A stretch of 64,000 bases of DNA from Brachyspira pilosicoli P43/6/78 (GTDB lineage Bacteria > Spirochaetota > Brachyspiria > Brachyspirales > Brachyspiraceae), in NCBI RefSeq assembly GCF_000325665.1, contig NC_019908.1, positions 372,001-436,000 of the forward strand, read 5' to 3'. The notes below the pieces were generated by a model that saw only the letters and a list, made by a program, of their open reading frames with translations, had not been told where the DNA came from and searched no databases. Below are positions 1 to 64,000 of this stretch, in pieces (positions within the stretch are counted from its first letter, which is position 1; each line of letters begins with the position of its first letter). Both the position numbers and the translations under genes were made by a program.

Positions 1-984
1 AACAGAGAATACTGGGAATTTTTTATGTTTTAACCCTTCGCAGCTTTCATCATTTAGAGATATATGAGTTAAAATTAAGTCTGTATTTACTAAACTCTCT
101 TTTTCAACAGCATAACTATGATTTTGACTTGTGATGCTTACTTTATTAGTTTCCAAATCTTTAACAGGGTGATTCCCTCCTCTGTGTCCGAACTTTAATT
201 TAATTGTATTAGCACCGCATGCCAAACTTATTAATTGATGCCCCAAACATATTCCAAATATTGGCACTTTTCCTATAAGCTCTTTTATTGTATTTATTGA
301 TTCTTTTACATCTTTTGGGTCTCCTGGTCCGTTTGAAAGCATTACTCCGTCAGGATTTAAACTCATTATTGTTTTAGAATCTGTATCATAAGGCACTACT
401 ATTAGATCGCAATCTCTTTTGCTTAACTCTCTTATTATTCCAAGCTTTGCACCAAAATCCATTAATACAACTTTTTTTCCTCTGTTTGGTATAGGGAATG
501 CATTTTTTGTAGAAACTCTTTTAACATGGTCATTCATATATGGTGTATCTTTTAGCATTTTTACTATATCATCTTTATTTTCTATAGTGTCACTCATTAT
601 AGCTTTTAATGTTCCTACTTCTCTAATCTTTTTGGTTATAGCTCTAGTATCAATATTTTCTATAGCAGGAATATTTTTTAGTTTCAAAAACTCATCTATA
701 CTTTCTGCATTCCTAAAATTATTAGGACTTTTACAAGCCTCTTTTACTATAAGACCAAATATTGCTGGATTAAGACTTTCAAAATCATCTCTGTTTATGC
801 CATAATTTCCTATTAAAGGATAAGTCATAACAGTTATTTGCCCGCAGTATGATAAGTCGGATAACACTTCCTGATAACCAGTCATAGATGTATTAAAAAC
901 TAATTCACCTATTTTAAAATTATCAGCACCAAAACCAATGCCTTCATAATGACTTCCGTCTTCAAGTATTAAATAACGTTTCAA
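1..984 (-). CDS. carA: Carbamoyl-phosphate synthase small subunit (partial, C-terminus outside window)
   Basis: Glutaminase subunit of carbamoyl-phosphate synthase: it releases ammonia from glutamine for the large subunit, feeding pyrimidine and arginine synthesis. The reading frame is open for 328 codons from a TTG start at 984-982, which has a GGAAGG ribosome site 6 bases upstream; no in-frame ATG fits the family N-terminus. The N-terminal domain (YLILEDGSHYEG, then NTSMTGYQE) and the class I amidotransferase motif GICLGHQL with nucleophile Cys246 are clear. The closing His/Glu pair of the catalytic triad would lie in the roughly 30 residues beyond the window edge. Its leader contains a strong terminator hairpin (see 1037-1079), so expression is probably attenuated. 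Family assignment is firm. Confidence 0.96.
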   Translation of the reverse strand, partial: MKRYLILEDGSHYEGIGFGADNFKIGELVFNTSMTGYQEVLSDLSYCGQITVMTYPLIGNYGINRDDFESLNPAIFGLIVKEACKSPNNFRNAESIDEFLKLKNIPAIENIDTRAITKKIREVGTLKAIMSDTIENKDDIVKMLKDTPYMNDHVKRVSTKNAFPIPNRGKKVVLMDFGAKLGIIRELSKRDCDLIVVPYDTDSKTIMSLNPDGVMLSNGPGDPKDVKESINTIKELIGKVPIFGICLGHQLISLACGANTIKLKFGHRGGNHPVKDLETNKVSITSQNHSYAVEKESLVNTDLILTHISLNDESCEGLKHKKFPVFSV

Positions 985-1036
985 ATTTTGCCTTCCTATT
1001 ATTCTAAATTTTTTTTAGATTTTTAGTTGAAATAAA

Positions 1037-1079
1037 AAAAAGATTGGAAATCAACCGAAAGTCAATCTCCAATCTTTTT
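1037..1079 (-). terminator. Leader terminator / probable attenuator of carA
   Basis: On the carA strand this forms a 19-bp stem with a 5-base loop (UUUCG), followed directly by a run of eight U. Three of the pairs are G-U, so the stem is complete only in RNA made from the minus strand. No minus-strand gene lies upstream, since the next gene diverges at 1325. The hairpin therefore sits in the carA leader, about 50 bases before the start codon. A six-base segment just upstream (1082-1087) can pair with the 5' arm and could form a weak competing stem. Confidence 0.8.
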
Positions 1080-1263
1080 CTAAGATTATTATAAAACTGC
1101 TTAATTCGCAGAATATTTTTTATTGTAAATCGTTTAAAAATCATAACCTTGTTTTAATTTGTTTTTATTCTCAACAACTATAACATATATAATTAATATT
1201 ACAATCATTTTTTATAAAAACAAAATAAATTAAATAATAATTATTTATATTTTAATAAAAGCC

Positions 1264-1292
1264 TTGAAAAATTATTATTTATGCTGTATTTT
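1264..1292 (+). promoter_or_regulatory. Candidate sigma-70-type promoter of the SUFU-domain gene
   Basis: TTGAAA at 1264-1269 and TATTTT at 1287-1292 are separated by 17 bases. The surrounding bases resemble the promoter-like region before thrC (2574-2602), which also begins CTTGAAAAATT. Prediction from consensus only. Confidence 0.45.
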
Positions 1293-1324
1293 ATAATAAT
1301 TAACATAATAATTCGGAGAATAAA

Positions 1325-1986
1325 ATGATGAGTAATGAAGATTTAAACGAAGAGATAAATACATCAGGTTTCGACGCTATCACAGAAACATTTGAGAAAA
1401 TATATCCTGAACAAAAAGAACCTCTGCATTACAGACCTATAATAAGTTATATGCTAGGCGGAAAAGACCCTCTTGACGGAATAAGTATTTACAGAGGAAA
1501 TGGATACTATCATTTTGTTACTTACGGATTCAGTGAACTTTATAAAAAAGAATCAGAGAATAAAGAGTATAGCGGATTTGGTTTTGAACTTACTTTCAAA
1601 TTAAAAATGAATGAAAAACAAATTAATAATACAAAAGATGATGATACTCAAGATAATGAAATAAAAACTGCAGTAGGATTTTTACAGCAATTAGCAAAAT
1701 ATGTATTTGAAAGCGGTGCGGTTTTCAATCCTTATGAATATATATGGACTAAACAAAAAAGAAGGAATTGATGCCGAACAGAAATCAAGAATCACAGGCT
1801 TTATCACTATACCAGATGAAGCAGGAGAAATAAATACTCCAAATGGAAAAGTTATTTTTGTTGAGCTTTTAGGGGCGACAGATGCTGAGCTTAATGCTAT
1901 ATATGAATAAAAAAATTACAGTAAAAGAATTGGCTCAAAAAATAGGAACAGACATAACAGATTATAGTAGAGAATCTTTATTATAA
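1325..1986 (+). pseudogene. SUFU-domain (suppressor-of-fused-like) protein, two frameshifts
   Basis: Three reading frames in series encode one protein of about 220 residues resembling bacterial suppressor-of-fused-domain proteins, often linked to polymorphic-toxin immunity. The first frame (1325-1771) ends just after an A6 run at 1755-1760; removing one A joins it to the second frame, which continues EGIDAEQKSRITGF to a stop at 1910. The second break lies in a short AT repeat near 1898-1904; one more AT unit would join the third frame, which ends GTDITDYSRESLL at 1986, matching the family C-terminus. The start ATG has a CGGAG site. Both breaks sit in slippage-prone tracts, so true decay, phase variation or sequencing error are all possible. 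No toxin gene is next to it. Confidence 0.7.
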
Positions 1987-2051
1987 ATTATAAAAATTGA
2001 TTATTAAAAAACTAAATTATAATTTATCAAATATTTTGAAACAGTATATAC

Positions 2052-2307
2052 TACAAATTTTTAACTTTCTTCATTTTTATTATTTGCAGGGCTTTGCCCC
2101 GCACCCCAGTTCTTTTGTTGGCACAAAGAACCAAAAAGACTGCATTTAATGAAGTATAGCTTTTTATATATAACAAAATATAAATATTATTTTAGCTTTA
2201 TATATTCCAAACATGCCAAGCTAAACCATTTGCACTTTTTGCAACTTTTTGCTGCGGGAAAAAGAACAACAAAAAAATTGATATATAATAATTGTTTTAC
2301 TATATGC
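2052..2307 (-). repeat. LR intergenic element, unit 1 of a tandem pair
   Basis: First of two near-identical units with a period of 256 bp (identical landmarks at 2086 and 2342). Read on the minus strand, module L is a hairpin stem around GCGG and module R has a GTTCTTT/AAAGAAC hairpin followed by a GGGGC-AAA-GCCC hairpin. In this unit the outer arm of module L is partly replaced (AAAAAGAAC instead of AAAAAGTTG). The open frames across it are a by-product of the repeat. The rest of the 1987-2051 gap shows nothing recognisable. Confidence 0.85.
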
Positions 2308-2530
2308 TGCAAATTTTTAATTTTCTTTATTTTTATTATTTGCAGGGCTTTGCCCCGCACCCCAGTTCTTTTGTTGGCACAAAGAACCAAAAAGACTGCA
2401 TTTAATAGAGTATAGCTTTTTATATATAACAAAATATAAATATTATTTTAGCTTTATATATTCCAAATGACAAAGCTATAGTACTTGCACTTTTTGCAAC
2501 TTTTTGCGGCGGGAAAAAGTTGAATAAAAT
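2308..2530 (-). repeat. LR intergenic element, unit 2 of a tandem pair
   Basis: Second tandem unit. Its module L is complete: CAACTTTTT and AAAAAGTTG arms enclose GCGGCGGG at about 2484-2524. Module R (about 2342-2400) is nearly identical to unit 1. It ends about 140 bp before thrC, just upstream of a candidate thrC promoter. Confidence 0.85.
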
Positions 2531-2573
2531 ATACATTATATAAAAAAATTATTTGTTTAATAGTAATTAAAAC

Positions 2574-2602
2574 TTGAAAAATTGTTGTTTATATTATATT
2601 CT
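2574..2602 (+). promoter_or_regulatory. Candidate promoter of thrCB
   Basis: TTGAAA at 2574-2579 and TATTCT at 2597-2602 with a 17-base spacer, about 70 bases before the thrC start. No T-box or threonine leader peptide is visible in the gap. Confidence 0.4.
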
Positions 2603-2668
2603 ATATTAAATACTATTAATAATAATTATTAATTTTTATAAGTTAATAACATTAAAAAGGATAATATT

Positions 2669-3724
2669 ATGAAAGCATGGAACGGACTTTTAAGAGAATA
2701 TAGAGAATATTTACCAATTACAGATAAAACCCCATTAATAACATTGCATGAAGGAAATACTCCATTAATAAAAGCAGAAAAGATAGGAAAAGAACTTGGA
2801 GGCATAGAATTATATTTCAAATATGACGGACTTAACCCTACAGGTTCATTTAAAGACAGAGGAATGGTAATGGCAGTTGCTAAGGCACTTGAAGAAGGCT
2901 CAAAGGCTATAATGTGTGCTTCTACAGGAAACACTTCTGCATCTGCAGCAGCATATGCAGCAAGAAGCGGTATTCAATGTATAGTGGTTATTCCAGATGG
3001 AAATATTGCTTTAGGAAAATTAGCACAGGCTTTGATGTATGGTGCTAAGGTTATAGCTATTAAAGGTAATTTTGATGAAGCATTAAAGGCTGTTGTGGAT
3101 ATTACAAATAAATACCCAATTACATTGGTAAACTCTATTAACCCATTTAGGCTTCAAGGTCAAAAAACTTCTGCATTTGAGATTTGCGATACTTTAGGAA
3201 AAGCTCCTGATTATTTGGCTATACCTGTTGGAAATGCTGGAAATATATCTGCATATTGGATGGGTTTTAAAGAATATAAAGAAAACGGAAAGGTATCAAA
3301 CTTACCAAAGATGATAGGTTTTGAGGCTGAAGGCTCTGCTGCTATAGTACAAAACAGAGTAATAGAAAATCCTCAAACTTTGGCTACTGCCATAAAGATA
3401 GGTAATCCTGCTAGTTGGAAGTTAGCTGTTAATGCTGCTAATGAATCTAATGGTTTTATAGACTCTGTTACTGATGATGAAATATTAGAGGCTTACAAAA
3501 TGCTTACAAGAGAAGAGGGTATATTTGCTGAGCCTGCTTCTGCTGCTTCTTTGGCTGGAGTTATAAAAACTTACAAAGCGGGTAAACTTAAAAAAGGTGA
3601 TGTTGTAGTTTCTGTACTTACAGGAAATGGACTTAAAGACCCTGATAATGCAATAAAGATTTGTTCTGCTCCTATAAAAGTTGATAACAATATAGAAGAG
3701 ATAAGAAAAGCTATAGGAATATGA
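2669..3724 (+). CDS. thrC: Threonine synthase
   Basis: PLP enzyme converting O-phospho-L-homoserine to threonine, the last step of the pathway. The 351-residue length fits the short bacterial form. The PLP lysine is Lys62 in GSFKDRGM, and the phosphate-binding loop VGNAGN lies at 187-192. AAAGG precedes the ATG. The adjacent thrB makes its substrate; the genes are 3 bases apart and surely co-transcribed. Assignment to threonine synthase rather than another fold-type II enzyme rests on the N-terminus ([14 protein letters not shown]) and on thrB next door. Confidence 0.96.
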
Positions 3725-3727
3725 TTT

Positions 3728-4687
3728 ATGAATAATAAAAAAAATAATAATAAAATATCAAAAAATAAAAAACTTGTAACTTTTAAAATTCCTGCTACAT
3801 CTGCCAATATTGGTTCTGGATTTGATAGTGTAGGGCTTGCTTTAGATTTGTATAATGAAATACATATATACGAAAATGAAAACTCTAAAAAAATAGAATT
3901 TGAAATAATAGGCGAGGGCGAAAATGAGATATCAAAAGACAATAATATGATACTTGACGCCATGAAGCTTGTATACAAAAAACTAAAAGCAAAGCCAGAA
4001 AAAGGCTATATTATAAAATGTATAAACAGAATACCTTTATCAAGAGGGCTTGGAAGCAGTTCTGCAGCAATTATTGGAGGGCTTCTTTCTGCAAATTATA
4101 TATTAGGAAATAAACTCTCTCTTGAAAATGATATATTGAATATGGCTGTTCAGCTTGAAGGACACCCCGATAATGTTTCCCCTGCCATACTTGGAGGAAT
4201 TATATCTGGTGTTGTACGCAAAAATGAAGATTTTAAATATGTTAAAATTAATACTCCAAAAAATTTAAAAGCAATAGTTGCAATTCCAAACTTTCATTTA
4301 AGTACAGAAAAAGCAAGAAATGCTCTGCCAAAAGAAATAAGTTTTAAAGATGCTATATTTAATATTTCAAGAGCAGCACTTCTTACTTCTGCATTGTCTT
4401 CAAATAAACTTGATTTACTTGAAGTGGCAACAGATGATAAACTACATCAAGATTATAGAGCTAAGTTTATACCAGGGCTTAAAGAATTATTTAAAGAAGC
4501 AAAAAAAGCAGGAGCTTATTCTGTTACTATTAGCGGTGCAGGTTCATCAATATTAGCATTAGTTAAAAACGATGAAAATATTATTAAAAAAGTTTCTAAT
4601 GCTATGAAAGAAAGTTTTGCTAAAAAGAAAATAGAATCAGAAATAAAAGTTTTGAATATACCAAACAAAGGGATAGTAGTTATTTAA
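3728..4687 (+). CDS. thrB: Homoserine kinase
   Basis: GHMP-family kinase that phosphorylates homoserine for ThrC. The ATP-binding motif PLSRGLGSSSA is at 103-113, and IPATSANIGSGFDSVG near residue 21 is the family N-terminus. It carries about 16 extra Lys/Asn-rich residues before that motif, unlike typical members, which start directly there. The ribosome site (AGGAAT) lies inside the end of thrC, pointing to coupled translation. No intrinsic terminator follows; an LR element begins about 30 bp downstream. Confidence 0.95.
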   Translation: MNNKKNNNKISKNKKLVTFKIPATSANIGSGFDSVGLALDLYNEIHIYENENSKKIEFEIIGEGENEISKDNNMILDAMKLVYKKLKAKPEKGYIIKCINRIPLSRGLGSSSAAIIGGLLSANYILGNKLSLENDILNMAVQLEGHPDNVSPAILGGIISGVVRKNEDFKYVKINTPKNLKAIVAIPNFHLSTEKARNALPKEISFKDAIFNISRAALLTSALSSNKLDLLEVATDDKLHQDYRAKFIPGLKELFKEAKKAGAYSVTISGAGSSILALVKNDENIIKKVSNAMKESFAKKKIESEIKVLNIPNKGIVVI

Positions 4688-4715
4688 TACAATATAGTTA
4701 GTATTATTTTATTAC

Positions 4716-5030
4716 CTTGCACTTTTTGGTTCTTTGACGAAGTCCGCAGAGCGTATGCTGCGGGAAAAGAACAATAAAAAATTGATATATAGTAATTGTT
4801 TTACTGCAAATTTTTAATTTTCTTTATTTTTATTATTTGCAGGGCTTTGCCCCACACCCCACTTCTTTTGCCGCCGCAAAGAAGCAAAAAGGCTGCATTT
4901 TTAGCTTAAAATAAATGTATTATTTCATACTTAATACATATTCCTAAAACATTAGCTATAGTATGTGCGTTTTTTGCAACTTTTTGACTAAGTCCGCACC
5001 GCGAGAGCGACAAAAAAGTTGAATAAAAAA
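4716..5030 (-). repeat. LR intergenic element with L-R-L arrangement
   Basis: The minus-strand reading shows module L (4969-5027), module R (about 4840-4910) and a second module L (4716-4770). Both L modules have GC-rich loops: GACGAAGTCC followed by CAGAGCGTA near 4736, and GACTAAGTCCGCACCGCGAG near 4986. Module R has CTTCTTT/AAAGAAG arms, where the 2052 copy has GTTCTTT/AAAGAAC, so the end pair is swapped on both sides. Confidence 0.85.
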
Positions 5031-5078
5031 ACTTATATAAAAGATATAGTTATTTTAGAATATACTGAAATATAATAA

Positions 5079-5100
5079 AGGGGCTTTTTTAAAGCCCCTT
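5079..5100. terminator. Hairpin between thrB and the glvA-like gene
   Basis: AAGGGGCTTT and AAAGCCCCTT arms form a near-perfect palindrome 22 bases downstream of the minus-strand glycosidase stop. There is no long T-run on either side, so it may act in both directions but weakly. Confidence 0.55.
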
Positions 5101-5121
5101 AAAAATTGATGATTAATTATA

Positions 5122-8066
<2,945 letters not shown>

Positions 8067-8176
8067 TTTATATCCTCCTAACTTTTAAATTTTTTATGTT
8101 TTAATATCTTTTACATATTTAAGTTAAAAGTACAAAATATTTCATAACCTCACTTTTTAATGCCAATAAAATAATA

Positions 8177-9532
8177 TTATTTTAAATAATCTAAATATGG
8201 CTTTTGATTATCTATCATTCTATCTAGCATTTCCTCTGTATTTTTACATACATTAACTACAGGATTAGCAAGTATAGCCTGCACTGCATATTCTTTTTTA
8301 TGATGTATAGCAGCCTCAGCAGTTAAATCATATACACTCACATAGTTTCTTAGAAGAGATAAAAATCCTTTAGATATATTGTTTAATTTAACGCCCTTAA
8401 CTCCATCTTTGCTTATTTCAGCAGGTACTTCAACTGCTATCCAATTAGGCAAATCTTCTATTAATCCGTCATTCAAAATATTTACAGCTTCTTCTGTGTA
8501 TTTATTGTTTGTAACTATACCATCTATTATGCTTGAAGCTCTCTCTTTTACTCTTAATTCTATTTTAGGCTCAGCCTTTGAAAGAACTGTTCTGTATAAT
8601 TCATAAAAGTCTAATATACCTCTATGATCAACAACGTCCCAAGCCCAAGCTATATATTCTCCAAAATGACTATCAACTGTTATAGGTAATAATTTATATT
8701 GTTCTAATATCACTTTTAATAATCTTCTGTCAGCCCATATAAACTCACCTTTCAATTTCTCTTCTATAGAATGGTCAAAACTCTCTGTTTTAGAAAATGC
8801 ATTATTTGCTTTAGCGTATTTTAGTAAATCACTATAGCCTACTTCATGCTCAAAATAACTATGAGCGTTTTTTAATACATCAGGATACAAATCTTTTCCT
8901 GTCTTTTTATCTTTTATCTCTAATAAACAGCTGAAATGGTTAAGCCCGCCAGCTTTTATTTCAAAATCCTCATAATTCTTTTTTAGTATTTTTGGAAGCC
9001 ATTTATGAAGCCAGCCTATCTCATGGCACATGCCTATAAATTTTGCATTAGGATAAGCCCTTTTTACAGCAGTACATATTGCAGTCATAGGGTTTGAAAA
9101 ATTAAATATATAAGCATTAGGACATATGTCCATAGCATCTTTTACTATATCCAAAATAGGCGGAATAATTCTCAAAGAGTGAAATACTCCTCCAGCTCCT
9201 CCATTTTCTCCATAAACTTGATGTATTCCATATTGCATAGGTATTTTCCAATCTTCGTCCCATAATTGAAATCTATCTCCCACTTCTATAGAGCTTATAA
9301 TGAAATCAGTGTTCTTAAATGCCTCTTTTCTCTCTGTAGTAGCATCAACACTAAAATTCAATTTGTTAGCCTCAATAAACTCTCTTACATAATCATATAC
9401 CTTTTTTAAGGCGTTATTGTTAATATCAAGCAAAGTTATATGAGAGCCTTCTAATGATTTTGTGGAGAAAATGTCTCCAAGCATATCGCATCCAAATTGT
9501 GCACTTCCTGCACCAACTAAAACAAATTTCAT
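8177..9532 (-). CDS. GH4 glycosidase (alpha-galactosidase/alpha-glucosidase type)
   Basis: A 451-residue GH4 protein with NAD loop VGAGSAQFG at 6-14, metal ligands Cys169 (MCHEIGW) and His199 (GLNHF), and FNFSNPMTA near 144. The CHE motif differs from the CDMP of the phospho-glucosidase, suggesting a non-phosphorylated alpha-glycoside substrate such as an alpha-galactoside; this is inference from motif subgroups. It is first in the minus-strand sugar operon, with promoter and dyad upstream at 9585-9628. The 110-base gap to the PTS gene may hold a second promoter. Confidence 0.82.
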   Translation of the reverse strand: MKFVLVGAGSAQFGCDMLGDIFSTKSLEGSHITLLDINNNALKKVYDYVREFIEANKLNFSVDATTERKEAFKNTDFIISSIEVGDRFQLWDEDWKIPMQYGIHQVYGENGGAGGVFHSLRIIPPILDIVKDAMDICPNAYIFNFSNPMTAICTAVKRAYPNAKFIGMCHEIGWLHKWLPKILKKNYEDFEIKAGGLNHFSCLLEIKDKKTGKDLYPDVLKNAHSYFEHEVGYSDLLKYAKANNAFSKTESFDHSIEEKLKGEFIWADRRLLKVILEQYKLLPITVDSHFGEYIAWAWDVVDHRGILDFYELYRTVLSKAEPKIELRVKERASSIIDGIVTNNKYTEEAVNILNDGLIEDLPNWIAVEVPAEISKDGVKGVKLNNISKGFLSLLRNYVSVYDLTAEAAIHHKKEYAVQAILANPVVNVCKNTEEMLDRMIDNQKPYLDYLK

Positions 9533-9584
9533 ATTATCTTCCTTAAAATAATGTGTTTTTTAATATTAATATATTATTTGTTTC

Positions 9585-9628
9585 ATTATTACATAATAAT
9601 ATTATATTCAAAAAAGCTTGCATTTCAA
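9585..9628 (-). promoter_or_regulatory. Promoter and operator-like palindrome of the GH4/PTS operon
   Basis: On the minus strand TTGAAA (9628-9623) and TATAAT (9606-9601) are 16 bases apart. Immediately downstream, 9585-9600 is the perfect dyad ATTATTACATAATAAT, lying over the expected start site, a typical repressor position. The LacI-type protein encoded divergently is the obvious candidate ligand; that link is inferred. Confidence 0.6.
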
Positions 9629-9712
9629 TAAAATGATTAAATTTTTTTCATTTTTTATTTAAAAAAGTATCATTTTTTTGATAAAAAGAAGTATTGGCTC
9701 TGTATTTTTATA

Positions 9713-9767
9713 TTGTTTATTATAAAAAAATATTCTATAATATAAAAAATCTATTAATCGCTTAATA
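9713..9767 (+). promoter_or_regulatory. Promoter and operator-like palindrome of the LacI-type regulator
   Basis: TTGTTT (9713-9718) and TATAAT (9736-9741) with a 17-base spacer. The dyad TATTAATCGCTTAATA at 9752-9767 has a central CG and sits just after the expected start site. Its position implies autoregulation. TAAGGA follows at 9771 before the ATG at 9783. Confidence 0.6.
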
Positions 9768-9782
9768 ATTTAAGGAAACACA

Positions 9783-10757
9783 ATGGGGCAGAAAGAAAAA
9801 ATAGAGAATATTGCTAGTATGCTTAATATTGCTGAAACTACTGTGAAAAGATTTTTTTATAGTCCGGAAAAACTACATACTGATACTTTTAGAGAAATAA
9901 TGTCGATTTTAGCTAAATATTATCCAGAAGATTTAAGGTCTATTGTGAAGACAGATTATAGAGATATATTGTTTATAATTAGAGACCATAATTTAATGGT
10001 AGTTTCTGATATTATTAAATATCTTCAGAAAATAACTTTAAAATATAATATTCCTATAAGATTATATGAAAATACTGATAATATACCTTTAAATGTGTTA
10101 TTAAAGAAAAATAAAAAGACATGGAATGATGTTAGAGGTATAATAAGTTTGGCAACAGAAACAGAAGAGAGTACAAATGATTTTTTGATTCCTACAGTAT
10201 TTTTAAATATGCCGCAGCAGGAATATGGGCTTAATATAGATGTTAATGACTATTTAGGCGGAAAATTAGCTATTGAGCATTTATATAAAAATAATTGGAG
10301 AAAACCTGTATTTATTACGCATCATGATTTAAGCGGAGATGTTAAAGAGAGATATGATGGGGTAAAAATGGCATGTAATGATTTTAATATAGATTGCAAG
10401 TTAATAACTACTAAAAACTTTTCTATGGAAGAATCTTATTATACAACAAAAAATGTTTTAAATAATGAAGATGCAGATTCTATATTTTATTTTTGCGACC
10501 AAATGGCAATAGGCGGAATAAAGGCTATAAATGAATTGGGGTATAAAATGGGGGAGGATATTGGTGTTATAGGATTTGATAATTTAGAGATATCTGAGTT
10601 TCTAGGATTAAGTTCCATAGACCAAAAATTGTACGAAAAGATATTGTATAGCGTAGAATATATATTATTTGGAAATGGGCAATTATTTACAGAAAAATCT
10701 TCAAAAATAATTTATAATCCAGAAGTTGTAGAAAGGAAAAGTTCTATAAAAATATAG
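9783..10757 (+). CDS. LacI/GalR-family transcriptional regulator
   Basis: 324 residues. A helix-turn-helix at about residues 6-25 (IENIASMLNIAETTVKRF) is followed by a periplasmic-binding-protein-like ligand domain. LacI-family landmarks include YLGGKLAIEHLYKNNWRK, SIFYFCDQMAIGGIKAI and DIGVIGFDNLEISEF. The hinge region after the HTH is diverged from the usual LacI consensus. Transcribed away from the GH4/PTS operon, it is the likely sugar-responsive regulator of that operon and of itself. It meets the next gene tail to tail with a 10-base gap. Confidence 0.88.
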   Translation: MGQKEKIENIASMLNIAETTVKRFFYSPEKLHTDTFREIMSILAKYYPEDLRSIVKTDYRDILFIIRDHNLMVVSDIIKYLQKITLKYNIPIRLYENTDNIPLNVLLKKNKKTWNDVRGIISLATETEESTNDFLIPTVFLNMPQQEYGLNIDVNDYLGGKLAIEHLYKNNWRKPVFITHHDLSGDVKERYDGVKMACNDFNIDCKLITTKNFSMEESYYTTKNVLNNEDADSIFYFCDQMAIGGIKAINELGYKMGEDIGVIGFDNLEISEFLGLSSIDQKLYEKILYSVEYILFGNGQLFTEKSSKIIYNPEVVERKSSIKI

Positions 10758-10767
10758 TGTAAAAGTT

Positions 10768-11433
10768 TTATATTAAATCTTTTATTATATTAGGATATTT
10801 TATTTCTATGATTTTTGACTTATCTGCTAAATCATCAAATATGGTTGTATGCAATTTTATTGGAGATATTTGACTTCTAATATAGCCTATAACTTCATTT
10901 TGCACAAACACATCTTTTTTTATATTTATAACTATGAAAGGTATTTTAAAACCCCTTTGATGAAAAAGTTCAACTTGTTCAAAACTAGAATGAATTACAT
11001 TAGTATCATATTCTATTAAAGGTATAATTTGTATTTCATTTTCTCTTTCTATATCTGTTATTAAATCTAAGAAATTATAATCTTCTTTTATTGGGTCATA
11101 TAGGCATAGAGATTCTAATACCATATAATCATAAGTTTTTTTGCATTCATCTATCAAATCTGTAACATCTCTTTCATCTATTTTTGTATTTATACTATGA
11201 AGAGGCGAGAGGTTTCCGTTTGTGGCATAAGAGACAAAAATATCTGAGGCATTTAATGTTGTAGTATTTTTTATATATTCACAGTCAAATAGTTTATTAT
11301 CTTTTACCTCCATAACGAAAGGTTTATAATAACAAACACTTTTACCCAACATTTTTATTGATTCTAGTATATTAGAAGCTAAATAGGTTTTACCGCTATG
11401 TTTCTTATTTGATATGATATAGAATATTTTCAT
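10768..11433 (-). CDS. Dethiobiotin-synthetase-like P-loop protein
   Basis: 221 residues. The N-terminus FYIISNKKHSGKTYLASNIL carries a BioD/CobQ-type P-loop (Gly13-Lys14-Thr15), followed by YYKPF near 35, as in dethiobiotin synthetases. The usual EGAGG motif is replaced by LESLCLYDP. No biotin genes are nearby; it follows a GH57 gene by 24 bases in the same direction. It may be a BioD homologue with another substrate. Fold assignment is moderately sure, function open. Confidence 0.62.
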   Translation of the reverse strand: MKIFYIISNKKHSGKTYLASNILESIKMLGKSVCYYKPFVMEVKDNKLFDCEYIKNTTTLNASDIFVSYATNGNLSPLHSINTKIDERDVTDLIDECKKTYDYMVLESLCLYDPIKEDYNFLDLITDIERENEIQIIPLIEYDTNVIHSSFEQVELFHQRGFKIPFIVINIKKDVFVQNEVIGYIRSQISPIKLHTTIFDDLADKSKIIEIKYPNIIKDLI

Positions 11434-11457
11434 TTAACATTTACCTTCTTTATTTTA

Positions 11458-13575
11458 TTATTTTAATTCTTCTATACGAGCTTTAATATTATATTCTATT
11501 TTTTCATTTTGTTTTAAGTTTATTTCTTTACATAACACTATAGTTGAGTTTTGATAATTCATCTCAAGTTTATCAACAGCATCAGATATAGTATAATTAG
11601 GCATATATAAGAAGTTTGTCTCTTCATTGGTTTCTAAGAATAATTTTATTTTTATATATCCTTCATCAGCCATACCAAATATTTTGCCTTTGTATTCACC
11701 TGTGTTTGACAAGTTATCAGATATTCTGCTATTTTCCCCAATATAATATCTGTCTTTTTCGCTTCCGGCAAGCAAAGTAATATTATTTTCTAAAGCATAA
11801 ACAAAACTTATTTCTTCATTAGATTTATTTAATATTGTTATGTTTATATTAAAACTGCCGTCTTTCTCTACAATATATTTTTTTGTTAAAAGAATTTCTT
11901 TTCCATTAACTAAACCATTTTTTTCAAAAGTTATGTTAGCGTTATTTTTATCTATATTATTTTCAATTAAATTATAATAAGAATTATAGAAATCAGCTTC
12001 TTCATCATAGTGTAATAATTGAAACTCTTCAGCACTAGGCATTTTCTTTAAGAAATGATCAACAGCAAATACCTTTTCATTTTTATCGAATACTAAATAC
12101 TTAGCAATATTATCATCTATCTTTTTAGCTATCTCATGAATTGATACATGTTCATTTTCATTAGATTGTTTGCTTGCATTTCTAACAGCTGCAATATGAT
12201 AAGCCTCTTCTCTTCTTTTTAAGCAGTCTATTAGGTTTATAGGGTTATTAGTTTTTAAATCCCATTCTATAATAGAACCGCTTAAAGTGTGAAATACCAA
12301 ACTTGATTTCTCTGAACTTACTACAACCTCATCTCTGCCGTCAATATCAAAATCCAAGTCATAGTTCATAAAATAGCCGCTTCCATATTTCTTTTTTTCT
12401 ACAATGGAAGTTGATTTTATAAGATTAGCATATGTAGCATGTCTTAAATTATTTAAATAAAGCCCTCCAAATGTGCCGTGCCAATAAGGACAGTTGCATT
12501 GCCCTTGTAATAAATAATCTAAAGCTTCTTCTTTTTCTTTAGATTTATCTAATTCGCTAACCATATTTGAAGCAAAAAGCATTCTTTTATTCATTCTATT
12601 GCTTTCAGAATATTTAAAGAAATAGTTTCTCCAAAAACCCCCACGCATAAATCTTGTTATTATTGCATTTTCTTCTTGTTTTTTTAATTCTTCTTGTTTT
12701 GAATGAAACTCATCTTGCACCCTAGCAGGAAGCACCCAAGTAAGCATTTCTTCATAAGAGCCTGTAGGTATATATATTTTTGAAGTAGGGGCATATTTTT
12801 CTATATAATCGCTATATGTAATAGTTTTTATAATGTCTTTTTCTTTTGTAAGTGCCTCAAAAAACTTTTCAAGCCATTTATCTTCATAAACCCATTTTTT
12901 TGTTCCAGGCCAATCTCCGTATTTTTCACCGTCATCATGCAATACTACTACTCTGTCGCCTTCTTCTGTTGCTATAGATTTTAAATATTCGATGGATTTT
13001 TCTACTTCTCTAAATGGTATTAAATAACGAAGCTCTTGAGATATAGGAAATATATTAAGCTTATAAGATTCATCATCTGTTAAAAAATATCCAAACATAT
13101 TTTTTGTATCAATTCCTGTTGTGAGAAACTGAGAATCATCTATCATAATATATTTTATTGCGTTTTTTGCTAAGTGTTTTACAAGTGTTGGCTCCCATAC
13201 TCTTTCAGCTATCCAAGCACCTTTTGGAGTTGTTTTGAACTTTTTTTCTATATATTCATTTAATTTTGTTATTTGCAAATCTTTATCTCTGTCTGGTATA
13301 GAAGGCATTATAGGCTCATAAAAAGCACCGCTTTGAAGCTCTATTCTGTTTTCTGAAACAAGTTTAGCTAAAGCGTCCAAATGTTCTGGGTGATTTTTTT
13401 CTAACCATTGAAGCAAACAGCCTGTATAATGAAAGTTAAATTTTATATCTTTATATTTTTCTAATATATCTAAAAAAGGCTTGTAAGCATTTTGATAAGT
13501 ATTTTCGCATACAAAGTCAAAATTGCCTACAGGCTGATGATTATGATTTCCAAGTATTAAATTAATAGTTTTCAT
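11458..13575 (-). CDS. GH57 4-alpha-glucanotransferase/alpha-amylase
   Basis: A 705-residue cytosolic GH57 enzyme acting on alpha-1,4-glucans. The N-terminus LILGNHNHQPVGNFD is the family signature. The nucleophile is Glu124 in WIAERVWEP and the acid/base is Asp214 in VLHDDGEKYGDWP, matching Thermococcus-type 4-alpha-glucanotransferase. The C-terminal half fits the beta-sandwich domains found in such enzymes. There is no signal peptide. With glycogen phosphorylase at 52674 it suggests glycogen or maltodextrin turnover. Amylase and transferase activities cannot be told apart from sequence. Confidence 0.88.
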   Translation of the reverse strand: MKTINLILGNHNHQPVGNFDFVCENTYQNAYKPFLDILEKYKDIKFNFHYTGCLLQWLEKNHPEHLDALAKLVSENRIELQSGAFYEPIMPSIPDRDKDLQITKLNEYIEKKFKTTPKGAWIAERVWEPTLVKHLAKNAIKYIMIDDSQFLTTGIDTKNMFGYFLTDDESYKLNIFPISQELRYLIPFREVEKSIEYLKSIATEEGDRVVVLHDDGEKYGDWPGTKKWVYEDKWLEKFFEALTKEKDIIKTITYSDYIEKYAPTSKIYIPTGSYEEMLTWVLPARVQDEFHSKQEELKKQEENAIITRFMRGGFWRNYFFKYSESNRMNKRMLFASNMVSELDKSKEKEEALDYLLQGQCNCPYWHGTFGGLYLNNLRHATYANLIKSTSIVEKKKYGSGYFMNYDLDFDIDGRDEVVVSSEKSSLVFHTLSGSIIEWDLKTNNPINLIDCLKRREEAYHIAAVRNASKQSNENEHVSIHEIAKKIDDNIAKYLVFDKNEKVFAVDHFLKKMPSAEEFQLLHYDEEADFYNSYYNLIENNIDKNNANITFEKNGLVNGKEILLTKKYIVEKDGSFNINITILNKSNEEISFVYALENNITLLAGSEKDRYYIGENSRISDNLSNTGEYKGKIFGMADEGYIKIKLFLETNEETNFLYMPNYTISDAVDKLEMNYQNSTIVLCKEINLKQNEKIEYNIKARIEELK

Positions 13576-13716
13576 AGTAATTATCCATAAAAATAATATA
13601 TTATAATTAACATAATTCTATATCATATAAGCTTTTTTGTAAAGTTTAATTTATGTTATATTATTAATTTACTTAAAAGTATTATAGCTCAATAAATTAA
13701 TACTATGTTATTGTAC

Positions 13717-13774
13717 TTGATATTTATTTTTAAACTGTTATAATATTCTAACAATGAAGGGTTATAGAATATTA
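13717..13774 (+). promoter_or_regulatory. Promoter and inverted repeat upstream of the BFD-nifU-nifS operon
   Basis: TTGATA (13717-13722) and TATAAT (13739-13744) with a 16-base spacer. A perfect 10-bp inverted repeat, TAATATTCTA (13741-13750) and TAGAATATTA (13765-13774), overlaps the -10 box and covers the start site. It does not match the IscR or Fur consensus. It may be an operator or a 5' RNA hairpin. Confidence 0.55.
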
Positions 13775-13843
13775 ATATTTTTCAAATAATATTATAGTCT
13801 GTTTTATAACATTAAACTAAAATAAATAATAGGAGATAAAAAT

Positions 13844-14023
13844 ATGTCTGACGATAAAACAATATGTTTCTGTATGGGTGTGAAAGAGAGTGAGATTATA
13901 GATGCCATAAAGAAAAATAAATTAAAGACAGTAGAAGAGGTATCAAAAATTACCAAAGCTGGAACAGGCTGCGGAGGCTGTATACCTACTATACAAAAGA
14001 TACTCGACGATATTAATAAATAA
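13844..14023 (+). CDS. BFD-like [2Fe-2S] protein
   Basis: A 59-residue protein with the four cysteines of the bacterioferritin-associated ferredoxin fold: Cys8 and Cys10 (CFC) and Cys43 and Cys46 (GTGCGGC). TAGGAG precedes the ATG. It is first in the operon and resembles the central domain of the NifU that follows (24-base gap), so it probably carries an Fe-S cluster in the same assembly pathway. It contains no NifU scaffold domain. Confidence 0.85.
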   Translation: MSDDKTICFCMGVKESEIIDAIKKNKLKTVEEVSKITKAGTGCGGCIPTIQKILDDINK

Positions 14024-14047
14024 TTATTAGCGGGGGAGGTAAAATAT

Positions 14048-14881
14048 ATGTGGGAATATACTGATAAGGTAAAAGATCATTTTATAAATCCAAGGAATGT
14101 TGGAGAGATAGAAAATCCTGATGCTGAAGCTATGACTGGAAGTATCGTTTGCGGAGATGCTTTAAAATTAACTCTAAAAATTAATAAAGATACTGAAGTA
14201 ATAGAAGATGCTAAGTTTCAAACATTCGGTTGTGCTTCTGCTATAGCAAGCAGCAGTATTTTGACCGAGATGATAAAAGGTAAAACTTTAGATGAGGCTA
14301 AAAAGATTACAAATAGAGATATAGCAATGGAGCTTGGAGGACTTCCAGAGGAGAAGATGCATTGTTCTGTAATGGGAATGGAAACATTAGAAAAGGCCAT
14401 TAATAATTACAGAGGAATCAAAGTAGAAGAAGATGAGCATGATGAGGGAGCTATAATTTGTAAATGTTTTGGTATAACAGATACTAAAATAAAAAGAGCC
14501 ATAAGAGAAAATAATTTAACAACAGTAGATGAGATAACATTCTATACTAAAGCAGGCGGCGGATGCGGAGCTTGTAAAGTAAAATTAGAAGATATACTAA
14601 ATGAAGAGCTTGCTGAGAGAGAAAGAGCTCAAAAGAATGCACCTCTCACTACAGTTCAAAAGATTAAGAAAATAGAAGAGGCTATAGAAACAGTAATTAA
14701 CCCTATGCTTAAAATGGACGGCGGAAGCTGTAAATTAGTGGATATAGAAGGCAACATAGTGAAAATATCTTTTAAGGGAGCTTGTTCTTCTTGTATGGCT
14801 TCTAAGAACACTTTGAAAGGCTTTGTTGAGCCTAAGATTAAAGAGTTGGTTGATAAAGATTTAGAAGTAGTAGGAGTGTGA
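14048..14881 (+). CDS. nifU: Fe-S cluster scaffold protein NifU
   Basis: 277 residues with the full three-domain NifU architecture. The IscU-like scaffold has Cys35, Cys62 and Cys106; the central BFD-type [2Fe-2S] domain has Cys138, Cys140, Cys173 and Cys176; the C-terminal NifU domain has Cys246 and Cys249 (GACSSCM). It assembles clusters from sulfur delivered by NifS, 3 bases downstream. No nitrogenase genes are present, so it is presumably the general Fe-S assembly system, as in some other anaerobes. GGGGGAGG precedes the start. Confidence 0.96.
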   Translation: MWEYTDKVKDHFINPRNVGEIENPDAEAMTGSIVCGDALKLTLKINKDTEVIEDAKFQTFGCASAIASSSILTEMIKGKTLDEAKKITNRDIAMELGGLPEEKMHCSVMGMETLEKAINNYRGIKVEEDEHDEGAIICKCFGITDTKIKRAIRENNLTTVDEITFYTKAGGGCGACKVKLEDILNEELAERERAQKNAPLTTVQKIKKIEEAIETVINPMLKMDGGSCKLVDIEGNIVKISFKGACSSCMASKNTLKGFVEPKIKELVDKDLEVVGV

Positions 14882-14884
14882 ATT

Positions 14885-16051
14885 ATGTCTGACAAAAAAA
14901 TTATATATATGGATAATAATGCCACTACGAGAGTTTATCAAGAAGTTTTGGATGCAATGCTTCCATATTTCAAAGACCAATATTATAACCCTTCTAGTAT
15001 GTATAGTCCAGCAGGTGCTGTGCATAAAGAAATGGAAAAGGCAAGAGGGGAGGTTGCTGACTTTTTAGGCTGCGACCCTATAGAGGTTTGTTTTGTTTCT
15101 TGCGGAAGTGAGGGAGATAATATGGCTATTAGGGGTACAATAGAAGCTTACCCTACAAAGAATCATATTATCACTACTAGGGTAGAACACCCTGCTGTTA
15201 TAGAAACTTGCAAATCATTAGAGCGTTTGGGTTATAGAATCACTCTTTTAGATGTAGATACTGACGGAAACATCAACATAGATGATTTAAAAAAAGCTAT
15301 TAATGATAATACTGCTATAGTATCTATAATGTATGCCAACAATGAAACAGGTGTAATTTTCCCTGTAAAAGAGATTGGCGAGATAGTAAAAAATGCTGGT
15401 GCAGTATTTCATGTAGATGCTGTACAGGCTGCTGGTAAATTGCCTTTAAGTATGAAAGATGAGCCTTATATAGATATGCTAACAATAGCAGGACACAAAA
15501 TACATGCTCCAAAAGGTATTGGTGCTTTATATATTAAAAAAGGTACTAAATTAAGAACAGTACAAACAGGCGGACACCAGGAGAGAGGACGCCGTGCTGG
15601 TACTGAGAATGTTCCTTATATAATAGGGCTTGGTAAGGCTGCTTCTATGGTTAAGGCTGAGCTTCCTAAATTCATTGAGCATACTTCTAAATTGAGAGAC
15701 AAACTTGAAGAAGAAGTTTTAAAAAGAATTAAAGAAGTAAAAATTAATGGAAGAGGAGCTAAAAGGGTAAGCAACACTGCAAATATTAGTTTTAAAAATA
15801 TAGAAGGTGAGGCTATACTTTTATTGCTTGACGGTTATGGTATATGTACTTCAAGCGGAAGTGCATGTTCTTCTGGTACTTTAGAGCCTTCTCCTGTTTT
15901 ACAGGCTATGGGAGTTCCTTTTGAATATGCTCATAGTTCAACAAGATTCTCTCTATCATTAGATAACACTATGGAAGAAATAATGTATACAGCAGATGCT
16001 ATAGAAAAGATAGTAGCAAGGCTTAGAGATATTTCTCCATATAGAGATTAA
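14885..16051 (+). CDS. nifS: Cysteine desulfurase NifS
   Basis: A 388-residue class V PLP aminotransferase-fold enzyme that takes sulfur from cysteine for NifU. The PLP lysine is Lys205 in AGHKIHAPKG; the persulfide-forming Cys328 is in SSGSACSSG. The N-terminus IYMDNNATTRV is typical. Co-transcribed with nifU and ended by the hairpin at 16074-16103. Confidence 0.96.
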   Translation: MSDKKIIYMDNNATTRVYQEVLDAMLPYFKDQYYNPSSMYSPAGAVHKEMEKARGEVADFLGCDPIEVCFVSCGSEGDNMAIRGTIEAYPTKNHIITTRVEHPAVIETCKSLERLGYRITLLDVDTDGNINIDDLKKAINDNTAIVSIMYANNETGVIFPVKEIGEIVKNAGAVFHVDAVQAAGKLPLSMKDEPYIDMLTIAGHKIHAPKGIGALYIKKGTKLRTVQTGGHQERGRRAGTENVPYIIGLGKAASMVKAELPKFIEHTSKLRDKLEEEVLKRIKEVKINGRGAKRVSNTANISFKNIEGEAILLLLDGYGICTSSGSACSSGTLEPSPVLQAMGVPFEYAHSSTRFSLSLDNTMEEIMYTADAIEKIVARLRDISPYRD

Positions 16052-16073
16052 AAAATATAGAATATATATAATT

Positions 16074-16103
16074 AAAAAGGGGCTTAATAAAGCCCTTTTT
16101 TAT
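16074..16103 (+). terminator. Intrinsic terminator after nifS
   Basis: AAAAAGGGGCTT, a short AATA loop and AAGCCCTTTTTT, a compact stem with a T-run, 22 bases after the nifS stop. Confidence 0.8.
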
Positions 16104-16174
16104 TATATATATTATGAAACATGTTGAAATAAATTACAAACTACTACAAATGCAATTTATATATTTTATAGATA

Positions 16175-16432
16175 TATTATCAACTTCTTCTCGCTGTAAA
16201 AAGTGCAAATATTTTAGTTTTATATCTAGAAAATATATAAAATAATACCATGCATTTTTTGATATACTTAATAAAAATGCAGTTCTTTTGGTTCTTTTAT
16301 ACCAATAAAAGAACTGGGGGTGTGGGGGCAAAGCCACCACAAATAATAAAAAACATAAAAATTTTATTATTCTTTTTCCCGCATCTACGCTCTGAGGACT
16401 TCGTCAAAGAACCAAAAAGTGCAAATAAAAAA
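16175..16432 (+). repeat. LR intergenic element with L-R-L arrangement
   Basis: A degenerate module L (16178-16215) is followed by module R with GTTCTTTTAT/ATAAAAGAAC arms (about 16278-16315), then a third hairpin with arms GTGGGGGC (16322-16329) and GCCACCAC (16333-16340). A second module L (about 16373-16425) has a GC-rich loop containing GACTTCGTC at 16397-16405, the reverse complement of the cassette in the 4716 copy. It lies between the nifS terminator and cysK. The open frames over it are artefacts of the repeat. Confidence 0.85.
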
Positions 16433-16464
16433 TAATATAAATATTTATTATTTTGGAGATTTAT

Positions 16465-17376
16465 ATGATAGCTAACAACATACTCGATTTAATAGGTAAT
16501 ACTCCTATTATAAGATTAAGTAATATTGAAACTAAATTTAATTTAAATAAAAATATAGAATTATATGGAAAAGTAGAAAAAAATAATCCTGCTGCTTCGA
16601 TAAAAGACAGAGCAGTAAAACAAATATTATTAGATTTAATCAAAGACGGCAAAATAAAAAAAGGTTCTACAATTATAGAGCCTACTTCAGGAAACACCGG
16701 AATTGCTATGGCTGCTATTGGAAGCTATTTATCTCTTAATGTTATAATAGTTATGCCTTCTTCAATGTCTGAAGAGAGAAGAAAACTTATAAGAGACTAT
16801 GGAGCAAAGTTGGAATTAGTTGATGGGGGAATGGATAGAGCAGTTGAAAGAGCAAATCAACTAAACAGAGAAATACCTGATTCTATAATAGCAGGTCAGT
16901 TTATTAATGAATCTAATGTTATGGCGCATTATTTAACAACAGCACCAGAGATATATAAAGATATGGGAGATGTAGATTATATATTTGCAGGAATTGGCAC
17001 TGGAGGAACTGTTACTGGAATAGGGAAGTATGTTAAAGATAATAATAAAAATACTAAAGTAATTGGAGTTGAAGCAGAATCTTCTCCTCTTCTTACAAAA
17101 GGCTATGCTGACTCTCATAAAATACAGGGAATAGGAGCTAATTTTATACCAAAAATTTTGGATTTGAATGTAATAGAAAAAATAATAGATGTATCAGATG
17201 ATAATGCCATTAATACTGCAAGAGAAATATGTTTTACTGAAGGTTTATATGTTGGTATATCTTCAGGGGCTAGTGTTTATGCTGCAATTGATTTATCAAG
17301 ACAATTAGATTTAAATAATAAAATAAAGATGCTTTGTATTTTACCTGATACAGGAGAGAGATATTCTTGGAATTAA
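16465..17376 (+). CDS. cysK: Cysteine synthase A (O-acetylserine sulfhydrylase)
   Basis: A 303-residue PLP enzyme making cysteine from O-acetylserine and sulfide. The PLP lysine is Lys47 in PAASIKDRA; the loop TSGNTGIAMA and the late motif GISSGAS are present. The ATG at 16465 is preferred because GGAG at 16455-16458 is correctly spaced; an upstream in-frame TTG overlaps that site. cysE follows after 12 bases, so both steps of cysteine synthesis are in one unit. Confidence 0.95.
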   Translation: MIANNILDLIGNTPIIRLSNIETKFNLNKNIELYGKVEKNNPAASIKDRAVKQILLDLIKDGKIKKGSTIIEPTSGNTGIAMAAIGSYLSLNVIIVMPSSMSEERRKLIRDYGAKLELVDGGMDRAVERANQLNREIPDSIIAGQFINESNVMAHYLTTAPEIYKDMGDVDYIFAGIGTGGTVTGIGKYVKDNNKNTKVIGVEAESSPLLTKGYADSHKIQGIGANFIPKILDLNVIEKIIDVSDDNAINTAREICFTEGLYVGISSGASVYAAIDLSRQLDLNNKIKMLCILPDTGERYSWN

Positions 17377-17388
17377 AGGATTATATTT

Positions 17389-18099
17389 ATGAAACTAAAA
17401 ACTTTTAATGAACTTCCTAATCAAAATGATATAAAAGAAATTGTAAAACTTATAAGGGACTATGTTTTTCCTAATTTTTTTAGAGAGACTCCTAATAAAG
17501 ATATTGTAGAAAAAAATATAGCTGAACTTTATAAAAAAATAGTAAATAATGATTCTCTATTATTGGATTTTATAGAAAAGCTTAAAGATATTAAATTAAG
17601 TCTTGAAAAAGATTTAGAGTTTTTTTATCAGTCTGACCCTGCTTCAAAATCTTATGATGAAATAGTATTAACATATCCTGGTTTTAGAGCGATTTTTCAT
17701 TATAGAATAGCACATATATTTTATAATCAAAAAGAGTTTTTAATAGCAAGAACTATATCTGAATTTGCACATTCAAAAACAGGTATAGACATTCACCCAG
17801 GAGCTAATATAGGAGATTATTTCTTTATAGACCATGGTACAGGGATAGTTATAGGTGAAACTACACTTATAGGTCATCATGTAAAAATATATCAAGGGGT
17901 TACTTTGGGGGCATTATCATTAACTAATGGAAGAAGTTTAGAAGGCAAAAAAAGACACCCTACAGTTTGCGATTATGTTACAATATATGCCAATGCTTCT
18001 ATATTTGGAGGGGACACTGTAATAGGTAAAAATTCTATCATTGGTGCTAATTGTATAGTTTTAGAATCGGTTGAAGAAAACAAAAAAATCACTTTATAG
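17389..18099 (+). CDS. cysE: Serine O-acetyltransferase
   Basis: 236 residues that acetylate serine with acetyl-CoA to give the CysK substrate. A helical N-terminus is followed by a left-handed beta-helix with motifs DIHPGANIGDYFFIDHGTG and YQGVTLGALS. The stop follows ESVEENKKITL directly; related enzymes usually continue for several residues, so the tail looks slightly short. An LR element starts about 20 bp further on, which may explain the shortened end. AAGGA precedes the start. Catalytic parts are intact. Confidence 0.92.
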   Translation: MKLKTFNELPNQNDIKEIVKLIRDYVFPNFFRETPNKDIVEKNIAELYKKIVNNDSLLLDFIEKLKDIKLSLEKDLEFFYQSDPASKSYDEIVLTYPGFRAIFHYRIAHIFYNQKEFLIARTISEFAHSKTGIDIHPGANIGDYFFIDHGTGIVIGETTLIGHHVKIYQGVTLGALSLTNGRSLEGKKRHPTVCDYVTIYANASIFGGDTVIGKNSIIGANCIVLESVEENKKITL

Positions 18100-18120
18100 A
18101 TTTGTATATTTTATAAAAGT

Positions 18121-18425
18121 ATTATCAATTTTTTCCCGCGTACGAACTGTACCACCTTGCCGCACAGTAATGTTATGCTTTAATTATAACTTCTTAGTCG
18201 TGCGTGGGAGTGCCTTTTAATGTACAATTAAATTATGAAATTTATAATAAAAATGCAGTTCTTTTGGTTCTTTTATACCAATACCGAAGGCACTTCCTAC
18301 GGTCGTACCGAGTAGGTGCCTATCAGCAAAAGAACTGGGGTGCTGCATGGTGTGTACTTCGTTAAGGGTAAAGCCCTGCAAATATTTTCATTAAAACAAA
18401 TAATTTTTTTATTTAATGTATATTT
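18121..18425 (+). repeat. LR intergenic element, tandem unit 1 of 3
   Basis: Module L here has a long loop starting with GTACGAACTGTACCACCTTG at 18140. Module R begins at TGCAG (18254); its loop also holds inserted sequence with CGAAGGCACTTCCTACGGTC. The third hairpin is reduced to GGGTAAAGCCC near 18370. The block from about 18140 to 18270 recurs almost unchanged at 18712-18840. Confidence 0.8.
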
Positions 18426-18694
18426 TATTCAACTTTTTCCCGTAGCAAAAAGTTGCAAAAAGTACAAGTATTTAAGTTCTTCTCTTACGTTTAGCTAAAG
18501 TGCAAATATTTTTATTTTATATCTAGAAAATATACAAAATAATACCATTATATTTTTGGCTATACTTAATAAAAATGCAGTTCTTTTGCTTCTTTTATAC
18601 CAATAAAAGAAGTGGGGGTTCGGGGGCTAGTCCCCGAAAATAATTAAAATAAAAAAGTTAAAAATTTTAAGAATATATTAAAATAATAATTTTC
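18426..18694 (+). repeat. LR intergenic element, tandem unit 2 of 3
   Basis: Simple module L (CAACTTTTT, CCCGTAG, CAAAAAGTTG), then module R from TGCAG at 18576 with CTTCTTTTAT/ATAAAAGAAG arms. The third hairpin uses a completely different stem, TTCGGGG (18619-18625) with CCCCGAA (18632-18638). The tail has the AAGTTAAAAATTTTAAG block seen at the right end of other copies, without a -35 box. Confidence 0.85.
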
Positions 18695-18854
18695 TATCAA
18701 CTTTTTCCCGTGTACGAACTGTACCACCTTGCCGCACGGTAATGTTATGCTTTAATTATAACTTCTTAGTTGTGCGGGGAGTGCCTTTTAATGTACAATT
18801 AAATTATGAAATTTATAATAAAAATGCAGTTCTTTTATACCAATACCATAGGCA
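18695..18854 (+). repeat. LR intergenic element, tandem unit 3 of 3 (truncated)
   Basis: Module L with the same GTACGAACTGTACCACCTTG loop at 18712, followed by the start of module R (TGCAG at 18825). It breaks off at the tsf terminator and lacks the third hairpin. Confidence 0.75.
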
Positions 18855-18884
18855 TAAAAAAAGAGGCTTAATATAAAGCCCCTT
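18855..18884 (-). terminator. Intrinsic terminator of rpsB-tsf
   Basis: On the minus strand GGGGCTT, a loop, AAGCCTC and then a run of seven T. It lies 24 bases after the tsf stop, at the edge of the truncated LR unit. Confidence 0.8.
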
Positions 18885-18907
18885 ATTTTTATTTGTCTTA
18901 ATTAAAA

Positions 18908-19762
18908 TCAAACACCAAGCGAAATTATAGCAAAGTTTTTGATAGAAGCAGTAGCACCAGCTTCTTTAGAGATTTCATCTATTAAACTTTTAATAGATAT
19001 TTTGTTGTCTGTAAATAATTTTTGGTCTATAAGAACGCTTTCAGAATACCAAGAGTTCATTTTACCTTCAACTATTTTTGCTACCATATTTTCTGGTTTG
19101 CCAGCATCTCTTACTTGTTTTTCAAATATTTCTTTTTGCTCATTTACAGCATTAGGGTCAATTCCCTCTCTGTTTAAAGCTAAAGGTTTTTCACTGGCAA
19201 CATGCATAGCTATTTGATTTGCTATCTCTAAACATTTTCCTTTAGGTTTAACATCAAACTCAACAATAGTAACAAGTTTATTATTGAAGTGAACATAGCT
19301 TCCAAAGAAACCATCAGTCTTCATAACTTTTACTTCTGCAAGTACTGTTTTCTCACCCCATTTTTGCATACCTTCGTTTATCATAGCTTGAATAGTTTCA
19401 CCATTCTCACCTTTAGTGTTTAGAAGAGTATCAACAGTAGCATTATCAACAGTCATAGCAGTTTTAGCAATGCTTTTAGCTAAATTAACAAATAATTCAT
19501 TTTTAGCAACGAAGTCAGTTTCACATTGAAGCTCTATACAAGCAATTTGAGTTTTATCATCATTAACACAAAAACCTATAGAACCTTCTTTAACTGTACG
19601 TTCGCTTTTTTTAGCAGCAACAGCTGTACCTTTTTCTTTTAATAGGCGAATAGCCTTATCCATATCACCATCAGCTTCTTGAAGAGCTTTTTTACATTCC
19701 ATAATACCTATACCAGTACGCTCTCTAAGCTCCTTAATAGTATCCATACTAATATTTGCCAT
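18908..19762 (-). CDS. tsf: Elongation factor Ts
   Basis: 284 residues. Guanine-nucleotide exchange factor for EF-Tu. The N-terminal UBA-like motif IKELRERTGIGIMECKKAL and the exchange-core segment IACIELQCETDFVAKNELF are diagnostic. AAAGGA precedes the ATG. It follows rpsB by about 30 bases, the common bacterial order. Confidence 0.97.
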   Translation of the reverse strand: MANISMDTIKELRERTGIGIMECKKALQEADGDMDKAIRLLKEKGTAVAAKKSERTVKEGSIGFCVNDDKTQIACIELQCETDFVAKNELFVNLAKSIAKTAMTVDNATVDTLLNTKGENGETIQAMINEGMQKWGEKTVLAEVKVMKTDGFFGSYVHFNNKLVTIVEFDVKPKGKCLEIANQIAMHVASEKPLALNREGIDPNAVNEQKEIFEKQVRDAGKPENMVAKIVEGKMNSWYSESVLIDQKLFTDNKISIKSLIDEISKEAGATASIKNFAIISLGV

Positions 19763-19793
19763 TTTTTTATCCTTTATTTAATTTATTTATTTT

Positions 19794-20609
19794 TTAGTCT
19801 TGGTCGTCTTGGTCAGAAACACCATACTGTTCAGCAATAGCTTCAGCAGCTTCAGTAGCACTATTGTCATAAACCTCTTCAGCAATCTCGCCAGTAGATT
19901 CATGTTTAGCTAAAGTTTCTTTTCCAGCCTCGTTTTGTCCGTCTATAATAGCAGAAGATATAACGCCAGCAAATAAGCTTATAGCTCTGATAGCATCATC
20001 GTTACCAGGTATAGGATAATCTATAAGTTCTGGGTTACAGTTAGTATCTACTACAGCAACTACAGGTATTCCTAATTTTCTAGCTTCGCTTACAGCAATA
20101 TGTTCTTGCATAGGGTCTATTACAAATATCATGTCTGGTAAGTTTTCCATATCTTTGATACCTGCAAAGTTCTTTTCTAATTTATCTTTTTCTTTAAGAA
20201 GTAGTATTACTTCTTTTTTAGGTAATTTATCAAAAGTACCATCAACTTCTTCTTTTTCTATTCTTTTAAGTCTAGCAATACTTTTTTTGATAGTAGCGAA
20301 GTTAGTAAGCATACCGCCTAACCAACGATTATTAACATAATACATATCGCATTTTTCTGCAGCTTCTTTTATGCTTTGTGAAGCTTGTTTTTTAGTACCT
20401 ACAAAAAGTATATTTCCGCCGTTTCTAGACATTTCTTTAACAGCATCATAAGCTTTTTTTACGTAAGTTAAAGTTTTCATTAGGTCAATGATGTGTATAT
20501 CATTTCTCTCCTGAAAAATAAAAGGTTTCATTTTAGGGTTCCATTTTCTAGTTTGATGTCCGAAATGAACGCCTGCCTCTAAGAGGTCTTTCATAGCTGG
20601 TAATGACAT
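19794..20609 (-). CDS. rpsB: 30S ribosomal protein S2
   Basis: 271 residues from the ATG at 20609, chosen because AAAGGA lies 7 bases upstream; an ATG two codons earlier is only one base from that site. The N-terminus [22 protein letters not shown] is the S2 signature. The C-terminal tail after about 225 is acidic and alanine-rich. Co-transcribed with tsf; promoter at 20821-20849 and leader hairpin at 20631-20656. Confidence 0.97.
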
Positions 20610-20630
20610 AAGCATATCCTTTAAAATAAA

Positions 20631-20656
20631 ATAGAGTACCGATTAAGGCACCCTAT
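20631..20656 (-). promoter_or_regulatory. Leader hairpin directly upstream of rpsB
   Basis: On the rpsB strand ATAGGGTGCC, a six-base loop and GGTACTCTAT form a 10-bp stem. Two of the pairs are G-U, so it favours minus-strand RNA. It ends about 10 bases before the ribosome site and could carry S2 autoregulation or attenuation. Confidence 0.55.
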
Positions 20657-20820
20657 ATCCATAAATTTCTAAACTATTACTATATTAAAAAAATCATAAT
20701 GCTTTGATTACTAATTTTAAGTAACAATGTCTTTTTATTTAAGATAATTTATTAAAAACTATCTTTAAAGAGCATTTTGCTATTATGGAAAAGTTTACCA
20801 ATTAAATCGGCTTGTTTAAC

Positions 20821-20849
20821 ATAATAACATTATTACACAAAAAAGTCAA
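20821..20849 (-). promoter_or_regulatory. Promoter of rpsB-tsf
   Basis: TTGACT (20849-20844) and TATTAT (20826-20821) with a 17-base spacer on the minus strand. This implies a leader of about 200 bases containing the 20631-20656 hairpin. Confidence 0.65.
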
Positions 20850-20873
20850 TTATTAAATAATACTTTATTTATA

Positions 20874-22696
20874 TTATTCAACAGTAACACTTTTAGCCAA
20901 ATTTCTAGGCTTATCAACATCACAGCCCCTTATCACAGCAGTATGATAAGCCAATAGTTGTAATGCCGCTATTGAAACTATAGGCATAAACATATCCTCA
21001 ACTTTAGGAAGATATAATATTTTTCTGTATGCATCTTTATCTATATCAGCACCTTCTTTAGCAAAAAGTAAAACATTAGCCCCTCTCGATATAACTTCTT
21101 TAGTATTGCTTATCATCTTGCTTAATATCTTTTCTTGTATAGCTAATGCTACAACAGGGGTATTATCAGTGATAAGAGATATGGCACCATGTTTAAGCTC
21201 TCCGCCTGCATAAGCTTCGCAGTGAATATAGCTAATCTCTTTCATTTTTAAAGCACCTTCCATAACCTGATAATAGTCCAAATCTCTGCCTATAAAAAAT
21301 ATACTGCTTGCTTCTTTATAATCGATGCATAAATCTTTTATAGTGTCGCTCATATTAAGTACGTCTTTTATAGAGTCTATGCTGTTTATTAAATTTTTTA
21401 TTAATATTTTTATATAATCATTGTCTTTTATTTTTCTATCTAATACTATCTTAAATGTTATCAAATACATTACAGCCATCTGTACAGAATAAGCCTTTGT
21501 TGAAGCTACAGATATTTCAGGTCCGGCATAAGTATATATAACATAATCAGCACTTCTAGCAATAGATGAACCATTAACATTTACTATTGCTAAAGTTTTA
21601 TATCCTTTCTCTTTAACCAAATTTAAAGCCGCTAAAGTGTCAGCCGTCTCACCTGATTGCGATATAAATATTGAAAGAGTTTTTTCTGTAAGTATAGGGT
21701 TTTTATATCTAAACTCTGAAGCTATTTCGCATTCTACAGGTATTTTGCAATTATCTTCTATAAGTCTTTTTCCTATCATAGCAGCATGCATTGAAGTTCC
21801 GCAGCCTACTATATAAACTCTATCAAAGAATGTCCAGAAATCATTATCAGTGATTCCGTCTCTTTCAAAATCTGGAACACCGTAAACTATTCTAGGCTCT
21901 ATAGTATCAAGAAGTGCTTTGGGCTGCTCATTAATTTCTTTGAGCATAAAATGTTCATATCCGCATTTTTCTGCCTGCTCCAAAGTCCAATTAGCTTCAA
22001 GTATTTTATAATCAGTTTCTTTTAGGCTTTCATTATATATGGTTATTTTATCTTTTTCCAAAACGGCAATATTATTTTCTTCTATCAATACGTATTTATT
22101 TGTATATTTTAGTATAGCAGGTACATCAGAAGCTAAAAAGTTTTCATTATCCCCTAAAGCTACTATTAAAGGTGCTGACTTTCTTACTGCATATACTTTA
22201 TTAACATCATCTTTAAATATAATAGCAAAAGCATAAGAGCCTTCTATTATGTTAACTGCCTTTTTTATAGCAGATAAAGCATCTCCATCATATAATGAAT
22301 CTATTAAATTTGCTGCTGCCTCAGTATCTGTTTCAGAAATAAATTTGTATCCTTTTTCTAATAAATCTTTTTTATATCTTTATAATTTTCTATAATACCG
22401 TTATGAACAAGAGAAAGTCTTTCTGTAAAATGAGGGTGTGCATTAATATCTGAAGGAGCTCCATGTGTTGCCCATCTAGTGTGCCCTATACCTATGTTTG
22501 AAGATATGTTATTTTGAACAATATTCTTCAAATTATCAAGTTTGCCTTCTGCCTTAAAAGTAATAATTTCTTTATTTGAATCAACTACAGATATTCCGGC
22601 AGAGTCGTATCCTCTATACTCTAAAGATGAAAGTCCTTCAATGAGTATATCAATTGCATTATCATTATTTCCTACATATCCAACTATTCCGCACAT
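20874..22696 (-). pseudogene. glmS: Glutamine-fructose-6-phosphate aminotransferase, one frameshift
   Basis: Makes glucosamine 6-phosphate for peptidoglycan. The N-terminal glutaminase part (MCGIVGYVG, nucleophile Cys2, then GHTRWATHG and [11 protein letters not shown]) stops after 112 codons. The remainder continues in another frame: KGYKFISETDTEAAANLID, then the two sugar-isomerase domains (VGCGTSMHA, ending KPRNLAKSVTVE). The break is at an A6 run on the coding strand (22368-22373); one more A restores a protein of about 608 residues. Everything else looks intact and the gene is normally essential, so an assembly indel or slippage rescue is more likely than loss. Confidence 0.85.
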
Positions 22697-22744
22697 ATTA
22701 AAAATCCTTTAAATTTATTAAAATTAAAAATTATGTTAAATTAA

Positions 22745-22773
22745 AACATAAAAAAGTCAATACTTATAAAAGT
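22745..22773 (-). promoter_or_regulatory. Candidate promoter of glmS
   Basis: On the minus strand TTGACT followed by 16 bases and TAACAT, about 35-60 bases before the glmS start; AAAGGA precedes the ATG. No glmS-ribozyme core fits in the 132-base gap. Coordinates are approximate. Confidence 0.5.
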
Positions 22774-22828
22774 AATATTATAGATAGTAATATTCGGAAT
22801 TAAATAATATTTAATATAGTAATATTTA

Positions 22829-23419
22829 TTATTTGTATATTTCTTTTAGTTTAGTTTCATCATAAAAAGAAAGCCTATAAGAATATAGTTTTATAGTTTT
22901 ATCTAAACTATTTAAATCAGGCTTTACATATAATGATACACTAGATAAATCTGAATACCACCATATAGTGTATTCTTCAAAAGGTTTGTTGTAGTATGAA
23001 TAATATTTTATATCTGTGGAAGATGAATCGCCGTATTTGAATGTTATTTTTTCTTTTATATCTTCTATGTCTGCTGCCTCAGAAGGGTAGTAGAAATCAT
23101 TTTTGTTATAACTGTAGCCTATATGATTGCATACTTCTATTCTATAAAGATAATCATTATAGAAATATAGATAATATGCCAACTTATCATCGGGGTTTTT
23201 ATATATGTTTAAAACCGTTTTTTCATTTAATTGAATTTCTTGATGAAAGTCAGCATATAAGTCTGTATTATAATTTGTAATTTTATTATTAACTTCTTCT
23301 ATATTCATACCAAATTTAAGGGTTTTATATCCGTCCAAATTAAAAAACTCAGGAAGCCCTTTTAATTGTGCAAATAAAACATTGCTGAAAATAAAAATAA
23401 TTACAAAAATTTTATACAT
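22829..23419 (-). CDS. Exported protein of unknown function
   Basis: 196 residues with a hydrophobic signal peptide (MYKIFVIIFIFSNVLFA, cleavage near 17) and a mature part rich in Tyr, Asp and Lys. LKFGMNIEEVNNKI near residue 35 resembles a small fold found in several periplasmic hypothetical proteins, but I do not recognise the family. It starts 8 bases after the LOG-family gene and is probably co-transcribed with it. Confidence 0.7.
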   Translation of the reverse strand: MYKIFVIIFIFSNVLFAQLKGLPEFFNLDGYKTLKFGMNIEEVNNKITNYNTDLYADFHQEIQLNEKTVLNIYKNPDDKLAYYLYFYNDYLYRIEVCNHIGYSYNKNDFYYPSEAADIEDIKEKITFKYGDSSSTDIKYYSYYNKPFEEYTIWWYSDLSSVSLYVKPDLNSLDKTIKLYSYRLSFYDETKLKEIYK

Positions 23420-23427
23420 AATTTTGT

Positions 23428-24087
23428 TTATTTTCTATTATAAAAATTATTAATTATACTAAGTACTTCTTTAGGGTCATCAGTATGATGCATAAGATTT
23501 AAATCATCTTTATCTATATACTTCTCATTAATCATATCTTTTTCTATCCAATTCATAAGACCAGTATAGAATTTTTTGTCAAATACTATTATAGGTATTT
23601 TGTTTAATACTTTAGTTTGTACTAGAGTAAGTGTTTCAAACATTTCGTCCATAGTACCAAATCCGCCAGGAAATACTACTAAAGCTTTAGCATATTTTAC
23701 AAACATCACTTTTCTAGCAAAGAAATATCTAAACTTAATTTCTTCTTTTACATAGGGGTTAGTTTTCTGTTCAAAAGGCAATTCTATGCATAAGCCAATA
23801 GAGTTTCCATTAGCATCAAAAGCCCCTTTGTTGCCAGCTTCCATTATTCCAGGACCGCCTCCTGTGATGATATCATATTTATTTTCTGCTAATAATTTTG
23901 CAGTCTCATAAGCTAATTTATAATGCGGATGGTCAGGCTTTGTTCTTGCACTTCCAAACATTGTAACGGCATTGTTGTATATAGACATAGTTTCAAAACC
24001 ATCAACAAACTCTCCCATTATTCTAAATATACGCCATGCCTCTTCATTCATATCTAAATCTTCAAATTCTGTGCTTTGTCTTCTCAT
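23428..24087 (-). CDS. LOG-family (TIGR00730-type) nucleotide phosphoribohydrolase
   Basis: 219-residue Rossmann-fold protein of the lysine-decarboxylase-like/LOG family, whose members hydrolyse nucleoside 5'-monophosphates to base and ribose 5-phosphate. Diagnostic motifs are GGGPGIMEAGNKGA near 98 and PGGFGTMDEMFE near 149, which bind the phosphate and hold the catalytic Glu. Cytosolic. It lies between a YbjQ gene and an exported protein, with no obvious functional link. Confidence 0.88.
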   Translation of the reverse strand: MRRQSTEFEDLDMNEEAWRIFRIMGEFVDGFETMSIYNNAVTMFGSARTKPDHPHYKLAYETAKLLAENKYDIITGGGPGIMEAGNKGAFDANGNSIGLCIELPFEQKTNPYVKEEIKFRYFFARKVMFVKYAKALVVFPGGFGTMDEMFETLTLVQTKVLNKIPIIVFDKKFYTGLMNWIEKDMINEKYIDKDDLNLMHHTDDPKEVLSIINNFYNRK

Positions 24088-24126
24088 TTAAAATCCTTTT
24101 TTAATTTTTTATTTTTAATTAATTTT

Positions 24127-24438
24127 TTATTTTAGTATAATAGCTGTACCGTAAGCAACAACCTCTGTAGTGCCTTGCAATACTGAAGAAGTGCTGTAAT
24201 TAACTCCTATTATTGCATTAGCACCTAGTTTTTTAGCTTCTTCTATCATTCTGTTTGTAGCTATATCTCTTGCTTCGTTTATCATTTCTGTGTAGCTTGT
24301 TACTTCGCCGCCAACTAATGTATTTAAAGAAGCTAATATATCTTTTCCTATATGTTTTGATTGTACTATATTGCCTTTTACTAAACCTAGTAGTTCATAA
24401 TTATTTGTAGGTAAGTAGTCTACGCTAAAAATTTGCAT
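24127..24438 (-). CDS. YbjQ-family (UPF0145) protein
   Basis: 103 residues matching the heavy-metal-binding-domain YbjQ family: VDYLPTNNYELLGLVKG at the start and EAKKLGANAIIGVNY near 70. These small proteins form pentamers in known structures and their role is not settled. AAAAAGGA precedes the ATG. First gene of a likely three-gene minus-strand unit ending at 22829. Confidence 0.85.
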   Translation of the reverse strand: MQIFSVDYLPTNNYELLGLVKGNIVQSKHIGKDILASLNTLVGGEVTSYTEMINEARDIATNRMIEEAKKLGANAIIGVNYSTSSVLQGTTEVVAYGTAIILK

Positions 24439-24596
24439 ATTTGTTTTATCCTTTTTTATGTTTTTAATATATTGTATTATGTTAATTAGTCGGAAATTGA
24501 TTGCTTAACTTGATTATTTTTAAGTTTGTATAATTTGAATTTAATTAAAAATATTATTATAATAAATACTATTAAAATAATAATAGGTGTTTTATT

Positions 24597-25205
24597 ATGA
24601 AAGCTAATACTATAAAAAATGTCTTTACAATGGCTAGTTTATATTTTTTAAAGAATCTTTTAAATATTTCTTGCAAACTTTTACCTATGCTTATAATAGC
24701 ATTGAGTTTATTAAACTTGAGTAAAACTATTATTTTTAATTGGAGAGATATTGTACTGTTATTAATTTTGGAAGCAATTTTAATTGTTGGTACTATTATT
24801 TTTTACTCATTGTTTTTTAAGAAAGAAAAAAATGATAATATAGATAATGTAGAGAATAAAGAAAATACTGAAAAACTTTCTGAAGACAATTCAAAAACAA
24901 ATGAGCTAAGCACACAAACAAAAAATAAATTACCTATTCTAAATATAGCAGTAGCCTTTTTAACATTTTTAACTTTTATATTTATAATACTAAAACTTTT
25001 TAATGCCGTTACATGGAGTTGGGTTTGGGTATTATTTCCATTATGGTTTTCTACTGCTTTAATAATAGCAATACTTATAATATTTATAATTTATTTAATA
25101 ATATCTCTTATAGCTAAAAAAAATAATAAGAACGAAAAGACTAATAATATAGAATCTGATAATAATAATACAGAAAATAATAATGATTCAGAATTAAACA
25201 ATTAA
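24597..25205 (+). CDS. Membrane protein of unknown function
   Basis: 202 residues with about four hydrophobic segments (near 22-40, 50-72, 115-138 and 145-175) separated by a charged stretch at 73-108. The C-terminal 30 residues are almost only Asn, Asp, Glu, Lys and Ser. No family recognised. The following exchanger gene begins 15 bases later, so they probably share a transcript. Confidence 0.6.
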   Translation: MKANTIKNVFTMASLYFLKNLLNISCKLLPMLIIALSLLNLSKTIIFNWRDIVLLLILEAILIVGTIIFYSLFFKKEKNDNIDNVENKENTEKLSEDNSKTNELSTQTKNKLPILNIAVAFLTFLTFIFIILKLFNAVTWSWVWVLFPLWFSTALIIAILIIFIIYLIISLIAKKNNKNEKTNNIESDNNNTENNNDSELNN

Positions 25206-25220
25206 AGGATAATTTAATAA

Positions 25221-26225
25221 ATGACAAATATTTTATTATATATAGTTTTTACAGTTTTGGGAATACTTCTTTTATATCTTGGCGGTACATATATAGTTGA
25301 TGGCAGTGTAATGATTGCAAACAAATTAAAGATTCCTCCTATAGTGATAGGGCTTACTGTTGTTGCAATGGGTACATCTATGCCTGAACTTTTTGTTAGT
25401 TTATTTGGTGCTGTGAGGGGAGAGAGTGCTATTGCTGTTGGTAATGTTATTGGGAGTAATATATTTAATATAGTATTTGTGCTTGGGGTGTCTGCTTTGT
25501 TTATGGATATGGCTGCGGGCAAAAAATCTTATCATGTATCTATGCTTTCTATGTTTATAATGTATGCTGTATTACTTATTACTTTATTTAATTTTAATAC
25601 TAAGAGTTTAATTGGTGATAAGATATCTGTTGTAGAGGGTGTGATACTTTTAGTTTTGCTATGCATATATGTTTATTATTTGTATACTGTTGTCTCTAAA
25701 GATAAAGATGAGCTTGCTATATTTGAAAAAGAGGTATCATCATCTACAAAGACATATAGCATTTCTAGAGCTATATTTAAAATTGTGTTGTCAATAGTTG
25801 CTCTTGCTGTGGGTTCTGATATATTTTTGAAAGGTGTTACTGGTATATTTAGAAATTTTATAAGCGAGCATATTATTGGTTTTATAGTTGTTGCTGTTGG
25901 TACAAGCATACCTGAACTTGTTACAAGTGTGATAGCAGCTTCAAAGAAAGAGGCTGATATATCTATAGGAAACATTGTTGGAAGCAATATTTTTAATGTT
26001 GGTGCTGTGCTTGGTATATCTTCTATAGCTTCATTTAAGTTTGGAGGAATAGTTTTACCTGCTGCACAAAATTATTTAATAGACTATTCTATTATGGTTT
26101 TAAGCGGTTTAATATTGTTATTATTTACTTTAAGAGGAAGAAGTTTAAATAAGGTAAAGGGAATTATATTTTTAGTAGTGTATATATTTTATGTATTATA
26201 TTTATTAAAAACTACTTCTGTGTAA
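25221..26225 (+). CDS. yrbG: Calcium/sodium antiporter (CaCA family, YrbG type)
   Basis: 334-residue inner-membrane exchanger with about ten membrane segments. Both signature repeats are present: GTSMPELFVSLFGAVRGESA followed by GNVIGSNIFNI, and GTSIPELVTSVIAASKKEAD followed by GNIVGSNIFN. The paired Glu residues in PEL are the ion ligands in this family. It may lack its own promoter and follow the 24597 gene. An LR element starts about 60 bp downstream. Confidence 0.92.
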   Translation: MTNILLYIVFTVLGILLLYLGGTYIVDGSVMIANKLKIPPIVIGLTVVAMGTSMPELFVSLFGAVRGESAIAVGNVIGSNIFNIVFVLGVSALFMDMAAGKKSYHVSMLSMFIMYAVLLITLFNFNTKSLIGDKISVVEGVILLVLLCIYVYYLYTVVSKDKDELAIFEKEVSSSTKTYSISRAIFKIVLSIVALAVGSDIFLKGVTGIFRNFISEHIIGFIVVAVGTSIPELVTSVIAASKKEADISIGNIVGSNIFNVGAVLGISSIASFKFGGIVLPAAQNYLIDYSIMVLSGLILLLFTLRGRSLNKVKGIIFLVVYIFYVLYLLKTTSV

Positions 26226-26287
26226 ATATGGTTTAAAAATTATTATTTATATATATCTAAATAACTATGTTATTTAGATATATATTT

Positions 26288-26570
26288 TATCAACTTTTTC
26301 CCGCCGCAAAAAGTTGCAAAAAGTGCAAGTTTTTAGCTTTATATTTAGATAATATATAAACAATATATTGTATTTTGATTATATATAAGTAATACTTTAT
26401 TAAAATGCAGTCTTTTTGCTTCTTTGGGTCATACCTAAAGGTACTTCCTTCGGTCGCAAAAAGAAGTGGGGGTGTGCACCCTCCGGGCACGCTTCGCAGG
26501 GGGCAAAGCCACCACAAACAAAAAACTTAAAATAGATTTTTTGACAAAGTTAAAAATTTTCAGTATAATT
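26288..26570 (+). repeat. LR intergenic element with promoter-bearing right end
   Basis: Module L (CAACTTTTT, CCCGCCGC, AAAAAGTTG, then a second GCAAAAAGT) is followed by an AT-rich spacer and module R with CTTCTTT/AAAGAAG arms. The R loop contains CATACCTAAAGGTAC at 26430-26444, found again at 57414-57428. A GC-rich insert (CACCCTCCGGGCACGCTTCG) precedes the GGGGC-AAA-GCC hairpin. The tail holds the promoter at 26541-26569. An open frame across the element is not a gene. Confidence 0.85.
26541..26569 (+). promoter_or_regulatory. Promoter of the lolC-lolD-type operon, inside the LR element tail
   Basis: TTGACA (26541-26546), 17 bases, TATAAT (26564-26569): a full consensus sigma-70-type promoter. 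It lies in the segment AAAGTTAAAAATTTTCAG that other LR copies share at their right ends. Transcription would start about 38 bases before the TTG codon at 26613. Confidence 0.8.
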
Positions 26571-26689
26571 AAACTATCAACTAAATTACTTTTAATTTTT
26601 TGGAGTTTTCTTTTGAAGATTAGAATTAATGTTGGGTGTGAGATACCTAAAAGCCTAAAAAGAAGTTTTCATTTGTTTCTATAATTACA

Positions 26690-27925
26690 GTGATATGTAT
26701 ACTCGGCATACTTGTGGGCGATATGGTTATGATTACTGTTTTATCTGTTATGAATGGCTTTCAAGATGATATAAGAGATAAAATACTTGGAATGAGGGCT
26801 CATATAAATATCAGTGCCTATGGAGACCAACCTCTTCTAAACTATGAGTATGTTGTAGATAATATTAAAGACAATAAAGAGATAACAAGCATTTATCCTT
26901 ATATAGTTCTTCCTTCAATAATGCGTACATATACTTTTACAACGCTTATTACAGTTCGTTCATTTGAAGATGATATATTTACAAAAGATAGGGATTTTAT
27001 TAAGTATTTTAAGTTTATTGAGGGGTATAATAAAAATTTAGGCACTAATGATGCTTTGATAGGCTCTGAGATGGCAGACGATTATGCTTTATCTGTTGGA
27101 GATACTATAGATATAGTTTCTGCTTCTGGAAGTTTTGAAAAAGGATTTAGACCTCAAAAGACAACTTTTACAATAAAGGGAATATACAAAACAGGCTACT
27201 ATGAATATGACAGTAAAATGGTGATAGTGCCTCTAAAAACAGCTCAGGCTATGATGGGTTATGAAGGAGGAGTAACAGGCGTAGCTGTAAAAATAAAAAA
27301 TTTCTTTGATGCTGATAAGGTTGCTAAAAATATAGATTTGTCATTAAAGCAGTTTTATAATGTTATGCCTTGGATGCTTTTTGACAGAAACTTTTTTCAG
27401 GCACTTCATACAGAAAAACTTATGCTTGGTTTAATATTATCTTTTATTATATTAATAGCTGCTCTAAACATAGCATCAAGCCAGATAATATTTGTTAAAG
27501 ATAAAAGAAGAGATATTGCTATAATAAAGACTCTTGGATTAAGACCTTCAAATGTAGCTAAGGTATTCTTTTTGGAAGGGGCTATAATAGGAGGAGTTGG
27601 TACTATTTTGGGTGTGATATTTGGAATACTTCTTGCAAGCTATGTAAATGAAACTTTAGAGTTTATAAGGGCATTTTTACAATCTATAGTAAGCATTATA
27701 TGGTTTATACCAGCACATATAAGTCCTTCTATAACTGTGCCTATAGTGCCTGATTTCTTCCCTCCAGATATTTATTATGTAAGTAATGGGCTTCCTTCAA
27801 TAATACGTTTTTCACAAGTTTTTATGGTTGCTTCTATATCGTTTTTACTTTCTGTTTTATTTGCTATAATACCTGCATATATAGCAAGCAAATATAAACC
27901 TGCTGAGGTGTTGAGATATGAATAA
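26690..27925 (+). CDS. lolC: LolC/LolE-type ABC permease, 5' end disrupted
   Basis: Permease of a lipoprotein-releasing or MacB-like exporter. The 411-residue frame from GTG 26690 holds the first membrane segment (ICILGILVGDMVMITVLSVMNGFQDD), a large periplasmic domain and three C-terminal membrane segments of the FtsX fold. The likely true start is TTG 26613 (MKIRINVG), with GGAG 7 bases upstream. From there the expected N-terminus runs through three frames: MKIRINVG, then VRYLK, then KPKKKFSFVSIITV. Two small indels near 26637 and 26650 are thus implied. If real, a GTG start would lose about 25 residues. lolC versus lolE is not resolvable. Confidence 0.8.
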   Translation: MICILGILVGDMVMITVLSVMNGFQDDIRDKILGMRAHINISAYGDQPLLNYEYVVDNIKDNKEITSIYPYIVLPSIMRTYTFTTLITVRSFEDDIFTKDRDFIKYFKFIEGYNKNLGTNDALIGSEMADDYALSVGDTIDIVSASGSFEKGFRPQKTTFTIKGIYKTGYYEYDSKMVIVPLKTAQAMMGYEGGVTGVAVKIKNFFDADKVAKNIDLSLKQFYNVMPWMLFDRNFFQALHTEKLMLGLILSFIILIAALNIASSQIIFVKDKRRDIAIIKTLGLRPSNVAKVFFLEGAIIGGVGTILGVIFGILLASYVNETLEFIRAFLQSIVSIIWFIPAHISPSITVPIVPDFFPPDIYYVSNGLPSIIRFSQVFMVASISFLLSVLFAIIPAYIASKYKPAEVLRYE

Positions 27926-28628
27926 TAATATGAATAGTAATATTGCTAATAGAGAAGTTTTAATAACTATAGATAAACTAGTAAAAACATATGTTGGACC
28001 TCCAAAGGTTGAAGTATTAAAATCTATAAGTTTAGATATTTATAAAAATGAGATATTGGCTATTACTGGGGAGTCTGGAAGCGGTAAAACAACGCTTTTA
28101 AACCTCATAGGCGGTATAGATGATATTACATCTGGAAGTATTAATATAAACGGCAACAATATAGGCAAGATGAATGAGGGGCAGTTGGCTAAGTTTAGAA
28201 ACAAGTCTTTAGGTTATGTGTTTCAATTTCATAATTTGCTTGGAGAGTTTAGTGCTATAGAAAATGTAATGATACCTGCTTTAATGTTAAAATATGATAA
28301 AAAAAATGCCCGCATAAAGGCTGAAGAATTACTTGAGACAGTTGGGCTTAAAGATAGAATGCATCATAGAATAGGGGAGCTTTCAGGCGGAGAGGCACAG
28401 AGAGTTGCTATTGCGAGGGCTTTAATTAATAGTCCTATGGTTGTGTTGGCTGATGAGCCTACTGGAAATTTAGATAAGAAAAATGCTGAAATTATCAGAG
28501 AGATTTTGTGGAATATGACTAAAAAAACTTCATCTACTTTGATTATTGTAACGCATTCTTTATCTATTGCTAGTATGGCTGATAGGAAATTAAGACTAGA
28601 ATACGGTGAAAAAATAGTGGAATACTGA
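27918..28628 (+). CDS. lolD: LolD-type ABC transporter ATPase
   Basis: 236 residues. Walker A GESGSGKTTLLN near 53, signature LSGGEAQRVAIARAL near 155, Walker B MVVLADEPTGNLD. This is the LolD/MacB-type subfamily pairing with FtsX-fold permeases. It overlaps the permease gene by 8 bases, implying coupled translation. Likely role: energising lipoprotein release from the inner membrane. Confidence 0.92.
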   Translation: MNNNMNSNIANREVLITIDKLVKTYVGPPKVEVLKSISLDIYKNEILAITGESGSGKTTLLNLIGGIDDITSGSININGNNIGKMNEGQLAKFRNKSLGYVFQFHNLLGEFSAIENVMIPALMLKYDKKNARIKAEELLETVGLKDRMHHRIGELSGGEAQRVAIARALINSPMVVLADEPTGNLDKKNAEIIREILWNMTKKTSSTLIIVTHSLSIASMADRKLRLEYGEKIVEY

Positions 28629-28700
28629 TATTTTAATATTGGCATAATTAATTTTTAGATTTTACTTCCGATAATAAATTGTATATTTTTTAAGGTTCGA

Positions 28701-29213
28701 ATGATTATGCAATTTAATATAAGACTCAGGGCAGAAATCTTTTATAGTATAATAGTAGTTGGTTTACTGTTGATTATTTTTTTATTTGTGTTTAGTTCTA
28801 AGGGATTTGTTAATATAGATAAACAAAGACAGGCTGTTGAAAAAAAGAGAGAAAAAATAGAAGAACTTGATAGAAAAAAGAAACAGATATTAAATAATAT
28901 AGATAGACTTACAAATGACAGAGAATACATTCTTTCATATGCTAAAACTTTTGGGTATTTAGATAGCTCTAAAAATGAAAAAATCATAAAAATAATACGT
29001 GATAATAATAAAGATTCTTATAATACATATAATTCAGAAGAGTATGTAGTAGATAATAATACTGAAATGGCTGCTATTAATTCTAAAGGTGTTATTATTT
29101 TGGCTATATTGTTAGCAATAAGCTTTGTTATTTATGTATTATTTGTTAATAGAAATATCTTTATAAAGAAGCATGGCAATAATGTAGTTAATTATAAGGG
29201 TAGTTCAATGTGA
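28701..29213 (+). CDS. DivIC/FtsB-like coiled-coil membrane protein
   Basis: 170 residues: a membrane segment near 14-31, a Lys/Glu-rich coiled coil at about 38-70, then LTNDREYILSYAKTFGYLDS, which resembles the conserved tail of DivIC/FtsB septum proteins. Unlike those, a second membrane segment follows at about 130-150. It may be a divisome-like protein, but the extra segment makes this uncertain. It overlaps the convergent gene at 29188 by 26 bases. Confidence 0.55.
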   Translation: MIMQFNIRLRAEIFYSIIVVGLLLIIFLFVFSSKGFVNIDKQRQAVEKKREKIEELDRKKKQILNNIDRLTNDREYILSYAKTFGYLDSSKNEKIIKIIRDNNKDSYNTYNSEEYVVDNNTEMAAINSKGVIILAILLAISFVIYVLFVNRNIFIKKHGNNVVNYKGSSM

Positions 29214-29787
29214 ACATAAAACCTGCATCATTTTGAAATGGTTCATAATATGGCACAAAACTAAAGCTTAATCCATCTTTTTTCTTACCATATATTCTTT
29301 GATAACTATCATAAGCAACTGTAGCACCAAATATAACTCCTGCAGTAATTTCAAATATTGTAGCAGATATCCATAAAGATTTATATCTTGACCTTCCGCT
29401 AGTTGAAGGCTGAACAAAAGAGTTTTCTAAAGCATCTAAGCCAAATACTATAAGTGAAGCATAACTATATGATAAAAAACCAGCTAATATAAAAGTTACT
29501 TCTGTGTATCTAAAAGGGTGGCTTTTGTATCCGTCTGTTGGTATTACAGATGAACTTATAACTCCGTTTTGATTGATAATATTAGTTCCTTTCATTTCAA
29601 ATATAGACTTAACGCTATTAGTATCTATGCTATATTCTGAGCTTAATGTTTCATTATTTTCTATGATAGGTTTTTTATTTTCTGTGCTATTAGTACTAGG
29701 CATATTGGTAGAAGGAGCAAAATAAAAAGCCCCGAAAGATATTTTTGCTAACAATAAAAATACTACTATGCTTTTAAAAAAGTCCAT
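29188..29787 (-). CDS. Exported or membrane protein of unknown function
   Basis: 199 residues with an N-terminal signal segment (about 1-20), an Asn/Ser/Thr-rich stretch to about 75, then two hydrophobic stretches near 95-120 and 140-160. It ends in FSFVPYYEPFQNDAGFMFTLNYPYN, an aromatic-rich end typical of outer-membrane proteins. Its start overlaps the end of the upstream gene by 14 bases, so the two are co-transcribed. Family not recognised. Confidence 0.6.
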   Translation of the reverse strand: MDFFKSIVVFLLLAKISFGAFYFAPSTNMPSTNSTENKKPIIENNETLSSEYSIDTNSVKSIFEMKGTNIINQNGVISSSVIPTDGYKSHPFRYTEVTFILAGFLSYSYASLIVFGLDALENSFVQPSTSGRSRYKSLWISATIFEITAGVIFGATVAYDSYQRIYGKKKDGLSFSFVPYYEPFQNDAGFMFTLNYPYN

Positions 29788-31243
29788 ATACTCCTACCAT
29801 AAACTCTAATCCAGTTAGATTAACAGTCTTTATTTCCTCAGGCATATTAAAGCTATTATCTTCATAATATGTTCCGGCATTAATTGGTTTTGTATAAAAT
29901 CTATATCCAACACCTGCATTAATACCTAATGTATCAGTTATATTATACTGTATATTTGCTAAAAGTCCAATACCTAGCATTACATCTGTAGATTTTATTT
30001 TAGTTCCATTTGGTATTAATAAGTTTCCATTTCTATAATCACCGCCGTATACTTCGCCTATATCTGTAAAAGTTACACCGAGTCCTACATAAGGAGTTAA
30101 TACCAACCTTACTATTTCTTGATATATTTTTATATTTATATCAAAATTAAATCTTGTATCAATGCCATAGCTGGTTTTGAAAAAATCTCCAAATAATAAC
30201 CCCATGCTCAAATTAGGAGAAAATAATTGAAAGTCATAACCGAATTTAAGGTGCATACCTAAAGCATAATCATTTTTATTTAGATTTACTTTTATTTTAC
30301 CGCCAGCAGAGTTTGTGCCTTGGAATTCTTTTACTAAAGGATTTATTTTGTATGAAGCATAATTTATGTTAAGACCAAAAATAAAGTTTCCTATATAAGT
30401 TTCTCTAACAATATCTCCAACTTGTATATTTCTTCCTCTCGATATTGTTGCTATAGAATATTCACTTCCCATATCTTTTATTCTTAAAGTGCCTTTTTGT
30501 TTATATTGACCTTCTATAACATTTCCAGATGGTAAAACTATATCTTCAGATTTTGAATATACTTTAAATCTTGTATTTTTAGTAAGTCCATGATCATATC
30601 CTGCCAAAAGTATAATATTTCCATCTGTAATATCAGATATTTTCAAAGTTATTTTAAAAATATTTCTCATTTTTGTACTTACTTTATAAACCAAATCATT
30701 ACAAGCTTCATCAATAGCAGCATCTCTAAAAGCCTGTGAAGGATACCTGTCTATAGAATAATAACTAGAACCGCTTACTTTTGAAGAGTATAATATTTTT
30801 GTTGTAGAAACATCAACTATCTGCAAAACCAAATCTACATTAGCATATATTGTTCCTGTTCCATCATCACTGTCATAATCATATCTTGTGCTTGAGTGGG
30901 TTATTTTTCCTGTAATAGCTTTACTGTATCCGTATATTTTTCCCATTTCTATAACTTGTTCATCTGTTATGCCTGTTAATTGAAGTTCCATTTCTTTTAG
31001 GTATTTATCTAAATTTTCTCTATCTACTATATTAAATCTCTTCATTCTAGTAAGTGAGTTTTCTATTAATGTTGTAACTTTTTTACCTAAATCTTTACTA
31101 TAACCTGTAGAAACATCTTGTATTTCAAATACAGCTATATTTTCTTTTATATATTTTTCTGAGATTTCGTTTTTTACAATTTGCGAAAATAGATTGCTGC
31201 AAAATAATATTATGAAAATAATATAAAATAATTTTCTAATCAT
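29774..31243 (-). CDS. CsgG-like domain protein with probable outer-membrane beta-barrel
   Basis: 489 residues. After a signal peptide (about 1-20), residues 35-195 match the CsgG/HfaB-type domain: ENIAVFEIQDVSTGYSKDLG, FNIVDRENLDKYLKEMELQL, then YGYSKAITGKIT. A middle region (200-280) looks like a small beta domain. From about 285 the protein has alternating aromatic/glycine strands (NFIFGLNINYASY, VLTPYVGLGVTF) ending in phenylalanine, as in beta-barrel proteins. The joining is unusual because CsgG itself makes its pore from the N-terminal fold. The cysteine in LFCSNLFSQ does not sit in a clear lipobox. Confidence 0.72.
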   Translation of the reverse strand: MIRKLFYIIFIILFCSNLFSQIVKNEISEKYIKENIAVFEIQDVSTGYSKDLGKKVTTLIENSLTRMKRFNIVDRENLDKYLKEMELQLTGITDEQVIEMGKIYGYSKAITGKITHSSTRYDYDSDDGTGTIYANVDLVLQIVDVSTTKILYSSKVSGSSYYSIDRYPSQAFRDAAIDEACNDLVYKVSTKMRNIFKITLKISDITDGNIILLAGYDHGLTKNTRFKVYSKSEDIVLPSGNVIEGQYKQKGTLRIKDMGSEYSIATISRGRNIQVGDIVRETYIGNFIFGLNINYASYKINPLVKEFQGTNSAGGKIKVNLNKNDYALGMHLKFGYDFQLFSPNLSMGLLFGDFFKTSYGIDTRFNFDINIKIYQEIVRLVLTPYVGLGVTFTDIGEVYGGDYRNGNLLIPNGTKIKSTDVMLGIGLLANIQYNITDTLGINAGVGYRFYTKPINAGTYYEDNSFNMPEEIKTVNLTGLEFMVGVYGLF

Positions 31244-31277
31244 ATAATATATATTTAATAATTAAAATTTTTTTATT

Positions 31278-31305
31278 ATGTTATATTATTAAATAAAAAA
31301 GTCAA
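31278..31305 (-). promoter_or_regulatory. Candidate promoter of the CsgG-like operon
   Basis: TTGACT (31305-31300) and TAACAT (31283-31278) with a 16-base spacer on the minus strand, about 35 bases before the ATG at 31243. The rest of the gap up to secA (31306-31526) shows nothing clear beyond an AGGAG site at 31511. Confidence 0.55.
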
Positions 31306-31526
31306 ATATATTTCACTTTTTCTATTTTATAACTTCATAATAATAGTTTATTATTTTTTTTGTTATATAATAAAATAACAATAAATTTAAATAGTAAAAT
31401 AATTTTTTTGTACTTTATTATATTTACATTATATGTTATTATTAAGTTTAAATAAAGAATATTTTAGTTATTTATTTGTTTATAATGTTTAAGCAATCTT
31501 GATTTAATAAAGGAGATTTACCTATA

Positions 31527-34463
31527 ATGGGAGCGATGGATTTAGTATTTAAATTAATATTTGGCTCTAAAGAACAAAATGATGCCAAAATATTAAAACC
31601 TATAGCAGAGAAAACATTAACATTTGAAGAAGAAATAAAGAAATTAACTAATGAAGAGTTAACTAATAAAACAAAAGAGTTCAGACAAAGAGTAGAAGAT
31701 TATATAGGCTGTAAGACAGAGGAATTAGATTTATCAAAAGAAGAAAATAAAAAGAAACTTCAAGATATATTAGATGAATTACTTCCAGAAGCATTTGCTG
31801 TTGTACGTGAGGCAAGTTTAAGAACTACGGGCATGAGGCATTTTGATGTGCAGATAATGGGCGGAGCAGTTTTGCATCAAGGAAGAATTGCTGAGATGAA
31901 AACGGGTGAAGGTAAGACTCTTGTTGCTACTTTGGCGGTTTATCTTAATGCTTTAACAGGGCTTGGTGTGCATGTAGTTACAGTAAATGATTATCTTGCT
32001 AAAAGGGACGCTGAATGGATGATGCCTATATACTCTATGCTTGGCATTAGTGTTGGTATACTTGATAATACTAGACCGCATTCACCAGAAAGAAGAGCGG
32101 TTTATAATTGCGATGTTGTTTATGGTACTAATAACGAGTTTGGTTTCGACTATTTAAGAGATAATATGGTTGTGAGAAAAGAAGATAAAGTTCAGAGAAA
32201 GTTTTATCATGCCATAGTGGACGAGGTTGACAGTATTTTAATAGACGAAGCTAGAACTCCTCTTATAATATCAGGACCTGCAGAAAAAAATATTAAAATG
32301 TATTATGAGATAGACAGAATTATACCTATGCTTAAGCAGGCAGAAACTGATGAGAGAATGAGAGAGGTGGCAGGCACTGGTGATTATGTATTGATAGAAA
32401 AAGATAAAAACGTATACCTTACAGAAGAGGGTGTAAAGAAAGTAGAAAAACTTCTTAATATAGAAAACCTTTATGGTGCTCAAAGCAGTACAATAGTTCA
32501 CCATGTTAATCAGGCATTAAAGGCTCATAAGGTATTTAAACGCGATGTTGATTATATGGTTACAGACGGAGAGGTTTTGATTGTAGATGAGTTTACAGGT
32601 CGTGTTCTTGAAGGAAGACGCTATAGTGACGGACTTCACCAAGCAATAGAGGCTAAAGAAAAAGTTGCTATACAAAATGAATCTCAAACTTATGCAACAA
32701 TCACTTTCCAAAACTATTTTAGAATGTATCCAAAACTTTCTGGTATGACTGGTACTGCAGAAACAGAGGCAGAAGAGTTTTATAAAATATATAAGTTAGA
32801 TGTTGCAGTTATACCTACAAATAAGCCTATAGCAAGACAGGATTTATCAGACAGAATATATAGAACAAGAAAAGCAAAATTTGAGGCATTAGCAAAATAT
32901 ATTAAAGAGCTTCAAGATGCAGGAAAACCTGTGTTAGTTGGTACAGTGTCAGTTGAGATGAACGAAGAATTATCTAAAGTATTTAAAAGACATAAAATTA
33001 CACATGAAGTACTTAATGCTAAAAACCACTCAAGAGAAGCTCAGATAATCGCCCAAGCAGGTGAGCCTGGTGCTGTTACACTTGCTACAAACATGGCAGG
33101 TCGTGGTACGGACATTGTATTAGGAGGTAACCCTATTGCTAAAGGTGTTTCTGAGATAGAACAAATACTTACAATAATGAAAGACAGGGCATTTAAAGAG
33201 AGAGACCCTTACAAAAAAGAAGAATTAAATCAAAAAATAAAATCTATAGACCTTTACAAAGAAGCTTTTGTAAGATTTGTTATTGCTGGTAAGATTGATG
33301 AGGCTAGAGAGTTAGCTGAAAAGAATAATGCTTTAGAGATGCTTGAGAAGGTAGAGAGAATTACACAAATAAATGAAAAATCTAAAATAGATAAAGAAAA
33401 AGTACTTGCTGCTGGCGGTTTGCATGTTATAGGAAGTGAAAGGCATGAGGCTAGACGTATTGACAATCAGCTTCGCGGTAGGAGCGGAAGACAGGGAGAC
33501 CCTGGATTAAGTGTATTTTTCTTATCGCTTGAAGATGACTTGATGAGACTTTTTGGTGGTGAGAGAGTTTCTAGTATGATGCTTGCTATGGGTATGGGTG
33601 AGGAAGAAGAGCTTGGACACAAGTGGCTTAATAAATCTATTGAAAATGCTCAGAGAAAAGTTGAGGGAAGGAACTTTGATATAAGAAAACATTTGCTTGA
33701 GTATGATGATGTTATGAATCAGCAGCGTATGGCAGTTTATGCTGAGAGAGATTATATACTTTATTCTGATGATATTTCTCCAAGAATAGAAGAGATTATT
33801 TCTGATGTAACTGATTCTACTGTGAGAGAGATAGCTGATGGTAAAAAAACTGTTGATCCTATGGAGATAACAAAATGGCTTAATAGTTATTTAATTGGTA
33901 TAGATGAAGATGCAGCAAACAAAACTGTTGAAGGCGGAGTTGAAAATGCAATAAAAAATCTCACCAACATATTATTAGAAGCATATAGAAAAAAATCTCT
34001 TGAAGTAGATGAAAAGATATTTAGAGAAGTAGAGAAAAATATATTCCTTTCAATTATAGATAATAGATGGAAAGACCATTTATTTGCTATGGACAGTTTA
34101 AGAGAGGGTATTGGTTTAAGGGGATATGCAGAGAAAAACCCTCTTACAGAATATAAACTTGAAGGCTATAAAATGTTTGTAGCTACTATGGACGTTATTC
34201 ACAATGAGCTTATTAATCTTTTAATGAGAGTGAGAATAATGCCTAATGCATTTAATAACACAGAAAGAGAAAGTGCTTTTGACGGAGGAGTTGAAGAGAA
34301 GAGCAGTGCTAGTGCAATGGATAATAACAATCAAAATGCTAAACCAAAAATAGCACAGGCTCAAGTAAAAATGACAAACAAAATAGGCAGAAATGACCCT
34401 TGTCCTTGCGGAAGCGGTAAGAAATATAAGCATTGCCATGGTAAAGACAGTAAAGATAATTAA
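31527..34463 (+). CDS. secA: Preprotein translocase ATPase SecA
   Basis: 978-residue motor of Sec secretion. Walker A MKTGEGKTL at 124-132, DEVDSILIDEARTPLIISG, TGMTGTAETEAEEF and the second ATPase half with NMAGRGTDIVLGG and RRIDNQLRGRSGRQGDPG are all present. The C-terminus ends in the zinc-binding SEC-C motif CPCGSGKKYKHCH. AGGAG precedes the ATG. The length is in the usual range and no defect is visible. Confidence 0.98.
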   Translation: MGAMDLVFKLIFGSKEQNDAKILKPIAEKTLTFEEEIKKLTNEELTNKTKEFRQRVEDYIGCKTEELDLSKEENKKKLQDILDELLPEAFAVVREASLRTTGMRHFDVQIMGGAVLHQGRIAEMKTGEGKTLVATLAVYLNALTGLGVHVVTVNDYLAKRDAEWMMPIYSMLGISVGILDNTRPHSPERRAVYNCDVVYGTNNEFGFDYLRDNMVVRKEDKVQRKFYHAIVDEVDSILIDEARTPLIISGPAEKNIKMYYEIDRIIPMLKQAETDERMREVAGTGDYVLIEKDKNVYLTEEGVKKVEKLLNIENLYGAQSSTIVHHVNQALKAHKVFKRDVDYMVTDGEVLIVDEFTGRVLEGRRYSDGLHQAIEAKEKVAIQNESQTYATITFQNYFRMYPKLSGMTGTAETEAEEFYKIYKLDVAVIPTNKPIARQDLSDRIYRTRKAKFEALAKYIKELQDAGKPVLVGTVSVEMNEELSKVFKRHKITHEVLNAKNHSREAQIIAQAGEPGAVTLATNMAGRGTDIVLGGNPIAKGVSEIEQILTIMKDRAFKERDPYKKEELNQKIKSIDLYKEAFVRFVIAGKIDEARELAEKNNALEMLEKVERITQINEKSKIDKEKVLAAGGLHVIGSERHEARRIDNQLRGRSGRQGDPGLSVFFLSLEDDLMRLFGGERVSSMMLAMGMGEEEELGHKWLNKSIENAQRKVEGRNFDIRKHLLEYDDVMNQQRMAVYAERDYILYSDDISPRIEEIISDVTDSTVREIADGKKTVDPMEITKWLNSYLIGIDEDAANKTVEGGVENAIKNLTNILLEAYRKKSLEVDEKIFREVEKNIFLSIIDNRWKDHLFAMDSLREGIGLRGYAEKNPLTEYKLEGYKMFVATMDVIHNELINLLMRVRIMPNAFNNTERESAFDGGVEEKSSASAMDNNNQNAKPKIAQAQVKMTNKIGRNDPCPCGSGKKYKHCHGKDSKDN

Positions 34464-34505
34464 AAAATATAAGCTTTTATTTTAATTATATATTGGATTA
34501 TATTT

Positions 34506-35387
34506 ATGCCAGATAATAAAGAAATTGTAACTTTAAAAAAAGAATTATTTGAAGGAGAATATTCGGATATATTAAAAGCAATATCTTCTTCAAATACTTT
34601 TTTGGCTAAATCAACTATAGAATCTTATTTAAGAGAGTTTAGTGCAGATAATAATAAAAGAAAGCTGAATGCTATAGAGTTATTTGTAGCGGAATATTCA
34701 AAGCTTCATTATTATGATGATGGAAGTGTAATAAAAGTTATAGATGAATTATTCAAATACAAAACTATTAACTCTATTAAAAATATTACTTTTGATACGA
34801 ATATAAATAATGCTTTACTATATGGAGACTTTGTAAGGTTTATTTTTGCTTTATATTTTGGTAAGTATCAAGAGGAATTAAATATAATAATAAAATATAT
34901 TTATGAATCTATATCTGTAATATCACATAATTTAGTTTCAAATTTTGATAAAGATAAAATCAATATAATAAAATCTTCTTCAGTATATAGAAATATATTT
35001 GATGTACTTGCTTTGTTTTCAGAGATGGCAGGAGATGCTAGAAGCAGGGCAGAGGTTATGCATTATAAAAGTTATATTACTGCTAATGTTATGCAAGACT
35101 ATAGGGCATTGATTGGACCTGATATGATAAAAACAGCAATTTGCTTTGAAGAGATTGAGGATAATGAAAGGGCTATAAATATATATAAGTCAATAACTAG
35201 TGATTTTGAATGCGTACTTTCATCTATTGTGTATGGTAATTACAAAGAAGAAGATAGAGATGAGGATTATATATCATTAGTCTCATTATGGCAGGCTTAT
35301 GACGGCATTCAAAGAATAGAAAATACTAATGCATATGAAGAGAAAATGGATATAATAGAAAAATCAATACATAAAATTATTTCGTAA
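34506..35387 (+). CDS. Helical protein of unknown function
   Basis: 293 residues without signal peptide or membrane segments. Predicted mostly alpha-helical; a stretch near 210-230 (AICFEEIEDNERAINIYKSI) resembles a single TPR-like helical pair. It follows secA by 42 bases without a clear terminator and may share its transcript. It overlaps the convergent transporter gene by 11 bases. Confidence 0.65.
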   Translation: MPDNKEIVTLKKELFEGEYSDILKAISSSNTFLAKSTIESYLREFSADNNKRKLNAIELFVAEYSKLHYYDDGSVIKVIDELFKYKTINSIKNITFDTNINNALLYGDFVRFIFALYFGKYQEELNIIIKYIYESISVISHNLVSNFDKDKINIIKSSSVYRNIFDVLALFSEMAGDARSRAEVMHYKSYITANVMQDYRALIGPDMIKTAICFEEIEDNERAINIYKSITSDFECVLSSIVYGNYKEEDRDEDYISLVSLWQAYDGIQRIENTNAYEEKMDIIEKSIHKIIS

Positions 35388-36280
35388 TTATTTTTTTATT
35401 ATTATCAGCAAGAGATGAATATATAATTCCAATTAATATTAAAGCTCCTCCTATTATTTGTGCTATATATGGTTTTTCATGAAGTAAAATAATAGCACCA
35501 ACTGTAGAGAAGAAAGGTACAGAATCATATATTATGCTTGCTTTCATTGCACCTATTTTGGATACTGCTATATTCCAAAATATAAATCCCATAGCTGAAG
35601 GAAATATACCAATATATATAAGCACAATTGCTAAATTAAAGTTTAGAATATGTGCTTGATTATTAATATATTTAGGAATCATTAATATTGCTAATGGAAT
35701 AAGACCTATTGCTACCATGAGATAGAAAAAAGTAGTTTGAGGGAAGTCTTTAGGTTTAATTCTTAATGTTAGAGTATATACTGCAAATAATATTACAGCG
35801 AAAATCATATATAAATCGCCTATAGAAAATTTTAATTTGCTTATAACTTCTATGCTTCCTTTTGTAAGTAAAATAATAACACCTAAAATAATTATAAATA
35901 ATCCCTGTTTTTGAGGTTTGCTTAAATGTTTTTTCCATAGAACTCTGCTTATCAAAGCTATTATAATAGGGGATAATGTTGCTATTAAAGACATATTAGT
36001 GGCATTAGAAGTATGAGCTGCCAAATATACAAAAGTATTAAAAATAGTAATACCCAATACTGAAATTATTATAATTTTTATCCATAAACCTTTTAAAAGA
36101 TGAATATTTTTTATTAAACTTACTATACAAAAAGGAGTTAAGACCAAGAAAGTAACAAGCCATCTGTAAAATGATATTTCTATTGGGGATAAGCCTGTGA
36201 GGTATCTTGCAGCTACAAAATTTGTACTCCATATTATAACTGCTAGTATGGCAAATATATAGCCATTGTTAAATTTATTT

Positions 36281-36288
<8 letters not shown>
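35377..36288 (-). CDS. DMT-superfamily (EamA) transporter
   Basis: 303 residues with about ten membrane segments arranged as two EamA repeats. The first starts YIFAILAVIIWSTNFVAARYL; the second ends with YIAQIIGGALILIGIIYSS. Inner-membrane metabolite exporter or importer of unknown substrate. Its start overlaps the end of scpA by 8 bases, so it is translated from the scpA message. Confidence 0.88.
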
Positions 36289-37165
<877 letters not shown>

Positions 37166-37211
37166 GATTGATATAATATATAATAAAAATATAAAAATTC
37201 AAGCGTATTAA

Positions 37212-37874
37212 TTATTCTACAGCACCATATTGTTGTAAATATTCTATTAAAGCATCACCTTTTTTATAGTTAGCTCTTATATATGCTATTATAGATTCTC
37301 CATTTTTATCTTTAGCATTAACATCTATACCGTTTTTACATAGTATTTCAATAGTAGGCATCATCTCTTCTCTTGTAGCAGCCGACATGAAAACCATCAT
37401 CAAAGCATTATCTCCATCATTATTTACCGCATTAATATCTATTTCAGAGTCAATTAGAGTTTGAACAACATTGCTATAGAGTTTGTATGAAGCCACATGC
37501 AAAGCATTTTCTCCATAGCTGTTTTTTGCATTAATATTTATTTTTGCCTTTATAAGCATTTTAGCAATATCATTTCTTCCCTCTGAAGCAGCAAATATCA
37601 AAGCATTATATCCAACATTATCCACTATATTAACATCAGCATTATGTCGTATAAGAAGTTTTACTATATTCGGATATCCCTTATGCGAAGCAAGCATTAA
37701 ACCAGTAAGTCCGTCTTCTGTTGTAACATTTACATTTACCTTTCTATCTAGCATAGTTATAACGGTTTCATATTTTCCATTTTCGCATGCTTTTAAAAAT
37801 TTTACTTCATCATCTGTTAAAGAATAAAGCTTACAAGAGAATAAAGCTAGTAAAATAAAAAAAATATTTTTCAT
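37212..37874 (-). CDS. Exported ankyrin-repeat protein
   Basis: 220 residues: a signal peptide (MKNIFFILLALFSCKLYS, cleavage near 18), then about five ankyrin repeats with cores such as DGLTGLMLASHKGYPNIVKLL, VGYNALIFAASEGRNDIAKML and YGENALHVASYKLYSNVVQTL. Probably a periplasmic protein-binding module; partner unknown. It is much smaller than the cytosolic ankyrin protein at 46212. Confidence 0.85.
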   Translation of the reverse strand: MKNIFFILLALFSCKLYSLTDDEVKFLKACENGKYETVITMLDRKVNVNVTTEDGLTGLMLASHKGYPNIVKLLIRHNADVNIVDNVGYNALIFAASEGRNDIAKMLIKAKININAKNSYGENALHVASYKLYSNVVQTLIDSEIDINAVNNDGDNALMMVFMSAATREEMMPTIEILCKNGIDVNAKDKNGESIIAYIRANYKKGDALIEYLQQYGAVE

Positions 37875-37910
37875 AAATCCCCAAAAATTATATTGTTATA
37901 AATATTTATT

Positions 37911-38066
37911 TTAAGCTTGAGCGTTTAAAGCCCCGCCTGTTACTTTTGCAGCCACATTTATGGTTGTAGTTTTTTCTGTAAGGTCGGTTGTAACTGTAAC
38001 TTCTACACCGCCTATACTTTGCACATATTTATTGGTATTACTAGTTGATGATATACCTGTAATCAT
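37911..38066 (-). CDS. Small protein of unknown function (51 residues)
   Basis: ATG at 38066-38064 with AGGGG 7 bases upstream; the frame ends at 37911. The 51 residues are rich in Thr, Val, Ser and Gly, start MITGISSTSNTNKYVQSIGG and end VAAKVTGGALNAQA, with no signal peptide, Cys or long hydrophobic stretch. The composition suggests beta structure. It lies in a 296-base gap between the ankyrin gene and a flavoprotein, with its own ribosome site. Coding support comes from the ribosome site and codon choice only. Confidence 0.6.
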   Translation of the reverse strand: MITGISSTSNTNKYVQSIGGVEVTVTTDLTEKTTTINVAAKVTGGALNAQA

Positions 38067-38169
38067 TATTCTACCCCTAAAATAAATTTGTAATAATGAT
38101 TTATTGTATTATAAACTAATAATAAAAACAATACTAAAAAAATTATGTAATATCATTATTTTATAATTA

Positions 38170-39531
38170 TTAATTTATTTTTTTGCAAGTATTATCTATT
38201 ATTTTTTTATACGGCATTAATATATATTGATTCATTTTGCCTCTCATCTTCTTCTGTACGCTTGGAATAGACATTAAATATCCTGCTAATTTCATCTGAA
38301 GCATTCTTCCTCTTTGTTTTTGAGGGAAATCATATATATTATGTTTTTTATAATATTTATGGTCAGCTTTCATTATTCCTTGCATAATATATATTAAATC
38401 TCTAAATATTTTCATTCCTCCTACGCCGTAAAAGTTTTTTGGTCGTGAGCATTTATTTAGTATAGCATAATTCATAGTTTGAGAGAGTTTTTTTAATTCT
38501 TCTAAAGTGTTGTCTTTATTGTCGTTTGCAACATAAGTTAAGAAATTTCCTCCAACTTCACAGCGTGCTTCAATTAGAGTTTGTAAATTATATTCTTTGT
38601 CATAATCACCCGCTACAATATATCCAACAGGCATACCTTCAGTAACCATTCTATGTCCATTACAAAATTGCCTATCTTCATAAATCTTAAAACTAGAATG
38701 TGTATAATGATTTTCTATAGTAAAAGCATAAATAATAGCATTAGCCTTTTGTATCTCTCTTCTTAGAAACTCATCAAATCCATCTTTATAAACACATTTA
38801 CCCGTAATAGCACAGCCAAAACACCCCATACAGCCACCATGAAATTTATACTCTCTAATATTTATCTCCCTTGTGCTGTAATTAAACATAGCCTTAAAAT
38901 CTTCTATCATATTTCTTAAATTAGTGTCATCTTTAGCACAGTTTGTAACTATAACAACGTCTTTATTTTCATCTTTAATAGATGTTGTTTCAACTTGTCT
39001 TTTATAAATATTAATATTATTTTTTTCTTTATTATCATTATTATTAGAGTTTATATTATTTTGAGCAGAAAATATTAAATAATTAAAAAACTCTATAGCC
39101 TCTTCCTGACCTTTCTTTGTAAGCAAGTCGTCCATGTCAGCAGAAAACCCTTTGATATATTTAAGATTCAAATCCAAACAATTTTCTTCTACAAACTTAT
39201 GAGCTGTTGTATCATAAAAGTGTTTTGATGTTGATACTTGTGTAGCATATTTTTGAGATAAATCAATATTCTTTTCTTTTAATAATTCTATAAACCTATG
39301 CAGTTGATACGGCACTAAAAAAGTATAAACGGGGTAGGCAAATATTATAATATCTGCTTTGTTTATTTCTTTTTCTACTTCATTAAAGTTTTTTTCGTAG
39401 TATCTTACTTTTTGAGCAGCATTTAAAAAAGAGAAACTATGATTTGTAAAAGCTTTCTCTAAAAAAAGCAATGTTTGTAATGTAATGCTGCCGTTTCCTT
39501 TGGGGCTTCCATTTATAACTAAAATATTCAC
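38170..39531 (-). CDS. Two-domain flavodoxin-like NAD(P)H:FMN oxidoreductase
   Basis: 453 residues joining two flavodoxin-like domains. Domain 1 (1-165) starts NILVINGSPKGNGSITLQTL, a typical FMN-reductase phosphate loop. An Asn/Lys linker follows (about 165-190). Domain 2 (about 195-335) has lost the GSP loop but has a cysteine cluster, GCMGCFGCAITGKCVYKD near 233-250, like that of iron-sulfur flavoproteins. The C-terminal 100 residues are basic and helical. It could be a redox enzyme handling low-potential electrons; substrate unknown. Confidence 0.75.
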   Translation of the reverse strand: MNILVINGSPKGNGSITLQTLLFLEKAFTNHSFSFLNAAQKVRYYEKNFNEVEKEINKADIIIFAYPVYTFLVPYQLHRFIELLKEKNIDLSQKYATQVSTSKHFYDTTAHKFVEENCLDLNLKYIKGFSADMDDLLTKKGQEEAIEFFNYLIFSAQNNINSNNNDNKEKNNINIYKRQVETTSIKDENKDVVIVTNCAKDDTNLRNMIEDFKAMFNYSTREINIREYKFHGGCMGCFGCAITGKCVYKDGFDEFLRREIQKANAIIYAFTIENHYTHSSFKIYEDRQFCNGHRMVTEGMPVGYIVAGDYDKEYNLQTLIEARCEVGGNFLTYVANDNKDNTLEELKKLSQTMNYAILNKCSRPKNFYGVGGMKIFRDLIYIMQGIMKADHKYYKKHNIYDFPQKQRGRMLQMKLAGYLMSIPSVQKKMRGKMNQYILMPYKKIIDNTCKKIN

Positions 39532-39589
39532 TTATAATACTCCATATTTTTTATAGAGTATTATATTTTATTGAGTGAAAATTACAATA

Positions 39590-40675
39590 TTAGTATCTCC
39601 ATATACCCCAAATATCTATTCCAGCACCAAAAGCATTATTAATTTCAAAATCTTTGTCTTTACGCATTAAGCCCTGACCATCAGCATATGCCGTAAGACC
39701 GAATGTAAGATTCTCTATTAGGGTAACTTGCAATTCGCCTTCTATACCATAATAAAGTTTATATAATCCAGTAGTTTTATAAATATTTCCTTCAAACATA
39801 AGTCTTGGCATTATATAATAATATATAGCTCCAAGTTTAGATTCAAATTTAGCAGGAAGCATTATATAAAAACGCATACTGTCTGTAGCACGCTCTCCAT
39901 CTTCATTGTATAAATAATTAAATAGCATATCTTCAGCATAAGCAGCATCAATAGTAGCCCATCTGCTCTTTATACCATAATAGAAAGCAAGTTTTATAGG
40001 CAAACTTATCTGTACAGGTGCACTGTCAAATCTTGAAAGCATAACTGTACCGTACAAACTTCCGCCTATCACCATAGGAGCAACTGATGTGTCTGTTATA
40101 TTATTTGTAATTGAAGATAATTGTATTCCATAATGTAATGATATAGTAAACTCATCTAATAAGCCGCCTCTAAATAAAAATGTAAATTTAGGAGTTGTGC
40201 TTATAGCTAATTTAGCACCATAACGGCTTCCATCAGCAACACCAAAAGACACAGGAACTGATAATCTGTATTTATCTGTTGCAAAGCCAAAAGATGCTGA
40301 GTGTGTTGATATTATAGGAGCATTTTTTTCGTTTAAATTATTGTATAAATTAAATTGATAACCTATGCCGAATATTCCATAGCTTAAACCAATAAAACCT
40401 TTAGGAGCTATTGCAAAGTTCTGCTCTCCTTTAGAGTTTGTGATTGTATTATCAAACATATATCTTAAATCTAATATAGAAACACCAAGCTTAAAAGGTC
40501 TGTTATGATTCATAAGCGGAGAAAAGTTATAAATAGTGCTTATTCTATCGCTTCCAGCTCTTGTAGAGTTTACTCCGTCTATAAGGTTATGCATATTATC
40601 TTTGTCTAACATATCGTCTATTGCAAATACATTAATACTAAAAATAAATAATAGTGCTATAATAACTTTTTTCAT
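39590..40675 (-). CDS. Probable outer-membrane beta-barrel protein
   Basis: 361 residues with a signal peptide (MKKVIIALLFIFSINVFA, cleavage near 18). The mature part alternates polar and aromatic residues (KLGVSILDLRYMF, FIGLSYGIFGIGYQF) and ends in aromatic residues (AGIDIWGIWRY), as barrel proteins do. No family recognised. A single gene; a ribosome site (GGAAAG) precedes the start. Confidence 0.65.
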   Translation of the reverse strand: MKKVIIALLFIFSINVFAIDDMLDKDNMHNLIDGVNSTRAGSDRISTIYNFSPLMNHNRPFKLGVSILDLRYMFDNTITNSKGEQNFAIAPKGFIGLSYGIFGIGYQFNLYNNLNEKNAPIISTHSASFGFATDKYRLSVPVSFGVADGSRYGAKLAISTTPKFTFLFRGGLLDEFTISLHYGIQLSSITNNITDTSVAPMVIGGSLYGTVMLSRFDSAPVQISLPIKLAFYYGIKSRWATIDAAYAEDMLFNYLYNEDGERATDSMRFYIMLPAKFESKLGAIYYYIMPRLMFEGNIYKTTGLYKLYYGIEGELQVTLIENLTFGLTAYADGQGLMRKDKDFEINNAFGAGIDIWGIWRY

Positions 40676-40870
40676 CTTTTACCCGCTCTTTCCTTTTAAA
40701 ATATATAGTAGTTTATAATATAAGATTTTTTTTTTCAAGCCTATGAGATAATTTTATTTTTTTAGTTATTTGTTAAAAAATGATAAAATTATAATTGATT
40801 TTTTGTTATTTAAATAATAAAATCTATATTTAATAATAAAAATTATAAGCCTTATCGGAGTAAAGCTATT

Positions 40871-43096
40871 ATGAGAAAAGTAATTGATTTTAATACTAAT
40901 TGGAAGTTTTTAGAAAAGTGGAATGATGATATAAAAAACACCATTCTAAAATCAACAACCATAACTTTGCCTCATACTGTAAAAGAAATACCTCTTCATT
41001 ATTTTGATGAGTCTGATACTTGGCTTGTTGCTGGATATCAAAATATATTTAATTATAATAAAAAAGATTTTGCAAATAAGAGAGTTTTAATTAACTTTGA
41101 AGGAGTAATGGCTGCTGCAGAAGTATTTGTAAATGCTAAGAGCTTTGGTGAACATAAAGGTGGGTATTTACCTTTTATTTATGATATTACAGATTCTTTA
41201 GTTGATGGAGAAAATATTATAGCAGTTAAAGTTGACAGCACAGAGAGAAAAGATATTCCTCCTTTTGGAAATGAAATAGATTATTTATGCTACGGCGGTA
41301 TATATAGAGAAGTACAAATTATTGTAGTTGATGAAGTGTCTATAGAAAATATTATGATTATAGGGGACGCTAAACAAAATATAACTGGAAAAGTGAGAAT
41401 AAGAAACAGCAAAAAAGAAGACAAAAAAGAAACTTTATTTATTAATCTCTATAACAGAGAATATCATATATGCGAAATAAAAAAAGAAATTACTCTAAAG
41501 AAAGATGAGTTATTTACTGATATAAATATAAAAGAATATATTGATACAGACAGAATAGAGCTTTGGGATATTGATAATCCTAGACTTTACAGACTTGAGG
41601 CTTCTCTTTCTAATGAAGATGCTGTTAGTGTAAATATTGGTTTTAGAGATGTTGAGTTTAGAGATAACGGATTCTTTTTGAATGGTGAAAAAATAAAATT
41701 AAGAGGATTAAACAGACATCAGAGTTTTCCTTATGTTGGTTATGCTATGCCTGAGAGAATGCAGAAAAAAGATGCTGATATACTAAAGTTTGATTTGGGA
41801 CTTAATATAGTTCGCTCTTCGCATTATCCTGCTTCAAGACATTTTTTAAATAGATGCGATGAAATAGGCTTAATGGTTTTTGAAGAGATACCAGGCTGGC
41901 AGCATATAGGTGATAAAGATTGGCAGAAGGTTTCTATAGAAAATGTAAAAGATATGATAGAGAGAGATTTTCATCATGCTTCTATAATTATATGGGGAGT
42001 GAGAATTAATGAGAGTCAGGATAATCATAGCTTCTACAAAGAAACTAATAAAGTAGCTCATAAGTTGGATAAAACAAGACAAACAGGCGGTGTTAGATAT
42101 ATAATGGGAAGTGAGCTTTTAGAAGATGTATATACTATGAATGACTTTAATTGCGATGGAGTTAATGACCCTATAAGAGCTCAAAAGTTTGTTACAAAAT
42201 TAGATAAAAACGTGCCTTATATGATAACAGAATATAATGGACATATGTTTCCTACAAAGATGCAAGACTCTGAGGAACGTTTGATTGAGCATACTAAAAG
42301 ACATTTTGATGTTATTAATGCTGTTGCTATAGATGAGAGTATATCTGGTTCTACTGGCTGGTGTGCTTTTGATTATCATACTCATTATGATTTTGGTTCG
42401 GGTGATAGAATATGTTATCATGGCGTTTGCGATATGTTTAGAAATAAAAAATTGGCTGCAAGCGTATACTCTTCACAGATGAATAAAAAAGATTGTGTTG
42501 TATTAGAGCCTATCACTATATATGCAAGAGGTGAGAGAGCTATAGGAGGAATATCTCCTTTAATGGTTGCTACAAATTGTGATTATGTGGAGTTTTATTA
42601 TAAAAATGAATTATTAGCAAAAGAATATCCTGCTTCTGCAAAATATCAAGGTTTGAAACATGCTCCTGTTATTATACAAATGGAGAGAAATATTCCTGGT
42701 GTTAGTGCTATGAATTGGGAAGATGCTAAAGTTGTGGGATATATTGACGGCAATGCTGTAATAGAGAAACATTTCCTAAAAAATCCTACTTTCAAAGAGT
42801 TGGAAGTAATTGCTGATGATAAAGAAATTAATGCTGTAAGCAACGGTTCTGCTTGGGACGCTACAAGAATAACAGTAAAGGCTATTGACTCTATAGGAAA
42901 CAGACTTCCATATATTAACGAAGCTATAAAGATAGAAGTTAAAGGTTCTGGTTCTTTAATAGGAAATGATAACCCTGTACTTGAGGGCGGATATTATTCT
43001 TTCTGGGTAAAATCTAATAACAAAAAAGGCTCTATAACAGTAACTGTTTCAAACAGCAGGGTAAAAGCTAAAACTATAGAAATTAAAGTAAAATAA
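40871..43096 (+). CDS. GH2 beta-galactosidase-like glycosidase
   Basis: A 741-residue cytosolic GH2 enzyme: jelly-roll sugar-binding domain (about 1-155), immunoglobulin-like domain (to about 260), TIM barrel (265-560) and a C-terminal beta domain. The acid/base is Glu381 in WGVRINESQ, and the nucleophile is Glu454 in MITEYNGHMF. LRGLNRHQSFPYVGYAM is the typical strand entering the barrel. Shorter than LacZ and without its last domain. Exact substrate (beta-galactoside or beta-glucuronide) not resolvable. CGGAG precedes the start. Confidence 0.9.
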   Translation: MRKVIDFNTNWKFLEKWNDDIKNTILKSTTITLPHTVKEIPLHYFDESDTWLVAGYQNIFNYNKKDFANKRVLINFEGVMAAAEVFVNAKSFGEHKGGYLPFIYDITDSLVDGENIIAVKVDSTERKDIPPFGNEIDYLCYGGIYREVQIIVVDEVSIENIMIIGDAKQNITGKVRIRNSKKEDKKETLFINLYNREYHICEIKKEITLKKDELFTDINIKEYIDTDRIELWDIDNPRLYRLEASLSNEDAVSVNIGFRDVEFRDNGFFLNGEKIKLRGLNRHQSFPYVGYAMPERMQKKDADILKFDLGLNIVRSSHYPASRHFLNRCDEIGLMVFEEIPGWQHIGDKDWQKVSIENVKDMIERDFHHASIIIWGVRINESQDNHSFYKETNKVAHKLDKTRQTGGVRYIMGSELLEDVYTMNDFNCDGVNDPIRAQKFVTKLDKNVPYMITEYNGHMFPTKMQDSEERLIEHTKRHFDVINAVAIDESISGSTGWCAFDYHTHYDFGSGDRICYHGVCDMFRNKKLAASVYSSQMNKKDCVVLEPITIYARGERAIGGISPLMVATNCDYVEFYYKNELLAKEYPASAKYQGLKHAPVIIQMERNIPGVSAMNWEDAKVVGYIDGNAVIEKHFLKNPTFKELEVIADDKEINAVSNGSAWDATRITVKAIDSIGNRLPYINEAIKIEVKGSGSLIGNDNPVLEGGYYSFWVKSNNKKGSITVTVSNSRVKAKTIEIKVK

Positions 43097-43129
43097 ATAA
43101 ATATTTTTTATGTTTTGGAGTTTATTATT

Positions 43130-43969
43130 ATGACTTTGAATTTTACTAAAATGCATGGCATAGGCAATGATTATATATATATAGATTGTTTTAAAGAGAG
43201 TTTTACAGTTGAAGATGCCAAAAAATATTCTCCAATTTTAAGTCATAGACATTATTCTATTGGTGCTGATGGTATTGTTTTAATAATGCCGAGTAAAATA
43301 GCTGATGTAACTATGAGAATGTTTAATTATGACGGTTCTGAATCTGAAATGTGCGGAAATGGTATAAGATGTGTGGCAAAATATGCTTATGATAATAATA
43401 TATCAAAAAATAATCCAATGAAAATAGAAACATTAAGGGGCGTTTTGGAGGCTAATTTATTTATAAAAAATGATGAAGTTGATAGCGTTGAGATAAATAT
43501 GGACTCTCCTATACTTGAAGGATTAAAAATACCAACTACTATAGATAAAACTCCAATAATAGATGAGCCTATTACTTTTAATGGAAAAACTTATTATTTT
43601 ACTTGTGTATCTATGGGCAATCCTCATTGTGTTATATTTGTAGATGATGTTAAAAATATGAGAATTGATGATATTGGAAGTTTTATGGAAAATAATCCTA
43701 TGTTTCCAAATAGAACAAATGTAGAGTTTGTGCAGGTTCTTAATAGGGGAGAAGTTATACAAAGAACTTGGGAGAGGGGAAGTGCTGAAACTTTAGCATG
43801 CGGTACTGGTGCTTCGGCTGTTTGTGTGGCTGGATTTATTAGCAAAAGAACTGATAATATTATACTCAATCACCTTTTAGGAGGAGATTTGATATTAACT
43901 TATAAAGATAATAATGTATTTATGAAAGGTGAAGCAAGATACGCATATAGAGGATATGTAGAATTATAA
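43130..43969 (+). CDS. dapF: Diaminopimelate epimerase
   Basis: 279 residues. Converts LL- to meso-diaminopimelate for lysine and peptidoglycan. The two catalytic cysteines are Cys75 (EMCGNGIRC) and Cys224 (ACGTGAS). The ATG at 43130 is preferred because GGAG at 43117-43120 is well spaced; an upstream in-frame TTG overlaps that site. The start NFTKMHGIGNDYIYID is the family N-terminus. It lies 33 bases after the GH2 gene. Confidence 0.95.
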   Translation: MTLNFTKMHGIGNDYIYIDCFKESFTVEDAKKYSPILSHRHYSIGADGIVLIMPSKIADVTMRMFNYDGSESEMCGNGIRCVAKYAYDNNISKNNPMKIETLRGVLEANLFIKNDEVDSVEINMDSPILEGLKIPTTIDKTPIIDEPITFNGKTYYFTCVSMGNPHCVIFVDDVKNMRIDDIGSFMENNPMFPNRTNVEFVQVLNRGEVIQRTWERGSAETLACGTGASAVCVAGFISKRTDNIILNHLLGGDLILTYKDNNVFMKGEARYAYRGYVEL

Positions 43970-43974
43970 TGTTT

Positions 43975-44163
43975 TTATCTTAAATTATCTTTAAATAGCT
44001 CCTTTAAGCGATTTCTGCATCCTCCGCAAGCTGTGCCTGCTTTTGTCTTCTTTACTATATCTTTTAGTGTTTTTAATCCGTATTCTTTTTTTAATGTTTC
44101 TATCTCTTCAATGGATAATTCTTTACATTTACATATGTATTTATTTTCTTCTTTTATCATCAT
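43975..44163 (-). CDS. BFD-like [2Fe-2S] protein
   Basis: 62 residues with cysteine pairs YICKCKEL and GTACGGCRN in the BFD arrangement. Similar in plan to the 13844 protein but more charged. The ribosome site is weak (AAGAG); the start could be either of two adjacent ATG codons. It ends 5 bases from the dapF stop, tail to tail. Partner unknown. Confidence 0.8.
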   Translation of the reverse strand: MMIKEENKYICKCKELSIEEIETLKKEYGLKTLKDIVKKTKAGTACGGCRNRLKELFKDNLR

Positions 44164-44245
44164 GCTGCTCTTATATATATTTATTAACTATTACAATCAA
44201 AAAACAAAAAATATAAAAAAATGTTAAAAAAGCTCAAAATAGCTA

Positions 44246-44306
44246 TTGAAAAAAAAGAGTATATAGTATATAAAACTACTATAGTAATATACAGTATATT
44301 GCTATA
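44246..44306 (+). promoter_or_regulatory. Promoter with 27-bp near-palindromic operator
   Basis: TTGAAA (44246-44251), 17 bases, TATAAA (44269-44274). From 44280 to 44306 lies a dyad with 13-base arms around a central A (44293), differing at only one position pair: TATAGTAATATAC and GTATATTGCTATA. It covers the expected transcription start, a classic repressor position. Confidence 0.7.
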
Positions 44307-44327
44307 CATTAGTTTGGGAGAGCTATT

Positions 44328-44561
44328 ATGAATAAACCGCCAACAAGAAAGTTTAAAAATTATAACAAAAAACTTGTAAAAATAATACTAGATAATATTG
44401 ACGATGATGATTATTTTTACAATAAAAAAGTTAATTGGGAGGATTGGGTTATAATGAGGGTAGATGTTGATAATGCTGTAAAGAAGCTTAATTTTGATAC
44501 ATCTATTGAATATTCAGCTATGCTTTTAGAAGATATTTTATATGTACTAAAGGAGTATTGA
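44328..44561 (+). CDS. Small protein of unknown function, regulatory operon
   Basis: 77 residues, basic N-terminus (MNKPPTRKFKNYNKKLVKII) followed by an acidic Asp-rich stretch and a helical C-terminus. No Cys, signal peptide or known motif. GGGAGAGC precedes the ATG. It overlaps the spacing region of the next gene (AAAGGAG lies within its end), so the two are translationally coupled. Likely works with that HTH protein, but nothing in the sequence shows how. Confidence 0.65.
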   Translation: MNKPPTRKFKNYNKKLVKIILDNIDDDDYFYNKKVNWEDWVIMRVDVDNAVKKLNFDTSIEYSAMLLEDILYVLKEY

Positions 44562-44563
44562 TA

Positions 44564-44935
44564 ATGTGTAATTTATGTCCTAAATATAATACATGTGTAA
44601 AATTATGCGATGAGATGTTAAAAAAGATTAGATACGGAAAGAGGGAGTTTAAGAAAAATAGGGATTATTGTAGGGAAGTGGTATTAACTGATAAAGATTT
44701 GGAGAATATACTTTATACAAATAGCTTGAGTTATGTAGAATATGAGAGGCTTTCAAATTTAGTTGTAGCAATACTTTCACCAAAGCAAAAGCAATTATTA
44801 AAATTATTTTCAGAGGGTAAGAGTCAGGTTGAGTTGGCTAAGATTTTTAATGTGAGTCAATCATCAATTTCACAGAGTTTGCAGGCTATAAAGAAGGAGA
44901 TATCCAATCAATTTAAGATGGTAATAAACTGTTAG
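44564..44935 (+). CDS. Sigma-region-4-like helix-turn-helix protein with N-terminal Cys cluster
   Basis: 123 residues from ATG 44564 (AAAGGAG 9 bases upstream). The N-terminus MCNLCPKYNTCVKLC has four cysteines that could bind zinc or an Fe-S cluster, with a fifth near 34. The C-terminal half, LSPKQKQLLKLFSEGKSQVELAKIFNVSQSSISQSL reading in two parts (about 71-106), matches the sigma-70 region 4/LuxR-type HTH. Similar short proteins occur in phage-like contexts, but no phage genes are near. It is probably the repressor or activator acting on the 44280-44306 palindrome. Confidence 0.72.
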   Translation: MCNLCPKYNTCVKLCDEMLKKIRYGKREFKKNRDYCREVVLTDKDLENILYTNSLSYVEYERLSNLVVAILSPKQKQLLKLFSEGKSQVELAKIFNVSQSSISQSLQAIKKEISNQFKMVINC

Positions 44936-45005
44936 TATAGTATTTTTGTAATTGGGATTTGTGTTTTTTTGATGGTTTAAATAGTTAAAATAAATTTAAT
45001 ATAAT

Positions 45006-45040
45006 AAAAAAGGGTGAAGCAGTAAAGCATCACCCTTTTT
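45006..45040. terminator. Bidirectional terminator between the HTH gene and flaB
   Basis: AAAAAGGGTG-A-AGC / GCATCACCCTTTTT: a strong stem with A-run on one side and T-run on the other, serving both convergent genes. Confidence 0.85.
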
Positions 45041-45063
45041 ATTTTTAAGCTATTAGGCTATTA

Positions 45064-45936
45064 TTATTGTAATAATCTAAGAGCACCTTGTGGTAACTGA
45101 TTAGCTTGAGCAAGCATAGACAAGTTAGCTTGGTTAAGAATTTGGTCTTTAGCAAGTTTAACTGAAGCTTCAGCCATATCTGTATCACGAATTCTGCTTT
45201 CAGAAGCCTGCATATTTTCAAAGCCTACCATTAAGCCTTGAGCAGTCATTTCTAATCTGTTCTGATAAGCACCCAAGTCAGCTCTTTGTTTTAATACTTT
45301 AAGAAGAGCTTCATCAACCATACCTATAACTGTATTAGCTTTATTAGGGCTAGAAACACTAATGAAAGTAGCAGTAGTAGCAGGTCCAACTGGATTTTTA
45401 AGTCCAAGAGCTTGGCTGTTCATAGTACCAATATAAACACGTTTTCTTTCGTCCATATTAGCACCGATATGTAACCACATAGAAGCTGTAGGAGTATTTT
45501 CTCCTGTAGATCTAGCAAATCTTCCAGTCAACATGTTAAGTTTGTTGAATTGAGCTTGTGAAGCAACTCTGTCGATTTCATCTACTAATTGAGAAACTTC
45601 GATTTGTACATAAAGTCTGTCTTCATCAGTATAGATACCGTTAGCTGCTTGTATAGCTAATTCACGAATTCTTTGAAGGATATTAGTAGTTTCTTCTAAG
45701 TAACCTTCAGTAGTTTGAATGAAAGATATACCGTCTTGAGTGTTTCTTTCAGCTTGACGTAAACCGCGAATCTGAGTTCTCATTTTCTCAGATACTGCTA
45801 ATCCACTAGCATCATCTCCAGCTTGGTTGATTCTCATACCGCTAGAAATTTGAGCTGCGTCTTTTCTTAAATCTACTTGGCGGAATTTAAGAGTTCTTTG
45901 TGCATTTATTGCACTGATATTATTATTGATAACCAT
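45064..45936 (-). CDS. flaB: Flagellin, periplasmic flagellar core protein FlaB
   Basis: 290 residues, the size of spirochaete FlaB proteins. The conserved N-terminal helix ([15 protein letters not shown]) and C-terminal helix ([20 protein letters not shown]) flank a short variable middle, as expected for core flagellins without surface domains. No signal peptide; exported by the flagellar type III system into the periplasm. GGAGG precedes the start, and a sigma-28-type promoter lies at 45988-46014. Which FlaB paralogue this is cannot be told. Confidence 0.96.
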
Positions 45937-45987
45937 ATGGTTCCTCCGTGAAAATTGTTTATTAGTCCATCCTTGAACTAGTATATA

Positions 45988-46014
45988 TTATCGGTTGATG
46001 CTAATTAATTATTA
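45988..46014 (-). promoter_or_regulatory. Sigma-28-type promoter of flaB
   Basis: On the minus strand TAATAATT, 11 bases, ACCGATAA. The -10 element matches the FliA consensus GCCGATAA at seven of eight positions and the spacing is exact; the -35 is weaker. Confidence 0.65.
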
Positions 46015-46021
46015 ATTTTTT

Positions 46022-46050
46022 TTGACAGCTTTAGATATTTTTTTATAATT
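46022..46050 (+). promoter_or_regulatory. Promoter of the large ankyrin gene
   Basis: TTGACA (46022-46027), 17 bases, TATAAT (46045-46050): full consensus. Leaves a leader of about 155 bases. It lies 8 bp from the divergent flaB promoter. Confidence 0.7.
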
Positions 46051-46211
46051 TTTTGGAAAATGTTATGTTTATTATGTATTTATAAGATTTTTTCTATGTT
46101 TTTACTCTATAAGCATATATTTATTGATATTTATTTATTTTTTAATATACTATCTATAAGTATTATAGAACTTTATTTCTTATTTAAAAATTTATAAATT
46201 TAGGATTCATA

Positions 46212-48350
46212 GTGTTTACAAATAAAGAAAAAATTGAATTTTTTAACGCTGTAGAAGATGGGGACATTCAGAAAATAAAATATTTATTGAATAAAGATAA
46301 TTATATAAATATAAATGTATTTGGAATAGCAAAAATATTAATTGACAATAATAAAAATGATGTTGAAAAAAAAGATGTTGAAATTGATTTTAAGAATGAA
46401 GAAGGATACACTCCTTTAATGATTGCCTCTTATAAAGGAAATACTGACATAGTAAAACTTTTATTGGAGTATAATGCTTCTGTAGATATAACTAATAATT
46501 ATAATTATACTGCTTTGATATATGCATGTATTTATGGCAATTTAGATGTCGTTAAAATTCTTCTTGAACATAAAGCTGATATGTATATAGAGACTAAATT
46601 AGAAAAAAATTATTTAACAACATTGATGATAGCTTGCAGTCAAAATTATACTGAAATAGTGAGAATATTACTTGAAAACGGCTATGACCCTAATTATAAA
46701 AATCAAAGAGGAGAAACAGCGTTTATATATTATATTTCTATAGAAAACAACCCTAGTATAGAAATAATAAAATTATTATTAGAATATGGTGCAGATATAA
46801 ATGCTCAAAATAGCAAAGGCTCTACGGCATTGATGCTTGCTTCTTACGATGAAGAAAAAAAAGATTTTATGAGGACTTTATTAGAAAACGGTGCTGATAC
46901 GGAATTAACAAATAATTATAATGGGAATACCGCCTTGCTTAATGCATGTGAACGAAGAAATATTGAAGGAGTTAAACTTCTTCTTGAATATAATGCTAAT
47001 ATAAATGTGCAAGATAAATTTAAAAAGACTCCTTTAATATTAGCCTGTGATGCTGATTCTTATGATATAGTAAAAATATTGTTGGAGCATAATGCCGACA
47101 TAAATTTATCAGACCATAGAAAAGAAACGCCTCTAATGTATGCAGTAGAAGAAAAAAATAGAGATATTGTTGAACTTCTTCTTAAATATAAACCTGATTT
47201 AACATTAAAAAATGAATCTTCAAAAACTGCATTAGATATTGCATATAAAAGAAATAATTATGTAAAAGAAATAGCAGATTTAATAAAAGAAGCTTCCTCT
47301 AGAGAGATACAATTTTTATATGCTGCTGCTGAAAATAATATTGATAAAGTTTTAAAATATATTGCTGAAGGAATTGATATTAATAATACAATAGATGAAT
47401 CAGATGATTCAATAGGTTCTAATGCTTTGATTTTAGCTTCAGAGTTTCATCATAAAGAAATAATAAAAATATTATTAGAGAATAATGCTGATGTTAATTT
47501 TAAAAATTATTTAAATAAAACAGCTTTAGAATATGTTGCTAGTAATGATGATAATTTTGATATAGCTTTAGAGTTTATAAAAAGGGGAGCTGATGTAAAT
47601 GCTTTAGATAATGAAAATGCTACACCTTTAATGTATGCTGCTTCCCACAATGCTAAAAAAATATTAAACTTATTAATAGAGCATAATGCTGATATTAATA
47701 TTCAAACTAAATCAGGCTACACTGCTTTAATTCTTGCGGCTATGCATAATCATATTAATATAGTAAAAATTTTAATAGAAAATAAAGCTGATGTATTTGC
47801 AAGAGATGGTTATGGAAGAAGATGTTCATATTATGCAGATGAAAATTGGAATGATGAGATGTATAAAATTTTTAGTAAATATCATGATGATGAATATAAA
47901 AAAAATACTCAATTTATTTTTGATGTTTTATATTCCAAAACTGATGAAATAAATAAATATATATCTGAAGGCGGAGATGTTAACTTTCAAGATGATAGGG
48001 GACTTACAGCTTTAACTGTTGTAGAAAAGAGAGAGATTGCAAAGATATTATTAGATAATAATGCAGATATTAATAAAAAAGGAAGGGACGGATATACTCC
48101 ATTAATGATGGCTGTAAGGAGAGATAATATTAATCTTCTAGAATTTTTTATAGAAAATAATGCTGATCTTGATATGTATGATCCTGAAGGAAATACTGCA
48201 TTAATTGTAGCTGCTAAAAATCACAAAAATGATATATTTGAGCTTTTATTAAAAAACGGAGCAGACCCATCTATAAATAATGAAGATTTAAAATTCTATA
48301 TAGAGTTTGAGGATGAAATGCAAAATATATTAGAAAAATACAGTAAGTAG
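46212..48350 (+). CDS. Large ankyrin-repeat protein
   Basis: 712 residues from a GTG start with AGGA 7 bases upstream. No signal peptide, so cytosolic. Roughly 17-18 ankyrin repeats, for example GYTPLMIASYKGNTDIVKLLL, GSTALMLASYDEEKKDF and GYTPLMMAVRRDNINLLEFF. Two interruptions (near 360-380 and 550-590), each starting with a QFLYAAAENN- or QFIFDVLYSK-like segment, suggest three arrays joined by duplication. Likely a protein-binding scaffold; target unknown. A long hairpin follows the stop. Confidence 0.88.
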   Translation: MFTNKEKIEFFNAVEDGDIQKIKYLLNKDNYININVFGIAKILIDNNKNDVEKKDVEIDFKNEEGYTPLMIASYKGNTDIVKLLLEYNASVDITNNYNYTALIYACIYGNLDVVKILLEHKADMYIETKLEKNYLTTLMIACSQNYTEIVRILLENGYDPNYKNQRGETAFIYYISIENNPSIEIIKLLLEYGADINAQNSKGSTALMLASYDEEKKDFMRTLLENGADTELTNNYNGNTALLNACERRNIEGVKLLLEYNANINVQDKFKKTPLILACDADSYDIVKILLEHNADINLSDHRKETPLMYAVEEKNRDIVELLLKYKPDLTLKNESSKTALDIAYKRNNYVKEIADLIKEASSREIQFLYAAAENNIDKVLKYIAEGIDINNTIDESDDSIGSNALILASEFHHKEIIKILLENNADVNFKNYLNKTALEYVASNDDNFDIALEFIKRGADVNALDNENATPLMYAASHNAKKILNLLIEHNADINIQTKSGYTALILAAMHNHINIVKILIENKADVFARDGYGRRCSYYADENWNDEMYKIFSKYHDDEYKKNTQFIFDVLYSKTDEINKYISEGGDVNFQDDRGLTALTVVEKREIAKILLDNNADINKKGRDGYTPLMMAVRRDNINLLEFFIENNADLDMYDPEGNTALIVAAKNHKNDIFELLLKNGADPSINNEDLKFYIEFEDEMQNILEKYSK

Positions 48351-48365
48351 TTTTTTATAGTAGTT

Positions 48366-48444
48366 AAAAATTATTTTGTAAATATGTAATTTACTTATAT
48401 CTTACTAAATTACATAGTATAGCGTTTTATAAAATAATTTTTTT
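48366..48444 (+). terminator. Long nested hairpin after the ankyrin gene
   Basis: Outer arms AAAAATTATTTT (48366-48377) and AAAATAATTTTT (48431-48442) enclose inner arms TATGTAATTTA (48383-48393) and TAAATTACATA (48405-48415). A T-run ends the outer arm, so it may terminate transcription despite being AT-only. Confidence 0.55.
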
Positions 48445-48465
48445 AAAAAAATTTTAATTTAGCTT

Positions 48466-48494
48466 TTGACTTTATTTCTAATAACAGTTATCAT
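48466..48494 (+). promoter_or_regulatory. Promoter of the chemoreceptor gene
   Basis: TTGACT (48466-48471), 17 bases, TATCAT (48489-48494), about 40 bases before the ATG. This is a sigma-70-like rather than a sigma-28-like signal. Confidence 0.6.
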
Positions 48495-48533
48495 CTAAGC
48501 CTAACGGTTTTAATTTTATATAGGGGTTTATTT

Positions 48534-50348
48534 ATGAAAAATTTATTAATGGTGAAATTTATAGCACCTATTATAATATTTTTATTACTATTATTTGTAG
48601 CAATTTTTATTATTTATAAACCCTTGTATAGGGAAAGATTCTTAAATGAGAGATATTTAGAATTATTAGAAGACAAAAACAAGAACGAAAGTTATGTTGA
48701 TGAATTAAAAAATACCATATATGTTATGGGAGCCTATTTAGAATCTAATCCTAGTTTAGTTGAGGTTGGAAATTTCTTAACCAATGTTCAGAAGCTTGAT
48801 TCAGGTTATTTAAATCTTTATTTTGGAGATACTGTTCCTTATTCCAGAGGAGGTATTTTTATAAATTCATTAGAACCTTTTCCAACAACATATGACCAAA
48901 CTTCAAGAGATTGGTATAGAGCTGCTGTAGCTACTAATGATATAATGATAAGCAATCCTTATATTGATTATGTATCTAAAAATCTTACTGTAACATTTTC
49001 AAAGGCGGTTTATACTAATAACTCATTAAAAGGCGTATGTGCTATAGATTTTGATAATATAAACGGTATAGCAGAAAGTTTAAAAAAGAATTATAAAGAA
49101 GAGGTTTATATTGTTTCTGAGAATGGTATTTTTATGACTCATACCAATGATAATTATATATTAAATGAAACAAATAATTTATTTACTTATAAAACGTTTG
49201 CTAATTTTAGCGGCAATTTATTATCGCATGTTGGTGATTTGAATATTGTAAAAGATGAATGGTATTCTATTCAAAAAGTAGATAATGCTCCTTGGTTATT
49301 AGTATTTAGAGGAAGTGCTAAGCCGTTTTATTCACAATTTAATTTTTTAATGCTTTCTTTATTTTTATGTATAGTTCTCCTTATAATTTTGGAATGTTTA
49401 TTAGTAGCAAAAATAGTAATACCTTTATCTAATAATTTATACAGGGCTATTGATATAATGAAGCTTATGAAAGAGGGTAAGTTTGATAATAAATTTAATA
49501 AAAAAGATTTAGCAAGAAAAGATGTTGCAGGAGTTTTATCAAATTCTATTAATGATATGCAAAAACTAATGTATGAGATACTTTCTAAATTAAAAACTAA
49601 TATATCTCTTATCAATGCTTCTTCTGAAGAAATATCAGGCGGAATTGATGATTTATCAAATAGAAGTTCATCTCAGGCTGCTGCTGTTGAGGAGATGACA
49701 AGCTCTATAGAAAATTTATTTACAGCTATATCAAATACTTCAAAGAGTTCATTTGAAGCTAAGAATATGAGTTCTAAGGTTACTGAGTCTACTCAACATG
49801 GAGTTGATGCTGTTAATGAAATATCTCATAATATGATGGAGATTTCTGAATCTAGTAAAGAGATTTCTAATATTACAAAATTAATACAATCAATAGCCTT
49901 TCAGACAAACATATTAGCACTAAATGCGGCAGTTGAAGCGGCTCGTGCAGGAGAGCAGGGAAGGGGATTTGCTGTTGTAGCTTCTGAGATTAGAGCGTTG
50001 GCACAAAATGTTAATGAGGCTGCTGGTAATATTACTAACATTATAGAAAAAACAGTTGCCAAAATAGAAATTGGAGATGAGTCAGTTAAATCATCTTTAG
50101 CGATACTTCTAGAGATAGAAAAATCGGCTAAAGAGGTTTCAGACATATTAGTTAATATATATGAAGCGGCTTCTGAAGAGGAAGATAGTGTAAGACAAAT
50201 TAATGTTGCTATGAATGAATTAAATGAGATTACTCAGGAGAACTCAGAATTAGCAAACAAAAGCTCTATTTTAGGAAAAGAGATTGTAGATGGAGCTAAT
50301 AATTTATCATCTGAACTAGAATATTTTAAAGTTAATACAGATGATTGA
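48534..50348 (+). CDS. Methyl-accepting chemotaxis protein
   Basis: 604-residue inner-membrane chemoreceptor. Membrane segment 1 at about 10-28, a periplasmic Cache-type sensor to about 270 (contains [21 protein letters not shown], as in dCache domains), membrane segment 2 near 275-300, HAMP, and the cytoplasmic signalling domain with hairpin [20 protein letters not shown] at about 463-482. Ligand not predictable. AGGGG precedes the start. The C-terminus lacks a CheR pentapeptide. Confidence 0.95.
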
Positions 50349-50380
50349 TTATATTTAAAAAATATTGTTATGATTAAATT

Positions 50381-50406
50381 AAAGGACTTGTATATTTTGC
50401 AAGCCC
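50381..50406. terminator. Hairpin terminator between the chemoreceptor and the 50418 gene
   Basis: AAAGGACTTG and CAAGCCCTTT arms with one A-C mismatch, then a T-rich stretch. Positioned to serve both convergent genes. Confidence 0.65.
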
Positions 50407-50417
50407 TTTATTTATTT

Positions 50418-51074
50418 TTAATTTTCTCCAAAATGAAATCCCACGCTAATTAATGCACCAATAGAATGGTGCTGATTTATATTTCTTGAAGCAAATAGTT
50501 TTGACACATCATTTTTATTAAAAAACATATATTCGTAAAAAATATTAGCACCTACTACAAAAGCACGATTGTCATAAGTATATATTCTTCTCTCAACAGA
50601 TAAATTAACGTATAATGATATAGGAACTTGATTAGGCTTTTCATTAATGTCATCTATGAAAGGTATAAATCTAGCTCCAGCAGAAATACCATAAACAGCA
50701 GATTGATTAGTATTAAGGGCATTGGGTAAAAATATAGGAGTTACTACAAATTTACAAGCTAAACCAGTATTGATACCCATTATATCCATTTGATTTATAC
50801 TGTATTTATCACTTGGATTATTTTTTACAGATAAAGAACCAAAATTAATACCTGTATCAAATAACAAGTCTATACCTTTCAATTTTGTACCTATTGGAAA
50901 ATTATATCCCAATTGTAAGTTTAAATCTCCTCTTCCTTCAAGTACACTTCCTGTTAAATCTGTAAAACTTCCAACAACTCCAAGTTTAGCAAGAAAATCT
51001 AATGTAAATGCTGCAAACAGATTATTTGAAATTATTATTACAGCTGCAATAATTGTAACTATTTTAGTTTTCAT
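50418..51074 (-). CDS. Probable outer-membrane protein
   Basis: 218 residues with a signal peptide (about 1-21, ending NLFA) and a mature part of alternating aromatic strands (YGISAGARFIPFIDD, VPISLYVNLSVERRIYTY, IGALISVGFHFGEN). Plan typical of small beta-barrel surface proteins; family not recognised. Not linked to a neighbour operon. Confidence 0.65.
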   Translation of the reverse strand: MKTKIVTIIAAVIIISNNLFAAFTLDFLAKLGVVGSFTDLTGSVLEGRGDLNLQLGYNFPIGTKLKGIDLLFDTGINFGSLSVKNNPSDKYSINQMDIMGINTGLACKFVVTPIFLPNALNTNQSAVYGISAGARFIPFIDDINEKPNQVPISLYVNLSVERRIYTYDNRAFVVGANIFYEYMFFNKNDVSKLFASRNINQHHSIGALISVGFHFGEN

Positions 51075-51168
51075 ATGATATATCCTTATATTTTAGGTTT
51101 ATGAATTAATTATCATATGAAATTATAATATCATATATAAAAAAACAATTGGTATTTTTATAAAAATA

Positions 51169-52413
51169 TCAACTAAAGAAAATATAAAATAAAGGCATTA
51201 TAAAACATACTATAAAAGCCCATGCTGCGTAAACATATATATAAAGCACATTCTTAGTGTCTCCTATAGTAATGTTTTTAATATCTTTTATATCTTCATT
51301 GTTTTTAAAAATATTTAAAATAGACTTGATATTAAAAAATGTTATAAAAACTAAATTGCCAAGCATAACTAAATTTGTGCCTACTAATGTTATCTTGTTT
51401 GGAGTAATTCCGTATTCTGCTAATCTATACAAAGAAGAAGTTAATACTAATATATCAAACAATATTGCTACTATAGGAAGAACAATATATAAAGCCTTAG
51501 TAAATATACTTGATTTATAATCAGCCCTTACAAAGAACATATTTAATACAATTACAGCAAGCATAATATTATAAAGTACAAAAGTAACTCTATTATCATA
51601 AGGTCTTATATCAGGCATTAATAGAAGAAGCAAAAGTATAAATATAAATAATAAACTAAAAGGCATTAATATTCTTGATAAATATATAGAAATATTAGTT
51701 TTCATTTTTTTATAGACTATATATACCAAAAAAGGAAATATTGAACTTAAGAATGATATTGATAATACTATTAATTTTATTATAATCTCTTCATCTAAAA
51801 TATTAAAAATATCTTTTATCAAAAATATAACTATCGTTGCAAATATTCCAAATACTGTTGATACTACACCTGCTATTAAACATGCAAATATTGATATATC
51901 CGCAGAAAATGTAAAAAACTCTGAAATAGTTTTAGAATTTAATACTTGAAATCCATTATATGATAAAGCTATTATTATAAAAAATATGATAACAGAAAAT
52001 ATATATTTAATATAATAAAACTGTGAATATAGTTCCATATTTTCAATAGTATTAATTACAGCAAAGAAAGTAGTGCTTAAATTGAGAATCGACACAAATA
52101 AAAAAGATAAAAATATTATAACAATATTTATTAAATTAAACTTTGAATTAATATTGAAAATCAAACTAAAACAGAAAAAATAAAATATATAAAAATAAAA
52201 ACTATCTATAAAAAAAATATTAAAATTAGTAGTGGAATAAACATTATCAATTAATTTAGCAATATTTAAATAAGAATATATACTCATTGCTAATGATGCA
52301 ATAAAACCTATAGCAATAATAATTAAATTTGCTATTAAATTATTTTCTAATATTTTTCTTATTTTAATGTTTATGTTATCTATATTATTTATTAATTTAT
52401 TATTTTCTTGCAT
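51169..52413 (-). CDS. Multi-pass membrane protein of unknown function
   Basis: 414 residues with about ten to eleven hydrophobic segments spread over the whole length and a short charged N-terminus (MQENNKLINNIDNINIKIRK). No transporter signature recognised. Single gene with a near-consensus promoter at 52466-52493. It could be a transporter or a structural membrane protein. Confidence 0.65.
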   Translation of the reverse strand: MQENNKLINNIDNINIKIRKILENNLIANLIIIAIGFIASLAMSIYSYLNIAKLIDNVYSTTNFNIFFIDSFYFYIFYFFCFSLIFNINSKFNLINIVIIFLSFLFVSILNLSTTFFAVINTIENMELYSQFYYIKYIFSVIIFFIIIALSYNGFQVLNSKTISEFFTFSADISIFACLIAGVVSTVFGIFATIVIFLIKDIFNILDEEIIIKLIVLSISFLSSIFPFLVYIVYKKMKTNISIYLSRILMPFSLLFIFILLLLLLMPDIRPYDNRVTFVLYNIMLAVIVLNMFFVRADYKSSIFTKALYIVLPIVAILFDILVLTSSLYRLAEYGITPNKITLVGTNLVMLGNLVFITFFNIKSILNIFKNNEDIKDIKNITIGDTKNVLYIYVYAAWAFIVCFIMPLFYIFFS

Positions 52414-52465
52414 TTTTTAAAATCCTAAAATAAATATAGCTCATAATATGTATTAATGAAAATTG

Positions 52466-52493
52466 ATTATAAATGAGGAAGAATAAAAGTCAA
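52466..52493 (-). promoter_or_regulatory. Promoter of the 51169-52413 membrane protein gene
   Basis: TTGACT (52493-52488), 16 bases, TATAAT (52471-52466) on the minus strand. Confidence 0.65.
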
Positions 52494-52673
52494 TGAGAAA
52501 TTATATTATATAATTTTAGTTATTAAAAAAAATATTTTTTGTTTTTTCATATTAATGCGATAATATAAAATATAGTTTATTGTAATAATTATTTTGTAAT
52601 GTATAAAAAACATTGATTTTATTATAAAATACTATAAAATTAAAACATCTAAATTTTAAAGGGCGGTATATTT

Positions 52674-55238
52674 ATGAAAGTAAGTAAATACATGGTTTCA
52701 CCTTCTGTGCCAAAAGAGTTAGAACCATTGATGGAGATAACTAAAAACTTTTGGTGGGTTTGGAATCAGAAAGCAATTAATTTGTTGAGGAACATAGATA
52801 TTGACAACTGGGATAAAAAAGACCATAATCCTATAAGACTTTTAGGGGAATCTTCACAAGAATGTTTCGATACTATGCTTCATGATGATGCAGCTATGAT
52901 GAACTTAGCTGAAGTTTATGATGAGTTTAAGACATATATGAATCAAGAAACTTGGTATGATAGTTTAGATGATTCTCAAAAAACTAAAAATGAAAAGATT
53001 GCGTATTTTTCTTTTGAATATGGATTGCATGAATCTTTGCCGAATTATTCCGGCGGTTTAGGAATATTATCTGGAGACCATTTAAAGTCTGCTAGTGATT
53101 TAGGTTTGCCTTTTGTTGCTGTTGGACTTTTATATAGAAAAGGTTATTTTAGACAGTATTTAAATGCTGATGGTTGGCAGCAGGAATATGATATAGAAAA
53201 TGACTTTTTTAATTTAGCATTAGAAAAGGTTTTAGATAAAAACGGCGAGACAATGAAAGTTGATGTTGATTTGCCTGGAAGAAAAGTTTATGCTCAAATT
53301 TGGAAGGCTAATGTTGGAAGAATAGAGCTTTATTATTTAGATGCTAATATAGAAGAAAATAGTGTAGAAGACAGAGATATTACAGCTCAGCTTTACGGCG
53401 GTAATTTAGAGACTAGAATACAGCAAGAGATACTTCTTGGTATTGGCGGTATTAAGGCATTAAACAAACTTGGTATTAAGCCTACTATTTATCATATGAA
53501 TGAAGGACATAGTGCTTTTCTTTCTTTAGAGAGAATGAGACAGCTTATGGAAAATAATCATCTTGATAAGAATGCGGCAAGAGAGGTTGTTTATAGTTCT
53601 AACGTATTTACAACACATACACCTGTACCTGCTGGTAACGACGTATTTCCTATAGATATGGTACAGAAATATTTCAGCGAGTATGTTAAGCATATTGGCA
53701 TGTCTATGGACGAGTTTTTAAGACTTGGAAGAATTAACCCTGATGACAATAAAGAAAATTTCTGTATGACAGTTTTGGCACTTAATTTATCTGCTGAAAA
53801 TAACGGTGTAAGCTTGCTTCATGGTCATGTTTCAAGAGCTATGTGGAAAGATATATGGAAAGGAGTTCCAGAAGATGAGCTTCCTATTGATGCTATTACT
53901 AATGGTATTCATACATTAAGCTGGATTTCTTTTGATATGCAAAACTTATTAGATAGATATTTAGGTCCTCGTTGGAGAACTAAGCCTTTAGAGCATGAGG
54001 TTTGGGAAAGAGTACAAAGAATACCTGATGCTGAACTTTGGAAAACTCATGAGAGAAGAAAAGAGAGATTAATTGATTTCTGCAGAACTAGATTAAAATC
54101 TCAAATTACAAATAGAGGCTTTACAAAAAATGAAATAGAGCATGCTGACCAAATATTGTCGCCTGATGCTTTAACTATTGGTTTTGCAAGGAGATTTGCT
54201 ACATATAAAAGAGGAACTTTATTATTTAGAGATTTAGATAGATTAAAGAAGATATTGAGCAATAAAGATAAACCAGTACAGATAATATTTGCTGGTAAGG
54301 CACACCCTCATGATAATGGCGGTAAAGAGCTTATTAGAGAGATATCTGAAATTTGCAGAAGAGAAGATTTTAGAGATCATATAGTATTTTTAGAAGACTA
54401 TGATATTAATGTAGCAAGATATATGGTTCAGGGTGTAGATGTATGGCTTAATAACCCAAGAAGACCTTTAGAAGCTAGCGGTACAAGCGGTATGAAAGTT
54501 CCGCCTAATGGTGGTTTGAATTTCAGTGTATTAGATGGTTGGTGGGACGAAGCTTATGATGCTCAAAATGGTTGGGCTATTGGTAATAGAGAGCAGTATT
54601 CAGATTTAGAGTATCAAGATGATGTTGAAAGTAAAGCTATATATAATGTATTAGAAAATGAGATTATTCCTCTTTATTATAATAACAGAGGAAGAGATGA
54701 TATACCTCGTGAATGGGTTGCTGCTATGAAATGGAGTATGCAAACTGTTTGTCCTGTGTTCTCTACAAATAGAATGGTTGCTGATTATTATAATAAGTTC
54801 TATAATAAAGCAAGCAAAAGATATTTGCATATGATTAAAAATGACTTTGAAAAGCCTAAAGCATTAAAAGAATGGAAACAAAATATATATGATAAATGGT
54901 CTAAGGTTTCTTTTGAAAATACTATTTCTGAGATGCCTTCAAGAAATTTAAAAGTTGGAAGCAAATTTGAAATAAAAACTATAGTAAATCTTGGAGATAT
55001 AGCACCTGATTCTGTGAGAGTTGAGCTTTATTATGGTAAATTAAGCATGAAAGAAGAGATTATAGAGCCTTCTATAATTGAAATGAAACATTCTGCTGAT
55101 TTAGGTAATGGAAGACATTCATTTAGCGGAGCTTTAGTATGTAACAATAGCGGACAGAGTGGTTTTGCTATAAGAATGTACCCATACAATAAAGATTTGA
55201 GTTACAAATTTGATATGAAGCTTATTATTTGGAGCTAA
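52674..55238 (+). CDS. glgP: Alpha-glucan (glycogen) phosphorylase
   Basis: An 854-residue GT35 enzyme releasing glucose 1-phosphate from glycogen or maltodextrin. The start (SVPKELEPLMEITKNFWWVWNQ) and length fit the TIGR02094-type bacterial/archaeal subgroup, not the GlgP/MalP type of E. coli. The PLP lysine is Lys608 in SGTSGMKVPPNGGLNFSVLD. SYSGGLGILSGDHLKSASDLG-like sequence is present near 128. It complements the GH57 enzyme at 11458 in glucan breakdown. Strong terminator downstream; AAAGGGCGG precedes the start. Confidence 0.95.
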   Translation: MKVSKYMVSPSVPKELEPLMEITKNFWWVWNQKAINLLRNIDIDNWDKKDHNPIRLLGESSQECFDTMLHDDAAMMNLAEVYDEFKTYMNQETWYDSLDDSQKTKNEKIAYFSFEYGLHESLPNYSGGLGILSGDHLKSASDLGLPFVAVGLLYRKGYFRQYLNADGWQQEYDIENDFFNLALEKVLDKNGETMKVDVDLPGRKVYAQIWKANVGRIELYYLDANIEENSVEDRDITAQLYGGNLETRIQQEILLGIGGIKALNKLGIKPTIYHMNEGHSAFLSLERMRQLMENNHLDKNAAREVVYSSNVFTTHTPVPAGNDVFPIDMVQKYFSEYVKHIGMSMDEFLRLGRINPDDNKENFCMTVLALNLSAENNGVSLLHGHVSRAMWKDIWKGVPEDELPIDAITNGIHTLSWISFDMQNLLDRYLGPRWRTKPLEHEVWERVQRIPDAELWKTHERRKERLIDFCRTRLKSQITNRGFTKNEIEHADQILSPDALTIGFARRFATYKRGTLLFRDLDRLKKILSNKDKPVQIIFAGKAHPHDNGGKELIREISEICRREDFRDHIVFLEDYDINVARYMVQGVDVWLNNPRRPLEASGTSGMKVPPNGGLNFSVLDGWWDEAYDAQNGWAIGNREQYSDLEYQDDVESKAIYNVLENEIIPLYYNNRGRDDIPREWVAAMKWSMQTVCPVFSTNRMVADYYNKFYNKASKRYLHMIKNDFEKPKALKEWKQNIYDKWSKVSFENTISEMPSRNLKVGSKFEIKTIVNLGDIAPDSVRVELYYGKLSMKEEIIEPSIIEMKHSADLGNGRHSFSGALVCNNSGQSGFAIRMYPYNKDLSYKFDMKLIIWS

Positions 55239-55259
55239 TATTATTTTGATTTAGATATC

Positions 55260-55298
55260 AAAGGGTTTAACTTAAATAATTAAGTTGAGCCCTTTTTT
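55260..55298 (+). terminator. Intrinsic terminator after glgP
   Basis: AAGGGTTTAACTTAA, loop, TTAAGTTGAGCCCTTTTTT: a long stem with one bulge and a T-run. Confidence 0.85.
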
Positions 55299-55484
55299 AT
55301 TTGTATATACTAAAGAATTGTATTTTGTTAAATCTATATTTTTTGCAAAAGTTATATTAGATTTTTACTGTAGCAAAAAGTTTTTAATATTATTATGGTT
55401 TCTTTATAAAATTAGATTTTTTATTTAGAAACTTATAAAATTATTAGTGTATATTAATTTATTATTTTTTATAAGGATAAAAAT

Positions 55485-56183
55485 ATGTTGGCTGTATTTG
55501 TTAATATGATTACTGTTTTTATTGGTTCTATTGTTGGAATAATATTTAAAAATAATTTATCAAAAAAATATGAGAGAGTTGTATTTATTTCTGCGGGTAT
55601 AATATCTTTAACTATAGGTATTTCTATGGCTATTATTACTGAGCATATACTTATATTTGCTATATCTATTATGCTTGGAGGGCTTACGGGTACTATGCTT
55701 TCTATAGAAGAGAAAATTGAATCTTTTGGTAAAATCATAAAAAAGACTTTTTCATTTAAAGATAATGCATGGAATTTTAGTTTAGGTTTTTTAACATCAT
55801 CAATACTTTTTTGTTCTGGTTCTATGGCGATAGTAGGTTCTTTTCAAGCAGGTACTAACGGCAATTATGATTTAATATTTACTAAGAGCGTGATAGACGG
55901 TTTTGTTGCTATATTTATGACAACAGTTTATGGCATAGGGGTGGCTTTTTCTGTGATTAGTATATTTGTTTATCAGGGAGCTTTAACTTTGCTTTCTTCT
56001 TTTTTAGAGCCCTATGTTTCTCAGACTATGCTTAATGAGGTTTCTGCTGTTGGAGGAGCTACTGTTATGATGATAGGACTTAATCTTCTTAATATCACAA
56101 AAATTAAAACGGGGGATTTTTTGCCTGCTTTGATTTATGCTATTTTTTTGGTGTTAGTTATACCATATATTTCTTTTTTATGA
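55485..56183 (+). CDS. DUF554-family membrane protein
   Basis: 232 residues, about six membrane segments. The start MLAVFVNMITVFIGSIVGIIFKN and the motifs LGGLTGTMLSIEEKIE and CSGSMAIVGSFQAGTNGN are typical of the YdfK/YqgA (DUF554) family, whose transport role is unproved. AAGGA precedes the start. The following gene begins 38 bases later and may be co-transcribed. Confidence 0.88.
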   Translation: MLAVFVNMITVFIGSIVGIIFKNNLSKKYERVVFISAGIISLTIGISMAIITEHILIFAISIMLGGLTGTMLSIEEKIESFGKIIKKTFSFKDNAWNFSLGFLTSSILFCSGSMAIVGSFQAGTNGNYDLIFTKSVIDGFVAIFMTTVYGIGVAFSVISIFVYQGALTLLSSFLEPYVSQTMLNEVSAVGGATVMMIGLNLLNITKIKTGDFLPALIYAIFLVLVIPYISFL

Positions 56184-56221
56184 TATAATTAAAATATTAC
56201 CATTTTTTACTAGGATTATTT

Positions 56222-57337
56222 ATGAATACTATTTTAAAAGATTATTTGGAATATGCTAAAGAAAAGTCAAATATAGATGAAGTTCAAGATACAAAATTAA
56301 TTAAAAAAAATGAAAAGTTTTTAAAATTAAAAGAATTAGAGCATTCTGATGATATGCCTAAAATATGTAAAGAGCTTTCTCTTTCACTTAATGATATGGA
56401 TATATTAAAATCTTTTAGTGCTTCTAATTTTATTGCACATTCATTTTATCATGATGATAATATTGATGAAGAGATTGGCAAAAGAATAATAGATTTATTT
56501 TATAAAAATATTTATTATGCTTGTAAATATATAAATGATGCTGCTTTGGCATACAATATAGATGAAGATGATTTAACAACTGATGATATAGATAATTTAG
56601 ATATTGATATAATGTATAGAATAGATTATGAGGCACTTGCTGCTTTTACTGGTATTGATACTATGATACCTGCGATTATGACTTTAACATGCGGCAATCT
56701 TAATCTTCGTGAATATTTTAGAAGTTTAGAGCCTACTGAATATATAGAGTATATAGAAACTTATATTCCTAGTATGAGATATTTGCATGTTGGAATTGAT
56801 GCTTCATTAAAAACAAAAATACTTGTACTTTCTCCAAAGGTTGAGAGAGGATTTTTTATTGAAACAGCTGACACTAATAATTGCTTTCATTTAATTACGC
56901 TTCTTGAAAATGAGATTTACAATAAAAAGTTATTAAAGAGATATGGAATAGATAATTTTGAGTTTAATGAGTTGGTTTATAAAGTGGCAAGAGGGGAGGA
57001 GTATTCTCAAGAGATTATTGAAACAACCGCTCATCAGCAATACTATACAATATATGCTTTACAAAGTGACGGTTCATACAAAATAGAAGATGATAATGGA
57101 GAGCTTGATTTGGATAATATTTTGCATAGCGATATTTCTCCGGAGGATATACCTCAAATTGAAGGCACTCCTATTATTATAATGGACAGTGAAGGCATGT
57201 GGACAAAACCTATAAAGTGGGATAATAGCTACTTTACAAAGCTACATCAAAAATTAAACCCATATGTTAATATATTAGACGAGATTACAGACGAAGAATA
57301 CAAATCTTGGATAGAGAAGATAAAGAAGTTTAATTAA
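56222..57337 (+). CDS. Cytosolic protein of unknown function
   Basis: 371 residues, acidic, with no signal peptide or membrane segments. A helical N-terminal half contains an Asp-rich stretch (NIDEDDLTTDDIDNLDIDIM near 117-136); the C-terminal third looks like mixed alpha/beta. No family recognised. Promoter unclear; it follows the DUF554 gene closely. Confidence 0.6.
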   Translation: MNTILKDYLEYAKEKSNIDEVQDTKLIKKNEKFLKLKELEHSDDMPKICKELSLSLNDMDILKSFSASNFIAHSFYHDDNIDEEIGKRIIDLFYKNIYYACKYINDAALAYNIDEDDLTTDDIDNLDIDIMYRIDYEALAAFTGIDTMIPAIMTLTCGNLNLREYFRSLEPTEYIEYIETYIPSMRYLHVGIDASLKTKILVLSPKVERGFFIETADTNNCFHLITLLENEIYNKKLLKRYGIDNFEFNELVYKVARGEEYSQEIIETTAHQQYYTIYALQSDGSYKIEDDNGELDLDNILHSDISPEDIPQIEGTPIIIMDSEGMWTKPIKWDNSYFTKLHQKLNPYVNILDEITDEEYKSWIEKIKKFN

Positions 57338-57387
57338 TTTTTTAATATATCTAAAAAATTATATTTTGTTATAAAGGTTTTTATTTT

Positions 57388-57550
57388 ATTAAACTTTTTC
57401 CCGCCTTTGCACCCATACCTAAAGGTACCTTGTCTACGGCAAAAGAAGTGGGGTGCTACTAAGTACGCACAGCGGTGGGCAAAGCCCTGCAAAATAATTA
57501 AAATTAAAAAACTAGATTTTGAGCAAATATAAAATTTTAAGTATATACTA
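57388..57550 (+). repeat. LR intergenic element, internally deleted
   Basis: Module L (AAACTTTTTCCCGCC) runs straight into the module R loop cassette CATACCTAAAGGTAC at 57414-57428, so the AT spacer and first R arm are missing. The GGGC-AAA-GCCC hairpin is near 57478-57489 after a GC-rich insert. The tail has TTGAGC (57519-57524), 17 bases and TATATA (57542-57547), a weaker version of the promoter in the 26288 copy. It points into the 3' end of the SNF2 gene on the opposite strand. Confidence 0.8.
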
Positions 57551-57579
57551 AAATAATTTTTAGTTGCTATATATAAAAT

Positions 57580-60500
57580 TTAATTAATAAGATTCTTTAC
57601 TTCGTCCCAGCTTAGTTTATTAATATCGCCCATTGAATCGCCTACTACTGTATCTATAAGCACTCTTTTTTTGTTTTGAAGCTCTAAAATCTTCTCTTCT
57701 ATTGTTCCTCTCGTTACTAGTTTATAATTTGTTACCACTCTTTTTTGTCCTATTCTATATGCTCTGTCGGTTGCTTGGTCTTCAACTGCAGGATTCCACC
57801 ATAAATCATAATGTATAACAGTGTCTGCCTGTGTGAGTGTGAGTCCTGTGCCTGCTGCTTTTAGGCTAAGTAAAAATATAGGAGCTTCTCCTGCATTAAA
57901 TCTATGTACTAAATCCATTCTGTTTTTTGTGGTGCCGTCCAAATAAAGATAATTTATATTGAGCTTGTTAAACGCATCTCTCATAATATTAAGCATTCTT
58001 GTGAAAGAACTAAATACCAACACACTATGCCCGCCTGATATAGCCTCTCTAATCATCTCTATAAACATATTAAACTTACCGCTTGTATGACTATCACCTC
58101 TTAAATCTTGATGCATAAGTCTTGGGTGGCAGCAAACTTGTCTTAGCCTTGTGAGTGCTGAAAATATTTCTATATGCGACTGTGCAAAACCTTTTCTTTT
58201 TACTGTTTCAAATATCTCTATTCTTGCAGCTTCAAGTATTGACATATAAAGCTCTTTTTGGTCTTTAGTTAAATCGCAGTAATTTACAACAGTGTGTTTT
58301 GGAGGCAAATCTTTAAGTACATCTGTTTTAAGTCTTCTTAATATAAAAGGTGCTATTCTTGTTTTGAGATTATCCAAAGCCTCATTTGATGTTTCTAAGC
58401 CAGATAAAATAGGAGCTTCATAATCTTCAATAAAGTCTTTATGCTTGCCCAAAAAGCCCGGCATTAAAAAATCAAACATAGACCACATTTCGCTTATACT
58501 GTTTTCTATAGGCGTACCGCTTAATGCGAGCCTTTTTAATGATTTTAAGCTTTTTACTGTTTTTGCATTTTGTGTGTTGGCGTTTTTTATATGCTGTGCT
58601 TCGTCGAGTATCACATAATTAAACTCGTTTTCGCTAAGTGCTTTTACATCTCTTCTTAAAGTAGAGTAGGATATTATAGCTACATCATAATTGCTTACAG
58701 CCCTAATCTTTTTCATTCTTGATTTTAAGCTTCCTGTTAAAACTATTGCTTCAAGAGATGGGGCAAACTTTTTTATTTCATAATACCAATTGGCAACGCA
58801 TGAAGTTGGTGCTATTATTAAAGAAGTGAGTTTCTCCCCGTTTTCTTTTTCCTTTAAGATTGTAGCTATAGTCTGAAAACTTTTTCCAAGACCCATATCG
58901 TCTGCAAGTATGCCGTTTAATGACATGTCCGCAAGTTTTCTAAGCCATTTATACCCTATAAGCTGATAATTTCTAAACTCTCCTATTATGTTTTTTGGAG
59001 GCTCTTCATCATAATCAACTCTTTTTATATTTGATATTGTCTCTATTGCACTGTCATCTAAATCTAATTCTATACCGCTATGTTTTTCAAGCATATCAGC
59101 AAAGTATGGAGCACTAAACATTGGAAGCAAATATCTATTATCTTCATCATTTTCTATAGGGTTATCTTTAAGCATTTTTGCTATATAATCAATAACCTCT
59201 AAATCTATCGGCACAAATGAACCGTTTTGAAGCCTTATATATTCTTTGTTTTCTACTTTTACAGCTTTTATAATATCTGATAAATCATGTATCTCTTTAA
59301 CTCCTTCAAATGAAAAATTAATCTCAAAGAAGTTAATGTCTTTAGTGAGAGAGACTTTCATTTTAAGAGGTTTTACATTTAGTTTGAGAGATTTAAAAGA
59401 TTCACTGTAAAAACAAGTCCAGCCTTTATCCTGAAGCATAGGTAAAATTTTATAGCATAAATAAAATATCTTCTCATCATCTGATGAAGCAAAAGTATAA
59501 TCTCCAACCTTATCCAAATATTTAGATAAAGTATTACAAAAATATTCCTCTTTTTCTTTGTCTCTATATATTTCATTTACTTCATTATCAAACATATTGC
59601 TGCTTGTGAATTTATTAGTATAAGGATCAACAGTAAAAGAACCATATTTGAATTTTATAGTAGAAAATACATTGCTTCCGTCATAGTCCAAGAACAATAA
59701 TGCCTGTGCAGGAAATGCTAATATTTCATTTTCTTTTATGTTTTCTGGAAGTTCGATATGGAAATCTTTTTTTAAGTTTGGAAGCACCCTCGAACAAAAA
59801 TCTTTAATATATGCTCTATTAACAGTTATAGGCTTTTTAAATATGTGTTTTTTTATTTTTGGATATGACGGATTAGTTTCATAAAAAATATCTTTATAGA
59901 GTATATAATCGCAATTCTCACCAAATGTGTAAACCTTGTTAAGCTCTACATCTTTTATATTGATGTCTAATACTAAATCTTTGTTTTCATTGTAGTATGT
60001 TTCTATAATAATATTTAATACTTCATCGCTGAATGTTATAACTTTGCTTTCTAATCTAATATTTGCTACTTCTTTAAGCATAGTTAAACATTGATAAGCA
60101 TTATAATCTTTAAACCACAATTTACCGTTTTCTTGATTTTGTAAAGCATCAGCATATAAATTGTTTAAAAATCTTATTAATTTAGCTTCGCCTCTGCCAA
60201 AATCTTCTAATTCTATTCTATATTCTTCATCTTCTATTTTTTGTTTATCGCCAGTAACGCAAGAAAATAAAAAACTCTCAAGCTCTACAATTCTTAATTG
60301 CTTTTTTTTCTCTATGTCTATAAGTTTAAGTGAAAGTCCTAAGCTCTTTTCATTTCCTTCACCGCGTAATGACAATAATACTGATATGCTGAAATATTCT
60401 CTATAAAGATTGTCTCTGTAATTATCCATTAGAGGTGCACGCGTGTAGTAGAGCCAGTTTTGCCTTTCATCGTTTATTATTTTTACATCTTTTATGTTAA

Positions 60501-60597
60501 AAGTAGTATTATCTTCTTCATTGTTGCTATAATCTAAAAGGGTATCAGATTTTTCGTTATTTTCTTTAATATCTTTCTTTTTTAATTTTTCTGCCAT
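57580..60597 (-). CDS. SNF2-family DEAD/DEAH-box ATPase
   Basis: 1005 residues. The C-terminal half is a Swi2/Snf2 ATPase: Walker A DDMGLGKS near 566-573, LDEAQHIKN near 664, SGTPIENSISEMWSMFDFL and the late motif DRAYRIGQKR. The N-terminal 520 residues form a bacterial SNF2-associated region with no zinc-finger (SWIM) motif. Such proteins remodel protein-DNA or RNA polymerase complexes; no specific partner is evident. Promoter at 60666-60693. Confidence 0.9.
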   Translation of the reverse strand: MAEKLKKKDIKENNEKSDTLLDYSNNEEDNTTFNIKDVKIINDERQNWLYYTRAPLMDNYRDNLYREYFSISVLLSLRGEGNEKSLGLSLKLIDIEKKKQLRIVELESFLFSCVTGDKQKIEDEEYRIELEDFGRGEAKLIRFLNNLYADALQNQENGKLWFKDYNAYQCLTMLKEVANIRLESKVITFSDEVLNIIIETYYNENKDLVLDINIKDVELNKVYTFGENCDYILYKDIFYETNPSYPKIKKHIFKKPITVNRAYIKDFCSRVLPNLKKDFHIELPENIKENEILAFPAQALLFLDYDGSNVFSTIKFKYGSFTVDPYTNKFTSSNMFDNEVNEIYRDKEKEEYFCNTLSKYLDKVGDYTFASSDDEKIFYLCYKILPMLQDKGWTCFYSESFKSLKLNVKPLKMKVSLTKDINFFEINFSFEGVKEIHDLSDIIKAVKVENKEYIRLQNGSFVPIDLEVIDYIAKMLKDNPIENDEDNRYLLPMFSAPYFADMLEKHSGIELDLDDSAIETISNIKRVDYDEEPPKNIIGEFRNYQLIGYKWLRKLADMSLNGILADDMGLGKSFQTIATILKEKENGEKLTSLIIAPTSCVANWYYEIKKFAPSLEAIVLTGSLKSRMKKIRAVSNYDVAIISYSTLRRDVKALSENEFNYVILDEAQHIKNANTQNAKTVKSLKSLKRLALSGTPIENSISEMWSMFDFLMPGFLGKHKDFIEDYEAPILSGLETSNEALDNLKTRIAPFILRRLKTDVLKDLPPKHTVVNYCDLTKDQKELYMSILEAARIEIFETVKRKGFAQSHIEIFSALTRLRQVCCHPRLMHQDLRGDSHTSGKFNMFIEMIREAISGGHSVLVFSSFTRMLNIMRDAFNKLNINYLYLDGTTKNRMDLVHRFNAGEAPIFLLSLKAAGTGLTLTQADTVIHYDLWWNPAVEDQATDRAYRIGQKRVVTNYKLVTRGTIEEKILELQNKKRVLIDTVVGDSMGDINKLSWDEVKNLIN

Positions 60598-60665
60598 TTT
60601 TTAGATTTTATCCTTTAAATATAGCCTAAATACTATTTTTATATACATTAAAATATTGACTATTC

Positions 60666-60693
60666 ATGATAATAGAATTATAAAAAAAGTCAA
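60666..60693 (-). promoter_or_regulatory. Promoter of the SNF2-family gene
   Basis: TTGACT (60693-60688), 16 bases, TATCAT (60671-60666) on the minus strand. Confidence 0.6.
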
Positions 60694-60802
60694 GTTTTAT
60701 GATATTTTATTATTCATTCTTATTATTCTCATAATTTACAAAATTAAATAATATATGTTATAGTAATTATATATAAAAGTTATGATTAATAAAAAATTAT
60801 GA

Positions 60803-60830
60803 TTGCAAAATTTCTTTTTCATTTTATAAT
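60803..60830 (+). promoter_or_regulatory. Promoter of the 60864-62449 pair
   Basis: TTGCAA (60803-60808), 16 bases, TATAAT (60825-60830), about 35 bases before the ATG at 60864. Confidence 0.6.
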
Positions 60831-60863
60831 TTTAATTAACATAATATTTATTTGGATAAACTA

Positions 60864-61166
60864 ATGCTTAAAAAAATTATTGATAAAATAAAGTATTTTT
60901 ATGCAGAGAAAAGGAAGTTATTTATTATAATATTATCTTCTTGGTTTGTATTTATTATATTAATAGGTGTTATTATAGGAGTAAATAAAAAGCCTGATAT
61001 AGTTCCTTTAACGCCAGAAGAAGAAAATGCTATGATTTCGAATGATATTATAAAAAATGATGATAAAAAGATTATAGAAGGGGAGATGCTTTCAACAAAA
61101 AATAATTTGAGTTTTGAGGAATTAGAACGCTCAAGGAATTATGTGGAAAGCCGAAAAAATAAATAA
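60864..61166 (+). CDS. Small single-pass membrane protein
   Basis: 100 residues from ATG 60864 (GGAT 8 bases upstream; an in-frame TTG at 60852 overlaps that site). A basic N-terminus is followed by one membrane segment (about 20-42) and a charged tail rich in Glu, Lys and Asn. Not recognised. It lies 23 bases before a TPR gene and probably shares its transcript. Confidence 0.6.
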   Translation: MLKKIIDKIKYFYAEKRKLFIIILSSWFVFIILIGVIIGVNKKPDIVPLTPEEENAMISNDIIKNDDKKIIEGEMLSTKNNLSFEELERSRNYVESRKNK

Positions 61167-61189
61167 TAACTTTTAGGAGGAAGAAAAAT

Positions 61190-62449
61190 ATGCGTTTAAA
61201 GATATTTGCATGTGTATTTTCTTGTATTATGTTCACAGGGCTATTATTTGCTCAAGAAACAATCACAGTACAGCCAGATGATAAAGTGGTAACTAATGAA
61301 ATGCCTGTCTCTGCTAAGGGAGAGCCTTTAGAGAAAGATTTACTTAAATCAATAGATTTGGCGGCTAATACTTTATTTTCTATTAAATTGAATGCTACTA
61401 ATTTTGACAGATATATTCGTATTACAAGCTATTCTACAAATTTAGATTTTGTAAGATTTACTAGAGATAAAACTAATGCCTTTCTTACTTTCACTACATT
61501 AACACCAGGTATAGCAAAACTTAATTTCCAAGTAGATACAGAAGAAAATATAATAAAAAGATATATATATACAATCAATGTAACTAACGGAGATGCTATA
61601 ACAGATACTAATTCTACAATGTTTGATGCTGAGACTACTAATGAAGCACCTACTACAAACGATATGATAATGGATACAAACGAAACAGTTACAAATACAA
61701 CTGATACAAACACAACAAATAATACAGCAGCTACAAATGCAACAGCAACAAATGCTGCTAATAATACTACACAACAGCAACAAACAGTAACTAAAACAAC
61801 ACAAGCAGAAGATAATTCTGAAGTTGCTTTATTATTTAAATCAGCAGAAGAACTTAAAAATATGAAAGATTATGATAATGCTATAAGCTCTTATAATAAT
61901 GTGATCTCTCAATATCCAGATTCAAAATATGCAGTTTATAGTTATTTTAGAGTAGGCGATATTTATAATTTGAAAAAAGATTATACTAATGCTTTTGATA
62001 CATATAAAAAAGCTTCTGAATTAAAAACTGCTAACAACAATCAAAAGGCAGCTGCTTTATATTCAATGGGTGTTGTGAGAAAAGTTGAAAATAATAATCA
62101 AGAAGCTATGAAATATTTTAATGATGTTATAGCTAAATATCCTAATACTTATTCTTATGGAAATGCTGTATATGAAATTGCTGACAGTTTGAAGCAAATA
62201 GGTAAAATTTCTGACGGATTAAATATGTTAGAGAAATCATTAGCTTCAAAAGAGAAATTCTCTAAAAGAGCAGATGCAATGCTTCTTCTTGCAGAGATTT
62301 ATGAAACAGGCAACAACAATGTAAGAGATTTTAATAAAGCTTATTTAACATATAATCAATATTTAAGTGAATACCCTAATACTTCAAAAACAAAATATGC
62401 TAATGATAGAAAAAACTTCTTATCAAGAAATGCTGTTAATATAAAATAA
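61190..62449 (+). CDS. Exported TPR-repeat protein
   Basis: 419 residues with a signal peptide (about 1-21, ending LLFA). Residues 35-130 form a beta-rich domain resembling pilus/secretin-associated Ig-like modules. A Thr/Asn-rich linker (about 140-205, e.g. TNTTDTNTTNNTAATNA) follows, then tetratricopeptide repeats from about 212 (AEELKNMKDYDNAISSYNNV, KKDYTNAFDTYKKASEL). This resembles the CpoB/YbgF layout of periplasmic TPR proteins, though no Tol-Pal genes are here. TAGGAGGAAG precedes the ATG. Confidence 0.78.
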   Translation: MRLKIFACVFSCIMFTGLLFAQETITVQPDDKVVTNEMPVSAKGEPLEKDLLKSIDLAANTLFSIKLNATNFDRYIRITSYSTNLDFVRFTRDKTNAFLTFTTLTPGIAKLNFQVDTEENIIKRYIYTINVTNGDAITDTNSTMFDAETTNEAPTTNDMIMDTNETVTNTTDTNTTNNTAATNATATNAANNTTQQQQTVTKTTQAEDNSEVALLFKSAEELKNMKDYDNAISSYNNVISQYPDSKYAVYSYFRVGDIYNLKKDYTNAFDTYKKASELKTANNNQKAAALYSMGVVRKVENNNQEAMKYFNDVIAKYPNTYSYGNAVYEIADSLKQIGKISDGLNMLEKSLASKEKFSKRADAMLLLAEIYETGNNNVRDFNKAYLTYNQYLSEYPNTSKTKYANDRKNFLSRNAVNIK

Positions 62450-62468
62450 ATAAATAATCTTTAATATA

Positions 62469-62510
62469 TAAAAAAGCCATTTAAGAAGTAATTCTTATTT
62501 GGCTTTTTTT
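62469..62510 (+). terminator. Intrinsic terminator after the TPR gene
   Basis: AAAAAAGCCATTTAAGAA, short loop, TTCTTATTTGGCTTTTTTT: a long stem with an internal mismatch and a T-run. Confidence 0.85.
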
Positions 62511-62522
62511 GTATATTTTTTA

Positions 62523-62551
62523 TTGATATTTTTTATAGAATGTATTATATT
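62523..62551 (+). promoter_or_regulatory. Candidate promoter of the 62587 gene
   Basis: TTGATA (62523-62528), 17 bases, TATATT (62546-62551). Confidence 0.5.
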
Positions 62552-62586
62552 TTATAAGAAAATAATATATTTATTTAAGAGTGTTT

Positions 62587-63324
62587 ATGAAAAAAATTGT
62601 TATACTCTTTATACTAATATCTTCTTTAGCATATTCATTTCCATATAATATGTACACTGGAATGACAGGTGCACTTCGTTTGGGCGGTACTTTGTACTTA
62701 GATAATATGAGAATAGGAAATAAAAAATATACTTTATCAAGTCCTATTATGCTTAATTTTGGTATACTAAAGAATTTTGATATATTTGCAAGAGTGCTTC
62801 CTCTTACTTATATTCCAGAAGTGGGTGTTGGTGTTGAAGGAGAGCCTCAATTTTCTATAATGCCTAGATTTCAATTTTTTAATGGATTTATAGGGGCAGT
62901 TGAGGTATTATTTCCTGGTTCTTCAAAGCAGAAATTCGGATTAAATCCTCAGATACACTATTTAATAGGGCTTGGAGATTTTCTAACGATGTATGCCAAT
63001 TTGGAAGTACCTATGTTTTTTAATGACCCTAGAGGTGTTGTTAATTATATAAGACTCAAAACTGCTATTGGTGTTTATCCTGGTTCTTTGTTTGGTTTTT
63101 CACTTGCTGGTATATATCTTGAATATCATTTGGCTTATGACTTTTATAATAAGGCTATGTTGGGCTTAAATCGTCTTGGGCTTGGTGTTTATTTAGTGCT
63201 TAATAGTGATGCTAGTTTATCTATCAATTTTAGTCCTTATGTTGAACAGCTTGCAAGCGGATATTATTTTGGTATAGGTGCTTATATTTCTTATACTCTA
63301 GATTTTAATAAGTTTATTAGATAA
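62587..63324 (+). CDS. Probable outer-membrane protein
   Basis: 245 residues from ATG 62587; an upstream GTG would place the ribosome site inside the gene. Signal peptide (about 1-18, ending AYS). The mature part is rich in Gly, Phe and Tyr with strand-like alternation (YLVLNSDASLSINFSPYV, YYFGIGAYISYTLDF), as in transporter-like beta-barrels. Family not recognised. The next gene follows after 30 bases. Confidence 0.65.
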   Translation: MKKIVILFILISSLAYSFPYNMYTGMTGALRLGGTLYLDNMRIGNKKYTLSSPIMLNFGILKNFDIFARVLPLTYIPEVGVGVEGEPQFSIMPRFQFFNGFIGAVEVLFPGSSKQKFGLNPQIHYLIGLGDFLTMYANLEVPMFFNDPRGVVNYIRLKTAIGVYPGSLFGFSLAGIYLEYHLAYDFYNKAMLGLNRLGLGVYLVLNSDASLSINFSPYVEQLASGYYFGIGAYISYTLDFNKFIR

Positions 63325-63353
63325 TAAAAAACATTAATAGTTTGGATAAAATA

Positions 63354-63860
63354 ATGAAAAAGATTATATTATTAATTATTTTATTTTCTTCATTTGTATA
63401 TGGAGCAAATAATGCTAAAGATATTGAAGGTTTTTGGCTTATGCCTGATAAACCTAAAGGAAGAATGAAAGTTGCTAAGATAATAGTAATTAATAATAAA
63501 CTTTATGCCTATGCAATTGATTTTCAAGATGATGTAAAAACTACTCTTGATATTCATAATCCAGATAAAGCCCTTAGAGATAAAGACCTTAGAGGACTTA
63601 CATTTATTTATGATGTAGAGTTTAAAGATGGTGAGTGGCAAACTGGAAGAATATATCATACAGACCAAGGAAGCTCATATTATGCTAAAATTACTTTGGC
63701 TGATGATAAAAAATCATTATCTCTAAAAGCTTCATTAGATAAAGGCGGAGTAGTTGGTGCTAGTGTAAAATGGACAAGACTATCCGAAGAAGAAGCAAAA
63801 AAATATAATGATATGCCAATTAGCAGTTTAAGAACAGTAGAAGGCAAACCTATAAATTAA
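63354..63860 (+). CDS. DUF2147-family exported protein
   Basis: 168 residues from ATG 63354 (GGAT upstream; an in-frame TTG at 63342 is less likely). Signal peptide about 1-17. The mature part matches DUF2147: DIEGFWLMPDKPKGRMKVAK near 20, GLTFIYDVEFKDGEWQTGRI and the closing LSLKASLDKGGVVGASVKWTR. Lipocalin-like fold by family; function unknown. Confidence 0.82.
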   Translation: MKKIILLIILFSSFVYGANNAKDIEGFWLMPDKPKGRMKVAKIIVINNKLYAYAIDFQDDVKTTLDIHNPDKALRDKDLRGLTFIYDVEFKDGEWQTGRIYHTDQGSSYYAKITLADDKKSLSLKASLDKGGVVGASVKWTRLSEEEAKKYNDMPISSLRTVEGKPIN

Positions 63861-63883
63861 TTATTAAATTATATAATTATCAA

Positions 63884-64000
63884 TTAATTGTCTGCATCTT
63901 CAATAATTTCAGCATTCTTAAAATTGTATACACCAAAATTGTCGCATGTAACATTAATAAGTTTTGGGTTTTGCATAACTATGCTGTTATAATAAAATAT
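63884..64000 (-). CDS. C-terminal end of an unidentified protein (partial)
   Basis: The last 38 codons of a minus-strand gene that begins beyond the window: IFYYNSIVMQNPKLINVTCD, then NFGVYNFKNAEIIEDADN and a TAA at 63886-63884. Too short to assign. Convergent with the DUF2147 gene. Confidence 0.6.
   Translation of the reverse strand: MFYYNSIVMQNPKLINVTCDNFGVYNFKNAEIIEDADN

Follow-up and report, generated by a model that had tools for sequence, protein, structure and literature searches.

The window analysed here is a 64,000-nt stretch of the genome of Brachyspira pilosicoli P43/6/78 (G000:C1:372001-436000; G000 is a single contig of 2,555,556 bp), and it was compared with 25 congeners, giving 26 genomes in all. 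It carries lolC and lolD, genes of lipoprotein export. In mechanical open reading frame calls, lolC lies on the plus strand at 26614..27925 and encodes MacB_PCD and FtsX domains, and a lolD-like ABC ATPase gene lies on the same strand at 27918..28628. The conserved TTG start of lolC is at about 26614; here the frame is open only from a GTG at 26690, the first ~25 codons (26612-26690) being out of frame with the remainder. Compared with every relative read, each of which has an intact copy, the sequence here differs in length by a single base at two places. If the damage is real, the promoter described below may serve a defective gene; alternatively, the break may be a sequencing error. Among named database records, those closest to this lolC are from B. 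pilosicoli, at 98-99%.

A sequence-only reading had proposed a consensus promoter upstream, reading into the permease gene, and its exact coordinates hold: TTGACA at 26541..26546, a 17-nt spacer, and TATAAT at 26564..26569, all on the plus strand (TTGACAAAGTTAAAAATTTTCAGTATAAT). Between 25000 and 28700 there are 23 promoter-like sites, and no other scores 12/12; shuffled sequence is expected to give 21.9, so the weaker sites there are uninformative. The perfect form TTGACA-N16-18-TATAAT occurs twice in the whole window (26541 and 46022) versus 0.25 times in shuffles. The other perfect site, at 46022-46050 with a 17-bp spacing, lies upstream of an ankyrin-type gene at 46212 and has a spacer unrelated to the repeat described below. 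The position of the -10 box predicts a transcription start at 26575..26578 (plus strand). A literature search on Brachyspira transcription starts returned nothing relevant, and the lolC promoter is putative, resting on consensus, conservation, and precedent.

The promoter site and the end of a repeated element

A repeated element occupies 26252..26567 on the plus strand, upstream of lolC (~316 bp, left boundary approximate). Its profile match covers 26288-26534 and was extended at both ends by matches to terminal inverted repeats (TIRs), which move its start from 26288, where it had been placed before, to about 26252. The right TIR (26541..26567, plus strand; outward reading TTGACAAAGTTAAAAATTTTCAGTATA) matches the genus-wide TIR pattern at 20/20 positions and ends in a TA (26566-26567), presumably that of the target site. 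The left TIR (26252..26278, minus strand) is of a second class and decayed, matching at 17/27 here, while its orthologous counterparts in G012 and G016 match at 19/27.

The proposal that the right end of the element supplies the lolCD promoter thus needs one amendment. The -35 box lies within the right TIR, and the TATA of the -10 box is the TIR end with its TA target; the final AT of the box comes from host DNA beyond the element. We attribute the -35 box, spacer, and TATA to the element on the basis of an exact 20-mer match, the register with other copies, and the presence of other promoters in element-free relatives. Several right tails carry variants of TTGACAAACTTAAAAATTTTCAGTATATA in register after GGGCAAAGCC. 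An nhmmer profile of the tail was too weak for such AT-rich sequence, and ungapped scoring against shuffles was used instead: among 104 right tails from this genome and close relatives, some of them orthologous, 29 scored at least 20/33, versus 22/520 shuffled ones. The lolC tail matches the genus-wide 20-mer TTGACAAASTTAAAAATTTT exactly, while the best match in shuffled windows was 16/20. At up to one mismatch, TTGACAAASTTAAAAATTTT has 29 sites in this genome and up to 208 in one congener, versus 0-1 sites in genomes with few elements (G001, G003, and G019); the reversed pattern, used as a control, has none in this genome and 0-1 per genome overall.

The tail common to several copies, which the earlier reading had noticed, is therefore real, and it is also found at the opposite end. 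In distant congeners the same outward-reading sequence stands at both element ends, beside GCGGCGGGAAAAAG on the left and after the GGGCAAAGCC or GGGGACTAG side on the right, which identifies it as a terminal inverted repeat. Read inward it is 5'-TATACTRAAAATTTTTAAGTTTGTCAA, and read outward TTGACAAASTTAAAAATTTTYAGTATA. Conservation ends after AGTATA across unrelated loci. The second TIR class (e.g., TTGACAAAATATATTTGTTTCAGTATA) differs in the middle and shares TTGACAAA and TTTYAGTATA with the first, and sites that fit this frame almost always have a spacer of 17 (n = 135; spacer 16, n = 3; spacer 18, n = 4). Such fixed spacing could be kept by a transposase alone. A further reading is that selection maintains the TIRs as promoters, both classes holding the two boxes at 17 bp; element bodies that flip or swap beside a fixed junction, as at lolC, would then alter transcription around lipoprotein-export and other genes throughout the genus. 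This seems to us quite unlikely.

Relative to shuffled sequences, the RNA of the element has a much stronger fold (z = -5.3), and searches against Rfam and for tRNAs gave no match. GC-rich hairpins in the element (26285-26535; also L015-L018, L062, and L066) swap or gain nested hairpin inserts of the TTCGGTCGCAAAAAGAAG and CGCGAAGCGTACCCGAAG types between orthologous copies.

Identity of the elements

The best reading of these elements is that they are MITEs derived from an IS630-type transposon. They have terminal inverted repeats, seen at both ends in congeners, although the left one is decayed in the lolC copy (17/27); complete copies are short (~243-370 bp) and number in the dozens, and the lolC copy holds no transposase gene. 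An autonomous relative is represented in two genomes. In G015 (L298, ~758-1813), a degraded element of 1,056 bp with TIRs matching at 26/27 and 21/27 encloses pieces of an IS630-type transposase (DDE_3, PF13358), and in G023, at a contig end, the N terminus of this transposase is accompanied by a 27/27 TIR at a similar distance. The degraded element, having the same ends, is likely of the parent type. A second IS630-type remnant in G015 (L301) is related to it and more decayed. No intact IS630-type parent was found among the 26 genomes, and neither DDE_3 nor the transposase N terminus reached threshold in the P43/6/78 genome; most of the species examined seem to lack the transposase.

Target-site evidence comes from a filled site in G007 (L236; GATTA/TATACTGAAAA...TTTTCAGTATA/TTTCAAAT) compared with an empty site in G014 (L272; GATTACATTTCAAAT). 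This single clean empty site fits a TA duplication only with one C/T difference, and is thus suggestive rather than proof. Derivation from a REP/RAYT or IS200/IS605 element, which would involve a Y1 transposase and ends without TIRs, does not fit elements that have TIRs, and this model was dropped because the Y1 transposase (PF01797) is absent from this genome. Long TIR pairs in L233, L238, and L240 proved to enclose ordinary genes and no transposase. The genome papers and literature searched make no mention of a MITE family in Brachyspira, and this genus-wide family is apparently undescribed so far.

Repeat bodies of other kinds (...TATAAAGTGCATCAG and ...GGTGCCGCGGCTCGCGG; L109, L113, L119, L132, L141, L142, and L225) terminate in this TIR as well, which points to several MITE families with one TIR and presumably one transposase. 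At L090, L096, L103, and L104, TIR pairs meet head to head through a common AGTATATACT in a palindrome of ~54 bp, as would result if one element inserted into the end of another. The palindrome TTTTAGTATATACTAAAA, considered as an operator or target, was rejected as such, being at least partly two TIRs joined at the common AGTATATACT.

The lolC locus across Brachyspira

All five genomes of the B. pilosicoli clade (G000, G011, G012, G013, and G016) keep TTGACA-17-TATAAT at lolC. The element is directed toward lolC in G000, G012, and G016, where its right TIR forms the promoter site, and is oppositely oriented in G011 and G013, where the left TIR does so; the element bodies differ so much that a body swap, a renewed insertion, and a simple inversion are indistinguishable. 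In the congeners outside the clade that were read at this locus, the lolC promoter region is free of elements of this family (two of these loci are cut by contig ends). There, G001 and G003 have TTGCAT-17-TATAAT, and most others have TTTAAA...TATAAT. Outgroup lolC promoters likewise contain a box resembling TATAAT at roughly this distance, and their leader is faintly similar; some of the -10 region may therefore be ancestral, which is consistent with insertion into it, though not proof.

In five genomes the promoter persists whichever way the adjacent element points, and relatives have promoters at the same position. This could indicate a native lolC promoter, beside which the element inserted, with a resemblance that is coincidental. 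Our initial reading was of this kind, based on survival of the site beside a reversed element, and it was dropped because both element ends carry the same TIR. We now regard a native promoter as highly improbable, given that the site agrees at 20/20 positions with a repeated TIR and stands exactly in register with the element, that the control for this pattern occurs 0-1 times per genome, and that element-free relatives lack the TIR sequence at lolC; none was found with the same 27 bases.

The TIR might instead be merely promoter-like, with TTGACA and TATA kept for transposase binding while lolCD is transcribed from another start. TIRs do need transposase recognition, and most of their ends, with TATATA, make imperfect promoters directed at gene ends. 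At lolC, however, the full sigma-70 consensus is suitably spaced from the start of the gene, and the site is kept in five genomes (lolC-proximal TIRs match at 25-26/27) while the far-end TIRs have decayed (17-25/27). This explanation therefore appears unlikely to us.

We consider it probable that the lolC promoter site is the right TIR of a nonautonomous IS630-type MITE, inserted in the ancestor of the B. pilosicoli clade, completed by host bases, and now serving as the main lolCD promoter. An IS630-type MITE would have inserted upstream of lolC in that ancestor, its TIR supplying the -35 box, a spacer of the optimal 17 bp, and TATA, and the host bases after the TA target, AT in this case, would have completed the -10 box. 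Sigma-70 RNA polymerase would then start at the predicted position, and selection would maintain the TIR-derived site as the current main promoter of lolCD. Most other copies, lying between convergent genes, are probably not used as gene promoters.

Copies elsewhere and their neighboring genes

A profile search found ~60 or more element copies in sampled sequence of this genome; this count and the copy statistics below refer to stretches chosen around copies. Within the window, further copies form tandem clusters at 2045-5024 and 16178-18867, and the cluster at 18123-18867 is expanded relative to a single truncated copy in G016. In the draft genome G014, many contigs (C9, C10, C11, C16, C17, C33, C46, C63, and C79) have a TIR within ~110 bases of their start; elements thus probably break assemblies and are undercounted. 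The copy formerly placed at 57388 spans 57346..57545 on the plus strand, between convergent genes, with a left TIR of the second class matching at 20/27 and a right TIR at 21/27. Its boxes read TTGAGC and TATATA, as had been noted, at a 17-bp spacing in 57519-57547, and its tail points toward the 3' end of the gene that follows.

The sequence-only reading had suggested that the element could spread mobile promoters, and dispersed promoters that rewire many genes would fit the intact TIRs, which typically have TTGACA and TATA with a spacer of 17, and the several TIRs that lie 6-40 nt before start codons with -10 boxes of 5/6 or 6/6. Gene orientation argues against such a general role. Intergenic regions with elements comprise 27 convergent, 27 tandem, and 3 divergent ones, versus 10, 59, and 33 without (chi-square p = 3e-8), meaning that convergent regions are favored (27/57 versus 10/102, p = 3e-7) and divergent ones avoided (3/57 versus 33/102, p = 5e-5). 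Among 181 independent TIR sites, 88 face a gene end, double the 44 that have a gene start ahead of them within 150 nt. Most often the TIR end produces TATATA, not TATAAT, with TATATA, TATAGT, TATAAC, and so on found at other insertions, and few TIRs near gene starts have a perfect -10 box (4/44, versus 1/88 where a gene end is faced; the signal is weak, p = 0.04). The perfect boxes near gene starts include, besides lolC, L158, L111, and L223; at L158 the spacer is 16 nt and the site lies 38 nt before a membrane-protein gene with a ribosome site. At L165, TATAAC stands 17 nt before a gene that has an AAGGAG ribosome site and encodes a protein of 148 residues. We hold a dispersed set of mobile promoters, an idea with weak support, to be very unlikely; with this orientation bias and so few perfect -10 boxes, promoter creation looks like an occasional by-product, sometimes kept, and not the main effect of these elements.

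Relation to known elements

The closest precedent is the neisserial Black promoter, proven in Neisseria, in which an element end carries a -35 box and a partial -10 box that the insertion site can complete (PMC2649163). The junction at lolC has the same composition and would work by the same logic, its capacity to drive transcription being putative. The Correia element of Neisseria (CREE, nemis) is likewise short and multicopy, with inverted repeats of ~26 bp (PMC2649163), and its inversion has been reported (PMC10969869). The Brachyspira element differs from it in sequence, phylum, and internal body; the Correia repeat ends CCGGTACGG and TCAGGACAA (quoted in PMC2649163) are absent from the Brachyspira TIR given above. 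Moreover, 71 of 113 gonococcal CREE lie 5' of genes (PMC2649163), whereas the Brachyspira copies avoid gene starts. With IS630-family insertion sequences the likeness lies in the ~1.06-kb G015 element, which has the same TIRs and a DDE_3 transposase, and in a consistent TA target; the lolC copy differs in lacking a transposase. By a review's description, MITEAba12, BrickBuilt, QMITE1, and SonMITE_1 are comparable MITEs with sigma-70-like promoters able to affect neighboring genes (PMC10969869).

Our findings name a likely IS630-type parent for the Brachyspira MITE family, and the lolC junction would be a second, unrelated instance of a Correia-type junction promoter. Because nature provides replicates, with two body orientations and element-free relatives, the capture of this promoter is directly testable. 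A core cell envelope gene in one species clade appears to have exchanged its promoter for the end of a mobile element.
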